DNA of 64,000 nt from Obelidium mucronatum. Lineage: Eukaryota; Chytridiomycota; Chytridiomycetes; Chytridiales; Chytriomycetaceae. The DNA is taken from contig JAIVFH010000029.1 of assembly GCA_025765595.1 (NCBI GenBank), positions 275,071 through 339,070 of the forward strand. Direction: 5' to 3'. Below, one piece after another: positions 1 to 64,000 of this stretch (position 1 is the stretch's first letter; the number at the start of each line of letters is the position of its first letter). Made by a program: the position numbers and the translations under genes. The notes below the pieces were generated by a model. The model did no database searches. It was given only the letters and a program-made list of their open reading frames with translations, and was not told where the DNA came from.

Positions 1-1355
1 ATGTGCTTGCCCATATTCGTGGCCTCAAGTATCTTGACTATCGATTGGTGGATGAGGAGTCGATTGCAGCTGCAAGAGAGAAATACATTGATGATTTGAT
101 TGCACTTGAAGAAGAAGAAAAAGTTGCTGTTCAGAAAAAGGAAGAGACGAGAAAGCGGCAAGAGCTTAATAGTCTGCATTTGGTAAATAGAATGTTTGGG
201 CAGTCTGTTTTTTTTTTTTGAGAGAGTTTTTCTCTGTTATTATGCCAGTTCTATATAAATCAACTTACACACAAATTTTACAAAAAAAAAAATAAGGCTG
301 CTCATATAGAAGGAATCGATACACTCTACGAGGATATGTTCAATGGAGACCCTGACTACCAAAAGCTGTTACCAATCAACCCGGACAGAACCATGGACCT
401 CATGGAAGAATACCGTGCCAAATTTGACGTGGTTGTCAATGAAATGAGGCATTACGCTCTTAAAAAGCGCAACGAAATGGATGAAGAATTGAATCAGTTC
501 AATGAGTGTTTAAGAGTCACGAAAACAGAAACGGATGGAGAATGTATTAAAATGCTCAACAACTATTCTCACTTCAAAAAAAAGGTGCAAATATTATTTT
601 TGTTTCTCTCGATAGTTCGGCTCGTGCTTATTAAATTGTGGGCTTTTTTTTGGTGTTGTTGTAGCTTTTGCGAGTTCTACAAACATCCAGAGACACAAAA
701 GAAATTGATGACGCGATTAAAACTCTCAAAGAAGACACTTTGAAGCTTTCAGATGACCTAATGTCTATTGAAATGCAAGTCGTCGAGCAGTATGAGGATG
801 TAATCAAGGAGTTTGAGGTAATGGAAACACAAACCATCGATAATATACTTCTTAAACTAAAATAAATCCACGTCCCTTTTTTTTTTGAAAGAGAAACTTT
901 ACAGAGCATTGCTCGGCTCTTAACGAATATGGCCAGTCCAGTTTCGCTCGAATGAGAGAACTGGAAAACGAATACCAAGAAAGATTTTCAGAATCTATTT
1001 TGATGACATTTGAGAGATTCAGTAAAGGAGACATTGATGATATTGATGATGAGTTGCGTGATATCCTTAGTGATAAAGACGCGTTGGTGAATACCGTCAA
1101 TGGGTCGCATGACTTTAGATTGGGAAAGTTTGATCATCAGGTGAGGAGCGATAAACTTTTGTTTAATTTATTCTAAATCAAAGATGTTTTCAGGAAGACC
1201 TTCTGGTGTCGGGTGTTGGTCAGGAACTAGAGACCCTTACCCGCAAACTTCATGATGCTGAAATACAAAGAGACAGAGATCGTGTCTGTGAAATTTTCAC
1301 GTTCATTGACAAGTGCAATGTTGAAATTGAGCTTGCAGAAGAGAACGCTTACTGA
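1..1355 (+). CDS. DRC3: Dynein regulatory complex subunit 3 (DRC3/LRRC48-like), 5' truncated
   Basis: Five exons are readable: 1-182, 297-584, 665-817, 907-1140 and 1194-1355 (TGA), all GT-AG and in phase. The first visible residues end the LRR block with the motif LKYLDYRLVDEE, typical of the LRR-cap region of DRC3/LRRC48, and are followed by a long charged coiled coil (EKYIDDLIALEEEE onward) to the end. In flagellated eukaryotes DRC3 is part of the nexin-dynein regulatory complex on the 96-nm axonemal repeat and controls dynein activity. The N-terminal LRRs lie outside the window. It is the clearest sign that the organism makes motile zoospores. Family assignment is from remembered motif similarity. 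The exon joins are seen directly. Confidence 0.8.
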
Positions 1356-1406
1356 GTTAATGAGTTTTTCTTATTACCCATAAAATTCATCAAATCTTTT
1401 TATTTT

Positions 1407-2807
1407 TTATTTTTTGCCTGCTGGCCATGCTCCAGGAATACTTAATTGGTTCCCTTTAAAATCAGACTCTATTTCAGGTGGTGGACTGGTTGGTCCCAAG
1501 TACACTGAATGCACACTTCCAGGTTCCCCTTGGAGCCCCGAAGCCCATGAATTTGAGCGTTTCGAGTTTTTGGCACTTGCGGCAGCCTGCAACATCCCAC
1601 GAATCTCCGGAAGCGGTCCAGAGGGTGGAGATATTGTAATTGGATTTGTTCCAGGAACTGTAAGGCCTCCGCCTCCAGTCATTCCTCCAGTACTTCCGAA
1701 TCTCCCCAAGTCATCTTTGAAAGGTTCATTGTCTGATGCTACAAATTTAGTGTAGCCTTTGGAAATCAACACTCTGTGGTGTGTGTCTCCTTCCTGATTG
1801 GTTTCATCGTGTAAACCGACCGTTACTTCTTCCTGATTGGTTGATCCTTTTAAATAATTTCTGAGGAACGTGAGTCTTGCAAAGCGATTCGTTGTGGAGT
1901 AGTACTGTTTGGAAGTCACATCAGTTCGGTGAAAACAAAAAAAAACAAGCAAACAACAAAACCTCATCGCGAATCAAGTCAAAGTCGCTCATTTCTTTTT
2001 CAAACAAAGCCGGTTGATACATTTGATCTGAAGCTTCCTCAAGGACCTCTTTGATTTCTTTTCCGTAGCTCAGATATACGCGCTCTTTGAACGGAATGAA
2101 TCGGGGATGCGGCGTTGCACAAACTACCATGACTGGATGATCTGGCTCCCGTTTGGTTCTTGTTGGAATCACGCGTGGAAATAGAGAATATGTAATGATT
2201 TCTTCTGGACACATATCCTCCTCCTTAAGCTGAGGTGAGTATCCGTACCCAAAGGATCCATATGAATGGGTGAACTCGAGGTCGATGTCGCCAACCTTTT
2301 TTTTTGTAAGTTAGCTTTCAAAGGTGCATGAAAACCAAAAAAGAAATTTTCCGAACCTGGATATTATCATTCCATAAATCATAAGTCCCAGCGATTGGGT
2401 TAGCGCGAAGAATATCATGAATATGAAAGGATATGGATCCGACTGAGACAATGTCAGATGTACTTAATGAAGAGTAACTGAATAACTCGATTCGAACGAG
2501 GTTAAAGGGATGTCTTCGATTTCTTACGACCTAGTAATTGTTCGATATCGGAAATTCATCCTAAAAATATGAGATACATTATCTACTTACTTGGATGGGA
2601 AAGTGCTTTGATTGGTCCCACTTGAGTATACCAGAAACACTTTGGGCCACTTGGGTTCGTTTTACAGAGTTCCGCACAGTTATTGTACAGTAAGATCCAC
2701 CCATCGGAAGAGCGGATTCTGAGAATGTCGCGTTATTTACACTGCACTCATCCTACTTAACACTGCATTGCCAAATACTTGCTGTCAAATTTGATCAGCG
2801 AAGCCAT
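1407..2807 (-). CDS. C2-domain protein of unknown function
   Basis: Read on the minus strand, the exons assemble into a C2-like beta sandwich. A strand with YCTITVRNSVKRTQV is followed by ILKWDQSKHFPI, then after an intron VRNRRHPFNLVRIELF and HDILRANPIAGTYDLW. This N-terminal C2 is followed by a ~300-residue tail containing GYGYSPQLKEED, a Gly/Pro-rich stretch and the C-terminal exon 1407-1904. The intron 1905-1962 is clear (phase 0, joining RDE to YYSTTNR). The start at 2807 and the first junction are less certain because the first exon does not join in frame at the obvious splice site. C2 domains bind membranes or partner proteins, often with calcium; the acidic calcium-binding loops are not evident here. 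The gene is convergent with flagellar DRC3, so a ciliary role is possible but is inference. Confidence 0.5.
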
Positions 2808-3084
2808 CCTGATTTTAACGGCCAGAACCCCATGCTGTGAACTCTGATTAAGGGACAAGCGTATGAATACAATTCTCTCAGTCTCACCAGAGTGGGTCTC
2901 ACTGAGTCCTCCTGGCCCAAGACGCGACTGGCAGCTGCCGCCTCGCTCAGCAGCCGCTTCTCACTGACTTGTGTCTGCTGTCGTGTATTATTTTTCCCTT
3001 TAAGATCTAGCAGCGACCGCCAGATTCCCTGTCTGTCAAAGAAGGCCATCGATTTGTTGTTTTTTTTGCTTGTTGAAGAAAAAG

Positions 3085-3995
3085 ATGATCCGAAGATACA
3101 TGTCTTCTCAAGTACAGCGCAATCAGCACAACATCGCGTGTCTCATCATTGGAGACGAGGTTTTGGGCGGAAAGACTATTGACTCCAACTCTTCGTTCCT
3201 CGCAAAGTTGTGCTTTCAGTCTGGTCTTTCCCTCCGGAAGATTGAAGTTGTTCCTGATGAAGAGACTGACATTGTGGAAGCCGTAAGACGTCTCTCGAGC
3301 GAGTTTGAAGGCGGCCATGTTATCACTTCTGGCGGCATTGGACCAACACACGATGACATCACGTTAAGCCATCTAGTCATGATTTGAAATTGACGTGTTG
3401 ACAATTGAAACTCACCGACAGCTATTCATCCATTGCCAAAGCATTCAATCTCAGTCTCGTTCAACATGATCCTACGATTGCTCTCATGAAGCAAATATCT
3501 TTGGCCCGAACTCCTCCTACCCCTTTTGAATTAAACACAGGGAGACTCAGAATGGCTACTCTCCCCACTCCTTCCGCCGTATCTTTTCCATGCAAGGATC
3601 TCTGGGTCCCTATTGTGTCCGCGAATGCCAACGTTCATATTTTTCCTGGAGTTCCACGACTCTTTCAGCAGCTCGTCTCCCACTTTATCCAAGATACAAT
3701 CATTCCTTCTGTGCCAGGACTCGCTCCTTTTATTCGAAAACAAATCGGCACTGAAAAGATGGAGAGCGAAATCGCGGATGTTTTGACAAAGTGGCAAGAA
3801 AAGATGGATCAAGGAAATGCTGGAATTAAGATTGGATCATATCCAAAGTTCATGCCCATAAGTGTTGAAACCGTATCAAATGAGCCACGAATGCTGAGAG
3901 TCGTTATTTCTGTTGTTGGACGGGATGAGAAGGTTGTTGATGCAGTGATTTCCGGAATTCAAAATGATGTTGAAGGGGCGTTTGAATTTAAGTAG
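3085..3995 (+). CDS. MoCF/CinA-fold (molybdopterin-binding domain) protein
   Basis: Two exons, 3085-3362 and 3422-3995, join in phase to give ITSGGIGPTHDDITYSSIAK, the GGxGPTxDD signature of the MoaB/Mog/CinA fold. Upstream ACLIIGDEVLGGKTIDSN matches the usual first strand and helix of this family. Eukaryotic homologues include fungal stand-alone MoCF proteins and the N-terminal domain of FAD synthase (FLAD1), which acts as an FAD hydrolase, so a nucleotide or cofactor-processing enzyme is likely rather than molybdenum-cofactor synthesis. The start is taken at the ATG at 3085; an upstream in-frame ATG at 3070 adds only MLKKK. The N-terminus (MIRRYMSSQVQ) is basic and could be a mitochondrial presequence. 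A decayed paralogue lies at about 53640-54060. Confidence 0.75.
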
Positions 3996-4093
3996 GCAAA
4001 ATAAAAAAACCAGATTAACTACGACCGTTGTTGTTTTGGCGTCGTTTCAACAATGGATACAAAGGCTTTTTTTCAAAGGGCACAATCACCTCA

Positions 4094-6229
4094 ATGAATC
4101 AAGCCTATTTTGTGCAAAACGCGTATCAAGTCTTAACGCGATATTCGCCATTGACGAATACCGCCATTTGGTGGTTTGAAGGGCAATCCGTCCCATCGCA
4201 AGCACAGATTGTATCCGACATCTGTCAGCAGCCCTTCCCACCTTCTCAAAAATTCTTGACATTTCACGCCATGAATCACACATTCTTGCTAGACGCATCC
4301 GTTCAATTGAAAATTTCGGGCTGTCAATCAATAACTCCAGTGTCAGGACTTCCAACCCAGCTTCAAGTATGTTTGGTCAACGCATATACACCCAAATGCC
4401 GGGAGTTTTTCCAAGCCTCAAATACAAGTATTCAACTCCAAATCGTAGCTATGACATGTGAAACTAAGTCTGCGGCGGATCATCTTGCTCAATTTGAGTA
4501 CTTTAACAAAACCAAACCCCTGACCAGCAGCATAACGCGAGAGATAAAAAAATGCTACAAAATTGAGCTTTCCCGATTTCTTCAATATCCACTTGCGCCT
4601 CAATCGATATCTTGGTTTGCAAATCAGGATGAAACTCGGCAATTGTGGGGAATCAACCAACTTTGCTCAAACAGGAGCCTACCAGACACTGACCTCGCAT
4701 TCGTATTTAATAAGCTCAATGAATTTGCTGGCGTTCGTCCGGCCCCTTGGTCATTTGCTGAATCGTGCTTGAGCCTTCGAACGTGGACGTTTTTCGATAT
4801 TCTATCAAACTATTACTCCGATCCCACGAATCCAGTGGCGCTTCAATGGCTAGCAATACAAACTGTAGGTGAAGCAACGGGTGCAATTCGTAAATTATGC
4901 TCAGGGAGCTTTGGTTTAGCAGACACGCAGACAAAGAAATTAGTTCCAGTATATAACGCTACATATTTGGAACAGATCTTTGACGCGTACATCAGATTTC
5001 TTGCCGGAGTGAATCCTGAGCACTTGCAATCAGTCTGGATTGAAGTCGTCGATTGCAATAATTTCTATGCATACCAAACACCAAAGTTCTTTATAGAGCG
5101 TTGGCCAGAACCAATGGCCTTTGTTTGGTTTACAGGACAGACCTCATCTACTCAGAAAACTGTTGTCGACGAGGCATGCACTCTCGATCAATTCAATATG
5201 ACTTTCTATGAGTCAATTTACAACTCCATGAAAAGTGTGGATGAGTCTGTCAAGTCAGCCATATATCAATGTCGCGATGTTACTGAAGCTCTTGATCCCA
5301 ATAGAGCTGGAGTGTTTTATTTAGCATTGGCTATTGCTTCTTCGTTAATGCTGGGGATAACTCTCTTGTACTTGTGGCAGTACGAATGGTCTAATATGAT
5401 GGCACAATTCAATATTTCTCTTCTAGGCTGTCTGCTATGCTTAGTACTGTTTTGCATATTAAACACAATTATTTGGAGCTCGGTTGTCATTGACGCATTT
5501 ACTGGGGAACATCGTCAACTAGTCATGATCCTTCAAATTGGGACTCAGGTTGCACAGTCTTTATGGAATGTATTTTGCATCATGGCGTCCTATGCGAGAA
5601 GTGAATCATTGATTGAAGATATTTGGCCGCGATGGTGCAAGTTGATTCGAATCGTATTCCACGTCTCCCCAGTGTTTTATTTGGCGCCTATTGTTCCGAT
5701 AGCAATCCCAATGATGGATCCATGGCAGAAAAAGGTGCTGGAGTTTAACGAGATTGAAATCAAAGACTACATTGGGCGTGCAATGGATCAGCGGAGGAAT
5801 CTCGCTCTGTCGATATATATACTACAAGCGATCAGTGCCGTTTGGTTCATGGTTTTGGACGCATTTTTCTTACGATGCTTCTACGTTTATATTTTGAAAC
5901 TGTATGGCGATGTCGTTATTCCTGTAACCCCAAAGCTCTTGATTATTACTCGGTTTGGTTGTCACATCACATCAATTTTAACAATCTTCATGTCTGTTGT
6001 AGCGATTGTAAAAGCTGCATTTGAAGCAGACGGTCGAGATATCAAGAGCAAGCAGCTCTGCAGTATGACGTATTTGATCTTGTCATTTTGCGTTGCCTTG
6101 TCTTTCATGGCGATGAAGTGGTGCATACATTTAAGTAACAAGAATGAAATAGGCTCGAAATCTTCAAAAATCAATTCCAACTTGACAAGTATGAAAAAGT
6201 CGAATGCGACTTTGAATATGCGAGAATAA
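4094..6229 (+). CDS. Receptor-like protein A: five W-Q-Q-C repeats plus seven TM helices
   Basis: One uninterrupted frame of 711 codons. The start at 4094 (MNQAYFVQNAY) aligns with the starts of the four paralogues here. The N-terminal ~430 residues hold five repeats of the pattern W-F-x2-Q-x4-Q-x7-C, for example TNTAIWWFEGQS, SISWFANQDETRQ and AFVWFTGQTSSTQ; the second repeat is degenerate. About seven hydrophobic helices follow, beginning at FYLALAIASSLMLG, with landmarks FNISLLGCLL after helix 1, SYARSESL after helix 3, IWPRW, SPVFYLAPI in helix 4 and a Ser/Asn-rich cytoplasmic-looking tail. No signal peptide is seen. I do not recognise the family. A 7TM surface receptor is inference from topology and N-glycosylation-type NxS/T motifs. 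It is the only member without the intron found in B-E. Confidence 0.75.
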   Translation: MNQAYFVQNAYQVLTRYSPLTNTAIWWFEGQSVPSQAQIVSDICQQPFPPSQKFLTFHAMNHTFLLDASVQLKISGCQSITPVSGLPTQLQVCLVNAYTPKCREFFQASNTSIQLQIVAMTCETKSAADHLAQFEYFNKTKPLTSSITREIKKCYKIELSRFLQYPLAPQSISWFANQDETRQLWGINQLCSNRSLPDTDLAFVFNKLNEFAGVRPAPWSFAESCLSLRTWTFFDILSNYYSDPTNPVALQWLAIQTVGEATGAIRKLCSGSFGLADTQTKKLVPVYNATYLEQIFDAYIRFLAGVNPEHLQSVWIEVVDCNNFYAYQTPKFFIERWPEPMAFVWFTGQTSSTQKTVVDEACTLDQFNMTFYESIYNSMKSVDESVKSAIYQCRDVTEALDPNRAGVFYLALAIASSLMLGITLLYLWQYEWSNMMAQFNISLLGCLLCLVLFCILNTIIWSSVVIDAFTGEHRQLVMILQIGTQVAQSLWNVFCIMASYARSESLIEDIWPRWCKLIRIVFHVSPVFYLAPIVPIAIPMMDPWQKKVLEFNEIEIKDYIGRAMDQRRNLALSIYILQAISAVWFMVLDAFFLRCFYVYILKLYGDVVIPVTPKLLIITRFGCHITSILTIFMSVVAIVKAAFEADGRDIKSKQLCSMTYLILSFCVALSFMAMKWCIHLSNKNEIGSKSSKINSNLTSMKKSNATLNMRE

Positions 6230-6397
6230 TTCGGAACAAAAAAAAGATGCAAGTGTCTCATATTTACAAAAGCGTTCAAATAAACTTAACAAATCTTTAT
6301 GGGCCAAAATCAATTCCACCGCTCCAAGCACCTCATGCAACATTGAATGCTCGAGAAATTCTTAAAAAAACAAGAGTCGTGACTCTGTATTTATTCT

Positions 6398-8612
6398 TCA
6401 TTTTGCTGAATTAGAACTCTTCATGAGATCCCGCAAACTGCCGTTTCCAGCTGTCCCCCCAGAGCTTCCAGGATTTCCAGCCGACTTTTTCACCAAGAAA
6501 ACGTGAATCTTCATTGCAATTTGACAGGCCGTTACAAAATGCATGGCAAAACTTCCTGATAACGACCATATGTTCAAAAGCGAACTGTTGTACGGATTCA
6601 CATAAATGGTCACAACTTTCCCCATCATTGAAACCGAAATAACAAAACAAAAAAGACACGTTACTATCCCGTATCGCGCAATGATTCCAAAGTTGAGTTC
6701 CATTTGATTCAGGTTCCCTGTTTTGGCTTCCAAGAGAAATTTCGCAAACGCATAAAGGAAAAGGCAATCAAGAACTAGCAAGGAAGAAGCTGAAATCAGT
6801 TGACAAATATAAGTTCCCGCAAAGCTGCTCTTATCCAGGTAATATATCTCAACGATATTAGCAATGACAGGAGTCAATTGAACGACTGGTGTGGATACGA
6901 GAATTCCCTTTATCACCTGCAACCACAGTTGATCAAAGACCCGGGAAATTTGGAGCTCACTTCGTTTAAAGCATAAGAAAATATAAGAAAGACGCCAAAA
7001 GACGCCAAATATTTGAGAACCCAAGTAGTAATTGATGACACTCTCTGACGGAAACATTTTCATCACAGACAACCCCCAATACACAGAATACAGAGCATCC
7101 TGCCAAATTAAACACGTGATACTGATCAGCAGCGAAGCATTAAACGGAGTTGCCCAGATGGATCCCTTGGTTTCTGTGCTTCTAGTCTTGCGAGATTCAA
7201 AGTTGCCAATAAACCAGACAACAAGCAAAAGAAACAAGATCGAAACAGCTCCCAAACACATGTAGATATAAACGTTTGTGATTTGCCGTTGGTTGATTGG
7301 TGCAAAGGCGGGGCAAGTGACAATCCGGAAGCGAGGAGAAAAGCCTAGATATTTGTTGATACAGCTCATGTTTTGGTATGTGCCGACAATATCTTTGGGT
7401 GCGTTTGCGCAAAGGGCGTCTGCTACTTGGAGTTTGATTGGGTCTTGTTGAGAGGCGAACCAAATCACTGTTTTCATTGAGCAAATAGACTCGGCAGCTG
7501 ATTTTGGGGTAATTAAAGTGTACGAGCTTAGGCAATCGTCCGCGGTGTTTTTTGCTCGGATTGTTAATCTGCTCGTTTCATTGAGATATTGCAGGTAGAT
7601 ATTCAAATCAGCTTGAATTTGCGACAATTGATATGAACCTGGGAGGGGAAATGAAATCAAAAGAGATGAAACTAATTCAAAAAACCGTCGTTGAGTTTTC
7701 CCCAATAATGAAGAGATTCACCCCAACTTAACTGATACACAAAGTAGCCAACGTTCTTGCTTGAGAAGATAAACTCTGTATTGAAAACCACTGAAGCGCC
7801 TGAGCAGATCCCAAATCATACGCCATACGGACAGCTGTATAGTTCATGTTCTGAGTAGCAATGCAAGAGCCGATGGTGTCTGCAAAATCGGGCACTACTT
7901 CGAGCAGCGCGTTCCAGGATCACCTTCAACTCGGATTGAAGCTTCTGATTTGCGCATACTTCAAGCGCGACACTTTTGATTTGATTCTCATTTGCTCGAG
8001 CTTCTTGAAGCCAGGCAAGTGAACTTCCCGTCAGTGGCGCCTCACTCACAGATAGTTTTGATACGCATACTTGCATGCGTTCTACAACAGCATAACTCAA
8101 CTTCACAGCACTGCCACCATTTCCCCCGCTACTTTGCAAATAATTCATTGTTGTATTAACTTCTACACTTTGTAACCAAGTTGAGTTGCCGACTTGGCTA
8201 CCACTGCTGTCACCACTAAATGAACAAACTTGATTCACGAGCATCAACTGTGTATCCACATCTTGCGATTGAAACCAAGGTTCTACTTCTCGGCGCAAAG
8301 GGACACCATGTAAATGTATAAAGAAAAATGCTCTGTCCAACATTCGTGATTGAATACCGTCCTTGTGAAAGTTCACGAACCCATTGATTGACGGATGCAA
8401 AGATGAGGTGGATCCAAATCAAAAATCGACGCGAGTGCTTGAAATTGGCTGGTTTTGGTTGTATTTGACAGTCTGGGGTCGCTCCCGATGAGGTTGATGA
8501 GTTGAGACTTTGTTGTGGTGTTTTGGGAGAGGAACCAGGAAATGAAAGGCTGTGGAGGTGGAGGGGTGTCAAAGAACCGAGCAAGGCCTTGACTGAAAGT
8601 AGCAGAGTTCAT
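6398..8612 (-). pseudogene. Receptor-like protein B (five-repeat/7TM family), frameshifted
   Basis: Convergent with gene A. Exon 1 runs 8612-7733 and exon 2 7638-6398, joined by a phase-1 intron just after the fourth repeat. The start MNSATFSQGLARFF aligns with the paralogues. Repeats include PFISWFLSQNTTTKSQ, VEPWFQSQDVDTQ, SLAWLQEARANENQ, ALQWFSIQSLSSQ and VIWFASQQDPIKLQ. The 7TM part (from VYIYMCLGAVSILFLL) is intact and contains PFNASLLISI, FKRSELQ and a Gly/Ser-rich tail. Exon 1 needs two frame changes, near 8395 (after DLDPPHL) and near 7910 (between SELKVI and WNALLEVV). Either the gene is decaying or the assembly has indels. The intact 1.2-kb C-terminal frame suggests that any loss of function is recent. 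Confidence 0.6.
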
Positions 8613-8804
8613 TGTCTTTTGTTTCCTTGTCCTGAAGAGGAGGCCATTTATTTGTCACCTGGGTCAAAGTACAATGGAATCAAGCCAGAGGATGGGAAAC
8701 AATGATAAATAGCACCTTTCCTCATTTTATATATTCACTTCATTCATATTTTCTTTAAATAATCAATCTACACACAAATCGGCTGCAGCTTGATTGCATC
8801 TTGA

Positions 8805-11451
8805 TCACTTGTTTCGGTTCCTTTGCTTGCTCTTCACCACACGTCCCTTTTCGAATTTAATAATCGTGTTCATTATACAGAATTGACCGAATTGTGTTGG
8901 TTCTGGTTCAAAAAAAAAAGAAAATTATTTGTAAAAGAGGAATATCATTAAACGCCTGGTGTACCTTTCAAAATAGACAAGGCAATCTCGACAGGATCCA
9001 TCTCTGGCTGCAACACTTTGATTTGCTTTGCGTCGCGATCTGGTTTTTTTTTGAAGAATATTTTTGTCAGTGACAAGAAGTGCTGCCAATATCATTTACA
9101 AACTTTTGGCTTTCATTCCAGCAGCCAATAAACACTCATCCGTCAATTTAAAAGTCTTTGTCGAAGGATTTTTCGCTCGCAAATACGTGATGGAGTTGAT
9201 GCTTTGCAAGTCTAATCGATCGATCGCGGTCTTCAACCCTTCTGGATCAATCACTTTTGGGGGAGGTAAGATAAAAATGGCCGGACAAAAAAAAGCGCTA
9301 TGAATATCGATACACATACATTGTATATCAAAAGGCTTTTTAGCAGCTTCCAGTATCGGAATAATCAAATCCTTCAACACTTCGCGTATTATTTTAACAT
9401 CCTCTTGATCGACAAACAGAATCGCTTGTTTCGCCAAAACCTCATTGGCATGGTTTCCCTTGAACGCCGCTGAAAGAAGCTTGATTGACCATTGACTGTT
9501 TGTAAACAGATCCGGGAATTCAATGTCAATGTCTGTGAGTCGTGGCTCGCGTTTCGGTGGTGGCTTTGCGTAATACCATGTGACTACCACTTTTTTGTTT
9601 TCCCATACGACACCTAGAATGTGATGGAGACTGATGGGAAAGCCTGCATATATTGAAGAATCTGATGGGGGGTTGGGATTGAGTTTGACAGATTTTTTTG
9701 CGAATGATTTCAAACCTTTCTGGCTTGTACAGTACAGCGCTGCTCGACTTATAAAGAAATTGTAAGATCCCGATCCTATTTTCCCCGTCTTTTCCAAAAT
9801 TGGCTGTGGAAACGACGAAAACTTGAGTGAAGTGAAACTGAAAAAAAAAAAGAAATTGTTTTCCGCACCTCTCGTGTTGGATATCCGTGTTCATTCAAGC
9901 CCTTTAAATGTTCGACACCTGTAGTTGCGATATTTTTAGAGTCCATCCCAGCTTCATCCACTGTAACTGCTCCGGCAGAGTTACTGCTTCCTCCCCCCAT
10001 GACCTTGACCATATTTTGAACAGTTCCAGGTGAAATGCTCCGTCGATCCCCTGAAAACATGGAGGCGGGTCTTTCTCTCAGTGAAGAATCACGCTGCTGC
10101 CTAAGCATTGCCACTGGGGGAGCGACATAGCCTGGCGAGGTTACAGATTCCCGGTCTTGGATGCTGGATATTGGCCGCAATGATCGGACTCCCGTTCGTT
10201 TAACGGGTACTGGACCATCTGTTCCTTGGGACACTGAATCAGGCTGATTCACAAGTTTTGTGACAACGGGAGGCGGTAGATTTGGTATTTGTTGTGGAAG
10301 TGGCGGCGGAGGAGTTGCAAACTCCTCAAACATCCGTTCGACCAGAACTCCCGTCAAAGTTTCTCGCCTGCCTCCGGCATCTTCGTATAGCATATTGTGA
10401 TCTTCGCCAAACTGTTGGTTGTGTGAATGTCCTTGCACTGCAGTCGTTTCAAGAGATTTCGAAAAAGTATCGGTCGCTCCTGAAAGAGGCCCACTTCCGA
10501 GTTTGAAAATGCTTTTCGGTAGCTCGCCACTGCTAAATGATTCTTCGGATGCCATGGAATGACCTGACTTATTGCTCATGGGACGAAGCGAGTTGTTGCT
10601 TTTTTCAATGGAAGAAAGAGAGAAAGAAGTTTCTGCTGTGGTTGGGATATGACGCGTCGAATAAGGCTGATGTGGGTTGTGATGATTCTGAGATGCGACA
10701 GTTGCCGTATTTCTTTGCCCCCCCAAAGGCCTGTTTGACAGTGGGGGTTGTACCGGTGCTATGTTATTGTCACTATAATGAGGGGATACCGTATTGCTGC
10801 TTTTCTTCCTTGTGGCAGTCTTTTTGTTGGCGGAAGCTGCTGAAGCAAGGGGTACTGGTAGAGGGGCATCTTCTTCCGGGGTTTCACCCAAATCAAACGA
10901 AAGGGCTGTCAGCATGTCATCCAGCTTCCTCAGCGCGCTTGTTTGTTTTACCGGAGAGGCAGTATTCCGCCTTGACTGGCTAGCCGTTGGCGTGGAACCA
11001 GCCGAAGAATGAGAAGATATATTTTGATCCAAGGAGGCCGCCAGGTCTTTGAGCTGCGATTGCGAAGCAGAAGCGGCAGTTGTCAGGGGAATACTAGGAC
11101 TACTTGGAATTCCGGGCACCGCCGGAATACTCTCGCCGCCCGCAGCGCCCAGCGCCGTTTCCGACGCCTTCCGCATTTTGCGCCTGTCTGCGGCGGCGCG
11201 GCTGATCGCGGCGGCGAGCGACCCGCCGGCGGCGGCGCTTTCGGCGTCGGCGTCGGCGCAGTTTTCGGCGCAGTTTTCGGCGCGCGTCGGCGGCAGCGCC
11301 TCGGCGGCGGCGGCGTTGTTTTGCAGCGCGCGGAGTTTGCGCTCCGTCTCGAGTTTCTTGACGATTTCAGAGACTTGGATCTGCGTGCGCCGGCGTCAGT
11401 CGGCGGTCAAACAGTTGCTTGGTGGAATTTAAATACCTCTTTGGCCGACAT
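8805..11451 (-). CDS. Ser-rich protein with conserved-looking C-terminal domain, function unknown
   Basis: A multi-exon minus-strand gene. A 5-codon first exon MSAKE (11451-11437) splices to IQVSEIVKKLETERKLRAL at 11380. A long Ser/Pro/Gln-rich disordered region follows (9869-11380, about 500 residues), then exons from 9803 onward encode a compact domain of about 270 residues starting GSGSYNFFISRAALYC and including VVWENKKVVVTWYYAKP and DIEFPDLFTNSQW. The last two small exons end with a basic KGRVVKSKQRNRNK and TGA at 8805. The N-terminal helix is short and charged. I do not recognise the C-terminal domain. The basic tail could be a nuclear signal. Residues 20-90 fall in a GC-rich patch rich in Ala. 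Later exon limits rest on phase-compatible GT/AG sites and are approximate. Confidence 0.6.
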
Positions 11452-11614
11452 GACTGGCTGCGGGGGGTTCAGTGCTGCTTCGTGCTTCTGGAATCTGGAA
11501 GAAAAAGAATACTTTCACAGATGATTAATAAATGATTAAGAAATAAAGGCTTAAGTGATCTAATACACTCCAATAAGAATAGTAAATACAGGAGCGTTTA
11601 AAGTTTATCTCTGA

Positions 11615-11960
11615 ATGACTTCCCCTTTTGCTGCCGAAATTGCTTCCGACCTCGCTGCAACCCTGACACACATTGTGTATGAATTGGACATCAAAGTAGT
11701 GGCCGTGCAGTCCTCCCAGGCAGAGTTGATTAAAGAAATGGACCACTTGGCCTCGGGTTCGTGCAGTCATTGTTTTTCGCGGCACTGATACGGTTCTTTA
11801 AGAGCTCCACTCACTCCTCGCTGCTTCCGACCCGCCACCTATCGATCCAGTTCTACAAAGACTTCTTGTTTGCCGCAAGAGACTCTTGGCGGTGAATGCC
11901 AGCTTGAAATCATCACAGGACAGACTCCGTCGGATATCGTCTCTGCTTCTCAAGAATTGA
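11615..11960 (+). CDS. SNAPIN-like BLOC-1 subunit
   Basis: Two small exons, 11615-11756 and 11803-11960, separated by a 46-bp intron (phase 1), give a protein of about 99 residues. The sequence is helical and heptad-like: LTHIVYELDIKVVAVQSSQ, AELIKEMDHLASELHSLL, then RLLVCRKRLLAVNASL and DRLRRISSLLKN. This layout, with the paired Q/E-rich first helix and the (K/R)RLLxVN segment, is that of SNAPIN/BLOC1S7, a coiled-coil subunit of BLOC-1/BORC that works in endosome-lysosome sorting and positioning. Length is at the short end for the family (fungal forms are about 100-130). It is divergent from the Ser-rich gene, with 163 bp between start codons. Assignment is by remembered motif similarity. 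Confidence 0.65.
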
Positions 11961-12054
11961 CCAAAATAAACTAATTTGTACATATGTCTATCTAGATTCA
12001 CTTATGATCTTTACTGTCCGACTGACTTTAATGTTGACCTTCTGACACCTGTCA

Positions 12055-12275
12055 TTGTGGGACAAAATCGTCAACACACTGGATGGAACGCGTCTAATTT
12101 CATCTCGTCTTTTCTTGAAACGTTTTCTGCGTATTCCGTGGCTACAAATCAGAGTGTCTGATGGTTCGCTTCTCAGCCTGATACATCACAGAGAGTACCA
12201 TCATCAACGCCATTTCAAATTAGCAACAAATCCAGCGGAGCAGATGCAATCTTCTCGATGCGGAAGCTAGATCTA
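12055..12275 (+). pseudogene. Relic of the first repeat of the five-repeat/7TM family
   Basis: In one frame this stretch reads WNASNFISSFLETFSAYSV, then ATNQSV, a TGA, then WFASQPDTSQ. The paralogues read the same: NF..LFSTYSPLTNQSVWWF..Q. The stop replaces the first Trp codon of the WW pair (TGG to TGA), and the similarity fades by about 12275. It lies about 170 bp upstream of intact-start paralogue C. It is an N-terminal fragment left by local duplication and decay. No 7TM part follows. Confidence 0.6.
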
Positions 12276-12449
12276 TCGTTTTTTCTATCGTTGTTTGGAA
12301 TTTTATGACCAAATTCTCTCAAATTCTTAGTAAGCAGTTAGGAGTCCACTCGCGTCAGATAAATCGAATTAAAACAAGGATTCGATGCTTTTTAAGTTTT
12401 TTTTTCTTGGTATAGTTGTCATTGTTTGGAAAAAAAGAAAAGGGAAACA

Positions 12450-14599
12450 ATGGACGCAACTGTATTCTTGACACACTTTAATACAGCCTTTTCAACGTAT
12501 ACGCCTTTCACGAACCAGAGTATTTGGTGGTTCGCAGCTCAATCGGATGCCATTCAAGTGTCAATCATCAACTCTCTTTGTGCCGCGAATGATACAATCG
12601 ATGTCAAAATCTCAACTCTTGATATTGTCGAACAGACATTTGATTTGGCCAAAGCTCCAGAATCAGCTGTGCAAATGTGTTTGCTTGCATACAATATTAA
12701 TGATCACATGAAGGATACAGTGAAATCGCAAATTCAACTTGGAGCCTTGAATCAGTTCTTGTTTTCTCCCTTTAGCCCAGGCAGCAGAAAATGGATTCGA
12801 AAACAAGATGAAGATACGCAAGTGGATGCAATATATTATATTTGCGAGCAATATGGTTTTACGGCTGAGCAAATCATCCAAGTTACCGACTATCTGTTTG
12901 GGAGTGGTGGAATTCACGAGTTGAGTACCAAAACGCTAGGGGCTCTTACACTCTGCGCGAGTTCAGCATACTTTGTCCTTCATTCAGATTCAAATACAAG
13001 CATCCAATGGTTTGGTCGTCAAAATTTGGTGATACAGCAAAGGCTGCTTGTACGCTTATGTGCAGCAAAAGAAATACCCACTGGCAACCTGAAACACATT
13101 TTCGGAACTCTGCGACGGGATGCATCGAATACTACTATTCAACTCTATGATTTTATTTTCGATGGTTGTATAGCGACGCGAGAGTATAGCATGGCAGACA
13201 TTGTGAAGCGATTTGCCGGAAACCTTGATGCAATGCCAGTGCATGTATGGGTGGCTTTCCAGAATATTTCTCAACAATTGAACTTTATAGATTATATGTA
13301 TTCAGGTATTTCATCTATCGGTTTCAAGGGAAAGATAAGGCAACTGACCATTTTTTTAAAAAAAAGGAAAGTCGCTGCTTGACCACCAGTTTTTTTATTC
13401 CTACTCAGTCATTTCCAAATTATTCACATCGTACACCGACTATCTGAGTTCAGTCGGAATAGCAACAAAGTATTTGACATACAAATCTAACCAGTGGGAA
13501 GATTTTTACGCGTCAATGGAAGATTTCGAAAGCGATATTTCATTTCTCGGCAACACCGTTTGGTTTGGCTCACAAAACCTAACCACCCAAATACGGGCCA
13601 TGAATCACCTCTGCGCGGATCAAAGTTTCGATTCAGACTTACTTGTGAAAATGTTTCATAACTTGGTCTTATTGACAAATGCGGACTTTCCGCTCCTGGA
13701 TGAAATGCACAAGTGTGAAAGATCAGAGAGCCTTCAGCTTGACACTCGAGTCAAACTATACGCTTTCGTTTCATATGGAATATGCTGTCTGTTAATGATT
13801 CCTCAGCTATAGCGTAATCGTGTTTCGCCAACAAAGTCAATCCAAAACTCCAAAAAAACAATCCAAAACTCCAAAATTGGCCAAATTTGATATCATTATG
13901 ATAATTAATCTGTTGAGCTTATTATGCTATGACATTGTAATTGCAGTGTTTTGGGCGAATCGGGTGTACACCTTTTTCAAAAGTTTGCCTTCTCAGCGCG
14001 TCAGTCAAGGAATCTTGTACGTTCTCATATTTGTGTTTACATCGTCATGGAATATTTCGTACCTCCATTTGTCATATATGCGTTCGGAAACAATTTTGAA
14101 AATGATTTGGCCGAATTCAGTTCGTTTGATCAAGTTGTTATTCAAGTATTCCTTCTTGATTCTGGTTAGTCCAGTGATATTCAGTATATTGGAGTTTTTA
14201 AATAATGATATAATCTGGAATACATTGACGTGGGCGACTGTGGCCACAAATGATATTGTTCTGCTGATTTTGGATGGGCTTCTTGTATACACGTTTGCAA
14301 AGCATGTGTCAGAGATTAGGAGGGATGTGGATGTCCCAAACAAGCATTTGGATATTATTTCCAGATGGGGTGGGGCGGCAGGCGCAGTTGTCGTTTTGAT
14401 TTCCATTTCTTCTATTACGACAATGTATGGGCTGATGGCTGGGGAAGGGTCTTATATGATGACTTCGGTGGTAATAATGGCTGGTCTTATGCATGTTGTT
14501 TCGGCACTTTTGCTTGGAATGAAGTACCGGCTTTATAGAGAGTCTCTTCTCGAAACGGCCCGTACAGTTTCAAGTAATCAAACTGCTGTCAGAAAATGA
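12450..14599 (+). pseudogene. Receptor-like protein C (five-repeat/7TM family), one frameshift
   Basis: Exon 1 is 12450-13305 and exon 2 starts at 13409; the phase-1 intron sits at the same place as in B, D and E. Five repeats are visible: NQSIWWFAAQSDAIQ, SRKWIRKQDEDTQ, SIQWFGRQNLVIQQ, VHVWVAFQNISQQ and NTVWFGSQNLTTQ. In the first membrane helix the frame breaks at about 13797: AFVSYGICCLLMI continues one frame over as FLSYSVIVFRQQS. Beyond that the 7TM part is open to 14599 with SYMRSETIL, MIWPNS, ISRWGG and a short tail. A small tandem duplication (CCAAAACT units, 13840-13877) follows the break in the first cytoplasmic loop. A single-base error or a genuine mutation would both explain it. 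The rest of the gene looks under constraint. Confidence 0.6.
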
Positions 14600-14665
14600 A
14601 AAAATATTAAAATTGAATAACGTTGGTTGGAACCCAAATACAATAAATTTTTACGAAATGAAACA

Positions 14666-16730
14666 ATGAATACGACGTACTTTGTCCACAACTTTGACGC
14701 GTTATTCTCCACATATTCTCCACTGACAAATCAAAGCGTTTGGTGGTTCAATAGCCTCACTGAACCCTTGCAATCACAGATTGCTGTTTCTCTCTGTCAC
14801 GAGGCTGTTCCTGTCAACTCGCTTTTGACCTTCAGCCAAACCTTTGTTTTGAGCGAGACAAATCAGCATATTATTGACTCCTGTACACCAAGCGAGTGCT
14901 CACACCACAGCAAAGTTCGAAACAGATCTGATTGTTGCGAACCCATACACGCCAGGAGCGAGACGGTGGTTCCTGAAACAAAAAGCAGAGGATCAAGTTG
15001 GTCTACTATCATATATTTGCAAATCCTGGGGATATTCGCCATGGCAGACGGTGCAGGTGCTGGAATACTATCTCCAAGACAAACCCACTTTGCCAAAGGA
15101 TGCTCAAGTGGCGGCAGATACGTGCATTTCATCGGCTCGATTTCTAATGTTTCCATATGTGGATTTTCACTGGGATTGGCTCGCGATTCAGACTGAAAAT
15201 ACAAAGAGACGACTATTGGTTCTTTTGTGCGCGGACATGACCGTTGGTACCTTGGAGTTGACGAAAATCTTCATACGACAGCTGCAACGGAATACAACAA
15301 TACACGAATCAACTGCGCGCTGTATTCTCATGCGAGATATGACAATTCATGATGTTTATAGACAGTATCAGCTCAAAAATACTCTATCGGATGACGCCAA
15401 ATTCTGGTTTGCTATACGGAACTCAACAGAAAAGGAGCTGACGATTGACTATTTATTTGGAGGTGTGTACATTTATTCGTTTCGTTCCCATGAGGTTTAA
15501 TGAATCCCCAAATATTAATAATAAGGGTACATCTTCTACGATCAAGGACCACCCATTATCTATACATTACCACAATTAGTTGCCATAATGAACGGTTACA
15601 TCAAGTACCTATATGACCTTGAATTTCCAGTTCAGTCACTGGCGGATCGTGCCAATGCATGGTTTTTCGAATACATGAAGTTCAAGAGCTTTCCGGGAGA
15701 GGGGCATTGGGGATTCAACCTTGTATGGTTCGGGTCGCAGAATTCGAGCGTTCAGCTTGAAGCAGTGAGAGAATTATGCACGAATCCTGTGTACACCCCT
15801 GCAACTGTTTATTCTGTCTTTAAAACATTCTTTCGATTAATTCCTCTGGAACCAGAGATTCACAATGAAATGAGAAGATGTCCGAAAGATAAACAATCCA
15901 TGAGTGACCATGTCGCGCTTGTTTCGATGTTCTTGGGTTGTGCAGGGTTCTGTGGATTAATGATTGTTCTGTTTAGCCTCATTTTATACCTGGAGTTCAG
16001 AAGCTTCGAGAAGCCCAACGAGGCGGGATTCTCGCATTTTAATTTGGTTATGCTCGCAAGTCTTTTGTGTCTCCTTGGCGAGGATATTGCAAACGCGTGG
16101 TTCATAAACTCGGCGATTTATAACTTTGAAACAATGATATCATCAACGATAACGGGAGTTAGTGTCGTCTACTCTCTCACATTTGTGTTTAATTGTGGAT
16201 GGAGCTTTTCATTCTTGCATCTGTCCTATGTACGGTCTGAGTCTCTTGTTCATTTAATCTGGCCGACCACGTATCAATACATCAAGAGGGCGTTTTTAAT
16301 TTCTCCCATTGTATTCTTGGCTCCGATTATAATCAGTGCTCTCGAAATTGCGGGTGTTGCCACGGCAACATTAACGTGGACTTCTTATGCAGTTTCAGAA
16401 GTTTACTTATTCGTTTTGGATTTGGTGTTGCTTTTCACGTTCATCAAGTTTGTTCGAGGAGTCTATGTTGATTCAGATATCTCAAATCAACAGTTCAATG
16501 CAATTTCGCGGTTTAGTTCTGTGAGCTCGTTTCTCTGTTTGTTGATTACGCTGAGTGCTTTGGCAAGACCGATTATAACAGAATATACTACTGGAAGCGA
16601 TACAAGCAATTTATATATGCGTGGCGGTTGGGACGGTTCTTATGCATATTTCTACATTTGTTGTACTGTGTTTGAAATGGAAGTTGTTGCGAGACAGGAT
16701 TTCAAAAACAGGAACGCTCATTTAAAGTAA
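14666..16730 (+). pseudogene. Receptor-like protein D (five-repeat/7TM family), one frameshift and small deletion
   Basis: Tandem with C, 66 bp downstream of its stop. Exon 1 is 14666-15462 and exon 2 15526-16730, with the shared phase-1 intron (63 bp). The start MNTTYFVHNFDALF and repeats NQSVWWFNSLTEPLQ, ARRWFLKQKAEDQ, HWDWLAIQTENTK, KFWFAIRNSTEKE and NLVWFGSQNSSVQ match the family. Near 14880-14900 the frame changes (IIDSC.. continues as TTAKFETDLIVANPY), and a few residues appear missing compared with C, so this break is more than a single-base slip. The 7TM half is intact: FSHFNLVMLASLLCL, SYVRSESLVHLIWP, SPIVFLAPI and VLDLVLLFTF. C and D are each other's nearest relatives here. Confidence 0.6.
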
Positions 16731-16883
16731 TGACTTTCATGCAATGCTTATAATACATAATACTGTTCAAATTAAAGTTAAATGACCAAAAAAAATGAGG
16801 CAATAATTATATTTATCCATAGTGTTTCTGAGCTTCCCTCCTCATTCTGATAAACTTCCGCCGCATCCACCTTTTTATTGGGA

Positions 16884-19318
16884 TCAGTAAGTCCGCCTCA
16901 TGCTCCTACTGCCACCAATTGCATCAAAACTGCCCCCACTGGACATGACAGATGTCCCTGCAAACCCAACCGACCCAGCAACACTTTTTCCAACAATACT
17001 AGCCGTTCGAACCCTCATCACATCAGCAGAAACCGCAGAAACGCCAGCAAATCCTCCCACTTCGGAATCACCCACGCCGCCACCGCCGCCGCCGCCCCCA
17101 CTACTCACTCCTGTCCCCGTAGCCCCCCCACCTACAACCACCCCATCCTCTTCTTGCTCCTCGTCGACACCATTCAGATATCGCTGGATAAACTCCTCTT
17201 CTGGCGTTTCCACCATATTCTTGCGTTGGAATGCAACAAACATGATCAACATGCCTCCCAGCTTCGCCAAACAGACATACAAAGTCTCACGAAACACTTG
17301 ATTGTAGAACATGCTGACAAGGGCGGCTGTGTATGCCGTCAATGTGACGATTGCACAGAATGGGCCAATGAAGGGACCCAAATCAAAAGGCCGTCTTGTT
17401 TTTTTTTTTTGTTCACCCGATCGAATGGACGAATAAAAAAAAGGAAGATAAAAAAAAAAGAAGGGAAAGCATTAGATAAAAGGGTAAGGACGTGAAAATT
17501 GTGCGTCAAGAAACGTGATATTCACTTACTTTAAATTCGGGTAACTCCATCGCATTTGCAAGTACGCAAGGGAAACACTGATATAAGCAATGATTGCATA
17601 CAGCAGACTTCCGTTTAAGAAAGCTTCTCCGACTACACCAGATGCTTCTGTAGAAGGAAAAAAAAAAGTATTTTGATTAATTTTTTTTTTAACTCTTTTC
17701 TCGATCTTTTCCTTAAAAAGCAGACTTAACGGAATTGAAGCATCAAGGCAGAAGAGAGACACATGGCCATTGAAAAGAAGAGTGCGTATACGGGTGAACT
17801 AGTTTTTTGGTATACTTTGGCCAACTGGATAAAAAAAATATTTTTTGTAACGGTTTTATATTTGATTGAAAGAGAGTCGCCATTACAAGTTTCGGATAAT
17901 ATCCAACTTTGCTGAGCGCGAATATTTGTCGTGATGTTGCGTATACGTAGATTGCGATGCTTAGGAGGGGTTAAATTATTAAACAAAGAAAACAGAAAGT
18001 AAACTGTTAAAAAATACTCCACTTACAACAATAAAATACATGGTACATAGAGCACAAAATACAAAGCAGATGCAGTCATACTTGAACCCAGCCCACCAAT
18101 CCCATACGAAGCCAGAAACGCGTCAATCAGTGGATTATTCGCCCCAACAAGCACCGAAATCCCCGGTGGAACACACGGAACCAACACAATCACGTATCCC
18201 AAAACCCCAAGAATAGATACAAGCGCCATAATCATCAATCGAGGAGCATTCTGAACAAAGTCCTTTCCTTCCTCTGCACACAGAGGTGCCATTTCGAGCC
18301 CAGATATTGACCAGAGCATGCTGACCATGGCGGGCCATATCGGGGCGGTTCCAAATGGGAAAAGGAGGTCGATTGTTGATGGGGATTCGTTGATTGTTCC
18401 GTTGGCGAGTGTAAAGTTGACTCCTGGTAGGTTTACTGCGTCTTGGAGAGCGTTTTTACTGATGTCAAAGTACTTTAGAGAAGGAAGGACGACAGAGAGT
18501 CCGCCAAAGACGGCGATAAACAGTAAGGCCCCACAGAGAGCAACAAACGTCCGAACTCCTGTCAGATTTGCCCCGAGGACAATCACAGCAAAGGGAATCC
18601 AGTATAAAGGTGCCAATTCATTTGGAGTTCCGAAAATCTGGAATAATGAAATAAAATCAAGGTGTGCGTTGGTTTGTGGTGTTTTTTAGTAAGAGATTGC
18701 CAACCAAACGTCCATTACCTGCGAACAAGTGGATCCTATCATCCAAAACCCTTGCGCTGCAAAAAGAATATACTCCCACGCTTCGCAGCTTCCAACCAAA
18801 AATCCTGCAAACGGTCCAAACGCGGTCCTTGCAAAGATTGCCATCCCCCCATTCAAAGGCAACATGACCATCAATTCCAGCAAGATGCAGAAAAAGCAAA
18901 TGTAGGTGGAGAAAGCGAGCGCAGAAGACGCAATCAGTGTTCCATAACCGGAAGAGAGAACCAAGTTCCAAACCGTGGGGCTGCTGATACAGAGGTTGCT
19001 TGATGCGAATATGATGAAAAGACCCCATTTCCCCAACGCGTCAGTTTGGAGTTCTCTCTCTTTGAGGAACGCTTGATCGACTTGTTCGTATTTGCACGCA
19101 TCGGAACCGAGATTGGTTTTCAGAGAGGCAGGGAACTCGGAGATGGAACTGATGAGGGACGCGCTAATTTTTACCATAGATATGCCTCGACTTGTTCGGC
19201 GATTTGAAGTGCCAGTGTTTGGCGGAATATTCTCGATTGACTGTGCAGCGGCTGGATAGGCGTCATTTAAAGGGACGCGTATCGATTGAAGAGGTTTGTT
19301 GTGTGGTGTTGTTGGCAT
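16884..19318 (-). CDS. Amino-acid/polyamine/ethanolamine-type permease (APC superfamily)
   Basis: The start at 19318 (MPTTPHNKPLQ) opens a hydrophilic N-terminus, then a multi-exon membrane protein. Exon 1 ends near 18720 (GSTCSQ|), exon 2 (about 18640-18026) contains IWPAMVSMLWSISGLEMAP, and exon 3 (about 17950-17880) encodes YATSRQIFALSKVGYYPKL, the conserved (S/Y)RxxFALSRxGxxP motif of APC transporters. Exons near 17825-17700, 17650-17530 and 17381-16884 complete about 12 TM helices and a Gly-rich C-terminal tail. Together with DALGKWGLFIIFASSN at the first helix this suggests an amino-acid or ethanolamine permease that imports substrate by proton or sodium coupling. Substrate specificity cannot be read from the sequence. 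Minor exon limits are approximate. Confidence 0.75.
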
Positions 19319-19498
19319 GTTACTGTGAGGGCTTTTTTCTTTTGTTTCCTAGAAGATTGCCCGATCAGTTTTCAGAACTGTGTGCCTCAACCTTGATATA
19401 AGCATTGCCGTAGAAAAAGAATATTATATATTGGAATGTCATTTGAAAACTCTGACATCCGCTTCAAGATTGCTTTGATTTATGCTTAATGATCCTTT

Positions 19499-20598
19499 CT
19501 AAGCAATAACACCCTTCTCCTTCAACTTTGAAATCAATTCGTCGACAGATTCCACCTTGACACCACCGGCACGTTTGGCGGGTTCTTCCACCGTCAAAGT
19601 GACAAGTTTTCCAGTGAAATCAACTCCGAGCTCTTTGGGGGAAGTCTTTTCGATGGGCTTCTTTTTTGCCTTCATAATGTTTGGCAGTGTTGCGTACCGA
19701 GGCTCGTTGAGTCTGATATTATATAGTATCAGTATTGACTTTACTGCCAAAGGCAGTTGAAAAGAAGAAAGAAAGAATATATCGCCTACGACGGTAACCA
19801 CAAAAGAAGCCACCGCCCACGGCGTTAGAGATCCGCCTTCGGCAGTAGAGACCCGCCTTCGGCAGTAGAGACCCGCCTTCAGCGGAGACCAAACAAAAAC
19901 CTCAAATCTGCGGTAATAATAGCCGGAGTTTGCATTTTAATAGTTTCGAGTCCCGCCATCAATTTCTCTCACGACGGTAACAGATTTGTGGTCTGCAGCG
20001 ACATCAATCTTTGAAGCAAAAGTAGCCTGCGGCCAGTCCAAGAGACCGGCGAGCATCTGACCGGTCTGGTTCGCATCATCGTCGATGGCCTGTTTGCCGA
20101 GAATGACGAGATCGGGCTTTTCCTTGTCGACGATTGCCTTGAGGTATTTCGCGACCTTGTTGGTGAAAAAAGAAGAGTCAAAAAGAAGAGTAAAAAAAAA
20201 AGAAGAGAGAAGAAAGTAGAACACGATAGAACACGATAGAAGAACAAAAGAACACTCACGCCCAGCGGCACGCTCTCGGCGTCGCCCGTGTCGACGTGCA
20301 CCGCCTTGTCGGCGCCCAGCGCCAGCGCCGTCCGCAGCACTTCGACGGCCTTGGCGCCGCCGACGGACACGGCGACGATCTGATTGGCTGCGCGCGCCTC
20401 CTTCAGCCGCAGCGCCGCCTCGACGGCGATTTCGCAGAACGGATTCATCGAGTGCTTCGCCGCCGCCGTGTCGACGCGTCCGTTCGCGACGCGGATCTTG
20501 ACCGCTTTTTATTGGCGTCGTATTAGTAAGCGGCGGCGGCGTATTAGTAACTGGCTACCGTAGTCGACAACCCGCTTGATCGGAACGAGGATCTTCAT
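19499..20598 (-). CDS. Electron transfer flavoprotein subunit beta (one frame break)
   Basis: The start [13 protein letters not shown] at 20598 and the phase-1 junction to [12 protein letters not shown] are canonical for ETF-beta, as are [51 protein letters not shown] and the C-terminal [19 protein letters not shown]. The protein forms a heterodimer with ETF-alpha in the mitochondrial matrix, binds AMP and passes electrons from acyl-CoA dehydrogenases to ETF-QO. At about 19950 the conserved [16 protein letters not shown] needs one base removed from a GGG run, so there is a +1 break in a gene expected to be essential for fatty-acid oxidation. The last intron carries short GC-rich palindromes (19826-19883). 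Exon 2 lies in a GC-rich patch. Confidence 0.85.
19820..19885. repeat. GC-rich short repeats in ETF-beta intron
   Basis: The unit CCGCCTTCGGCAGTAGAGA is repeated about three times in tandem within the intron, the last copy diverged (CTTCAGCGG). Its core is half of the palindrome ACCGCCGAAGGCGGT that is dense in the next gene's intron. Confidence 0.7.
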
Positions 20599-20672
20599 TT
20601 TTTGGTTTTTTAATATTTCAAATAAAATAAAATAAAAGTAAAAATAAAAATAAAATAAAAGTAAAATAAAAC

Positions 20673-22293
20673 ATGGCCATCGCTTCTACCCCCATCGATC
20701 CAAACGCCCCTCTCGCAAAGAAACCAATCTCGTTCCAGAACTTGGCCATTGGCGCCGCGTTAAACATGTTTGAAGTCACTACACTGGGTCAACCATTCGA
20801 AGTCATCAAAACTCAAATGGCTGCAAACAGAGGACAGTCAATGGCGGCTTCTATTGCAACAGTTTGGTCTAGAGGTGGCGTTTTTGGTTTTTACCAAGGC
20901 CTTATTCCTTGGGGTGAGTTTTGTAGTTTTTGATTGTTGTTGTTTATTATCGTTTGGTTGCTGCATGCAAATATGACGTGATGGATTTCTTTTTTTTTTC
21001 GTCTCTCTCATACCGCCGAAGGCGGTGCTCTAATCGCCGAAGGCGAAACCCTACCGCCGAAGGCGGGACCACACCGCCTTCGGGCGGTGTATTCTTTTTT
21101 TTTCAATTCTTCTGGCGCCGAAGGCGGGACCCCACCGCCGAAGGCGGTGTATTCTTTTTTTTCAATTCTTCTGGCGCCGAAGGCGAGACCCTACCGCCGA
21201 AGGCGGTGTATTCTTTTTTTTTTTCAGTGAAATACCGCCGAAGGCGGTGTATTATCCAACCGGCCATTTCTCAATGATAATTCTAACATTTTTCCTTCTT
21301 CTTCTTCTTCCTCTTCTTCTTCCAAGCTTGGATCGAAGCGGCAACAAAGGGCGCTGTTCTCATGTTTGCAGTTTCAGAGTTGGAATACCAATTTAGAGTT
21401 CTTGGTGCTTCCGTTCCTGTTGCTGGTATCCTGGGTGGTATGGGTGGTGGTATTGTTCAAGCTTATACCACAATGGGTTTTTGTACTTTTATGAAGGTAT
21501 TTTAAACTACCTTACCAACCGCCACAGGCGGTATATCCTTCCTTCTCTTCTTCCTTGTTTTCATTTTCCAAAAATTCATCTTTCTTCAATATTTTTACCA
21601 ACCAGACAGTCGAAGTCACACGCCACAAGGGAGGCTCCGGCCCCTCAACAATCCACCGTCCAAGTCGCGCTCGAAATCTTCAAACGCGAAGGCTTCGCTG
21701 GAATCAATAAAGGTGTGAATGCAGTCGCCGTTCGTCAATGCACAAACTGGGGGTCCCGGTTCGGGCTCTCGCGTATCGCTGAAGACTTGATTAAAGGAAA
21801 AGACAAGTCGAGAAAATTGTCGGATTTGGAAAAGGTGGCCTGCGAGTAGTTTGGGTGGGGCCTTGAGTACGTGGAATCAGCCGATTGAGGTGATTCGAGT
21901 CGAGATGCAGAGTCAGTTGAAGGTGGCTGGGAGACCAGAGAAGATGACCATCAGTAGTGCTGTAAGTTGCCGTTCTACCTATATCGCCGAAGGCGGTTTA
22001 TTTTTTGTTTAACTTGAATGTATTTTGCCTATCTTGTGATTCTAAAATCTCACTCAATCAACTACTACATTAGGCTGGTTGGGTGTACAAGCAGAATGGA
22101 ATTCTTGGATTCTACCGTGGTGTCACCCCTCGTATTGGATTGGGTATTTGGCAAACTGTGTGTATGGTTGCATTTGGAGACAAGGTAAAAAATTCCGCCT
22201 GTTTTTCTATCTTTTTCAAGTTCTGATCTTTGAATTATCCAATTCAATCTAATTATATCATAGGTCAAGGCGTACTTTGAGAAAAAGAACTGA
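20673..22293 (+). CDS. YHM2: Mitochondrial citrate/oxoglutarate carrier (YHM2-like), one frame break
   Basis: Five exons: 20673-20913, 21327-21496, 21606-21961, 22074-22184 and 22264-22293. The protein is a mitochondrial carrier family member with strong YHM2 signatures: [79 protein letters not shown] and [21 protein letters not shown]2 exchanges citrate and oxoglutarate across the inner membrane (NADPH shuttle) and was first linked to mtDNA maintenance. In exon 3, near 21840, the reading frame needs one base removed (GGCCTGCG) to join LEKV to [16 protein letters not shown]. In such a conserved gene a sequencing or assembly error is the likelier explanation. Intron 1 (413 bp) is unusually long for this window because it holds an array of GC-rich palindromes. 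Confidence 0.9.
21011..21252. repeat. Array of GC-rich palindromes and ~62-bp tandem units in YHM2 intron 1
   Basis: The 15-base near-palindrome ACCGCCGAAGGCGGT or a close variant occurs about eight times. Two to three tandem units of about 62 bp combine two palindromes with the linker TGTATTC, a T-run and CAATTCTTCTGGC. Each palindrome can fold to a 6-bp GC stem with a GAA loop. Further single copies lie at about 21520-21535 (variant CCGCCACAGGCGG) and 21985-22000, both in introns of the same gene. Confidence 0.85.
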
Positions 22294-22471
22294 AGACTGC
22301 GGCTTTATTTTTTGCTGTTTCTTTGTTTTAGGTTTTTGAAGAACCTCCTACTGCTTTTTTTTTCCATGTTTTGGCATGTTTCTTTCGTATTGAGCAATGT
22401 AACAATATACGGATTGTTTACCCCTTTCTTATTGAAGCATTTCGATTTGTTTTTGAATCCTTCACAAAAAG

Positions 22472-24175
22472 ATGCCAACAAAAACACAATTAAAAAAAAC
22501 CAGCGCCTGTTTCTCAACCAATCACAACCAATTTCTATTTGGACTTTCGAATGGATCTCTCCTGACGGCTTCCGGATCCGAGATTGGAACAAAGGCCAAA
22601 TTCATCACACACATTGGCGCTTTAGCAAGTCGAGGTGCGTGGTCCGCTCTTCATGTTGAAAAAACAAGAAAAAGCAATGACTGACGGATCTACTTGCAAT
22701 AGTTATTGTCATTGGATGTTCTAGCGATGGTCTTGTTGTGGCTGTGGATGTTGGGAAAGCCAAGACTGTCTCCTCTGCCCTGATACCATCGCAACTGCCG
22801 ATTTCTGCATTGTTTATTGGAGGAAAAGAGGAAGATATTTTTGTTGGTGATATAGGCGGGACAGTTACGCGACTCAGATTGAATCCATCGTCCCTGCTGA
22901 CTGTTGAGGACCGGTGAGGGGAAGCGCGCTATTGGGGAATCGACTTTTTTTCTGATTTTGGAAGAATCCCTCAGATATCAAGTATCTCCGGATGTCTATT
23001 CTCGTGCAGTAACTGCCATATCGGAAGGATTCTTTGGATCCGGAAAAGACTATGTTATGGTGGCAACTGCGGCAGCTTCCACAATCCATTTCATTCACAA
23101 TTCCAAGACAGAATTTGTATTAAGTGTTCCAGGGGTTGTTACCTCAGTTGAGTGGACTACTTGCCTCCCCTCCGCTACTCTAAACAACCAATTTGAATTT
23201 TGCAGCTTCTCGCCAACGAAACCAAATCCATAATTTACGCGACAACATCCACTTTACTCCTTGCAATCCAGACGGCGGACTCGGTGCCAGTCACAGCCTC
23301 GTCACCACCCAGAGTGACATGTATTCAATCCTTTTCATCCGTAATCACAAGCTGCATCATTCTTTCATCAGTAAACGGGTTCTCCTCGGGACACCATCTG
23401 CTTGTTTCCTGTCAGGACTGTGCCATATACCTGGTTTCATTTGAGACCCCCACCCCAACCACCAATGACAACAACAACAACAGTGACAATAGCCCCCAGC
23501 ATCCACCACCGCCGGCACAACCACCGTCACCTCCTCCCATCCGACAGATCCAAACCCGCGTCGTGGTACCCGCGAGTGAATTTGGATCTTGCGCTTGGGT
23601 TTCAAGCATGTGTTTGAATCGGGAACCCGAAAAACCTGTTATTGTTGCTGCGGCGACGGAGGGGATGGCGAAATTTTTGAAATTGGCGGTTGTTTGTTCG
23701 GATGGGACTTTGACTGCTTTTGACGTTGTTCGTGGAGGTGGCGGCGGTGGTGGTGACAGTGGTGATGTGAGTGGTTATCATGATTCTATTCAACTTGTAG
23801 CGATAAGGAAAAACGAGCTGAAACGCGCGGGGTCTAGTGGTAGTAGTGGAGGAGTTGGTGGAGGGGATGACGGAGAGAAAAGGCGGGCTCATGCGTTGGA
23901 TTCTGTTCTACGTGTTGCACGAGGGGACGATGATGTTTTCATGTGGAAGGAAGGCGGTGGTAATGGAGGTGGAGGGGGGGAAACGGGTGGTGAAAGTGTT
24001 GCAAAGCGAAGTCGTGTGGTTCAGGGAGACGGCATGGAAGATGTTAAAATTGATCATGTCGTGGCTGCAGTTTCTTCAGGTGAGACTGGGACTCCGATGG
24101 TTGGCGTTCAGCAAGGTGGGAAACCCGTTGTACACAGCTGACGAGGATGAAGAGGATGGGGAGATTGTAGAATAA
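22472..24175 (+). CDS. Possible beta-propeller protein, function unknown
   Basis: The start MPTKTQLKKTSACF lies 179 bp after YHM2. Exons assemble into a protein with repeated beta-strand-rich, WD-like segments: NQFLFGLSNGSLLTASGS, VIVIGCSSDGLVVAVDVG, EDIFVGDIGGTVTRLRL and HHLLVSCQDCAIYLVSF. The introns at 22915-22975 (joining VEDR to YQVSPDVYS) and about 23129-23206 (joining SVPG to LLANETKS) are phase-compatible. The first junction near 22660-22705 does not join in frame at the visible sites. A low-complexity Asn/Pro stretch, then Gly-rich linkers, precede the end, where either GGKPVVHS or, one frame over, an acidic DEDEEDGEIVE tail terminates the protein. No family is recognised. The acidic tail is more typical of a nuclear protein but the frame there is ambiguous. 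Confidence 0.5.
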
Positions 24176-24241
24176 CAGTGACAAGTGCAAATTGTTTACT
24201 TCTTCAGTACATGTGAATCTATTTATTCTAATTCCATCAAA

Positions 24242-25216
24242 TCAACATCTGGAACATGAAACTTGTTCCTCAGAATGAGCCATGGCCGAACTTTCATCGT
24301 ATCCGTAGAGTTTTAAGTTTAGTGAGCCTGAAAATCTCCAGCCGGTATCAACTCTTCTGTGAATTTGATTTCCGGACACATCGAAAAGAGTCAATTCATG
24401 CAGATTCCCAAACCCATTTGGTAGTGGACCTGAAAGTAGATTGCAAGACAAGTCCAGTTGTTGCAGCTTGGCTAAACGAGCAACAGAGCCGCATGTCCCG
24501 TGGAACTGATTCCTTGACAGAAGCAAGTCTTTTAAGATTGCTCCAGCCTGATGGATTAACTGTAGCCTTGAATTTGATTAGTCGCTCAGGTCAAGGTGCT
24601 CCAGTTGCTCGAGATTCTCCCATTCCGTTGGTACAACACCACACAAGCGGGAACGTGACAAATCCAAATGTCTCAATTTACGACACTTGCCCAAAGCCCG
24701 TGGAAGCGTTCCGGATAAGTTGGTTTTGGTTATCACGAGCCACTCAAGGCAAGACAGTTGGCCCAAACTTGAAGGCAAGTCGCCAACCAACGATGGAATA
24801 TCTTCCAACCAGATATCCTTCAGATGCTGCATTATTCCTATTGCAGATGGAATCTTGAGGGTTGTTTTAGACTCAAACCCGTACAGCGCCCAATGGGTCG
24901 TTGTGTCTGAACAACGAGATGCATAAGACCACTGATAAGATTCCCTCCATTGCATCCACCGGCTATGCTGAAGGTACCCTGGCAAAAAGCATTCACTCTC
25001 ATCATCGAATGAATCTTCATTCATTGTTGTTAACGTCTGGCAGTTGATTCCAGCTCGTTGCAAGTTGATTGTCGCAAAATAAGGGTCGCAGATGCAATCG
25101 TTGATCAAACGACAGAGTCGTCGATACTGTTGGACTTTCTGGAATGGAATCAGACTGAAAATTGATTGGATCATTTCTCGGGGACAGTCATTGAAGGCAT
25201 TGATGTTGTTAGCCAT
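24242..25216 (-). pseudogene. F-box plus plant-type LRR protein, interrupted
   Basis: The start at 25216 (MANNINAF) leads into an F-box-like segment, NDCPREMIQSIFSLIPFQKV, then leucine-rich repeats of the plant-specific type: LPSSLGQLSCLEWLVI, LSGTLPRALGKCRKLRHL, LDLSRSRLCGVVPTEWENL. At about 24578 a TAA follows HLDLSD. One frame over the expected repeat continues as TNQIQGYS, and the original frame resumes with LLLSRNQFHGT and LDLSCNLLSGPLPNGFGNL. The gene therefore has a local frame disruption inside one repeat and probably a second near its C-terminus. F-box/LRR proteins are substrate adaptors of SCF ubiquitin ligases. Two intact relatives are at 33598-34596 and 57097-58629. Confidence 0.6.
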
Positions 25217-25416
25217 CTTGGTGCCCTCTGTGATAAAAAAAATCTTGAAAGAAAAAAAAAACGTCAAGCACAAATCAAATGATACTGTCCAGAATCAATG
25301 TGTCTATTAAATGTAATACTCCAAAAAGAAAAAAGAAAATTCAGGATCATAGCGCGAGGCGCATAATTTGGGTTATAAAAGACATTAATAACAATCCGAA
25401 ACACTTGTGGGAAAAA

Positions 25417-26627
25417 ATGAATGCAGCCCAACTTCAAACAGACATTGCAGATGCCAAGCTGGCCATGAACACAGCCCAAGCAGAGCTCGACAGAGCTAAA
25501 GCAGCCATTACCGCTGATTGGAAAGCAGCCCATCCAGACAGCACAGAAGGTCAACTGATTGACTACTTGGCTGCAAAGCCCGCCCTTCAACAGTTGAGAG
25601 AGGACTTTGTTCAAAGCAAGAAGTTATATAATGACGTCGTCAACAAGTTTAAGCTTGCTGATGCTCTCTCGCTCACGTTTCCGCACCCCGCTGACAAACA
25701 GAAGAAGGCAATGAAATCGCTTATGACTACCAAACCGTCAGTTTCTTTTTCGCATGTGACGTTTGATGATTGCAAGAGAGTTGATGGCTTAAGTTTGGAT
25801 TTGGGGTTTATCGAGCGCGGAAAGTCTTCCCGTGCCACGATTCACTTACCGGAGGAAGTAAAGCAGATGCAAATAGAACCCTCGGCGTCCCTTTGCGAAT
25901 ATTTGTCCAAGTTGGACTCATTATGGGCTTTTAATTCTGAAATGTCATGTCGAACAAGGTAATTCAGTAACAGAAACAATGATCATCGTTCAGAATTGAC
26001 GTTAAAAATTGACAGGATTGATGCTATTCTCGTAGAAGCTCTTCATCTATGTGACGCCCCGCTTCTTATCTTTTGTGAACTCGAGAATGATTGGAGTGGT
26101 GATGGAATTGATTATACAGGAAATGTTGACTATATGATTGGTTCTGCACCCAGTGCCGATGCCACAAGCAAAGTGGACTCGTTCATTCTGGTTGTTGAAG
26201 CAAAAAGGGAATGGCCTGATAGGTATTGGGTTGATGTAGAGTGTTTGTGCTAAAATTCTCTTTAAGTGCTGTTGCTCAAGTATTGGCCGAGGCTGGTTGC
26301 TTACTCAAGAAGCGGCTTGCATCCAACAAAAACACTCCCGTATTTGCTGTTCTCACAAATGGGAGACTCTTTCAGTTCTTTGCACTTGATATGAATGGAG
26401 TTGTTTTCTGTTCAGGCCCACTTATTGCTTTAGGGCAAGGCGACAACGGATGGGTGGATAGCCCTTCCTTAATTGAAATTCTAAGGTGGTTAATGTGGTT
26501 TATTAATTGTATGAAGTTGGTGTCTCCAAGAGTTCCTGCAGTTCAATTGACTCATCAAGACGTGAATGAAAATGTTCAAAAGATAATTGAATGCTTTGGC
26601 TCAAACAAGAAGGCAAGACATGATTGA
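25417..26627 (+). CDS. Coiled-coil protein with PD-(D/E)XK nuclease-like domain
   Basis: Three exons: 25417-25958, 26016-26222 and 26267-26627, all in phase. The N-terminal 80 residues form an Ala/Gln-rich coiled coil (QLQTDIADAKLAMNTAQAEL). The C-terminal half has the order of a restriction-endonuclease fold: an early Glu helix (DAILVEALHLC), GNVDYMIGS, then FILVVEAKREWPD (ExK on the second strand) and a following Gln helix AVAQVLAEAGCLL, then TPVFAVLTNGRLFQFFAL. The D...ExK...Q constellation is that of PD-(D/E)XK enzymes. Similar nuclease domains occur in Crinkler-type effectors and in prokaryotic restriction subunits, but no Crinkler header or NTPase is seen here. No signal peptide. Catalytic activity is inference from the motif. 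Confidence 0.6.
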
Positions 26628-26843
26628 ATTTCATGAATATGTCATATGTGTTCATAAGTACTTAATTTTGTTAATGCACCCATCAGTCGATGTATCTCTT
26701 AAACTGATAAATAAACTATCACAAATATAAAAAATGATACACTGCATGCTGTGAATGAAATAGGGAAAATTGTTGAAAGCAGAATCACGGATGATTGTAT
26801 TAATAATAACTTAGAAAAAAAAATAGAGCTACGACAACCTAAT

Positions 26844-27528
26844 TTAAAAATCAATAACTGAATCCATCGGAGCAAACTCTTTGCGCTCAACCAGTCCAAA
26901 TTCTTTCACAAAAAGAATAAAATGCCGGAAACTCGTCCAAAAGTGAGATTCCTCGCCCAATACAACAACCGTCGCAAAATGCGCGTGCCACATGTGAGCA
27001 TACACGCGGAACAAGCGTTTGAATATTGTCTTCACGGTCGCCATAAAGTGTTTGGGGAACGGCATAGATGGTTTTGTTGGGAATAAAGTGTCATCTTCGA
27101 GGGCTGTTTGAATAGAGGTCAACAGCGTGTCAATATATTCTGGCGCTGATAGTCGAATTGGTTTTTTGAAGAGGGTCGAGTCTGACCATAAATAGTCGAA
27201 TTTGGGACCGGCCGACATTGTTGGGCAGGATTCAGGTGTGCAAAACTGGGTGACTGATCTGTATTGTTTATGTGCAAAGAGATGTGCGAAACGGAATATT
27301 AAGACCTGCTTTTTAAAATTCCTGAGCTCTGAAATACCCGTAGATTAAATTGACTTGGTTGTAGAAGTCGGTGAGGTTCGCTGCGATCCACTCCTGAAGA
27401 TCCTCTCCCTGGGGAAGCAGAACTGCCTGACGAAGAACTGCATCCGGAACTAGCAGTGAGGCTGTGGCTAATGCAGTGGAGGGGTGTTGGGGCTGGGCAA
27501 AGTGCGTGGCTGGGAGCGACGCCATCAA
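26844..27528 (-). CDS. MOB1: MOB1 kinase activator
   Basis: Exon 1 (27528 to about 27346) ends with [20 protein letters not shown] and LIYG; after a phase-2 intron the second exon continues [20 protein letters not shown] and runs to 26844. Family landmarks are the zinc-site Cys pair (CTPESC), [35 protein letters not shown] and YAHMWHAHF with the zinc-ligand His pair. MOB1 binds and activates NDR/LATS kinases (Dbf2, Sid2) in mitotic exit and the Hippo-like network. Length (about 210 residues) is normal for the family. Lies tail-to-tail with the nuclease-like gene. Confidence 0.92.
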
Positions 27529-27805
27529 TACGTTTTTTAAATATTCGCTAACAGTCTAACAATACGCTGCTTGCCCTGGGATGCCTAAACAGAAGTAACG
27601 ACACAGAAGAAATGATACAGTAGTGATCATTGTTTTTTTATTATTACATTGGAGAGTCAGCAAGAGTGAGAGAAACAGCTAAAAAGAAGGAAATTGTGGG
27701 TTATGCAGTAAAACAGATACAGAACAGGTAAAGAAACAGCTAAAAAATTAATCGGACCCAACTCAAAACTCGAGTTTAGGTGATTTTTCCCAACAATAGT
27801 TTTTT

Positions 27806-28547
27806 TCAGACGTAGTGGGACTTTTCGCCGTTTCGAACAGCAAGCTCATCACGCTCAGTCTCAAGCATGGCAATAGCTTCCGCATCCTTGTCATTTTGAC
27901 GCTTCAATGTGGCCACCATTGACTCAAGCCTGGCGCGCTCTTGACTGCTCATCCGATTGGTCTTGTCCATTTCTTGCTTGATGGCAAGGATTTGTTTTTC
28001 AAGCGCAACTACTTTGTCGAGTGAGTGTTTTGGGCTTGGTGGGCTTGGTGGGCTTGGCGCAGGACGAGCAACGACAGTGACAGTGTCTGGAATGCCGCAT
28101 TAAGAAGAATCCGAAGGGAAGAATAATAAGGCGATGGAAGCAAAAAGGTGATTTACCAGCAATGATCATATCGGTAACTCTTCCGGACCGGGCGTTCACA
28201 ACAGATTTCGCCATTCCGTCAACAAACACACGGTCTCCCTTTGCCACTTTATTGTAAGCGTACATGGCGTGCATCAGCGGCTTTCGATCGTCAACAGTGT
28301 ACCAACGGCCATCGTCTGTTTGTAACGAAAATGACCAAAACCCAATCCGATCATTTGAAATTGGACGAGATAGGATCTCGCGGAAACTTGGGCTTCTGCC
28401 AACAGTTCCATAGATGGAAGTAAGAGAAGAAGAGGCTGCATGTCGTTCAGGAAGGGATGTTAATTTGTTGGTAACATCTGGGAACGGCTTGTCCCGTGAA
28501 AAGGTCTTTTCATGGAAATGCACCATTTGCAACACAAATAAATACAT
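27806..28547 (-). CDS. OB-fold single-stranded DNA-binding-like protein with C-terminal coiled coil
   Basis: Two exons joined by a phase-1 intron (about 28088-28157). Exon 1 encodes GTVGRSPSFREI, then RIGFWSFSLQTDDGRWYTVD, KPLMHAMYAYNKVAKGDRVF, VDGMAKSVVNARSGRVTDM, the order of strands of a bacterial/mitochondrial-type SSB OB fold (GxVG....., FSLAT, W, ...V...V.G). Exon 2 adds a Pro/Ser linker and a charged coiled coil of about 70 residues (LEKQILAIKQEMDKTNRM) ending EKSHYV. Mitochondrial SSBs usually stop after the OB fold, so the coiled-coil extension is unusual. The start may be MYLFVLQ at 28547 or the next Met nine codons later (MVHFHEK). A mitochondrial location is inference. Confidence 0.6.
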
Positions 28548-28734
28548 TCTGATATATTAGAAATGCACATTCTACATTGCGTATGGGCCATATGGCTTTT
28601 ACATGCCTGGAAAATTTTAAAAATGCATTTAATATCTAAACACGCTATGTCAAACCACTTTAGATGCATTGTCGCAGGTATGTTGATTTTGTTATGAGTT
28701 TCAATTGGCAAGGATATCTGTTCTTATTTATTGC

Positions 28735-31557
28735 TCAATCCATATCTTCATAGTCAGTTACGTCATCATCAGAATCTGCGACTGCTGCAGTACGATCCAC
28801 GCTGCTAGGAATAATTGTCCACAGATATCGATCCGCGTATGTGTTGAGATAGTATTTTCCAGACTTTCCTCCTTGCCCATCCTGGAAATAGGGAATGACA
28901 TGTGCCCTGGCAACAATTGAACTGATTGGAACAATAACCAAAGAATGAACAGGTTCCACAATGAATAGCCCTGTCAGATTTTGCTCCTCCAAAACTCGAA
29001 ATCGTTGCAGGACAGCAAAGCTTTTTTCTTGGATAATTAAAAAGTGAGCAGATAATCCCAGTAAGTACACACTGCCCCCCAAACCAGACTCAAGGACAGG
29101 CGGTCGAAGTTTGGTTGTTGTATAGATGCAGTATCCATCCCCAGCTTGAATATGAATTGTGCTTTTGTATTCTTTTCCATCTTCATCAAAGTCATTGATG
29201 CGTAACGTGTTGAAGAACGGATATCGAGAGAACTCATTGACATCAACATAAAACCCAAGTTTTGCAGAGAAGCCGTGATACAAATCATTTGAGCTATTGT
29301 CCAAGTCATCCAAGAATAATTTTCCTGTTTCTCCAAGAAGACGATGGTTTGTTTGATTCTGAGGAATTTGCTCCTGTTGCGGTCTGTGGCTAAGTAAGGT
29401 CTTCATAGCAAAAGCCTTGTCGATACGAGTGATGTGGCGGATCATTTGTTCGGCAGAGTCTTTATGATTAGATGCCAAATATGCCTTCACCACATTACTT
29501 CTTTGAGTGGATTCCAATGTTTCAGTCCCAAATGAATCAGCTGCGCCAAATTTTTGAATCGCCCCAACAAATGATGCCAATATATGCATTTTGGGGAAGT
29601 CCATTGATTTAAACGGTCGAAAGACTTCAATTTGCGTTTGGAAAAGACAAAGTTTGTCTTGTAAATCAGAAAGAGACAAGTCTGAATGACAAGTTGAGGA
29701 AACCAGCATTGTAATATCCAAGAAAGTACGAAGGCAGCAGGTTACTTGGACAGGAACCAGGTCATAAATGCATGGTAATATCTGCATCATAATACTCGCG
29801 TAGTCTTTTTTGGTCAACTTCTCAAGCTTGACAACACCTCGCATATATTGATTGAATCCAGGGTATGGCAGAATTGAACGGAATCTAGAATCAACTGCGT
29901 CAAGGCCATCTTGTCCATGCACTTCCTCGATAATGGAATGGAGAATTTTCCATAGATGGAAGCCAAAAATTCCAATGTAAATTGTGTGCAATGGATCTGC
30001 CGTAATAGCACTATGGATACAGAATCGTGGTCCAAAGTCATAGAAAGCATTCCTCACATATGGAAACTGCCCTTTTGAGGCAAACGAATTCTTTTGGGCA
30101 ACAAGAGAACGTTTTCGAACCGAATTTTGATGATTTCTTGCCATTGCAGCAGATGTCTTTAATCCCCATTTTGAACAAGGAAAGCCACATAGACTCAGCT
30201 TGTTTTTTGGAATCCAGCAGCAAGGCATTGGGGAATGCTTGTTATTAGGCTTGACAGTTGCCATAAGCGTCAATTCTGGATAGTCTCCATTAAAATTGAA
30301 GAGAGCTGGGAAAACATGTCGCATCTTCCCGTCTGGACAAACAAGCCGTGAACCAGTTTCAATCCACTTTTGGATGTCACTCAAGACAAGACGGACAGCT
30401 GCATGATGGACAGCTCGGCGAAACATTCGAAAGAATTCTGATTTTGTATCACTTGCCACTGCTGGTGAAAGAACCGGAAGGTACGTAATGAGAGTGCTTG
30501 TAAAATGGCTGAGGCTTTTTCGCCATTCCTTGTCAATATTGCCAAAGTCGAGAGTAAAAGGGTGGAAAGACTGCTTGCCAATTTTAGTTGCAAGAGCGGC
30601 ATCAGAACCAAAAATAAGTAAGAGCAGAGTACCACCGGGCGGAATCATCCCTTGGAGCGTTTTGCAGTAGTTGCTTGAGTATGCTTGTTCATATAGCCTT
30701 TCACCGTTGGAACCACGCTGCTCTTCATAGCAATACTTGAAATGGGATTTCAATGATGGATCTCGGAGTTTGGTTTCAATGACTTTGCTGATAGGTCGAG
30801 TGTACAGAGTTTTGAACAAGTGATTGGTATAGTAAACACGAGCTTTAGCATGAAATTGACGTGGCATACTGGCCAAAATGTCATCAAGCTTTATTGTCAG
30901 TTTGACATAGTCCTTAATACAAGATTATTAAAACAAGCCGCAAAAGCAACTACTGCTCACCACACTCAATCCATCAAATGAATCCAACGCCTGATGAAGT
31001 TCCTTTCCCGTCTTGAACGTTGGAACATGTTGGGGAAGTAGCCTTGGCCGATCAAACTCAAGCTTCAGCGTAATGGCATTTTGACCTTGTGGGTTATCCA
31101 GTATTACATGCTGAATCACATCAATATCAGGTTTTGAAAAACGGCGCTTGATCCGTTGAATAAGGCTAGTTTGGGTATAGCAGCGGTTGTTGATTGGAAT
31201 TCCTATATGATTGATTAAATCAGCTGACAGTTCAAGAAGTTGAATAAAAGGGTTACCATACGCCGCAGGCGGAACGTAGAAACGCTCAAATTCGAGTGAT
31301 TCCAACTCTTCTGCCTCGGGTTGGTCCTCCCATTGTTGATATACAGCGTGGTATTCTGTGGGATTACTGTATGGAGTGATAACGTCTCGCAAATCATCTG
31401 TATCATTCCTGGAATCGCCGCTGTTTTCGTTGGTGAAGATGCTTGTTGATTGCAAGCTGGATAGAATCATTGCCAGGTGCTTAGTCTGGCAGTGTTTGTC
31501 AAGCCCGACTTGTGTACGAAACATCATCTTGCATCCATGAGGGCACTGGAACGGCAT
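28735..31557 (-). mobile_element. Plavaka-like DNA transposase, intact
   Basis: Two exons, 31557-30961 and 30912-28735, joined by a 48-bp phase-0 intron, give about 924 residues without a stop. The N-terminus is a C2H2 finger (CPHGCKMMFRTQVGLDKHC with a downstream H). The core shows the motifs of fungal Plavaka transposases: FPALFNFNGDYPELTLMA (the D-Y-P-E motif), DPLHTIYIGIFGFHLWKIL, FPKMHILASFVGAIQKFGAA and the following E-rich RxxxxxAYLASNHKD segment. These align in order with DxxHxxxKGxFxxH and FPKxHxxxHY...GxxDxxxTE of the family. Plavaka elements belong to the CACTA-related cut-and-paste transposons of fungi. I did not find terminal inverted repeats or a target duplication by eye. An open frame of this length suggests recent arrival. 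Confidence 0.7.
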
Positions 31558-31654
31558 TTGAGTCAGTTTGCGTCAGAAATCGTCAGAAAGGGTTGCTGCT
31601 ATAAAGGCAACGGTGAAACAATGGTGAAATATTTTAAACAATAATAAAGACTCG

Positions 31655-32928
31655 ATGTCTTCCAAACAAATTCGCAAAACGCAGCACTCAAACAAGTAAG
31701 TCGTCAGTTAGCATATTGGAAATGCTGTAATTGTCGAAAACAACAGAAGCTTTCTTCAGTTGCCAAAGAGAAACCGTCCATTGCCAGTGTCTCAAGATGT
31801 GGATATGACTCAAGATGAAGACACAGATTGCAGTACAACTGACGATGAAAATACCAGCCCATCCAATCAAGTGGGCTCATTATCGAAAGCTCAAAACAAT
31901 TGCCCTGCAGGAAGCTCTTACCCATCCAGCGCCAATGCTAGTGCTAGAAATGGTAATGACATAGACGTTGAAGCTTCTCAACAGCCAGACGACTTCTTAT
32001 CAATGATTACGGCAAGGTTTGCATGTTTCGTAATTTATTTTCAGTTAACAATCTATTTGATAGTCAATATCAGGAGATTCGACGTATTTGCCATCAGATT
32101 TGCGTCAGGACCACTCTGTTTGTCCACAGCTTGCGCGGCACAGTTGATGATAGCGCGATGGTTGACCGACTTTGGAGTATCCTGAGCTTGGCGCTCATGC
32201 AACCACTTCATTCTGTCAAAGAGACCTACAAGGCTATTCCTAGTGCATTGCCAAGAATGGTACGTTGTGAGCTGCAGCTCTGCTACAACTCTGATGTATT
32301 TTCGAAACAGTACAAATTTGAGGTGCAATCCTTCCGCAGTACAATCCTTCACGACTTTCAGCAAATATTCCAAATTCGCGATCCTTACAACCTCCACGGA
32401 AATCGGGATGCTGCTTTGCAGCTCATTGGCAAAGAGCAACGGTACGGAACGCTTGATACTTTCACAATAACAATTAAAATCGTTTCTTTAGTTTTCTCTA
32501 TGGTGAAGAAGACACTGAAGATGGAGGGAAGCGGCGGGTATTGTTCATGAACCCTTCATTCCTATCTTGTGCATAACGATTTGTCACAATGAAGTCCGTA
32601 TCTCGTGCATTGCAGCTCCATTTGTTCGTGAAGAAAAGGGCCATTCACCCCCTTGCTGTCATTGTCTGCATGGTAAGATTCGGTTTTCTGTCTTATTGTG
32701 CTGTTAACATACAATTAGGTTCGTCACTTGATTGACAGAGTTGCTCACGAGAATCTCTCATTGAAATCGACTTCAGCGTCAGCCCATGTGTACCATCAGC
32801 TCCTCCAACGAGCCGCAAACCAGGAAAACAATGCTGCTATTCTCTATGGCGTCAACGCCTTCTACAATGCAATGTCTTCTCACTTCCGTAACGAATTGAA
32901 TCCAGAAGAGCAGTACGACTTTGATTGA
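31655..32928 (+). CDS. Acidic/NLS-containing protein divergent from the transposase, function unknown
   Basis: Start 97 bp from the transposase start, on the other strand. Phase-compatible exons: 31655-31695, 31747-32016, 32064-32441, 32492-32537, 32616-32672 and 32719-32928. The N-terminus has a basic patch (LPKRNRPLP) followed by an acidic Ser/Thr stretch (DMTQDEDTDCSTTDDE); the middle is helical (TVDDSAMVDRLWSILSLALM); the end is LNPEEQYDFD. No domain is recognised. The shared intergenic region and the short distance suggest it may be a second gene of the transposon or a captured host gene, but a plain neighbour cannot be excluded. The exon 4/5 junction was chosen because it joins what otherwise look like two short genes 12 bp apart. 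Confidence 0.5.
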
Positions 32929-33167
32929 ATAAGATGCAAGTTCTGCTGTGTATTATGCTCCTATGAATAAACTTGTTTGTATATTCGAGATTTTCACTAT
33001 TCCTTGCAAATGCAATCGATTTTATTCAAAATGGTATTCCATATATTGAACTCCTTTCGTGGTGCTGTCAAATGGACTTCAAACGATTGAAATGATTCCT
33101 CACATTTCGTATCTGTTTCCCATGGCATCAATCCATACTGTGCCATTCCTTGAATTCCGATCGCGTT

Positions 33168-33514
33168 TCAGACACACTCATTCGGATTTCTGACATTTTT
33201 AATGCCTTGGCAACCCGGGGGGGTGACATAACGAACATTTGGCACATTGTAAGGCATGTTGACCCCTTCACAGGCCTTGGCATTTCGTTCCAATGAATTC
33301 CGCCCCTCCCCAGATGAAGGAAAGGAGGCAACATTACCCTTAAGATCATCGAGTAATTGATCCATGCGGCACAATCATGGATCGTCAGTTTTAACAAATA
33401 ATGCACAAGATGCGCCATACCCGTGTCGTTGTTGCTGGCTTCAGGTTGTTGTAAAAGTGGCGAACCGCTTGGAGCATTGAATTTAGGAGAATTTTTGACG
33501 AGTTGACACGACAT
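33168..33514 (-). CDS. Small hypothetical protein, uncertain
   Basis: The start MSCQLVKNSPKFNAPSG lies at 33514 and an in-phase tail could end NPNECV near 33168 after an intron, but no GT/AG pair joins the two in frame. An unspliced reading stays open to 33128. Composition is Asn/Ser/Pro-rich with no recognisable motif. It may be a short host gene or a non-coding stretch between the F-box/LRR gene and the acidic protein. Confidence 0.25.
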
Positions 33515-33597
33515 TCACAAAAGAATACACATCATACACATCATACATTCACTTTATATTTACATTTTACACTGATTAAAAGATAAGAAAAGATACG

Positions 33598-34596
33598 TTA
33601 ATAAACACAAAAGGAGCAAAAAAAGGCATAGCAAGTTTTGTTATCGTGAAAGCCGACTGTGGTCAATACTTCCCACAGTCTTTCTTCCATCTGTTCTAAA
33701 GATTCAGGACGAATATTGACTCTCGACGGTACCACTGCATCATTGGGGGGGCCACAAGGCTTCCTTCCACAACCAAGCCTGCGGTCAATCTCACAGGCTT
33801 CATCCACAGTAAAATGCTCCAGACTTTCAAGCCGGCCAAAGGAGAGTGGGATTCTCGGGGGCTTCATGTTGTTGTTATCGACAAACAAGCACATCAACGC
33901 ACTCAACCCCCCCAACTCGAAAGGCAGGGGTCCTGTCAGCTGGTTGCAATCTAGTTTGAGAGAAGTCAAACGTTTCAGGTTTCCGATCTCTGGTGGGATC
34001 TCGCCCGTTAAACAGTTTTTGTAGAGATGCAGCGTCTGCAACCTGCGTAGGTTTCCGAGCGAGGGAGGGATAGGGCCCGAGATGGTAGTTTCGTGGATGC
34101 TGAGACGCGTGAGGCTGGACAGGTTTCCCAGCGAAAGAGGGATGGACCCGTTCAGTTCGGTGCCACTCAGTTCCAGCGACTCGAGCCGCGCCAGTTCGCC
34201 AAGCGCCTCGGGCAGCGGGCCAGCGAAGCCGCAGTTGGCCAGACTGAGGCGCGTCAGCAGCGCCAGGCGCGCGATCGTCGGCGGCAGCGGCAGCGGCAGC
34301 GCGCCAGAGTTCACCGCACCGCGCCAAGCAATCGCGCGCAGATGAAGTCGGGCGCCGAGCGCCGCTGCCGCCATGAAGTCCGGCGCGCGCAGCCACAGCG
34401 CGTCCAGGGCCGCGGGCCGCGTCGACTCCGGCGAGGCACAAGCGGGCGCAAGGCGGCGTACGGCTTGGCGCGCAAAGCAGCGGTCGCTCAGCACGACCTG
34501 CAGGCGGGTACTCAGGCGTCGCAGGACCAGCGTCTGCGCGGGTTCGACCCAGACAAAGATTAAGTGGATCAGTTCGGGCGGGAGGCGCTCGATCAT
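33598..34596 (-). CDS. F-box plus plant-type LRR protein
   Basis: A single exon of 332 codons. The N-terminus MIERLPPELIHLIFVWVEPA is F-box-like (LPxE...IF). From about residue 110 to 245, six 24-residue leucine-rich repeats follow the plant-specific pattern LxxLxxLxLxxNxLxGxIPxxLGN, for example LNGSIPLSLGNLSSLTRL and LTGEIPPEIGNLKRLTSL. The protein ends in a Cys-containing tail. This repeat class is common in plants and amoebae and is found in some chytrids. Likely an SCF ubiquitin-ligase adaptor, by family logic. The first 400 bp are far richer in GC than the LRR part, with Ala/Arg-rich codons such as RRLAPACA. It is intact, unlike its relative at 24242-25216. Confidence 0.7.
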   Translation of the reverse strand: MIERLPPELIHLIFVWVEPAQTLVLRRLSTRLQVVLSDRCFARQAVRRLAPACASPESTRPAALDALWLRAPDFMAAAALGARLHLRAIAWRGAVNSGALPLPLPPTIARLALLTRLSLANCGFAGPLPEALGELARLESLELSGTELNGSIPLSLGNLSSLTRLSIHETTISGPIPPSLGNLRRLQTLHLYKNCLTGEIPPEIGNLKRLTSLKLDCNQLTGPLPFELGGLSALMCLFVDNNNMKPPRIPLSFGRLESLEHFTVDEACEIDRRLGCGRKPCGPPNDAVVPSRVNIRPESLEQMEERLWEVLTTVGFHDNKTCYAFFCSFCVY

Positions 34597-34933
34597 TATT
34601 TGTGTAATGGAATTTCAAATTTGAACACATACGAATTCCCCGCTTCAACCTCAACTCTGGGTAACCATTTTCACACTAACGGTATTAAACAAGTTATTTT
34701 ACAAGTTATACGATTTATTTTCGCCTGAATAATGCTGAAGCAGTTGACAAGATCGCAGCAAAGCTAAAGGAGTCTCTCATCATTCATGTTACCTGAAGCA
34801 AAACCCAAAACTGTCCTCTTTTCCATTGAAAATCGCGGTATAAATCGATGGCCGGATGTTGTGGAATCCAAAGTCAAACCCCCCAATTTTTTGATTGGTA
34901 GAATCCCTATCACCAAACCCCAACCAACAAATC

Positions 34934-36354
34934 ATGGCCGTGAAAAAGTCCGCAGGAGGCGGAAAGAACAAAAAGAAGGGTGGGAAAATGTCGGCCAAGA
35001 AAGGAAAGGCCAAAGAGAACGAGGAGGAAGTTGCCGCTTTAAAAGCCGCAGCGGTCAAGAAGGTCAAGGCTGACTACCCAATACAATGCAAGAAGTTCAT
35101 ATCGGAACCGTTGCAACTGGTTGTAAAGCGAATCGATAAAGCTATTCAAGCAATGGAAGACATTGATAAGGTGAGAGTTTCTGAAAACCCTTGACATCCA
35201 GATTTACAGTTGCTCCTTCATTCAATGACCACCTCACTTATCAATACCCCAACCAACTATCCCTATTACTTCTTTTAAAAAATTGTGAAACGCACACATA
35301 GATTATCATCACTTCTTATTCTCTGATTCCAAATGAAATCTGGGCGCTATACTACACGTTCGAAACGTACACATACCTCACATCACTCTGCCTCTGGACT
35401 TCCCCCATCGATGCTCGGGGTCTCGACGCGATCGCGAAATTTGTTATCAACCATCCAACAATCACAATCCTCCACCTAATTGACTGCAAAATCACGCCAA
35501 CAATGACTCCTCATTTAGCCCACATTGCAAAAGATTCTAAAACCTTGACATCGCTGGTCCTGGATCATAACGGACTGGGAAGTCTGGGAGCTGTGAATGT
35601 ATTTATGGGGATTAGGGCAAACCCAGCAAGTCCTGGAATCTTGAAAAATCTTAGCATGAGATATTGTGATGTTGGATCTAAAGCTGCAGAAGCCATTGCA
35701 ATGACTATTGCGTCCAATACTGGACTCATGTAACTTGTGCTTTATTTAACTTATTTTTTTCATGTACATATCTTGAATGACAACTGTCAGCTAACCCCAT
35801 AAAAATGTCGCAGAGACATTGACTTAAGCGGCAACACAATTGGCGACGACGGACTCCCAACAATCGCCAAAGCCCTTTCCTCAAACACCACGCTCAAGAA
35901 CCTGCGTCTAAGTGCCAACAATATCCAGAATCGAGAAATGGGATACACCAGCTCCTATCAACCGCCACCTGGAGTTACATTACAAATCCAGCAACAACAA
36001 CAACAACAGCTTCGAAGTCCTACCAGTCCCGTGAACCCATTGGCTCTCAATACGAGTATCAATACGCTGTGTTCGATTCTAGGGCAAGAGAATACGGGAT
36101 TGGCGTTGCTGGATTTAACTGGGAATCATATAGGACCGAATGGTGGACAGGCTATTCTTGAGCTGTTGAAGCAAAAGAAGCCGCAAGCTCAAGGGAAACG
36201 ATGTGAAGCGTTGCAGGTGGAAATATCGGAACGCATGGGCGATGAAATGTATGGAGATGTGTGTGATTTAAATGACGTGATGGATGAATTGGCGAAAAAG
36301 AATGCGAAAGGGTCTGGAAAGAAAGGGGGGAAAGGGAAGAAGGGAAAAAAATAA
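34934..36354 (+). CDS. RI-type leucine-rich repeat protein with basic termini
   Basis: Three exons: 34934-35170, 35302-35729 and 35814-36354. The start MAVKKSAGGG opens a lysine-rich N-terminus. The middle has ribonuclease-inhibitor-type repeats: LTSLVLDHNGLGSLGAV, ILKNLSMRYCDVGSKAAEA, IDLSGNTIGDDGLPTIAKAL and LALLDLTGNHIGPNGGQAIL. A poly-Gln run (QIQQQQQQQL) and a lysine/glycine tail (GSGKKGGKGKKGKK) close the protein. Proteins of this shape occur in axonemes and in regulatory roles across flagellated eukaryotes, but I cannot assign an orthologue. The highly basic ends could bind nucleic acid or microtubules. Confidence 0.65.
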
Positions 36355-36494
36355 AAAAAATAAAGAATTTAATTATTATAGGGTCCAAATAAGTGAATAA
36401 AGTATAGCCTCGTATAACTTTATTTTTCGTTTCGCACTCCCAATTCTTTTTCTTTCCTCCAAGGGTAGCATATTTTTCTCACTTCACGAACAAC

Positions 36495-38689
36495 TTATAA
36501 AGGAACTGTTTTTACGGACTCTGTAACGTTCACAGTATTGCTTGAATTACCAGTCTTTCCTGCCGTGGTGTTTTTTAATCCTCTTGAACTCTCCATCAAA
36601 TCGCTTCTGTGCAGGACAACTTTCATAACAATCAGACCGAAAGTAACTAAATGCAGCAAAACCAAGCTAAGCATTCCAGCTACTGATTGTGCAGTAATAT
36701 TCGGTCTGTCTTCTTCGCTGACAGAATTGGCCTCGGCCGTCAGTTTCACTATTGCGGTTGTAGAAAAAGCAATGCAAAGAACAGAAGTTAGGGTACCGAA
36801 TTGAAGAATAATTCGGAACTTTGGAGTAAGTGGAATGTTAATATCCTGATAAATCTTGCTCAAGAACCGATAGAAAGTGATCAATGAGAGAATATCAAGA
36901 ACCATCAAATGAACCGCCGACCACGTTTGACAAATATAAAGAGCCAAATATTTGATTGGGTGATTAGGTGCACTGAGGATATGAACTCCGAGAAAACCAA
37001 AACTTGGTGCAGTAAAAGAAAGTGGTGAAGTGTAAAACAGTCCCTTAACTAACCAATGGGTCTTTGGCCAGACTTCTTCAACGAGCTCGCGATTTCGAAC
37101 ATAAACGAATGATATGTATGAAATGCACCAAATATTTTGAAAGATGTGGACGAACGTAAACATTTTGATCGAAAATGCTGTACATGTGTTTGCCCACAAG
37201 CATTCAATAGATTGCGCCCACAATGCTGTGCCAAATAGATCTATAATCGTCAAGCAGATCAAGCAGCTGACAAGAGATATGTTGAAGGGTGTCAAAAGAC
37301 CTCGCAATGTACTTCTGCCCCGTTCTACAAAATAAATGTATGAGACGGTCCCTATCATCATCACAATGGCTCCAGTAGTAATTGTTCCGTAATATGCTAT
37401 GTACCCTTTGGGTTGGTATTCTGCGATATCAGGGCAGCGGTTGATGGCACTTTTGACCTCCCACTCAAGTGACCCATAATGTATGAGTTGATAAAATACT
37501 CTATAACTGTAGGTAGAGTTTCTTTGGTCGCAAACTCGACTGATGATATTCAGTTTAGTTCTCGACTCTTGCGAGACGAGCCACACCAATTCGTGGCCAG
37601 TTATAAGATCCCCATTCTCTCCAGACAAAAAATTTTTCTCTGTCAAACTTCCCAAATATTTCATGCATATGGAAGCCGCCGCTTCTCCATTCAAGGCTAT
37701 TACGGATTTGGTTTGCGTCAGTCGATTAATATACACTTTAAATATTCCTTGGATACGGTTGATGCTGTAGATAGGACGAGAGAAGTTTGTCAGGGACCCT
37801 GTGGAAGATTATGAAGATTTTTCGTGTAAAAAAATGGAAATTGAGAATTTTTTGTACCGTTACACAACCGCGAAAACGTGGCCAATTGATGTTCTGGGCG
37901 TTGGAAAGTTAGCCAGTCCAACACCGCGTCCGAAGTAGGGGAGTTGTAATTTGCATCATTGTTGAATGTTTCGTAAGTTGATATGTCTCTTTGGCTCAGA
38001 CAATTCGCGACGTGTTTTTGTACCACTGGATCGAAGCGAATCTTTGAATCCATTTCATGTAGCGTAGTAGACAAATTTTGGGTTGATAATTCACTTGTTG
38101 AGCACACAATAGTAAGGAATTCTACTTGGTTCGCAATTGATTGGTTCTTGATCCATGCAATCGTCGGATCTCCCAGCAGATTGGCTGGATTGGGAACTAA
38201 TTCTGTAGGACCTTCATTCAAACACCTATCGACTGCTTTCTGAATCGCTGGACGAAATTTCGAACAGGTCTTGTAATACGACAAAGTTTGGCGATAGATA
38301 TCACGACTGACATCCTGGCAAAATAGTGTTGCAAATCGCAGTTGTATTTCTTCCGAGCTCTTGTCAAACGAGTCGCAGCATTTTGGAGTGACAACGTTCA
38401 TGGTGCATACCAAGTCTTGGCTGTATAGGGGCGGATAGAGCGGAATTGAAGGTATACATTCCTGCATCTCAGTTTGAACTTTCATATCGAGAAAAAATGT
38501 CTGGTTCATGAGTTGAAAGAGAATTGCTTTGCGCGCTGCAGGAAGATGGGTTTCAGCGCATATCTCGTCAATCGCCTTGATTTGAGTCGGAACGGATTGC
38601 GAATTAAACCACCAAACACTCGCATTCGATAAAGGAGTGAATCTTGTAAAACTGGTGTAAGCATTCGTGACGAAGACAGATGAGTTCAT
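36495..38689 (-). CDS. Receptor-like protein E: five W-Q-Q-C repeats plus seven TM helices
   Basis: Two exons, 38689-37858 and 37798-36495, joined by the same phase-1 intron seen in B-D (59 bp), giving about 711 residues, the same length as A. The start MNSSVFVTNAYTSF aligns with the family. Repeats: ASVWWFNSQSVPTQ, a degenerate second (SFDKSSEEIQ), TIAWIKNQSIANQ, VLDWLTFQRPEHQ and ELVWLVSQESRTK. The membrane half holds TPFNISLVSCLICL, FVYVRNRELVEEVWP, SPLSFTAPSF and VLDILSLITFYRFL and a Ser/Thr-rich tail. No frameshift, so with A it is one of two apparently functional members. It lies 20 kb from the main cluster, next to Sec20. Confidence 0.7.
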
Positions 38690-38765
38690 TGTTCAAATTA
38701 TTTCGATTTTTTCGGCCATTGTTGACTATGAAGTCATTGTAATGCTATTGTTTATTCAGATTCGA

Positions 38766-39657
38766 TTATAATTCGTTGTGATACATGTGATTGGTGTTGT
38801 GGGAATGGTGCTTGGACGCAACCGTTGTTGTTACAGTTTTGGCTGCTGATGCGACTGTAGTGGTGATGGACTTGATGGTCGCCAATGGTAAATCATTCTT
38901 TTTTCCAATAAGCATGGAAAGGCCCGGTATCCAAGTACGCTTCCAGACAATGTAAAGGACAACTAGCAGAAAGACGCCGAACCCGCCAAATAACACAAGC
39001 TTATCCATAATGCTTCCGCGGTGAATTTCTTTCAGAATGTTTGAGGACAATGACAGGACAGATTCATATGTCGTATACTGAGCCCGAGTCTTCTCCAGCA
39101 TTTGAGTTGATGCTTCCAGTGCCTGAACGGCCGCCACACTTTTTTCCACTTCATCCTGCATCATTTTGGCAGCTTCGCGCATGGATTCGGTCAAGTCATT
39201 TGCTGCCATTTTCGCTTGTTCAACTTTTTGGTGTGCACTTCGATCGTTGTTTGGTTTCGGAGAAGATAAAAGCTGCTGGCGTTCGTCCCGCTTTCTCAAA
39301 TTTTCAGACTCTTTTAGAGTAAGTTTCGCTTTTCTGATTGAAGTTCGAAGGCTGTTGGTGTTTAGACTTAGAGTTAGCAGACGACGGGATATTTTGCTAG
39401 ACGACCCAACTCCACAAAGCGCCCTTCTATGTCATTGATGCGCTCCTTTTCTACAATGTCTGATTCGTCGCATTCTAATCGGAGTTCCTATTTGTTTTGT
39501 GAGTAGGTCTATTTGAGGAAGTTTAAGGCCTCACTTTTAGATCATCCAGGGCTGAAGTTACCGTTCTCTGAACTTTATCAAGGTGCAGCTGAGAAGTTGA
39601 TTGGGCGAGATCTTTCGTAGCTTGACACAGAAGGGATTCAATCGATTCAACACTCAT
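38766..39657 (-). CDS. SEC20: Sec20/BNIP1-type SNARE, one frame break
   Basis: Start MSVESIESLLCQ at 39657. Exon 1 ends at DDLK (GTGAGG), and exon 2 begins ELRLECDES. Near 39405 the frame must shift by one base to pass from EGRFVE to GSSSKISRRLL, the same kind of single-base break seen in ETF beta and YHM2. From 39299 the protein is typical Sec20: a SNARE helix (TESMREAAKMMQDEVEKSV, TQMLEKTRAQYTTYESVL), then DKLVLFGGFGVFLLVVLYIV as a tail anchor followed by WKR. A lumenal tail rich in Thr/His ends NHMYHNEL, and HNEL resembles an ER-retrieval H/KDEL signal as in yeast Sec20. Role: Golgi-to-ER retrograde fusion. Confidence 0.75.
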
Positions 39658-39680
39658 GGATTTTCAGTATTTATTGAACA

Positions 39681-40072
39681 ATGAGATCTCAGCTGTCAGC
39701 TGTCTTTCAGCGCCTCAACTATCGCGGGTTTTCCTCAACAAAGTCTGTTCTAAAAACAAACGAAGGACCGTTGCTGACGCTGTATACCCGAAAGTACTGC
39801 GGGTTGTGTGAGGACGCAAGGTAGCAGTACCCTTCAACTTGACGACTGCTTCCTTTCGTCTTATGTTAATTCACAGAGACAACATTCTTTCTCTTCGTCA
39901 TGAATTCAAGTTTCAATTTGAGACAGAAGATATCGACAGCCCTACAAACAAGCAGTGGAAGGAACAATACAATTATGAAGTCCCCGTTCTCCACATTAAC
40001 GAAAAACCCGCCTTTATGAACGCAGTACCAATAGAAGCTCTTTCGGAGATTCTGAAAGTTTTGGCTCAATAA
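39681..40072 (+). CDS. Mitochondrial glutaredoxin-like (DUF836/C5orf63 type) protein
   Basis: Two exons, 39681-39820 and 39877-40072, give about 111 residues. A basic, Ser/Arg-containing N-terminus (MRSQLSAVFQRLNYRG) looks like a mitochondrial presequence. LTLYTRKYCGLCEDAR carries the CxxC redox motif on the first helix of a thioredoxin fold, and VPVLHINEKPAF is the cis-Pro loop. The family is that of yeast YDR286C and human C5orf63. Its start codon is only 23 bp from that of Sec20 on the opposite strand. Confidence 0.8.
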
Positions 40073-40259
40073 ATGAATAAGGCTTTGTAAGCCTCAACGT
40101 TATGTTATAACAGAGCTCACTATCAATAGGACTCTAGGAGTATATCATGGTAGATTTACAGTTCAGTGTTAGACACAATCATTCTGAAACATGCTGAAAC
40201 AACATGAGGAATAGAAAATAGATTGCTCCCAAAATATTTATAAAATATCAACCAAAAAC

Positions 40260-41463
40260 ATGGCCTCTCGTAAATTCCCATGGGCTGCCGGGATCATCCT
40301 GCTGTTTCCTCTTGCGACATTATTTACTTACATCGGAATGACATCCAATGGCAGTAGTAGCCACCATGTAAGAGGCTAGATCAAATTCTGATGTTCAAGA
40401 CTTCTAATTCACTCATGAACCAAAAAAACCACACTTCAACGGCTTTAGACTGAAGTCCAATCAGGACTGTTTTCACTTGAAGCGATCAAGCAAGGCATGA
40501 GCAGCAAGGTGTGGGCCGACAACCAAGCTGAAGCCGCACGGAAGGTGTGGGACACCGCAACCAAGATGTCCAACGAAGACGGGGCGCTTATGGATGGCTT
40601 CAAGCTGTACTCTCTGTTCCCAGAAACATTCAACTGCGACAAGAACTTCTTCCGAAGGTGGGGTGTGACTCTCACTTTGAGTGGCTCATCATCAATCAAA
40701 TTTCCTTGAAAATTAACGACACAACCAAAAACAGAATCGGAAGCGAGGGTGATGGTGGTAAATGGAGTTGTGGAGAGTTTTTTAAACCAAAAGAGAACGA
40801 TTGCGTTGCTGTTTCGCTTGGGTCGAACGGCCAATTCGACTTTGAAGAGTCGATTTTGCAACACACAAACAACCAATGCACGGTAATGAGTTTTCCTACA
40901 TTTCAGCGGATCCACATTCTTCTAAACATATTTTTATTGCAATAGATTTATACATTCGATTGCACCGGAACCTGGAAGCCGCCTCACGAGAACATCAAGT
41001 TCAATTCTTGGTGCTTAGGCAAAGATCAAGTCATTGACGGCAGAATTTATAAGTCCTGGGACACGATTACTGCTGATTTGGGAATCAAGCATGTCGACTT
41101 TTTCAAGATTGATATTGAGGTTCGTTGTCTTCCTTGCAAGAAAAATATTATGAAACTAAAGGGGAAGAAATTCAGGGTTTCGAGTGGGTTGCGATGCCAA
41201 CAATTCTCGAAAACTGGGGAAAAAATAAGGGGGTCATGCCGAAACAAATCAGCATTGAAATGCACTTTTGGAACTCTCCAGCGGGAACTCTTCCAAAATA
41301 CCAAACGATTCAAACAGCAAACGGTCCAAACTTTTTGCACCCCATCGTTAACTTTTTTAAAGCGTTCTATGATGCCGGATATCACGTTGCGGCAACTGAA
41401 TACAACCCCCAAAGTAGTCCAGCAGGTTGTTGTCAGGAGTACACGTTTGTGAAGGCTGATTAA
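40260..41463 (+). CDS. METTL24/FkbM-type methyltransferase, membrane-anchored
   Basis: Five exons: 40260-40367, 40449-40657, 40744-40882, 40946-41119 and 41176-41463, all in phase. A short N-terminal anchor (GIILLFPLATLFTYI) suggests a type II membrane protein with the catalytic part in the secretory lumen. SLGSNGQFDFE is the SAM-binding motif I, and DFFKIDIEGFEW matches the (K/R)xDIEGxE motif shared by METTL24-like and FkbM methyltransferases. Cys residues (FNCD, WSCG, QCT, DCTG) would suit a lumenal domain. The substrate is unknown; sugar or small-molecule O-methylation is typical of relatives. Confidence 0.7.
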
Positions 41464-41555
41464 GGTTAAATTACGGTGTCATTTCGCTTGAACTTCAATA
41501 AATTCTTTCTCCTTTTATATTTATTTGCAACTTTCGATTTCACAAGTTCCACAAC

Positions 41556-42236
41556 GATGGACAAGCTGATCCAGCTATTCACTCTATATACTCCCCTATT
41601 GCAGAATGCGCCAAGGTAATACTTTGATCAAACACCAAAATGTCGGGATAGTAAAGAAACACGCAAGGGCAATTGTATTTCGTTGAGTTCGTTTGTTACA
41701 GGGAGCCAATTTCTCGTAGTCTCGTTAACATAAATACAAAATTGATACAATAGAACCGTTACGATACTATCGATCTTCAGCCGGTTCATTGTCTCCTCAA
41801 TCGAATATAATGCTTATTGTTGCGTCGACTCCGATTTTGCCGGATCGCCTATTACTGAACGCCAAAAAAGTCAAGGCGCCCTTTCAATGTATACTTGGTA
41901 GTCTCTGCAACGAGCCTCATTGGAACCGATATTTGCAATATAATTCTATCATCAAGTTGCATTACCTGTTATATAGCGGAAAACTGTCTCTCCCTCAGTT
42001 CAAGAGTATATTCAAGGGTTTCATACGTTGCTTTCTTGTACATAAGAGGCACCACAGTTCTCCATGATAGATTTCCAGATTATTTCGAGCTGATTCAATT
42101 TCTGATTTTATGCATATCGCCAATCGCCTTTGTTTCTCATCTCGTTGCTTGCACTTGCGGTTATAACCGATACGCCTACAACGCTGGAGAGTTTGATTAC
42201 CTACCAAAAAGTATTCTTGCTGTTTTTGTGTGAGGC
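41556..42236 (+). pseudogene. Decayed copy of the five-repeat/7TM family
   Basis: At 41556 an ATG opens MDKLIQLFTLYTPLLQNAP, matching the family start (.F...F..YTPLTNQS). The repeats are gone. From about 41990 a reading frame gives YVAFLYIRGTTVLHDRFPD and then CISPIAFVSHLVAC, which aligns with SYVRSESLVHLIWPTT and SPIVFLAPI of the third and fourth membrane helices. The TM1-2 and TM5-7 parts are not recognisable. Intermediate sequence has multiple stops. This is a strongly eroded relic with a large internal deletion. Confidence 0.5.
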
Positions 42237-42269
42237 TGTCGCAGGGGGGTGTATCTGATACTCCTTAAT

Positions 42270-42310
42270 GTGGAGTGTTTATAACCGCCTTCACGCGGTA
42301 TATATACAAA
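42270..42310. repeat. Single copy of the GC-rich palindrome between genes
   Basis: AACCGCCTTCACGCGGTATA is a variant of the ACCGCCGAAGGCGGT element found in the YHM2 and ETF-beta introns; the stretch 42237-42540 holds nothing else that I recognise. Confidence 0.5.
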
Positions 42311-42540
42311 AAACTGAATATTACTTTAACAAAAAAAAAAATGGAAGCAAATAAGGCTGACAAATTTTGAGAACATTCTTGTTTGAGTTTCATAAAAGCG
42401 ATTCTCTTTTGCGATTTTTGATTTTTTGATTTCTGATTTTCTGATTTTTTTTCTTTGTATTTCCTAAATTGATTTGTCTGAAGACAAACAAAGAAAGAAA
42501 GAAGTCACCAATAAAATGGAAAAGAGAAAGTCGATTGTCG

Positions 42541-43557
42541 ATGGAACCAAGATGCGACAGGTTTCTTTGCTCTTTTTTTGATGATGCGATTTGGACTGAA
42601 CAACTACGAAAAAAGTATCTCGCCGAATTCGTCGGAACTTTTCTCCTCGTCTTCTTTGGCACAGCATCCGTTTCAAGCGCAGCAATTTCAGGAGCTTTAG
42701 TTGGCCTTGGCCAAGTAGCAACAGTCTGGGGATGTGGCGTGGCTCTGTCAATCTACTGCGTAGGGCACATTAGCGGGGCACACTTGAATCCAGCTGTGAC
42801 TCTTGCCTTTGCAGTATGGGATTCTTTCCCATGGTCGAATGTGATTGGATACGTTGTAGCTCAGTTTCTGGGGTCTCTTTGCGCTGCTGGGCTGAACTGG
42901 GGTCTCTATTCAACAAGCGTTGCACGATTCGAAGAAGCGAATGGGATTATTCGAGGAGCTCCTGGGTCGGAGAAATCAGCGCTTATCTTTGGAGAGGTAA
43001 ATGATTGATTGGGAATGAGTCTGTTTTGGTTTCTACGTCCGTCTGACGCCACAAACCCATTCTAGTACTTTCCAAACCCGGGGACATATACCATTCCAAA
43101 AGGATCCACAGCAGCCGAAATTATTTCTATCCAATCATTCATCTCAGTCGGCCTTGCATTCACCGCCGAACTTGTGGGAACCGCGCTTCTCATGTTCATC
43201 ATCCTCGCTCTGATTGACCCGAAAAACAGTTCCGTGTCGCCGAAAGCTGTTCCAGCATTAATCGGAATGACGGTTGCAACTCTGATTTCTGTCTTGGCGC
43301 CGATATCTCAAGCTGGATTCAACCCTGCACGTGATTTTGCGCCCAGGATTGTTGCTCTTGCGTGTGGCTGGGGAAGTAAAGTTGCGCTTCAAGATGGGTT
43401 TTGGGTTTTTATTTTGGGGCCGATTGTTGGGGCGCAAGTTGGAGCGGCTTTGCACTTTGGGCTGTATAAGGCTGATTTTGAGAGGTCTAGTAAAGTGGGG
43501 GTTGCTAGGGAAGAGACTGAGTCATCAGCGGCGGCTGCAGAAGCCGGTCGCGTTTGA
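42541..43557 (+). CDS. Aquaglyceroporin (MIP family channel)
   Basis: Two exons, 42541-42996 and 43076-43557, phase 0. Both channel motifs are present: SGAHLNPAVTLAFAVWDS and SQAGFNPARDFAPRI. The Asp after the second NPAR is the mark of glycerol-conducting members (GlpF type), so glycerol transport or osmotic adaptation is likely. Six TM segments are evident, starting YLAEFVGTFLLVFFG. The start at 42541 (MEPRCDRFLCSF) gives the family-like lead EQLRKKYLAEF. A different first exon starting at 42516 and splicing within the same stretch is possible. The C-terminus is Ala/Glu-rich. Confidence 0.88.
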
Positions 43558-43805
43558 ACAGGCACAACTTTTGGTTTTTGAATTTTGATGTAGAGGAAGA
43601 GATTAGAAATAAATGTAATTTATCTATCGAATAATTGCAAGAATGCGCATTTTCTGATTATTCAAGGAACCGTATCTGTGGGAAGTTTGATCTGTAATTT
43701 TGGAAATAAGCGACACCCCTTGTTTCCCAAATCGCGGCACTTGAAAAAAAAAACATACGCAAGAAAAAAAACTCTGTGAGAAAGAGAACTGCAGATTCAA
43801 AACCA

Positions 43806-45283
43806 ATGATATCTCGTATGCGAGACAGCTTGTTTGGGCGCAGAACACAAGAGGCTGACACTGAAGCAGTTATAGTCGGCTCGTTATCCGGTACAACTGA
43901 CCCTGAAGCACTCAAAATCCAACCTGACGTGAAACCCGCGTCTGGCTCGATCCAGGAATCATTTGAAAAGAAAAACAAGAAGCCATGGGTTTTGGGAGTT
44001 GTCGCTGCATTGGTGTTGATTGGAGTGGCGATATATTTTGGAGTTACAAGCAACGCACGCAACAGTTCAAACAACAGCAGCAACAACAATAACTCTTTGG
44101 GAAATCTCACCGATTCCATCAGTAACTCCGTCAACCTCACATCAGCCAACATCAACATCACATTCTCAACTGCCAATACTGCCAAACCGAATCCCAAAAT
44201 CGCCAAAGCGTTTGCTGCATCGACGCAAATACCAGGAAACCTTCCTCTCGCGCAAACTCCACAGTTTATTACACTCACAGGCGATGATGCCGTTCAGCAA
44301 CGCACGTTTGCAGCCTTCACGCCTATCCGTCCAAAGCTTCCGAAACCCGAATGGGTGTTTTCTGCCTGCAACCTACTTTCGTGAGCAACACGTACACAGA
44401 GTATCGATACATTACAGAGCTATACAGATCCGGCAGTGAAATCGCAGTCCACACAGTGAACCACGTGAATCTTGGAAACGGCTCAATCGAGCAAGCGCGT
44501 GCGGAAATCCAATCCAGTTTCACAATCACACATAACCTGGGAGGTGTTCCGAGTTCATCGCTCATTGGGTTCCGGCATCCGTTCCTAAGCTACAATGTGG
44601 ATACATTTAAAATCTTGAAAGCGCTTGGGTTCACGTATGACAGCAGTGTTAGTGTGAATCCTGTGACGACGCCGTACTGGCCGCATACGTTGGACGAAGG
44701 GTTGCCGTATCCGACTATTAATTGTCCGAGCTGTCCTGTGGAGGCAGCGAAAACGGGGTTTGTGGTCCCTGGGTTGTGGGAGATACCAATGTATACTTTG
44801 ATGGTGGCGGGGACGTCGCCGCCGCAGATTTGGACGGCGATGGATCCAGTGAACGGATGCGGATTTTTTGGTTAATCTGCAAGCTTCGTTTGACTTGCAT
44901 TATCGGTTGAAGTTGCCGTTTGGGTTGTATCAGCACTTTTTCTTGTATATTCCAGCGCCGGGCAGTAATCGAGGGGAATTGTTGAAGACTTTCATCAAGT
45001 GGACGCAGGATAATTACAAAGATGTTTGGTACGTTACGAATACACAGCTTTTGCAATGGATTTCGAATCCATGTGCCTGTGGACGCGATGAGTGGGCTTT
45101 TTGAATTTGGAGTGTGGGAAGGATCAAGTGGGGGCCAAGTTTGAGTGTCCTGTGGGTAGTCCCGGGTTGAGGACTTGTAGTTACGGAGGGGGTACTTACT
45201 TGTTTGAGAGTTGTTTTGCCTGCCCAACTGCCATTCCATCAGTGCAGGACCCAATTCAAGGGCTGGCGGATGGAGTGTTTTGA
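43806..45283 (+). pseudogene. Membrane-anchored polysaccharide (chitin) deacetylase, several frame breaks
   Basis: The start MISRMRDSLFGRR leads to a TM anchor (VLGVVAALVLIGVAIYFGV) and an Asn/Ser-rich stalk. The NodB domain begins ITLTGDDAVQ, where a canonical enzyme has TFDD; the Gly replaces Phe. It continues through NPNGCFLPATYF, SGSEIAVHTVNHVN (H-x3-H metal motif), SLIGFRHPFLSYN and a Cys-containing tail. To follow it, the frame must change near 44325-44340, 44385, 44850 and twice around 45070-45100. The density of breaks is well above that elsewhere in the window, so decay is more likely than isolated errors, though both may contribute. Family role: removal of acetyl groups from chitin in the cell wall. 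Confidence 0.65.
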
Positions 45284-45458
45284 TATATTTGTATTTACAT
45301 TCATTTTACTTTTTGGGTTTTGTTAGAAGAATCAATAGAAAGCATTTTTAACTGTAAACGGGAGACATTTGGTGGGTGGCACTTGGTTGGCCTTTGCCAG
45401 CGAGCGTTTCACCTGGTCAGATAAAATTTCTTTTCACCCAACACACCAACACAGCAAA

Positions 45459-46298
45459 ATGGCAGGAAGCAAAAACAAGAGCGGCGCCCAGAAGCGAAGA
45501 GACGCTAAAGCCAGAGAGCAAGCAAAGGCCGAGCAAGCTTATGCCCAGCAGAACTCTATCCCGTTGACTCCAGCGCAGGCCGCTGCCTTGTTGATCAGAC
45601 AGCAGCAGCAGCAACAACGCCAGGAGAAGATTGAGCGTGGTGAGCTTCTGCAAGAAGAAGCAGCCCAGGCTTTGGCTGCTGTTGGAAAGAAGCGACGGGC
45701 TCCACTCCTTGACGATGTTTGTAGTGTTTAGTTTGAAGTTGTATTTGATCACATATTGACTCTTTGCTTCAAAAACAGCAAGATGCTCTCCGACCAAACG
45801 TGTCCACCGCTCTTCTTGAAATCTTTGGCCGCTTTGATGACGACAACGACGGTGCTTTGAACCGCGTTGAATTGGAGCGATTTGCCATTGCAACGAACGG
45901 TGAAAAGGTAACTATTAGTTGTCTCATCTCTCTTCTCTGCTCTTGTATCACACTGGTCTCTCTCCTCGTTTCGTTTCTTATTTACTAAAAATAATCATTA
46001 GTTTGAAGAGGAAGCTATTGATGAGCTTAAAAAGTCGTTCAACTGCAATGCCGAAGGAAACCTGACTCGTGCTGGTTTCTTGGAAATGTACCAACTTCAA
46101 ACTCTCTCCGACCCCAACGAAACCTGGGTGAGTCAATAATTGGATTTTGTTTTTGGTCTTTGGAATCTTATGAGAAACGTTGAAACACAGAGAGACTTGA
46201 TTAAGCACGGATACTCCATCAATGTGCGTTTGATTCACCGTGCTACTGGATCTGCCGACCCCAACTTTGCCAAGCAAGAAGTAAAGGCAAGCGCGTAA
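45459..46298 (+). CDS. EF-hand protein
   Basis: Four exons: 45459-45716, 45779-45907, 46012-46127 and 46191-46298, all in phase. The N-terminus is basic and Gln/Ala-rich (KSGAQKRRDAKAREQAK, a helical region). Exon 2 carries one clear EF-hand loop, DDDNDGALNRVELE, with acidic residues at positions 1, 3, 5 and Glu at 12. A second, degenerate hand (NCNAEGNLTRAGFLEMYQ) follows. The tail RDLIKHGYSINVRLI resembles the segment after the EF-hands in plant TPR-EF-hand proteins. It is about 200 residues long. Calcium binding by the first hand is likely. The partner is unknown. Confidence 0.75.
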
Positions 46299-46470
46299 AT
46301 GGCGTGTTACCGAAGTTGGGACGGACGGATGATTCTTGATGAAGTGGGATTCGTTGTGTGGGGAAAACTATAAATATAACTAAAAATAAAATATTTGTTG
46401 GAATTAAATTTGGTTTTGGTGATTGAAGGTTTCATTTGTTTGTTTCAAAGCAAACAGTTTTGTAAAAAGA

Positions 46471-47568
46471 ATGTCCAAGCAGAGCACCAAGGAAAAAGAC
46501 ATGGATGCGCAGCTTGCGCTTGCGACACTCACGGCCGATCTCGCGCTGACGAACCGCCAGCTTGTCGCGGCGGGACTGCCGCCGCTTACTGTGTCGCCGG
46601 TCCTTACGAGCGTGGGCGTTGTCCTAGCGCACCTGCGGACTGTCGCCGGGTTAGCGGGCGCCGGGCGCCAGACGAGCGCCGGACTTCGCAAGCAGCTCGC
46701 AGCGCAGCGCGCGCAGATGGCGGCGCTGGCGAAGGACGCCGACGCGCACGCGCGGACGCTGAGAGACCTCAGAGACGCCAGCCGCCAGCTCGCCGTCGCC
46801 GATGCGCAGCTGGCTGCCGCGAGGAAGCGCGCGAAGGACCTCGAGGCTGAGATCGCCCAGGTGCGCAGGGACTTTGGCGCCGGCGGCGGCGGCGGCGGCG
46901 GCGCGGCGCGGAAGCAGAGCAGTGTTTCACTCAGGAGCCAGGCGCGGCCCAGTCGCACCGCCACGCCGGCGCTTTCGCATTCGCCGGCGCCACTCTCGCC
47001 GGCGCAGGCGCAGGCGTCACCGGCGACTGTAAAAACTGTCGACAAGGAGCTGGAGGGCGCCGACCTTGCGAGGCGGGCCGCCGAGATTGCGCGGCGCCAT
47101 GCCGCTTCGTTTTCCTATGATTCAAGCTCAATGCAGACTGCCCAGTTTGCCGTTGGCAGGGCTACACAGATGGCCGAGTCGGCACTCGCAACCTATTCTG
47201 TTGTGGCTCCTTCTGTTAATACATCTGGTTCGAGTCCTTCGTCGTTGGTTACTGCTGCTCATCAATCTCCTATATCAACTCATGCTGGGTCAGCAGGTCT
47301 TGGCGAAAAGCACACCACTTCATCTTTTGCGCCATCAGAATCAACTGATACTCTTGTGGAGGAATCATTTGTGACGGATGCCGGTGTATTGGTGGAGGAA
47401 TATGCTCGATCGAGTTTGACAAAGGAAACAAGTTCCACGAAAGCAGGAAAAAAGAACAATCGAAGGTCCAGAAGACTTGCTAAACCAGTTGCGTTATCTG
47501 ACAGTGATGCTGCCAAGCTCTCTGCAATTGTTGTTGTTAATGAAACTGAAACTGAAAAAGAAGAGTAA
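46471..47568 (+). CDS. Ala-rich coiled-coil protein, function unknown
   Basis: A single exon from MSKQSTKEKDMDAQ (46471) to TAA at 47568, 365 residues. Residues 10-135 are a long Ala/Arg-rich coiled coil (AGLRKQLAAQRAQMAALA, LAAARKRAKDLEAEIAQV), followed by a poly-Gly run and Ser/Thr-rich disorder, then a basic NNRRSRRLAKP patch near the end. The first 640 bp are about as GC-rich as any stretch here and differ sharply from the AT-richer second half, though the frame is continuous. No family recognised. An in-frame ATG at 46423 upstream is less likely because it would add a poor, Phe/Cys-rich start. Confidence 0.55.
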   Translation: MSKQSTKEKDMDAQLALATLTADLALTNRQLVAAGLPPLTVSPVLTSVGVVLAHLRTVAGLAGAGRQTSAGLRKQLAAQRAQMAALAKDADAHARTLRDLRDASRQLAVADAQLAAARKRAKDLEAEIAQVRRDFGAGGGGGGGAARKQSSVSLRSQARPSRTATPALSHSPAPLSPAQAQASPATVKTVDKELEGADLARRAAEIARRHAASFSYDSSSMQTAQFAVGRATQMAESALATYSVVAPSVNTSGSSPSSLVTAAHQSPISTHAGSAGLGEKHTTSSFAPSESTDTLVEESFVTDAGVLVEEYARSSLTKETSSTKAGKKNNRRSRRLAKPVALSDSDAAKLSAIVVVNETETEKEE

Positions 47569-47689
47569 CGTCCTTTCTTTTATTTACTCTCGGCTTTTTT
47601 TTGGAAGCACTCATCTTTAGTTTAAATGTGAATAAATTGCATGCATGGAATCTGTTGTTTGTCCCCTTTCTGTCCAAGGCGTTTGATTA

Positions 47690-47911
47690 TTCGTGACAGG
47701 GAACTTCAACTCTTGTGGAAACTGGAGGAAGGGAAAGTCGATCGATGGAAAAGATGCGAGAAAGGAGTGTTATTGTGGTAGTAATAAACAGTGCATGGGT
47801 TTTACAAGTAAGTGTGAGGATATGCGACCAAACTTTATTAATCAAAATGATGAAGTAGTCTCCTGTTCGAAAACCGGTTTGTACTTCCAAAACGGCCGAA
47901 AAAAGATATAA
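47690..47911 (+). other. Cys-rich open segment, possible exon or relic of a small secreted protein
   Basis: After a likely acceptor (GTGACAG) the frame reads GNFNSCGNWRKGKSIDGKD, ECYCGSNKQCMGF, SKCEDM and VVSCSKTG: seven Cys in about 70 residues, ending NGRKKI. The spacing resembles small secreted Cys-rich domains. No matching 5' exon with a signal peptide is visible upstream, where the preceding gene ends 120 bp before. It may be a fragment. It is downstream of, and on the opposite strand to, the GTPase-Hint gene. Confidence 0.3.
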
Positions 47912-47933
47912 AGATTCTCTAGAAACACACTGT

Positions 47934-49613
47934 TCAAGCCACCAAGGACGTTGCACCTTTAACCGAACCGCCGACAATGCTCTTGATGGCAGGAAGCATC
48001 CACGAAACCAACGAAGAAGACTGCTTTTCAGTACTGGTGGATACAGAGAGAGACATGCGAATGGGAAGAGATCCTGCGTGGCAAAGAGTGTGAACCCAAA
48101 CATCGGAAATCTCCACGTCAACAAACGCGCTTGGCTTGGCGTATGCACTCATCAAGATTCCATCGACAACCACCTTGTCGCCGAAAACAACTGGACTAAA
48201 GATACCCAAACGCGTCTCTTCAGTGACAGAAGTGACTTGAATTGGAACAGCAGAGTTAACTGATGCAACAAACATTCCTGGCTTGACATTTGCAGCCTGG
48301 TGGGCAACCAGAGAATCCACATTTTGGGATACAGATGCAAAAAGCATGTGGTTTGGAGTCAAAGAAGCCTTGGACCCGTCGGCAAAGGCAAGAACCGTGA
48401 AACCGCGGCTTGCAGCTGGAAAGAAGTCATACCAGCCAATCACACGTTCAAATTTGGAATCATTGGCAGAGACACGGATGTAATCACCGAGCTGAACATT
48501 GCAAAGCTTGACGTTTCCAGAAAGAGTTTGCACAATGGCATCACCTGGAAAGCAGCCGCCTTGTGGTTCCGGCACATTCTTCTTCATCATCGCCTCCATG
48601 TCGGACCTGGACATTCCTGCACTCGGTTTAGGCATATTCTGGATCATTTGCTTCATTATTTCGCGCTCTTTTTCGAAGTTGGCATTTTGTTGCTGCATCT
48701 GGTCCATAAGAACCCGATTTTGATTCTTCATCTCCGTCAACTGAAGCTGGAATACATTTGTCATTGCGTCAAGGTAGTTCTGCATGTCTTGAGCCTCTGC
48801 TTTGTTTGCTTGCTTCACTTCAGAGACCTGTGTATAAGAAGTTAAGGAAACTGCTACTAAACACCGGCGGTTCAACTAACTTTTTCAGCAGGAATGATTG
48901 TTTGAGGAAGAGTCTCGACAAAATTGAAGAGCCCTTCGCTGGGAACCCACTCTCCAGGTTCACTGCCATCTGATCCTTCAAACCAGATCTCTGGCTGGTT
49001 GTGTTCTTTCGACGTTTTCTTGACGGCTACAAGAAAAGAATATAAAAAGTCAGATGATGCAACTCACACATGATAATTTTTGCTCACTCACCCATTTGAA
49101 TCTGCGATTCAGCCTTCAACTTGTTTTGTGGAATCTGCAAGGCCTTCATTACGTTTTCTGAAACTTGATTCACCACGACACCATAAGTGATTGGCACGTC
49201 GATTGAATTCAAGACACTGGTGATGGTGGTCATGTCTTCGCAGACAATCATTCCGTTGATTTGCTTCACGAAAAAGACGATTGTAAACGATCCACCAAGC
49301 TTGAGGCCCATTTCGATTTCTTTGGCAGCCTTGTTATTCGCTGAAATCAATACAATGCATGGTCTTTTTTAAGAATACGAATTAGTTTTACCTTTTCGGC
49401 AATTGTGGGATCAGCGAGACCAGGTGTATCGGCGTAACGAACGCCCTTGTATTCAAACTGCTGGAGAACTTGAGTCAAACCGCCTCCAAAGCTGAGACCA
49501 GACTCAAAGTTGGCCTTTCCCTTGTACCCAGCTTTCGCGAGAACGGCATTGAGAAAGGCACTCTTGCCAATTCTGGGGTTACCAAGGAGAAGAAGGGTTT
49601 GGCTGATTGTCAT
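47934..49613 (-). CDS. AIG1-like GTPase fused to a Hedgehog-type Hint domain (GIN1-like)
   Basis: Four exons: 49613-49392, 49329-49092, 49026-48881 and 48827-47934, all in phase, about 499 residues. Residues 1-150 are a P-loop GTPase: GNPRIGKSAFLNA (G1), YADTPGLADP (G3) and GVVVNQVSE (G4-like). A coiled coil follows (LQLTEMKNQNRVLMDQMQ), then at about residue 294 the junction QGG-CFPGDAIVQTLSG, the start of a Hint domain. Hint residues seen: the catalytic Cys, an Asp in IGWYDFF, and LTPNHMLFAS with the TxxH motif. VVVDGILMSAYAK matches the terminal Hint strand, with Ala where Hedgehog has Cys. Known family logic: Hint domains cleave before their Cys and, in Hedgehog, attach sterol to the N-terminal part. 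The architecture matches GmGIN1 of an arbuscular mycorrhizal fungus. Confidence 0.85.
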
Positions 49614-50124
49614 ATTTGAGACTGTTTTTCTTTTTTGTGTGGAAGTTGGGAGCTCCGAATTGTGGCTATTATATTCTTTTTCATTGTGGGTGGCTCCAGG
49701 AGCTAGGGAATTTGGAGTGTCTCAAAAAAAAATAAAAGTTCAAGAACAGCCAGCACTGGAGCTGCCAGTTTACAAACTTTCCATTTGATACAAGTAAACC
49801 AACTTGCGAGTCGTGAATGGGGGAAATCCCTTTTCTTGGAAGGAAAGTACGGAATTCTAAAGTAAATTGTGTTGATTCTTGAAATTCGAATAAGTGTTTT
49901 GAATACCGCCTTTATCGCGATTGAGGAATAAAAAATGGGAATGCAAAATGGTAAACGCAAATACTATAGTACGTCCTAGACAACGGCAATTCTGGATCGA
50001 ACTGAGTTTCAAAGTCATTGTGTTTAATTGGCGCCAAGAGCTCAGCTCCAGAGCCAGCAATCAATATAAATATTAAGGCTGATTGACGGGAGAAAGGAAA
50101 GGGTGAATTATTGACAGAGAAAAC

Positions 50125-51141
50125 ATGATTGCAGGAACCCAATGGAACGTCCTCGTCATGGGTAACCCTCGAATCGGGAAAAGCTCCTTTTTGAATGCTC
50201 TCCTTCGAAAAAACGGTGGGAAGGCAATTTTCGAAGCGGGGCTCTCGTTTGGAAGTGGCTTGACAACGGAGCTTCAAAAAGTTGAATGCAACAACATCAC
50301 GTATGTTGATACGCCGGGCCTTGCTGACCCGATGTTCGCAGAAAAGGTTTTCATACATTTTTCGGTTATTTAATATTAACTTTGACTCTTCCAGGCTGCA
50401 CGGGAAATAGAAAAGGCACTACGTCTTGGTGGAATCTTCAAGCTTATCTTCTTTGTCAAACAGTTAAATGGCATGGTGGCTTGCGAGGATGTTACTACAA
50501 TTAATGCTATTCTTGGGGCTATAAAGGAAAGAGTATGGTTTGGAGTGGTTGTGAATCAAATCCCGCCTGTCGTTTTTTCCGAGTTGAACAACAATAGCGT
50601 CAGCAAATTTGCAATGGAATGCCAAATTGTCGAAGGTTCACTTTACATGCTGCCGTTTCTTTTCTAATTTTACGTGCAACGTACAGGACTCTCGCATTCT
50701 TCTCCACACAAGATTTCAGGCATTCACTTTGAACCCCTTGTTGAAGTCACATCAGGATCTTGGATGCCGAGCGAAAGCCTTTTTAATTTTTTTGCGAGAC
50801 AGGCGGAGTGTAAAATCAACCCGGAGATGGTAGGAAGCGTTGCAGTTCCTGGAGATGTTGATGCGGCTGAAATTCAAACAACGATCAACCAAGTGATGAC
50901 AACATTTTCAAACGAGATCCGACTGTTAAAACAGGAGAATGCGGAGATTCTTCAGCAACTACAATCGGGTCATGTTTTAATGGAGGAAATGCGCAAACAG
51001 TACCTTGAGGAGCGCCACATCAGGTCAAACGTTGATTCTGATCAAAGCAATAATGGAGGTTTTCTGAGTTTTGGCGATTTGCTACGAAATATGTTTTATC
51101 AAATTGCTGGCCCAATTCTGGGGAACTGTTGTGTTATGTGA
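50125..51141 (+). CDS. AIG1-like GTPase with C-terminal CaaX box, paralogue of the GTPase-Hint gene
   Basis: Three exons: 50125-50346, 50395-50635 and 50687-51141. Exon 1 is 222 bp, the same length as in the Hint paralogue, and the first two introns sit at the same places and phases. GTPase motifs: GNPRIGKSSFLNALL, YVDTPGLADP, GVVVNQIPP. The part after it shares SGSWMPSESLFNFF with GEWVPSEGLFNF of the paralogue, then a coiled coil (TFSNEIRLLKQENAEIL). There is no Hint domain; the protein ends GNCCVM, a CaaX box with Met last, which predicts farnesylation. So the same GTPase module appears to reach membranes by prenylation here and possibly by Hint chemistry in its divergent neighbour (512 bp between starts). 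Confidence 0.85.
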
Positions 51142-51278
51142 TCATAAATAAAGGGGTTTATCGTTCCATTAAATGTATTTCCTAGCTCGAGAGCTCCACA
51201 AAAGTTCAAGGAAACCGAACCCCAAAAGAGCCAATTCTCTTATACCATCGCGATACAACCGCACCCGTCCAATTATTC

Positions 51279-52278
51279 ATGAGCGCTGGCGATGATATTT
51301 TCTCTTTTCTTCAAGAGGAACCCACCATTCCAATGGGCATGACGCCAATAGCGTCGACTGAATCATCGCCAAGCACTGGGTTTTTTGCTCAGGATTGGAT
51401 TCCGATCAACGCTTCGTTTCTGTGGGACTGCGGTGCTGATCTAGCGGCAGATCCAACCGGTAATCAAGTAACGGCGACAACGCATCCCGCTCCCTCGACT
51501 TCCGGCTTCTTCTCCTTCCATAGAGCTTTGCCATCACCAAATGGCTTCGAATCTGGCACGAGCGAAAAGGGATCGCGACAAAGGTCAACTAACCAACAAC
51601 CAATCCAAAACACGGGACACAAATGGATGCCAATCTTCAACAAGACGTTTTCCACTATGGATGAAGGAATTGTCGAGATTCAAACGCACGGGAAATCGAT
51701 TGGTGAGCCTTTGGCCTTAAATGGTGCCGGGAGGTTTTACTGCCAACAGTGCCCAGAAAAGACGTAAGGAGAGTCAACAGAATACCCCTAAACTCACTAC
51801 AAAACATGTTAGACGTGGATTTCACTTTTCTTTGAAGAAAGGGAAAAGCGGTGGCTTTCAAGTAAATCCGCCGAAAGACGGGCCACTACAGCATCTGCAC
51901 AAGCTGCCATTTGATCAATTGATACAAATGTTGCGACTTTGCAGACAAGACGCCGATGAAATGGCACGCCTTATCAAGGAAAGCAGCAGTCTCAATACAG
52001 AAAAGGCTGAATGGTTTCGGTTTCTTGCTTTTGGAGTAAAAATTGATGGTTCTGATTTCGCGCAAGCGTTTACGGAAAGCCTCGCACACTTGGATACCCC
52101 TCTCCTCCAGCTCTGGACCGAAAACAAACAGCTTATTAAAAAATTCGCCATTCCCGTGGCTCTTGTGCGTGAAAGTCATTGGAAATTGCAAGGTATGGAC
52201 CATATGGCATGCGTACAAGTCCTTGAATCATTGCCGAATAACTCCAATAACAGATTTTGCAAACTCATATGCAAATGA
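51279..52278 (+). CDS. Hypothetical Ser-rich protein with helical C-terminal region
   Basis: Start MSAGDDIFSFLQEEP at 51279. The first part is Ser/Thr/Pro-rich and ends about SIG at 51700. The C-terminal part (from about 51733) begins FTANSAQKRRKESQQ and includes LHKLPFDQLIQMLRLCRQ, MARLIKESSSLNTEK and LLQLWTENKQLIKKFAIP. The two join in phase through a putative 31-bp intron (GTGAGC to GGGAG), shorter than any other intron here, so a frameshift is an alternative. The basic KRRK could be a nuclear signal. No family recognised. Confidence 0.4.
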
Positions 52279-52319
52279 GTTTCATGTGGCGAAAAAGTCG
52301 CGGCTGAGTTAGTTTGGAA

Positions 52320-52830
52320 AGTGAGTCACTGAAATAAACGACATTCCTTGCACTCATGATTGTCTCACAAATATGAATGTAATTTGACGTTCAAGGAGTG
52401 CCACAGTCGCGCTACAGGTTGATATTGGACAAAACAAAACATGATCAATCTTTATTGTTCACCTCTGCTAATGGCAGTCAAAGCAACATTAAGAGAGTCT
52501 CTGCCTTGAGTGAAAGAGAGTCTAAGTGTACAGTAAAGTAGAGAGAAAAGGAAAGAAGAAGTGTGCCCAGATCATGAAACCGACTTGAGATAGACAGCTC
52601 AAGCCAGGGATTAAGTAAGGATCAGTTGCTCTTGACAGTCACTTCCGACCCCCAGTCTCAGTGTCCAGTACGAACTAGAAAGGGGTCATGGTTGGAGTGA
52701 AAGCTGAAAGGTGAAAAAAAAGGAGAAAAAGCACCCTTTGTCTGCTTTTATACCTCCCATCGGGTCTTTTTCTGCTTCAACAGTCGTTGTTTTATTCAAA
52801 AACCTAACTCCAGAGAATAAATATAGTTAT
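52320..52830. other. Gene-free stretch, purine-rich
   Basis: About 500 bp without a supportable reading frame. It contains short direct repeats of AGAGAGTCT (near 52492 and 52516) and a purine-rich tract near 52540-52570. No paired terminal repeats or other copy is visible in the window, so I do not call an LTR. Confidence 0.5.
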
Positions 52831-52860
52831 TATTCTTTTGCAGGGTGGCAAAGCGGAATG

Positions 52861-53407
52861 TCACAGCAGTAGTTCCCAAAACCCAACGTCAATCCATTTA
52901 CCGAATTTGAAGCCCGAATCGCGCAAATGACAACACTTTGTAAACCCCATCTTTTCATGCAGTTTTTCACTCGCGGCGTTGGGCAGAGCAACAACACCAA
53001 GGATAACGTGGTATTTTCGTTGGCGACACTCCTCAATCAATCTTTTGTAAAGCAGCGTTCCAATGCCCTTTCCCATCACTTCCGGATCACTAACTAAGTA
53101 TACAGTGGACTCGGTTGTGAAGCGGTAAGCATTTCGAGTCCGAAACTGGGATGCGTAAGCGTATCCAAGTATCTTGTGCGACTCTTCGTCCTCATACACA
53201 ATATACGGGTATCCTTGCGATAAAACGGAAAGTATTCTTTGTTTGATTTCCTCAGCAGATACGGGATCCTGGTCGGATTAACTGTTGGTTTGACAGGCAG
53301 TATGAGCCGCCCATTACCTCTTCGAATGTTATCACAGTCTCTGTAATGTATGGATTGTAAATCTCCTGGATTGCGGCAGCATCATCGACAGTGGCGAATC
53401 GAATCAT
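52861..53407 (-). CDS. GNAT N-acetyltransferase (phosphinothricin acetyltransferase-like)
   Basis: Two exons, 53407-53318 and 53268-52861, phase 0, about 165 residues. The start MIRFATVDDAAAIQEIYNPY and TVITFEEV are typical of the PAT/pat branch of GNAT enzymes (IRxAxxxDxxxIxxIYNxxV..T). The second exon gives ILGYAYASQFRTRNAYRFT, STVYLVSDPEVMGKGIGTLL (the acetyl-CoA pyrophosphate loop, Q/GxGxG/A) and NAASEKLHEKMGF. These enzymes acetylate small amines such as phosphinothricin or methionine derivatives. The substrate here is unknown. Bacterial-type enzymes of this kind are often horizontally acquired, but this one has an ordinary 49-bp intron. Confidence 0.85.
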
Positions 53408-53639
53408 GTTGAAATCTGTAATTTGTCGTAATTTGTTGCCTTTAAATATATTTAACGAAAATTGTTTTTTAATTCGAAATACAGAAAAGTCGCGAATGGT
53501 GAACAGCATCGTATACTAAAACTAAACTGGGGACGAAGTTCTCGGCAGCAAGATACAAGACAAAAATTCAACCTTTCGGGCCAAACTGTGTTTTGTGAGC
53601 TGCTTTTATTGAAACTTCATTGTTTGACAGGTTTATTAC

Positions 53640-54060
53640 GACCATAAGAAATGTGTCTTGCATTGAAGCGCGTATCGTTGTATTTCCTGACGAATCGAAT
53701 GACATCATCTCAGTTGTTAGAGAACTAAGGGAAAACTATTCCCACGTTTCTACCTCGGGCGGTACGTGAGATTTTTTATGATTCACCCAGACCGACAACA
53801 AGTTAGACGACATAACCTATCAATCCATTGCGAAAGCTTTCAATTTAGATCTTGGCCAACACGCCCCAATGGGAAAAGGAAATTATGGATTTACTGAGAT
53901 CGTGGCAGGAGAAAGTCGATGAGGACGGGTCAGGGATTGGGTCGTACACAAAGTCGTTTCTCGAGTCGCTGATGGATCCTTTTACAAACGAGACACGAAT
54001 CGTGAAAATGTTATTTCCATTGTTGGTAGAGATACAAGACGTAGCGAAAGGAATCTGCGG
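53640..54060 (+). pseudogene. Degraded MoCF/CinA-fold paralogue
   Basis: Fragments in several frames match the MoCF gene at 3085-3995 in order: ARIVVFPDESNDIISVVREL against IEVVPDEETDIVEAVRRL, HVSTSGG against HVITSGG, DDITYQSIAKAFNLDLGQH against DDITYSSIAKAFNLSLVQH, then RSWQEKVDEDGSGIGSYTK against TKWQEKMDQGNAGIKIGSY and NETRIVKM against NEPRMLRV. The GGxGPT loop is broken, an internal block of about 115 residues after the QH is missing, and the start is lost. A duplicated and decayed copy. Confidence 0.75.
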
Positions 54061-54184
54061 GAGCCTGCCAGGATTCACGAATTGTGATTTGAAACAAAAT
54101 AGTGCCATTCAAAGTCGAGCAGTTGTTGCATACCTTTTCCCCCTAGTTGTTGGTGACAGCCGCTAATAAAACTTGAATTTATGC

Positions 54185-54436
54185 TTAGGCGATACGGTCA
54201 ACAGCTGTCCGGACAATTTTCTTAAATGGTATACAAGGAGGTGACTCATTTCTGATTATTAGTAAGCGGCGGGCATTGGGCTTATCATCTCTTATCATCC
54301 AAAGTTTCTTTTTCTGGCTATGGCAGTTCTGCTTCACCATGAAATGCCCGTTTGCCATTCCATATACGTTCAAGAGGCTCATGTTCATTTTAGGTTTGGA
54401 AAGTGTATGCTTCCCTGTTCGAAAGACCAAAGACAA
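54185..54436 (-). CDS. Small hypothetical protein, uncertain
   Basis: An 83-codon frame, MSLVFRTGKHTLSKP to VDRIA, basic, with a Met/His/Lys-rich middle. No motif or splice evidence; it could be a C-terminal exon of a lost gene or chance. The rest of 54437-54929 has no supportable gene. Confidence 0.2.
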   Translation of the reverse strand: MSLVFRTGKHTLSKPKMNMSLLNVYGMANGHFMVKQNCHSQKKKLWMIRDDKPNARRLLIIRNESPPCIPFKKIVRTAVDRIA

Positions 54437-54929
54437 TGCTTTATAAGCATCAAATTAGGGTTTCCCTATTATCTAGAATTCTTAGATTTGTGAAGCTTAT
54501 ATCATGCTTCTAGCAGCAAATCTTCTGCGTATGTATGCTTTGTTTATGAAGCAGTTATTTGAAGTTTGAATGGAGGTGCCCCCCATCCCATCCCAACTTG
54601 TAGTCTAAAGGCCCAGACAAATAACAAATTTTACACTCCATTGGTTTGAGATTTGGTGGTAGAATTGCAGCAGTTTAAATAAAGTAGTCGAGAAATACTC
54701 GACTTAGGATTAGTATGAATGGCTATGAGTCTGAGATCACAACCATCTTGGCAGTTGCACACACTTGCCGACAAGACCAACAGAAAATTTTTCTGAGGGG
54801 CCGGACACTGCCGCTTCGCACCCCCTTGAGGATTCAATTTTTCCTTAGACGGAAGCGCACTTCTCCTCGTTTACGTACTCTGGCCTCCCACCTACCCTGA
54901 CAGTGCAACCATCCCCTGAACATAGGCCA

Positions 54930-56978
54930 ATGGACGATCTATTTCTAGAAACATGCCGGTTTCTAACAGCCGAAGAGGTGCTATCAGCCTCGTTCGCTCT
55001 TCCCGTGCTGTTGCCGTTCCGAGCAGCGTCCTTGAAGCTAGGACGCCTTCTGCAAGTCCGGCGCAGCGATGTGTTCCCCGAGCTAGTTCTGCGTGGATCC
55101 GTGCCCGCAGCGGTCCTTGCCGAAGTGGTCGAGTGCGTGTCAGTTATGCGGCGCTTCGGGTGTGCGCCGGCCGTTGTGTTCCACACGCCAGCGCTGGCGC
55201 AAACGTTGCCGAGCAGCGACGGCGACTGGCGCCTCGACTGCAGCGCCGCCAGCATCGTTGGTGTAACGCTGGCGCTGCCGTTCAAGCGGGTGCGCCTGAC
55301 CGTGGACGGCCCAGGCGACGCCGCCGACGCCGACGCCGCCGTCCACCGGCGCGCCGAGCCGCGCGTGCTGCAGGCGCTCTCCCTCATCACCACGTGTGCG
55401 TTGACACACCTGGTGCTTGCGCGCTGCCACCTGGCACCCGATCACAGCACCTGCTTGGCTGGTATTCTTGCAGCTTCTCCAATGCTCAAAGTTCTCGACT
55501 TGAGTTACAACAATCTGGATAATGAGGCTGTGCAACTTTTGATAAGGAAGGGGCTCTTAAATCGATCATTGGATACTCTAGATCTCTCGTTTAACAATGT
55601 TACACATGCTCTCCTACCAGCACTTGGATCGGGGTTGACTTGTCTAAATGGGGAAAATTCTAACGGTTTGAAAGTGTTGCGAATAGCCGGGTTGAGGGAA
55701 GCAGCGAAGAACGCAACGCACACAACCGATCCCTATTACCACGAGTCGATTGTTGAGCATTACACATCCTTCGCCAAGAACCTTGCTTCTTGCACATCTC
55801 TTGTGGAGTTGGATATTCATCAAACCTTTCCTCGTCTTGGAACAGCCTTGAACCGAATTCTGCCACAAACAAACATTAAGCGTTTGCACTTGGGACAAAC
55901 AAATGTTGCCTACCATAATCTTGAAATAAGTCCAATTCCTTCTCTCTTCCAACGCTTGGACCCGTCGTTTTCTGGTCTCACGCATCTAATTCTTAGCGCA
56001 AACACCCTACCCCTCCAAACAATCGAATCTCTGTCAATGTGTCTTTCAACAACAGCGGCTGCATCTCTTACCCACCTACATCTCGATGCTACCTCATTAA
56101 CGGACTGGTTCTTCACGGCCCACATACTTCCGCATTTTCAAAACCTCTCCAACCTGCACACATTCTCAGCTACCCATAACAAATTGTCAAACGATTCCCT
56201 TCTGCATTTATCGGAGACCATGCTTGAGAATCCATGCCCGAAACTGGAAGTACTTCACCTGAGCCAAAACCAGTTTTATGGAAGACAAGCGGGACAGTCG
56301 TTTGCATCAATTCTTTTAAGCACATGCAATTCATTGCGCGACTTGCAAATTGGTTACTCGCCACTTTCGGATTGCGGAATAGCCGCACTATCAGACGCGC
56401 TGCCGCATTGCCGGTTACAGACACTTGGCATTGAAATGTGTGGGTTTGGTGACTACGGCTGTTTCAGTTTGGCTTCTGCCATGGCTCTTTGCGAATCATT
56501 ACGAGATTTACGGGTGCGGGATAACTTTCTGGGAGACGGGAAAGGTGTTTGTGCATTTATAAGAAGTTGCTTCAGCCGTTCTCGATTGGAAAGTTTAGAT
56601 TTGGGCGGTTGTTTCTTAGGGATTGATGCTGCAGTGTCGTTGGCGGAGGTGTTGCTAGCACAATATGCGAAGTCAAAGTTGAAGAAACTAGAACTATCCC
56701 GAAACGCATTCAAAGATTTGGGTGTTCAAATTTTGGCTCCTGTACTGGGTCAAATTAATGGGTTGAGACAGGTGGGGTTCAGACGATGTGAATTGACAGA
56801 GAGCTCTAGAAGGCACCTGGTGGAAATGATGACTTTAAACCCAGGTTTACAGAGGGTAGAATTAGAAATGAACCCGGGTCTGATTGTAGGCGCTAGTTTT
56901 GGCTTGGTCAGTGGTGATGGACATTGGCGAGACGCTTTGGGAATGTTGGAAGGTGTTGTATTGAATCGTGTGAAATAG
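54930..56978 (+). CDS. RI-type leucine-rich repeat protein with F-box-like N-terminus
   Basis: A single open exon of 682 codons. The ATG at 54930 (MDDLFLETCRFLTAEEVLSA) gives an F-box-like helix pair; the frame extends upstream but without an ATG. From about residue 165 there are some 15 leucine-rich repeats of the ribonuclease-inhibitor type: LKVLDLSYNNLDNEAVQLL, LDTLDLSFNNVTHALLP, LEVLHLSQNQFYGRQAG, LESLDLGGCFLGIDAAVSL and LKKLELSRNAFKDLGVQIL. Residues 25-170 lie in a strongly GC-rich stretch with Ala/Arg/Pro-rich coding. Likely a protein-interaction scaffold, possibly an SCF adaptor (inference). No NACHT or NB-ARC domain precedes the repeats, so it is not an NLR. Confidence 0.7.
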   Translation: MDDLFLETCRFLTAEEVLSASFALPVLLPFRAASLKLGRLLQVRRSDVFPELVLRGSVPAAVLAEVVECVSVMRRFGCAPAVVFHTPALAQTLPSSDGDWRLDCSAASIVGVTLALPFKRVRLTVDGPGDAADADAAVHRRAEPRVLQALSLITTCALTHLVLARCHLAPDHSTCLAGILAASPMLKVLDLSYNNLDNEAVQLLIRKGLLNRSLDTLDLSFNNVTHALLPALGSGLTCLNGENSNGLKVLRIAGLREAAKNATHTTDPYYHESIVEHYTSFAKNLASCTSLVELDIHQTFPRLGTALNRILPQTNIKRLHLGQTNVAYHNLEISPIPSLFQRLDPSFSGLTHLILSANTLPLQTIESLSMCLSTTAAASLTHLHLDATSLTDWFFTAHILPHFQNLSNLHTFSATHNKLSNDSLLHLSETMLENPCPKLEVLHLSQNQFYGRQAGQSFASILLSTCNSLRDLQIGYSPLSDCGIAALSDALPHCRLQTLGIEMCGFGDYGCFSLASAMALCESLRDLRVRDNFLGDGKGVCAFIRSCFSRSRLESLDLGGCFLGIDAAVSLAEVLLAQYAKSKLKKLELSRNAFKDLGVQILAPVLGQINGLRQVGFRRCELTESSRRHLVEMMTLNPGLQRVELEMNPGLIVGASFGLVSGDGHWRDALGMLEGVVLNRVK

Positions 56979-57096
56979 TTTGTCGGATCCTGCGTATTGT
57001 GCCCTTTTACGATGTATTATACCCCTGAGTTTATAGCCTTTTTTTTGTAAATGATAGTATAATTATGCGAACTTGGTTTTGAAACATAAAAAAAAA

Positions 57097-58629
57097 ATGA
57101 GTCAGATTGAACTCTTGGATCTACCTGAGCAAGTCTTGCATCAGATATTTCTCTTGGTACCTCTTGCTCAGCTCAAGAAACTCGTTTCAAACCTCAAGAA
57201 CCACCGGCTATATGTTGCTCTAACTACAATCTCTTTCGCCACCATATACATATTGAACGACAAGACCATTGTTCCTGAAACCGCCATCCAGCCGAAAGGC
57301 CCTTCGAAACCCTGCAGTCATCTTCCATTCTCTAAATCATCTACTGCGACAACTTTGAACCATCTTGCGTGGGCCCATCTCCCGGCTCTTCATGCCAACC
57401 GAACCCCGATTCACTTTCAATTAGCTTACTGCAGACTCTGCATCACCACCTCGCGCACAGTAGAGAAAAATCCATCGCTAACTGTGATGAATGCATCGAA
57501 GGAATTGCCAGTCAACCTTGGATGTCTTGGGGACACTGTCAAATCGATCATAATTGTCCCTGGATCTATCAAAGGGTCCCTGCCATATTCTGTTGGCCGT
57601 TTATCTACATTAGAAACACTCGACTTGCACGGGAACAAGATCTGGGGGGAGCTGCCGATATCTTTGGGAAATCTGGAAGGACTGGTTAAATTGGATTTAT
57701 CCAACTGTGTCATATCAGGACGAGTACCACATTCAGTCGTTGGAATGGTCAACTTAAAGGAGCTGAATTTGGAGGGAAATTCCATGGAAGGGTTTCTTCC
57801 GGTCGGCTTGACGCAACTGGTTGCCTTGGAGAAAGTTGTTGCAGGGGGGAACCGTTTTTTGGGTCTATGGTTTCCACCAACGAGCAAATTGGTCGGACTG
57901 GAGAAATTAAGGCATGTGGATCTTAAAGGAAATAGGCTGATTGGTATTCTGCCACCTGCACACTTGATTAAATTGAAGTCGCTCGAATACTTGGATGTGT
58001 CAAAGAACCACATTAGAGGGTCGCTAAATGGAAGTATGATCGGTGCATGGAAGAATTTGAAGCATCTAGACTTGAGTCAAAATCGAATGGGGGGCTGGCT
58101 GCCCAGTGAATTATGGGAATTGCATCAATTGGCCGTTCTGGATGTGTCTTGCAATGAGTTTTCTGGTGGTATTGGAGGAATGAAGGGGCTGAAGTCTCTG
58201 CAAGTTCTAAATTTATCGAAAAACAGGTTATCTGGATGGATCCCCGAAGAGATTGGAGAATTGGCAGGACATTTGTTGGAGCTCGATTTGAGCTCAAATC
58301 AGTTCGAAGGACGAATTCCTGATTCGTTTTGCGAGCTATTTAAGTTGAAGAAACTGACTCTTTCGGCAAATCAACTGAGTGGCGGGTTGTCTGCTGGGTT
58401 TGGAAACTTAAGGGAACTGATTTTGGTGGATATCAGCAATAATCGGCTGAGTGGGCGTATTCCCAATGAAATTGGGCAATTGACGAAGCTGCAAGAAATC
58501 GACATCTCTCAGAACATGTTTGTTGGCACAGTTCCTGCTGGTGTGATGAAGGTCAAACATGTGCGATTGGGCCACAACAGGTTGGACAATCAGTTGTTTG
58601 TTTCGTTGAAGACAATGCTTCGTGTTTGA
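57097..58629 (+). CDS. F-box plus plant-type LRR protein
   Basis: A single exon of 510 codons, 118 bp after the previous gene. The N-terminus IELLDLPEQVLHQIFLLVPL is a clear F-box start (LPxxxLxxIF). From about residue 150 there are some 13 plant-type repeats: LETLDLHGNKIWGELPISL, LVKLDLSNCVISGRVPHS, LKHLDLSQNRMGGWLPSEL, LLELDLSSNQFEGRIPDSF, LVDISNNRLSGRIPNEIG. Repeat class and order match the 33598 gene and the broken 24242 gene, so this is a small family spread over the window. Predicted role is an SCF substrate adaptor (inference). Base composition is uniform, unlike 33598. Confidence 0.75.
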   Translation: MSQIELLDLPEQVLHQIFLLVPLAQLKKLVSNLKNHRLYVALTTISFATIYILNDKTIVPETAIQPKGPSKPCSHLPFSKSSTATTLNHLAWAHLPALHANRTPIHFQLAYCRLCITTSRTVEKNPSLTVMNASKELPVNLGCLGDTVKSIIIVPGSIKGSLPYSVGRLSTLETLDLHGNKIWGELPISLGNLEGLVKLDLSNCVISGRVPHSVVGMVNLKELNLEGNSMEGFLPVGLTQLVALEKVVAGGNRFLGLWFPPTSKLVGLEKLRHVDLKGNRLIGILPPAHLIKLKSLEYLDVSKNHIRGSLNGSMIGAWKNLKHLDLSQNRMGGWLPSELWELHQLAVLDVSCNEFSGGIGGMKGLKSLQVLNLSKNRLSGWIPEEIGELAGHLLELDLSSNQFEGRIPDSFCELFKLKKLTLSANQLSGGLSAGFGNLRELILVDISNNRLSGRIPNEIGQLTKLQEIDISQNMFVGTVPAGVMKVKHVRLGHNRLDNQLFVSLKTMLRV

Positions 58630-58847
58630 ATGTTTCTAATCAAAGTTATGAATGTGTACTTTTGTATTTGGCCACCACATGATTCTTTTTTTGTGAACTC
58701 CATCAAGCCGATACGAATAATCTGAGCAATGCACCAAAACTAATTTCTTTATTGCATACATTGCAATAGTAAATAGCAGCTCTGTTACTGTTCTTGAACT
58801 TGCTTCATGATCTCCATATTTCCAGTACAGAAATTCAAAAAAAAAAA

Positions 58848-61184
58848 ATGGCCAACCAGGTCTTCTTTGTCCAGCACGAAAGCCGCCAGCCGGCGAAGAT
58901 CGAGACGCACTACACAGGCGACCGTGCGCGCACCAGGCCGCTGGTGGACGTCGCTGACGCAATCGACGCCGTCAAGCAGGCGCTCGCGCCGCTCTTCAGC
59001 GCCACCCCGCCCGACGAACTCAGCCTCTACCTGCCTGCGGGCATTGCTCGAACTACCTCCGGTCTACCTGACAGCTGCTTCCGTAATGCCGATGAAAGTG
59101 ATTCGACGCTTGACCCCGGCTGCGAGCTTTCTGCTCTGCTCTCTGTCAACCTGACTTCAAGAAGGCCTCTTGTAATCAAGTCTGAGCATCGTAAGTCAAT
59201 AGTTTGTTCTGTTGGATTTTGCTGATTCTAAATACTGACTGGCTCGAAAACGGTAGACGTTGACACTCCTGCTTTCAATCCCCGCTCTCTATCACCCAGT
59301 GATAAATTCATTGCCGATAATAATCTAAATCTTCAGAGAACCGATCATACAGTGATCTTTCTTCGGCATCAAATTGAATTGAATTCGCCTTACAACCCCC
59401 TCTATCCGTATCACGCCAGCTTTGCAGATAATTGCTTAGAGCACAGACTTGACCGTCGCCAGACTTCGTATGAGTTAGATGATGTTGATAATGTGAAACT
59501 TCTACTACTTGTCTCTGGGGCTGGAAAAACCAGGCAACTCCTTGAATTGCTCCATGAGAACTTTGGATATTACCTTGTGAGGGATGTACAGCAGACGGAT
59601 TTCGGTTCAGGCGACTTGTTCAGTTGCAGCGTTTACTCGGGTAAGGCACAAGAAAGTGCTGGCTACTTCATCAAGCTTTTGTACTTTGTCAGAGCTTTCG
59701 TTTGTGACTACTTGATTGGTTTGGGTTATAATCAGCCATATCAACTCCTTCTGGCGCAACTCCACCCCGTCGAGTTCTTTGGCTGTGATTTATTTGAGCA
59801 GCTATTTTCTTCTCTTGCCAAACGATATCCGATGACAGTTGGCTGTAAAATCGAGAACTGCTTCAATTTTGTTGCCATTGACGAAATTCAAAGAACTGTT
59901 GAATCGGAGCACGTTTTTCAACTTCCTGGAAGCTCTCAAAAAAGACCCTTCTATTCTCCTCTTGTATACTTCTCAAAGAATCTTGGCAAGTTCAAAAGCT
60001 TCATTGTTTCAGGAACTGGGATCAATTATCAGAACATTGAAGAGCTAATGGGTAGCAGTGCTATGAAGGATAAAATAATTATGTGCCATTCAACAATTTC
60101 AGACATACAGCCCCTTGGAAAAGCGCAAATCGCCAAGTATAGCAGGCTGATACTGACTGATTATATGTTTGAAGTGTCTGTGATCGACATATTTGTTGAG
60201 TCTGTGTTATCGTTTGAATTATGCCATGGTCGAGCACGCTTCATAGCGTTTATCATTGATTCGTTTCTTGTCAGCAAGGATGTTGGGAGTGCAATCAATT
60301 TGTTCCTCTCCAGTCTGACAAATATTGAAGGCCAGTTGTTTCCGCTGAAATTCTTTTGGCGTGACCTCCAACAGCAACGGACGAGCTTTACAAAAGTTGT
60401 GGGTGGTGATACGCTTGGACGATTAGTGCGTGATGGCATGATTGAGTACATGATGAGTGGAAAGGCTGTTTTACACGTGAAGGGGCAGCTAGCCTCAGAC
60501 GCTATTCGGTACGGAATTGGGTTCTGTGACATTGAAGAAGGGGTTATCTGCGCAATTGAAATTGAAGAAGCCGCTGTTGTCGAATGTTTGCGGTACCTGG
60601 TTCCATTTTCTGATCTGGTTGAAACAATGGCATCTCAGCTGTTGCGGTATCCAAAGCCGGCAATGGTTGATTTGATGCTGGAGTACCTTGTTGCCTACGG
60701 TCTTGTCGCAAAACTTCATCCACAATTCAGGAATCAAATCAAGACATTTGTGGGCACCATGTCCCAGTATTTGAAGTCTAGCCAAGCGCAGTATCAGGTG
60801 TTTTTTCCAGATCACTGCTGTGGACCAGATATACTCTTCAAGGATCAAAATAACGTTTACATTATACAAGTTAAATTTGTGGACAGGATCAGCAAACAGG
60901 AACAAGTGGATGCCTGCCATACTACTGATCCTCAATATTTCTATTGGAACCGAAAAAAATCGTCCGTTCTTCGAGGCTTTGAGGCGCATAGGCGTATAAT
61001 ACTCCTTGCCCTTGAAAATGTAACTCCCATCAGACTGATTTTTCTTCACACAACCACAACCACAACCGCTGGAATGGACCAAGTTGGGGTGATAAATCAA
61101 AGAACAGATCCAGAATTTTTTGACAACTTGAGTGATGGTATCTGGTCTTTGTTGAACAAACTTAGGGATGGGTTCAAAAAATAA
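58848..61184 (+). CDS. Crinkler-type (CRN-like) protein: ubiquitin-like header, P-loop NTPase, PD-(D/E)XK nuclease
   Basis: Two exons, 58848-59190 and 59257-61184, phase 1, about 756 residues. The start MANQVFFVQHESRQ opens a header like those of chytrid Crinklers (ubiquitin-like: AIDAVKQALAPLFSA, LSLYLPAGIA, RRPLVIKSEH). After DKFIADN comes an NTPase: VSGAGKTRQLLELLHE (Walker A) and FNFVAIDEIQR (Walker B). The C-terminal region has GPDILFKDQNNVYIIQVKF, a D...QxK arrangement of the PD-(D/E)XK fold, with KQEQVDACH after it. Known family logic: the NTPase-nuclease Crinklers are intracellular or secreted effectors related to mobile-element and defence proteins. No signal peptide is evident. A chytrid host interaction is inference. 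The start was chosen at the ATG after the poly-A run. Confidence 0.75.
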
Positions 61185-61189
61185 AAGCA

Positions 61190-61773
61190 CAATACTTTCT
61201 TTTGTCCTTTTTTTTTCAAGTCAACTACTAATTAGACTCAGTATCAGCCTTGCTCTCTCCAGCACAAAGGATGATAGACATCTTCAACTGAGTTGCATCA
61301 GCATGGCAAGTAGCCAACGCTAGGACCTTTTTAGCTATTGGTACAGAGCAACCAATGTATGTCACGTCAGACATTCCAAACAATGGAAACATCACCAGTT
61401 TACCTTGGGAGCCATTGGTGGTTTAGGGTTGTTTTAATTCTTGAAGGGACAATCAATAGTGGTGGGTCCGATAAATCTCGACTCGGCTTGTAGAGGGTCG
61501 AGGAGAAGAGCTTGATTGGTTGATTAAAAGAGTTGTTTCTTGAAGTTTCGTGGGGTAGCAGTTATTCCCGTACGATTGTTTTTTATTTTAATAAAGAAAC
61601 TAGATAGGTACGTTTCGTCCTTTTAAGGACTTTTCAACGGAATTTTTGCGTGAAACTAGAATAAGAAACAAGGGGTGTTTTTGAGGGGGGGTGGAGCGTT
61701 TCGGGCGTTTTGAATGTTTAAAGTGTTTCGGCCGTTTCGGAGATGTTTCGGCTTGACTAATCGAGTGGAGTTT
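61190..61773. other. Intergenic stretch with a small palindrome near the element's 3' end
   Basis: No gene is supported. A short minus-strand frame near 61233-61400 (FGMSDVTYIGCSVPIAKKV ending ADTESN) has no family. At 61617-61630 GTCCTTTTAAGGAC is a perfect 14-bp palindrome; on the minus strand it is followed by GAAACG, and the sequence on both sides contains TCTAGTTTC (minus strand, about 61595 and 61655). This could be part of the Penelope-like element's terminal region. Confidence 0.3.
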
Positions 61774-63712
61774 TTAAGGGTCAAATTTTGTTCGGATTTT
61801 GCCGTGTCGAGTGTCGTGGAAAAGGGAGCCAAGGTTAGGGTTGGATTTTAGGGCAAGTACAGTGGATGGTGGGTTGGTCCAGTCGGTGAGGTGGCTTGAA
61901 GTTAAAATTTTCTCTTGGAAAATTTTCAAGTTGTTTCCGATTTTAAGTTGATTGATTCTGTGATTGTATCGGATAATGAATGGGGCAATTCGGGAGTCGT
62001 CGGTAGTTTTTGGAGTGAGATATTGATTGCGTTTTTTGTAGGATACTGAGTTGGAGATCGAGTGGAAAAATTTCGGGGGGTAGCCGCGTTTGAGGAGTCT
62101 GTAGGCGGAAAAGATTTCTGAGGTTGTTGAAGTCAGTTTCGGAGGAGGAGCAGCGGATGTAACGAATTAGTTCTCCTTTAATAAAGCCTTTTTTCAGATT
62201 GGTCGGGTGGCTTGAGGAGTTGGAGATGTATGTGTAAGTGTTGAGAATTTTTTGATGACATTGCGTGGTGATTCGTCCGTTGCGTATGGAGATTATTAGG
62301 TCTAGGAAGTCAATAGATTTCGTGGAAGTGACTAAAGTGAATTTGATGCCTGGGATGATTGTTTGGCAGTGCTCGAAGAAGGTTTGAAGATCCGGTAAAG
62401 GGGCGGTCCAGATTCCGAAAATATCATCAACATAGCGATTGTAGAATTGCATTTGGTTGGAGATAGTGTTTTGGACAAGTGGATGTTCTTCAAAGTGGAT
62501 CATGAGGAAGACATTAGCGACTAAGACGGCCATATTGGTACCCATAGCCATCCCGTGAATTTGATGGAAGATTTTTTCGCCGAAGGTGAAAAAATTGTTC
62601 GAGAGGACCCAGTGGACAAGGTCCGGTAGGAAGTGGGGGAGGTTGTGTCTTCGAGTAAAAGTAGCGATGGCGTTGGTGGTGAGATGGATATTCATAGAGC
62701 CGTAGAGGTTGACGACATCGAAAGAGAAGAGGATAGCAGTAGAAGAGACTGGTGCGGTAAGATTGTTGAGGGCATTTATAATGTGTGTAGAATTAGTGGG
62801 TCGTAGTGGGTCTGTTTCGAAGAAGGGTTTGAGAACTTCCGTGATATAGATACTGGCGTTGGTGGTGATCCAATTTGTTGCTCCGACTATTGGTCTGACC
62901 GCGAGTAGAGGGTGGTGGCCCGTGGGGATAGTCTTATGGAGTTTAGGGATAGTTCTGAATTTAGGGAGAGTATGGTTAGAGTTTAGAGTGTGTCGGAGAA
63001 ACTTAGAGTGTTGTTTAGGTAGATTGTGTTGACTGTTGAGAATTGCGAGGTAGGAGCGGTAGATGTCTTGAATTGTTTCTTCAAAGTAGATGTCGAGTGT
63101 AATAGGAGTATAGGTTGTAGCGTCGTTGAGGTGTAGAATTGTCAGGTGATCGTAATGAGATGTGTCTAGGATTACTAAGCCAAGATTTTTGTCGGCTTGC
63201 ACGAGAGAGATTTTTTCATTGTTTTTGAGGTTGATCAGTGGTTTTAGGGCTGAATCGATAGGTTGTCGGTAGAAAGGCTTGGTGGTAATTTCGGCTTGTA
63301 TTGAGGCTTGGAAGTAATCGAGGGCTTCTGAGATGATTGGGTGTGGTTCTTCGGGTAGAAAATTAGTTGACTTGATATGGAGTTTTGGATTGAAGGGCGG
63401 TTGGTCCGGAGGGGGTATTAGGTTGCGGAATTGATATTGAATTAGAATTCGGCGGCGGAAGTCGTGAATTGAAATGTTGATTTCGTTAGAGGTTAGAGTT
63501 CGTGGATGGAAGGCGTGTTTAATTCCAAGTGTTAAGATGTTTTGGGCTTGGGGTGAAAGTTTGATGTTGCTAAAGTTGAAGACTAGTGGTTTTGTAGTTG
63601 TTGACGGTATATTGGCTTGTATTTTGATTTTAAACGGATGGAAGAATTGGCGAGTTTTGGAGATTTTTTTGATTTTTGAGCGCGATTTTCGTTGGCGAAT
63701 GGAGGTCTTGGT
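61774..63712 (-). mobile_element. Penelope-like reverse transcriptase, frameshifted
   Basis: The frame is open from about 63712 to 61943; one frame over at about 62000 it continues (RIAPFIIRYNHRINQLKI, ending HDTRHGKIRTKFDP) to a stop near 61774. PLE landmarks in order: LSPQAQNILTLGIKHAF, QADKNLGLVILD, LPKFRTIPKLHKTIPTG (the PKLHK motif), SFDVVNLYGSM, GMAMGTNMAVLVAN and RYVDDIFGIW (the catalytic YVDD). No GIY-YIG endonuclease follows the thumb, so the copy is either truncated or of an endonuclease-lacking lineage. No in-frame ATG occurs in the upstream part, so the natural start is either beyond the edge or non-canonical. Element ends are not visible. Confidence 0.8.
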
Positions 63713-64000
63713 TAGATTTGTCTCCCGCGCGGGTGAAAATTTGTTTTGGAGTTGGTGAAAGAGACCCGAGCGTTAAAGCGAGTGTTTCGTGAAGTTGGGC
63801 TTGATGAGCGGGAACGATTTCGGTTACCAGTAGTGGACTGTCGGCTGTTCTTGAGGGCTGACTTAAGAGGGCGGTTTGGAGAGCGGCTTGACGGGCGGCT
63901 TGACGGGCGGCTTGAAGAGCGATTTGAAGAGCGGCTTGGAGAACGGTAACGGTTGGGATGGTTTGGAAGTCGGCGTTTGGTGGGGCTTGAAGAGCGACGA
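63713..64000 (-). other. Arg/Ser-rich segment upstream of the Penelope-like RT, with tandem repeats
   Basis: On the minus strand a different frame from the RT is open from the window edge to about 63715 and reads SRSSNRSSSRPSSRPSSRS, then KNSRQSTTGNRNRSRSSSP, ending HPRGRQI and a stop. The DNA has tandem units of GACGGGCGGCTT and related 12-mers (about 63888-63945). It may be an N-terminal RS-rich region of the element whose frame is broken before the RT. Beyond the edge it cannot be followed. Confidence 0.4.

Follow-up and report, generated by a model that had tools for sequence, protein, structure and literature searches.

Two AIG1-like GTPase genes head to head in Obelidium mucronatum, one ending in a Hint domain and the other in a CaaX box

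Can a pair of neighbouring genes supply one GTPase module with two alternative lipid anchors? A locus of the chytrid Obelidium mucronatum raises this question—two AIG1-like GTPase genes lie there head to head on opposite strands, with 512 bp from ATG to ATG, one (HINT) ending in a Hedgehog-type Hint domain and the other (CAAX) in the motif CCVM. A sequence-only reading of this locus (47934-51141 of the window, the whole 64,000-nucleotide stretch analysed) had answered in the affirmative. The window is the terminal part of contig C29 (339,070 bp) in an assembly of 48.3 Mb. Its relevant features are as follows:

47934..49613, minus strand: HINT gene, 499 amino acids; AIG1-like GTPase, then stalk, then Hog-type Hint (splicing and translation)
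49613-49392, 49329-49092, 49026-48881 and 48827-47934, minus strand: the four exons of HINT (spliced model)
50125..51141, plus strand: CAAX gene, 305 amino acids; AIG1-like GTPase, then stalk, then CCVM (splicing; identical to public record P0004)
50125-50346, 50395-50635 and 50687-51141, plus strand: the three exons of CAAX (spliced model)
51127..51138, plus strand: CaaX box CCVM with the candidate prenylated Cys302 (translation)
49614..50124, no strand: stretch between both start codons (gene models), the presumed common promoter region of HINT and CAAX
47937..48560, minus strand: Hint module, residues 292-499 of HINT (placed by aligning its profile with Sonic hedgehog and 1AT0)
48554-48552, 48428-48426, 48359-48357 and 48350-48348, minus strand: catalytic codons for Cys294, Asp336, Thr359 and His362, respectively
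residues 429-432 of HINT, minus strand: SAYA motif (profile alignment)
47926..48562, minus strand: 86% DNA identity with the Hint part of a second AIG1-Hint gene (blastn; dS and codon tests)

Gene models and protein ends of the pair

The spliced models agreed with the initial reading of two AIG1-like GTPases on opposite strands, each with a first exon of 222 bp, and, together with Pfam, placed a Hint (GG-CFPGDA, TxxH) in one protein and a CCVM end without Hint in the other. The CAAX model corresponds letter for letter to the public O. mucronatum protein P0004, while the HINT model draws its support from GT..AG introns and from homology with the second Hint gene; no public record of HINT itself appeared in a search with the whole protein (8000 candidates sharing most words) or with its Hint (579 candidates). 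The first two intron positions had also been read as the same, which is true of the pair (intron 1 in phase 0, after ..AEK; intron 2 in phase 1) but not peculiar to it—intron 1 recurs in the second Hint gene, though not in C1 and C2, the members of another head-to-head pair, and each of the five modelled genes has intron 2. Scans for Rfam families and tRNAs gave no matches in the window, and a tblastn search of the window for a second Hint remnant returned only the Hint itself and a chance match of 18 residues (E 3.5).

The two proteins are identical at 119 of 300 aligned residues (E 2e-62) and have in common the P-loop GNPRIGKS and a DTPG motif. Against the Pfam AIG1 family (PF04548, cut-off 27 bits), CAAX scores 28.8, HINT falls just below the cut-off at 25.1, and the second Hint protein (P0001), C1, and C2 lie above it at 29.2, 27.9, and 29.7 bits, respectively; CAAX also matches MMR_HSR1 at 34.5 bits. 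A structure model of CAAX was of moderate quality (pLDDT 73.8), with a long helix at residues 214-271 that we take for a coiled coil.

The C-terminal Cys-a-a-X of CAAX is a well-formed box, and a CaaX-like ending would arise by chance with odds of about 0.002, given the residue make-up of HINT and CAAX and permissive residue classes. Methionine at X directs farnesylation, and CAAX would therefore probably be farnesylated. The genome contains prenyltransferase and ICMT matches, as families rather than individual enzymes. Some human guanylate-binding proteins likewise carry CaaX boxes. Among 193 candidates, the only match to CAAX was its own record, so that no CaaX-bearing relatives were found among these beyond P0004 itself; the search with HINT, among its 8000 candidates, gave P0001 and P0002, the latter a distant GTPase (MMR_HSR1, without an AIG1 match in Pfam) that ends in CVIL, also a CaaX box. 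As for HINT, the P-loop read from its sequence starts within the first 20 residues, which makes a signal peptide unlikely, and we take its precursor to be cytosolic. The predicted cleavage point of HINT (residue 293) and Cys302 of CAAX occupy equivalent places, and both modifications would thus be placed where the shared stalk ends.

Catalytic residues and tail of the Hint domain

Is the Hint of HINT likely to work, and on what? Pfam Hint (PF01079) matches residues 291-433 with an E value of 4e-20, and the domain opens with Gly293-Cys294, a dipeptide identical in all three Hints that we compared (those of HINT, P0001, and P0003, a metagenomic protein). A profile of these three matched Sonic hedgehog with an E value of 8e-7 and 1AT0, a Hint structure from Drosophila, with 1.5e-6, whereas the Hint of HINT as a single query gave no match among solved structures at 0.001. 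Only three-sequence profiles matched Hedgehog; the top matches of a wider alignment, A1, were guanylate-binding proteins, because that alignment includes P0003. In the profile alignment, Hedgehog Cys258, Asp303, Thr326, and His329 correspond to Cys294, Asp336, Thr359, and His362, identical in three of three Hints, so that the Cys and TxxH noted at the outset are retained and accompanied by the Hedgehog Asp. According to passages of PMC9163320, a D303A mutant still cleaves with DTT yet fails to complete cholesterol addition, and D303, to which Asp336 aligns, is a general base that sets Hedgehog apart from inteins.

One clear departure concerns the Hedgehog C400 position (SCYA, motif J), which is Ala (SAYA) in all three Hints. 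In Drosophila, C400 mutations are reported to inhibit both steps (PMC4695875); among the Hogs of red algae, mosses, and protists, on the other hand, several have another residue in place of the motif J Cys (PMC2362128), so that C400 defines Hedgehog rather than all Hogs. Because Gly-Cys, TxxH, and Asp are kept, these residues speak for an active Hint that could use an alcohol, for example a sterol. Sterol loading by HINT is nevertheless uncertain given the Ala at C400 in all three proteins.

The Pfam match stops at profile position 162 of 213 in each of the three, and in HINT the 67 residues after SAYA, at the expected site of the sterol recognition region, have no Pfam match. This tail contains an amphipathic, fairly hydrophobic stretch. 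Structural prediction, suggested earlier as a check on the Hint, did give two tail helices, but with confidence below 50 and in a model too poor to use (mean pLDDT 48.8); they agree with the helix-loop-helix proposed for the Hedgehog sterol recognition region in PMC9163320 and prove nothing.

An exchangeable Hint in a GTPase family

We next consider the pair within its genome, where searches with HINT and CAAX gave 22 and 14 matching stretches, respectively, that fall into five loci:

Locus A, C29: the window pair, HINT and CAAX
Locus B, C29:262184-264008: AIG1+Hint gene P0001; 97% copy on C325
Locus C, C95: second head-to-head pair, C1 and C2; 95% copy on C187
Locus D, C42: pseudogene; 97% copy on C101
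Locus E, C9: deleted copy of B; 95% copy on C288

We infer that the second copies of loci B-E are the other haplotype; none was found for locus A in these searches. The pseudogene at locus D is truncated, with an altered P-loop, and most resembles the GTPase of HINT, at 63% over 134 columns. Five genes were modelled, a set that leaves out weak AIG1 matches below the cut-off on C77 and C36, and among the five there are four kinds of tail—Hint (two), CaaX (one), membrane-helix-like (one), and beta-rich (one). The last two belong to the second head-to-head pair, which lacks Hint and CaaX alike: C2 terminates in a hydrophobic, membrane-helix-like segment (hydropathy 2.14 over 19 residues), and C1, as modelled, in about 100 residues that are beta-rich by eye and belong to no Pfam family.

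HINT and CAAX are paralogues, and the best trees join them at moderate support (83/87 in a six-row tree, 72/77 without P0002); adding pseudogene D, which then falls beside HINT, gives 70/81 for this grouping. Descent of both head-to-head pairs from one ancestral pair was considered and rejected, since the groupings HINT+C1 and CAAX+C2 each fail at p 0.018 in a five-row tree, with the groups named after the tree had been seen. Within this genome, the pairing of Hint with CaaX did not recur beyond HINT and CAAX themselves—in the roughly 3 kb to each side of the second Hint gene there is no GTPase partner, and the other pair bears neither device. One of two intact Hint loci therefore has a partner, and one of two head-to-head pairs combines Hint with CaaX.

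The second Hint gene, publicly named "hint module-domain-containing protein", lies about 59 kb away from the window pair, contains a 189-bp insert that may be an intron, and resembles HINT very unevenly along its length. Over the 207 codons of the Hint, identity between the two genes is 84.5% at the protein level and 85.7% at the DNA level, with dN 0.076, dS 0.50, and a low dN/dS of about 0.15, whereas their GTPase parts are 39% identical and synonymously saturated (pS 0.74). Similarity by blastn is confined to the stretch from 48562, 8 bases before the Cys294 codon, to 47926, 8 past the stop. Where the two proteins have the same residue, their genes agree in the codon at 122 of 168 positions within the Hint and at 31 of 76 within the GTPase part (Fisher 3.6e-6), and codon bias is about equal in the two parts. 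We dismissed codon bias or constraint alone as the source of the Hint similarity, given that near-equal bias and the difference in synonymous identity. It follows from the synonymous and codon contrasts that the Hint parts of the two genes diverged more recently than their GTPase parts, and from the end of DNA similarity at the Hint edge that the Hint was exchanged as a module. The module boundary coincides with the cleavage site; on this sequence evidence, the Hint appears to have moved or been converted between GTPase genes of the Obelidium genome as a portable module. The route may have been either a jump of the Hint to a new GTPase or conversion between two sister genes, and trees that unite the two GTPases bearing a Hint are not rejected by the AU test (p 0.175 and 0.192).

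Outside this genome, the search with the Hint found two proteins among its 579 candidates, P0001 and P0003. The latter (853 amino acids) likewise carries its Hint (93.4 bits), 44% identical to that of HINT, at the end of a large GTPase, which differs from the AIG1-like GTPase of HINT in belonging to the guanylate-binding-protein family (53 bits, cut-off 21.1). Prokaryote relatives were discarded as a possibility, with none of 56 pattern matches in genome_contigs holding up. Of 55 viral pattern matches, 12 encode weak relatives (33-44% over 36-79 residues), and the four inspected are intein-like domains, located close to the N-terminus of a protein some 1000 residues long.

Known systems and the proposed anchoring of HINT and CAAX

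AIG1+Hint fusions themselves are already known, and had been likened here to GmGIN1 of Glomus mosseae (PMC2362128). The likeness in architecture stands—HINT combines an AIG1 GTPase (25.1 bits, under the cut-off of 27) with a C-terminal Hint (4e-20), and like the fungal GmGIN1/Glomeromycotina family (MEROPS C46), it has the GTPase before a Hog-type Hint and probably no signal peptide—but GmGIN1 is one of several cases. The fusion is reported as greatly expanded in Glomeromycotina and present in no other fungi analysed there (PMC8778642, in passages that do not mention Obelidium), as four sequences in the coral Acropora millepora (PMC3723955), and as a gene in the snail Biomphalaria glabrata (PMC7053062). 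GmGIN1, likened to HINT by domain architecture only, comes from Glomeromycotina rather than a chytrid, and it is HINT that has a head-to-head CaaX paralogue; the coral and snail fusions share the two-domain order and differ in being from animals, with a paired CaaX paralogue not mentioned in the passages describing them. The Hint/Hog of Hedgehog (Sonic hedgehog, 1AT0) shares with HINT the Gly-Cys, TxxH, and Asp303 equivalents. In HINT, however, C400 is Ala, the sterol recognition region is unrecognised, and the carrier is a GTPase instead of a secreted signal; with a GTPase at its N-terminus, HINT is not a Hedgehog protein in the sense of a secreted protein with an N-terminal Hedge domain.

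Variable anchoring has parallels in other GTPases. The GIMAP/IAN proteins are AIG1-type GTPases that differ in C-terminal membrane anchoring, by transmembrane or hydrophobic segments and without a Hint, and the terms CaaX and prenyl are absent from that text (PMC8201404). Lineages of Rheb swap the prenylation motif for other anchors (PMC5869587), although Rheb belongs to the Ras family rather than AIG1, and the abstract mentions no self-processing domain. In the passages of the open literature searched, we found no chytrid AIG1+Hint gene, no Hint exchange between GTPases, no GBP+Hint fusion, and no head-to-head CaaX paralogue, consistent with the earlier supposition that such a paralogue, paired with an AIG1-Hint gene as an alternative anchor, is undescribed. 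New here are the Hint exchange, the second pair with other tails, and the GBP+Hint protein.

How, then, might the two proteins of the pair behave? We tentatively prefer to see them as members of a GTPase family with interchangeable C-terminal anchors, HINT and CAAX reaching membranes by different C-terminal devices. The pair would have arisen when a single AIG1-like GTPase gene was duplicated locally in inverted orientation. HINT would be made as a cytosolic precursor, whose Hint would convert the bond between Gly293 and Cys294 into a thioester; attack by a nucleophile, in all likelihood a membrane sterol that Asp336 activates, would then free a 293-residue GTPase with the adduct on its last glycine. 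CAAX would be prenylated, probably farnesylated, on Cys302, with its lipid at the place equivalent to that of HINT, and the Hint would be a portable module, moved or converted between GTPase genes of the genome. A sterol is the favoured nucleophile because Asp336 is kept and because cholesterol was the main sterol in four of five Chytridiales tested, among which Obelidium is not named (PMC2878339). The catalytic residues, the Hint dN/dS, the similarity ending at the cleavage site, and the match of positions 293 and 302 all argue for this reading, and we count as further support the early P-loop that makes a signal peptide unlikely, the membrane-helix-like tail of C2, the GBP+Hint protein P0003, the CVIL end of P0002, and the prenyltransferase and ICMT matches. 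Against it stand the Ala at C400 in three of three Hints, a tail unmatched by Pfam, the poor Hint model (pLDDT 48.8), the CAAX search that found no CaaX-bearing relatives among 193 candidates, and the HINT searches that found no public record among their 8000 and 579 candidates. An unpaired second Hint gene and another pair without either anchor weigh on the same side, and make the Hint/CaaX pair so far a single case. Of the proposal of one GTPase module with two lipid anchors, paralogy, Hint residues, and the CaaX box stand, and generality of the pairing is not supported (one of two loci); hypothetically, HINT and CAAX are an alternative-anchor pair.

The replaced C400 and unrecognised sterol recognition region would also suit a Hint that is a self-cutting release switch only, in which the thioester is opened by water or a small thiol and a soluble GTPase is set free. 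The precursor could then perhaps be held at a membrane by the amphipathic, fairly hydrophobic stretch of its tail, with its two helices in the low-confidence model, CAAX being the anchored form and HINT the releasable one. We consider this possible if somewhat doubtful, as the Asp needed for cholesterol addition and not for thiol cleavage is kept in all three Hints, and several Hogs from protists, mosses, and red algae also do without the motif J Cys (PMC2362128). Quite unlikely, in our estimate, is an ordinary tandem duplicate whose Hint and CaaX tails are functionally unlinked, each acquired by chance as tails turned over in a family that changes fast; the unpaired Hint gene, the different tails of the other pair, the four tail kinds among five modelled genes, and the rejection of one old pair (p 0.018, for groups named after the tree was seen) fit such turnover, but the chance of a CaaX ending is only about 0.002 and the two devices would work at one shared position in the protein. 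Decay of HINT, or inactivity of its Hint, seems improbable: the lack of a HINT record among the 8000 and 579 candidates, the pseudogene at locus D, the deleted copy of the second gene at locus E, and the replaced C400 point that way, and they are opposed by a dN/dS of about 0.15 between the two Hints, four retained catalytic residues, and a HINT frame open across four exons.

Returning to interchangeable anchors, a bolder form, which we think unlikely, would have these proteins as fungal immune-type GTPases, the Hint as a mobile, cytosolic, self-catalysed sterol-loading cassette for AIG1 and GBP types, and the pair as sterol- and prenyl-anchored versions under one shared promoter region. Should the Hint attach sterol to a GTPase in the cytosol, this modification would reach beyond secreted proteins of the Hedgehog kind, and a simple fungus would offer a place to study it, with the HINT/CAAX pair as a natural side-by-side test of two anchors on one GTPase. 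In Rhizophagus irregularis, an Aig1 gene is reported to be induced when different isolates meet (PMC7490403); given this and the AIG1+Hint expansion in Glomeromycotina (PMC8778642), the mechanism discussed here would bear on the mutual responses of such fungi. The Hint exchange illustrates the spread of self-processing domains between genes, and a possible modular reading suggests that the membrane anchors of the AIG1-like GTPase family may be swappable parts.

The locus B junction and features of the window

The second AIG1-like GTPase gene with a Hint domain, locus B, exists in two copies, one on the same contig as the window and one on contig C325. Exactly at its GTPase/Hint junction, the former carries a 189-bp GT..AG insert (L029:3802-3990), which is handled as an intron in the public protein, P0001, and across which the reading frame is also uninterrupted; the C325 copy (L030) is without this insert.

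Towards the end of the window, a 609-aa open frame containing RYVDD occupies the minus strand (61943-63772). By resemblance, we take this frame to be like a Penelope-type reverse transcriptase, and it had no Pfam match at 0.01. GC skew is 0.35 in the final 4 kb. Separately, short GC-rich repeats around CGCCTTCGGCG were noted at window 19826-19888 and 21011-21222 and in the flanks of two other fetched stretches (L031 and L032), and they recur at several sites among the genome stretches examined.

Hint-like domains on other proteins

A Hint domain of the same kind is fused to a different GTPase, a guanylate-binding-protein GTPase, in P0003 (853 aa, JGI metagenome), in which all four catalytic Hint residues are present. 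In the four loci read among 12 on viral contigs (L061-L072), a Hint-like domain beginning GGCFPGDA and followed by HN-KGGG lies close to the N-terminus of a ~1000-residue protein; this domain looks intein-like, and its host, again by resemblance, may be a phage tail-tip protein. Within the Obelidium genome, Hint matches of 23.2 bits, below the cut-off, were found in long frames at three loci, L042 and L044 (C65) and L043 (C234), the first two of which, being those read, look like Vint genes, described in PMC2362128 as combining VWA and Hint-like domains.

Loss and gain in the GTPase family

Two further loci hold degraded family members:

L034:1704-2170 (C42), decayed relative of the HINT GTPase
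L036:4347-4659 (C9), deleted copy of locus B

The HINT gene itself (window 47934-49613, minus strand) apparently has no public protein record among the protein-search matches (8000 best word-sharing candidates for the HINT query, 579 candidates for the Hint query); records exist for its neighbour, CAAX, and for its paralogue, locus B. As the decayed relative on C42 and the deleted copy on C9 show, members of this family are being lost as well as gained.
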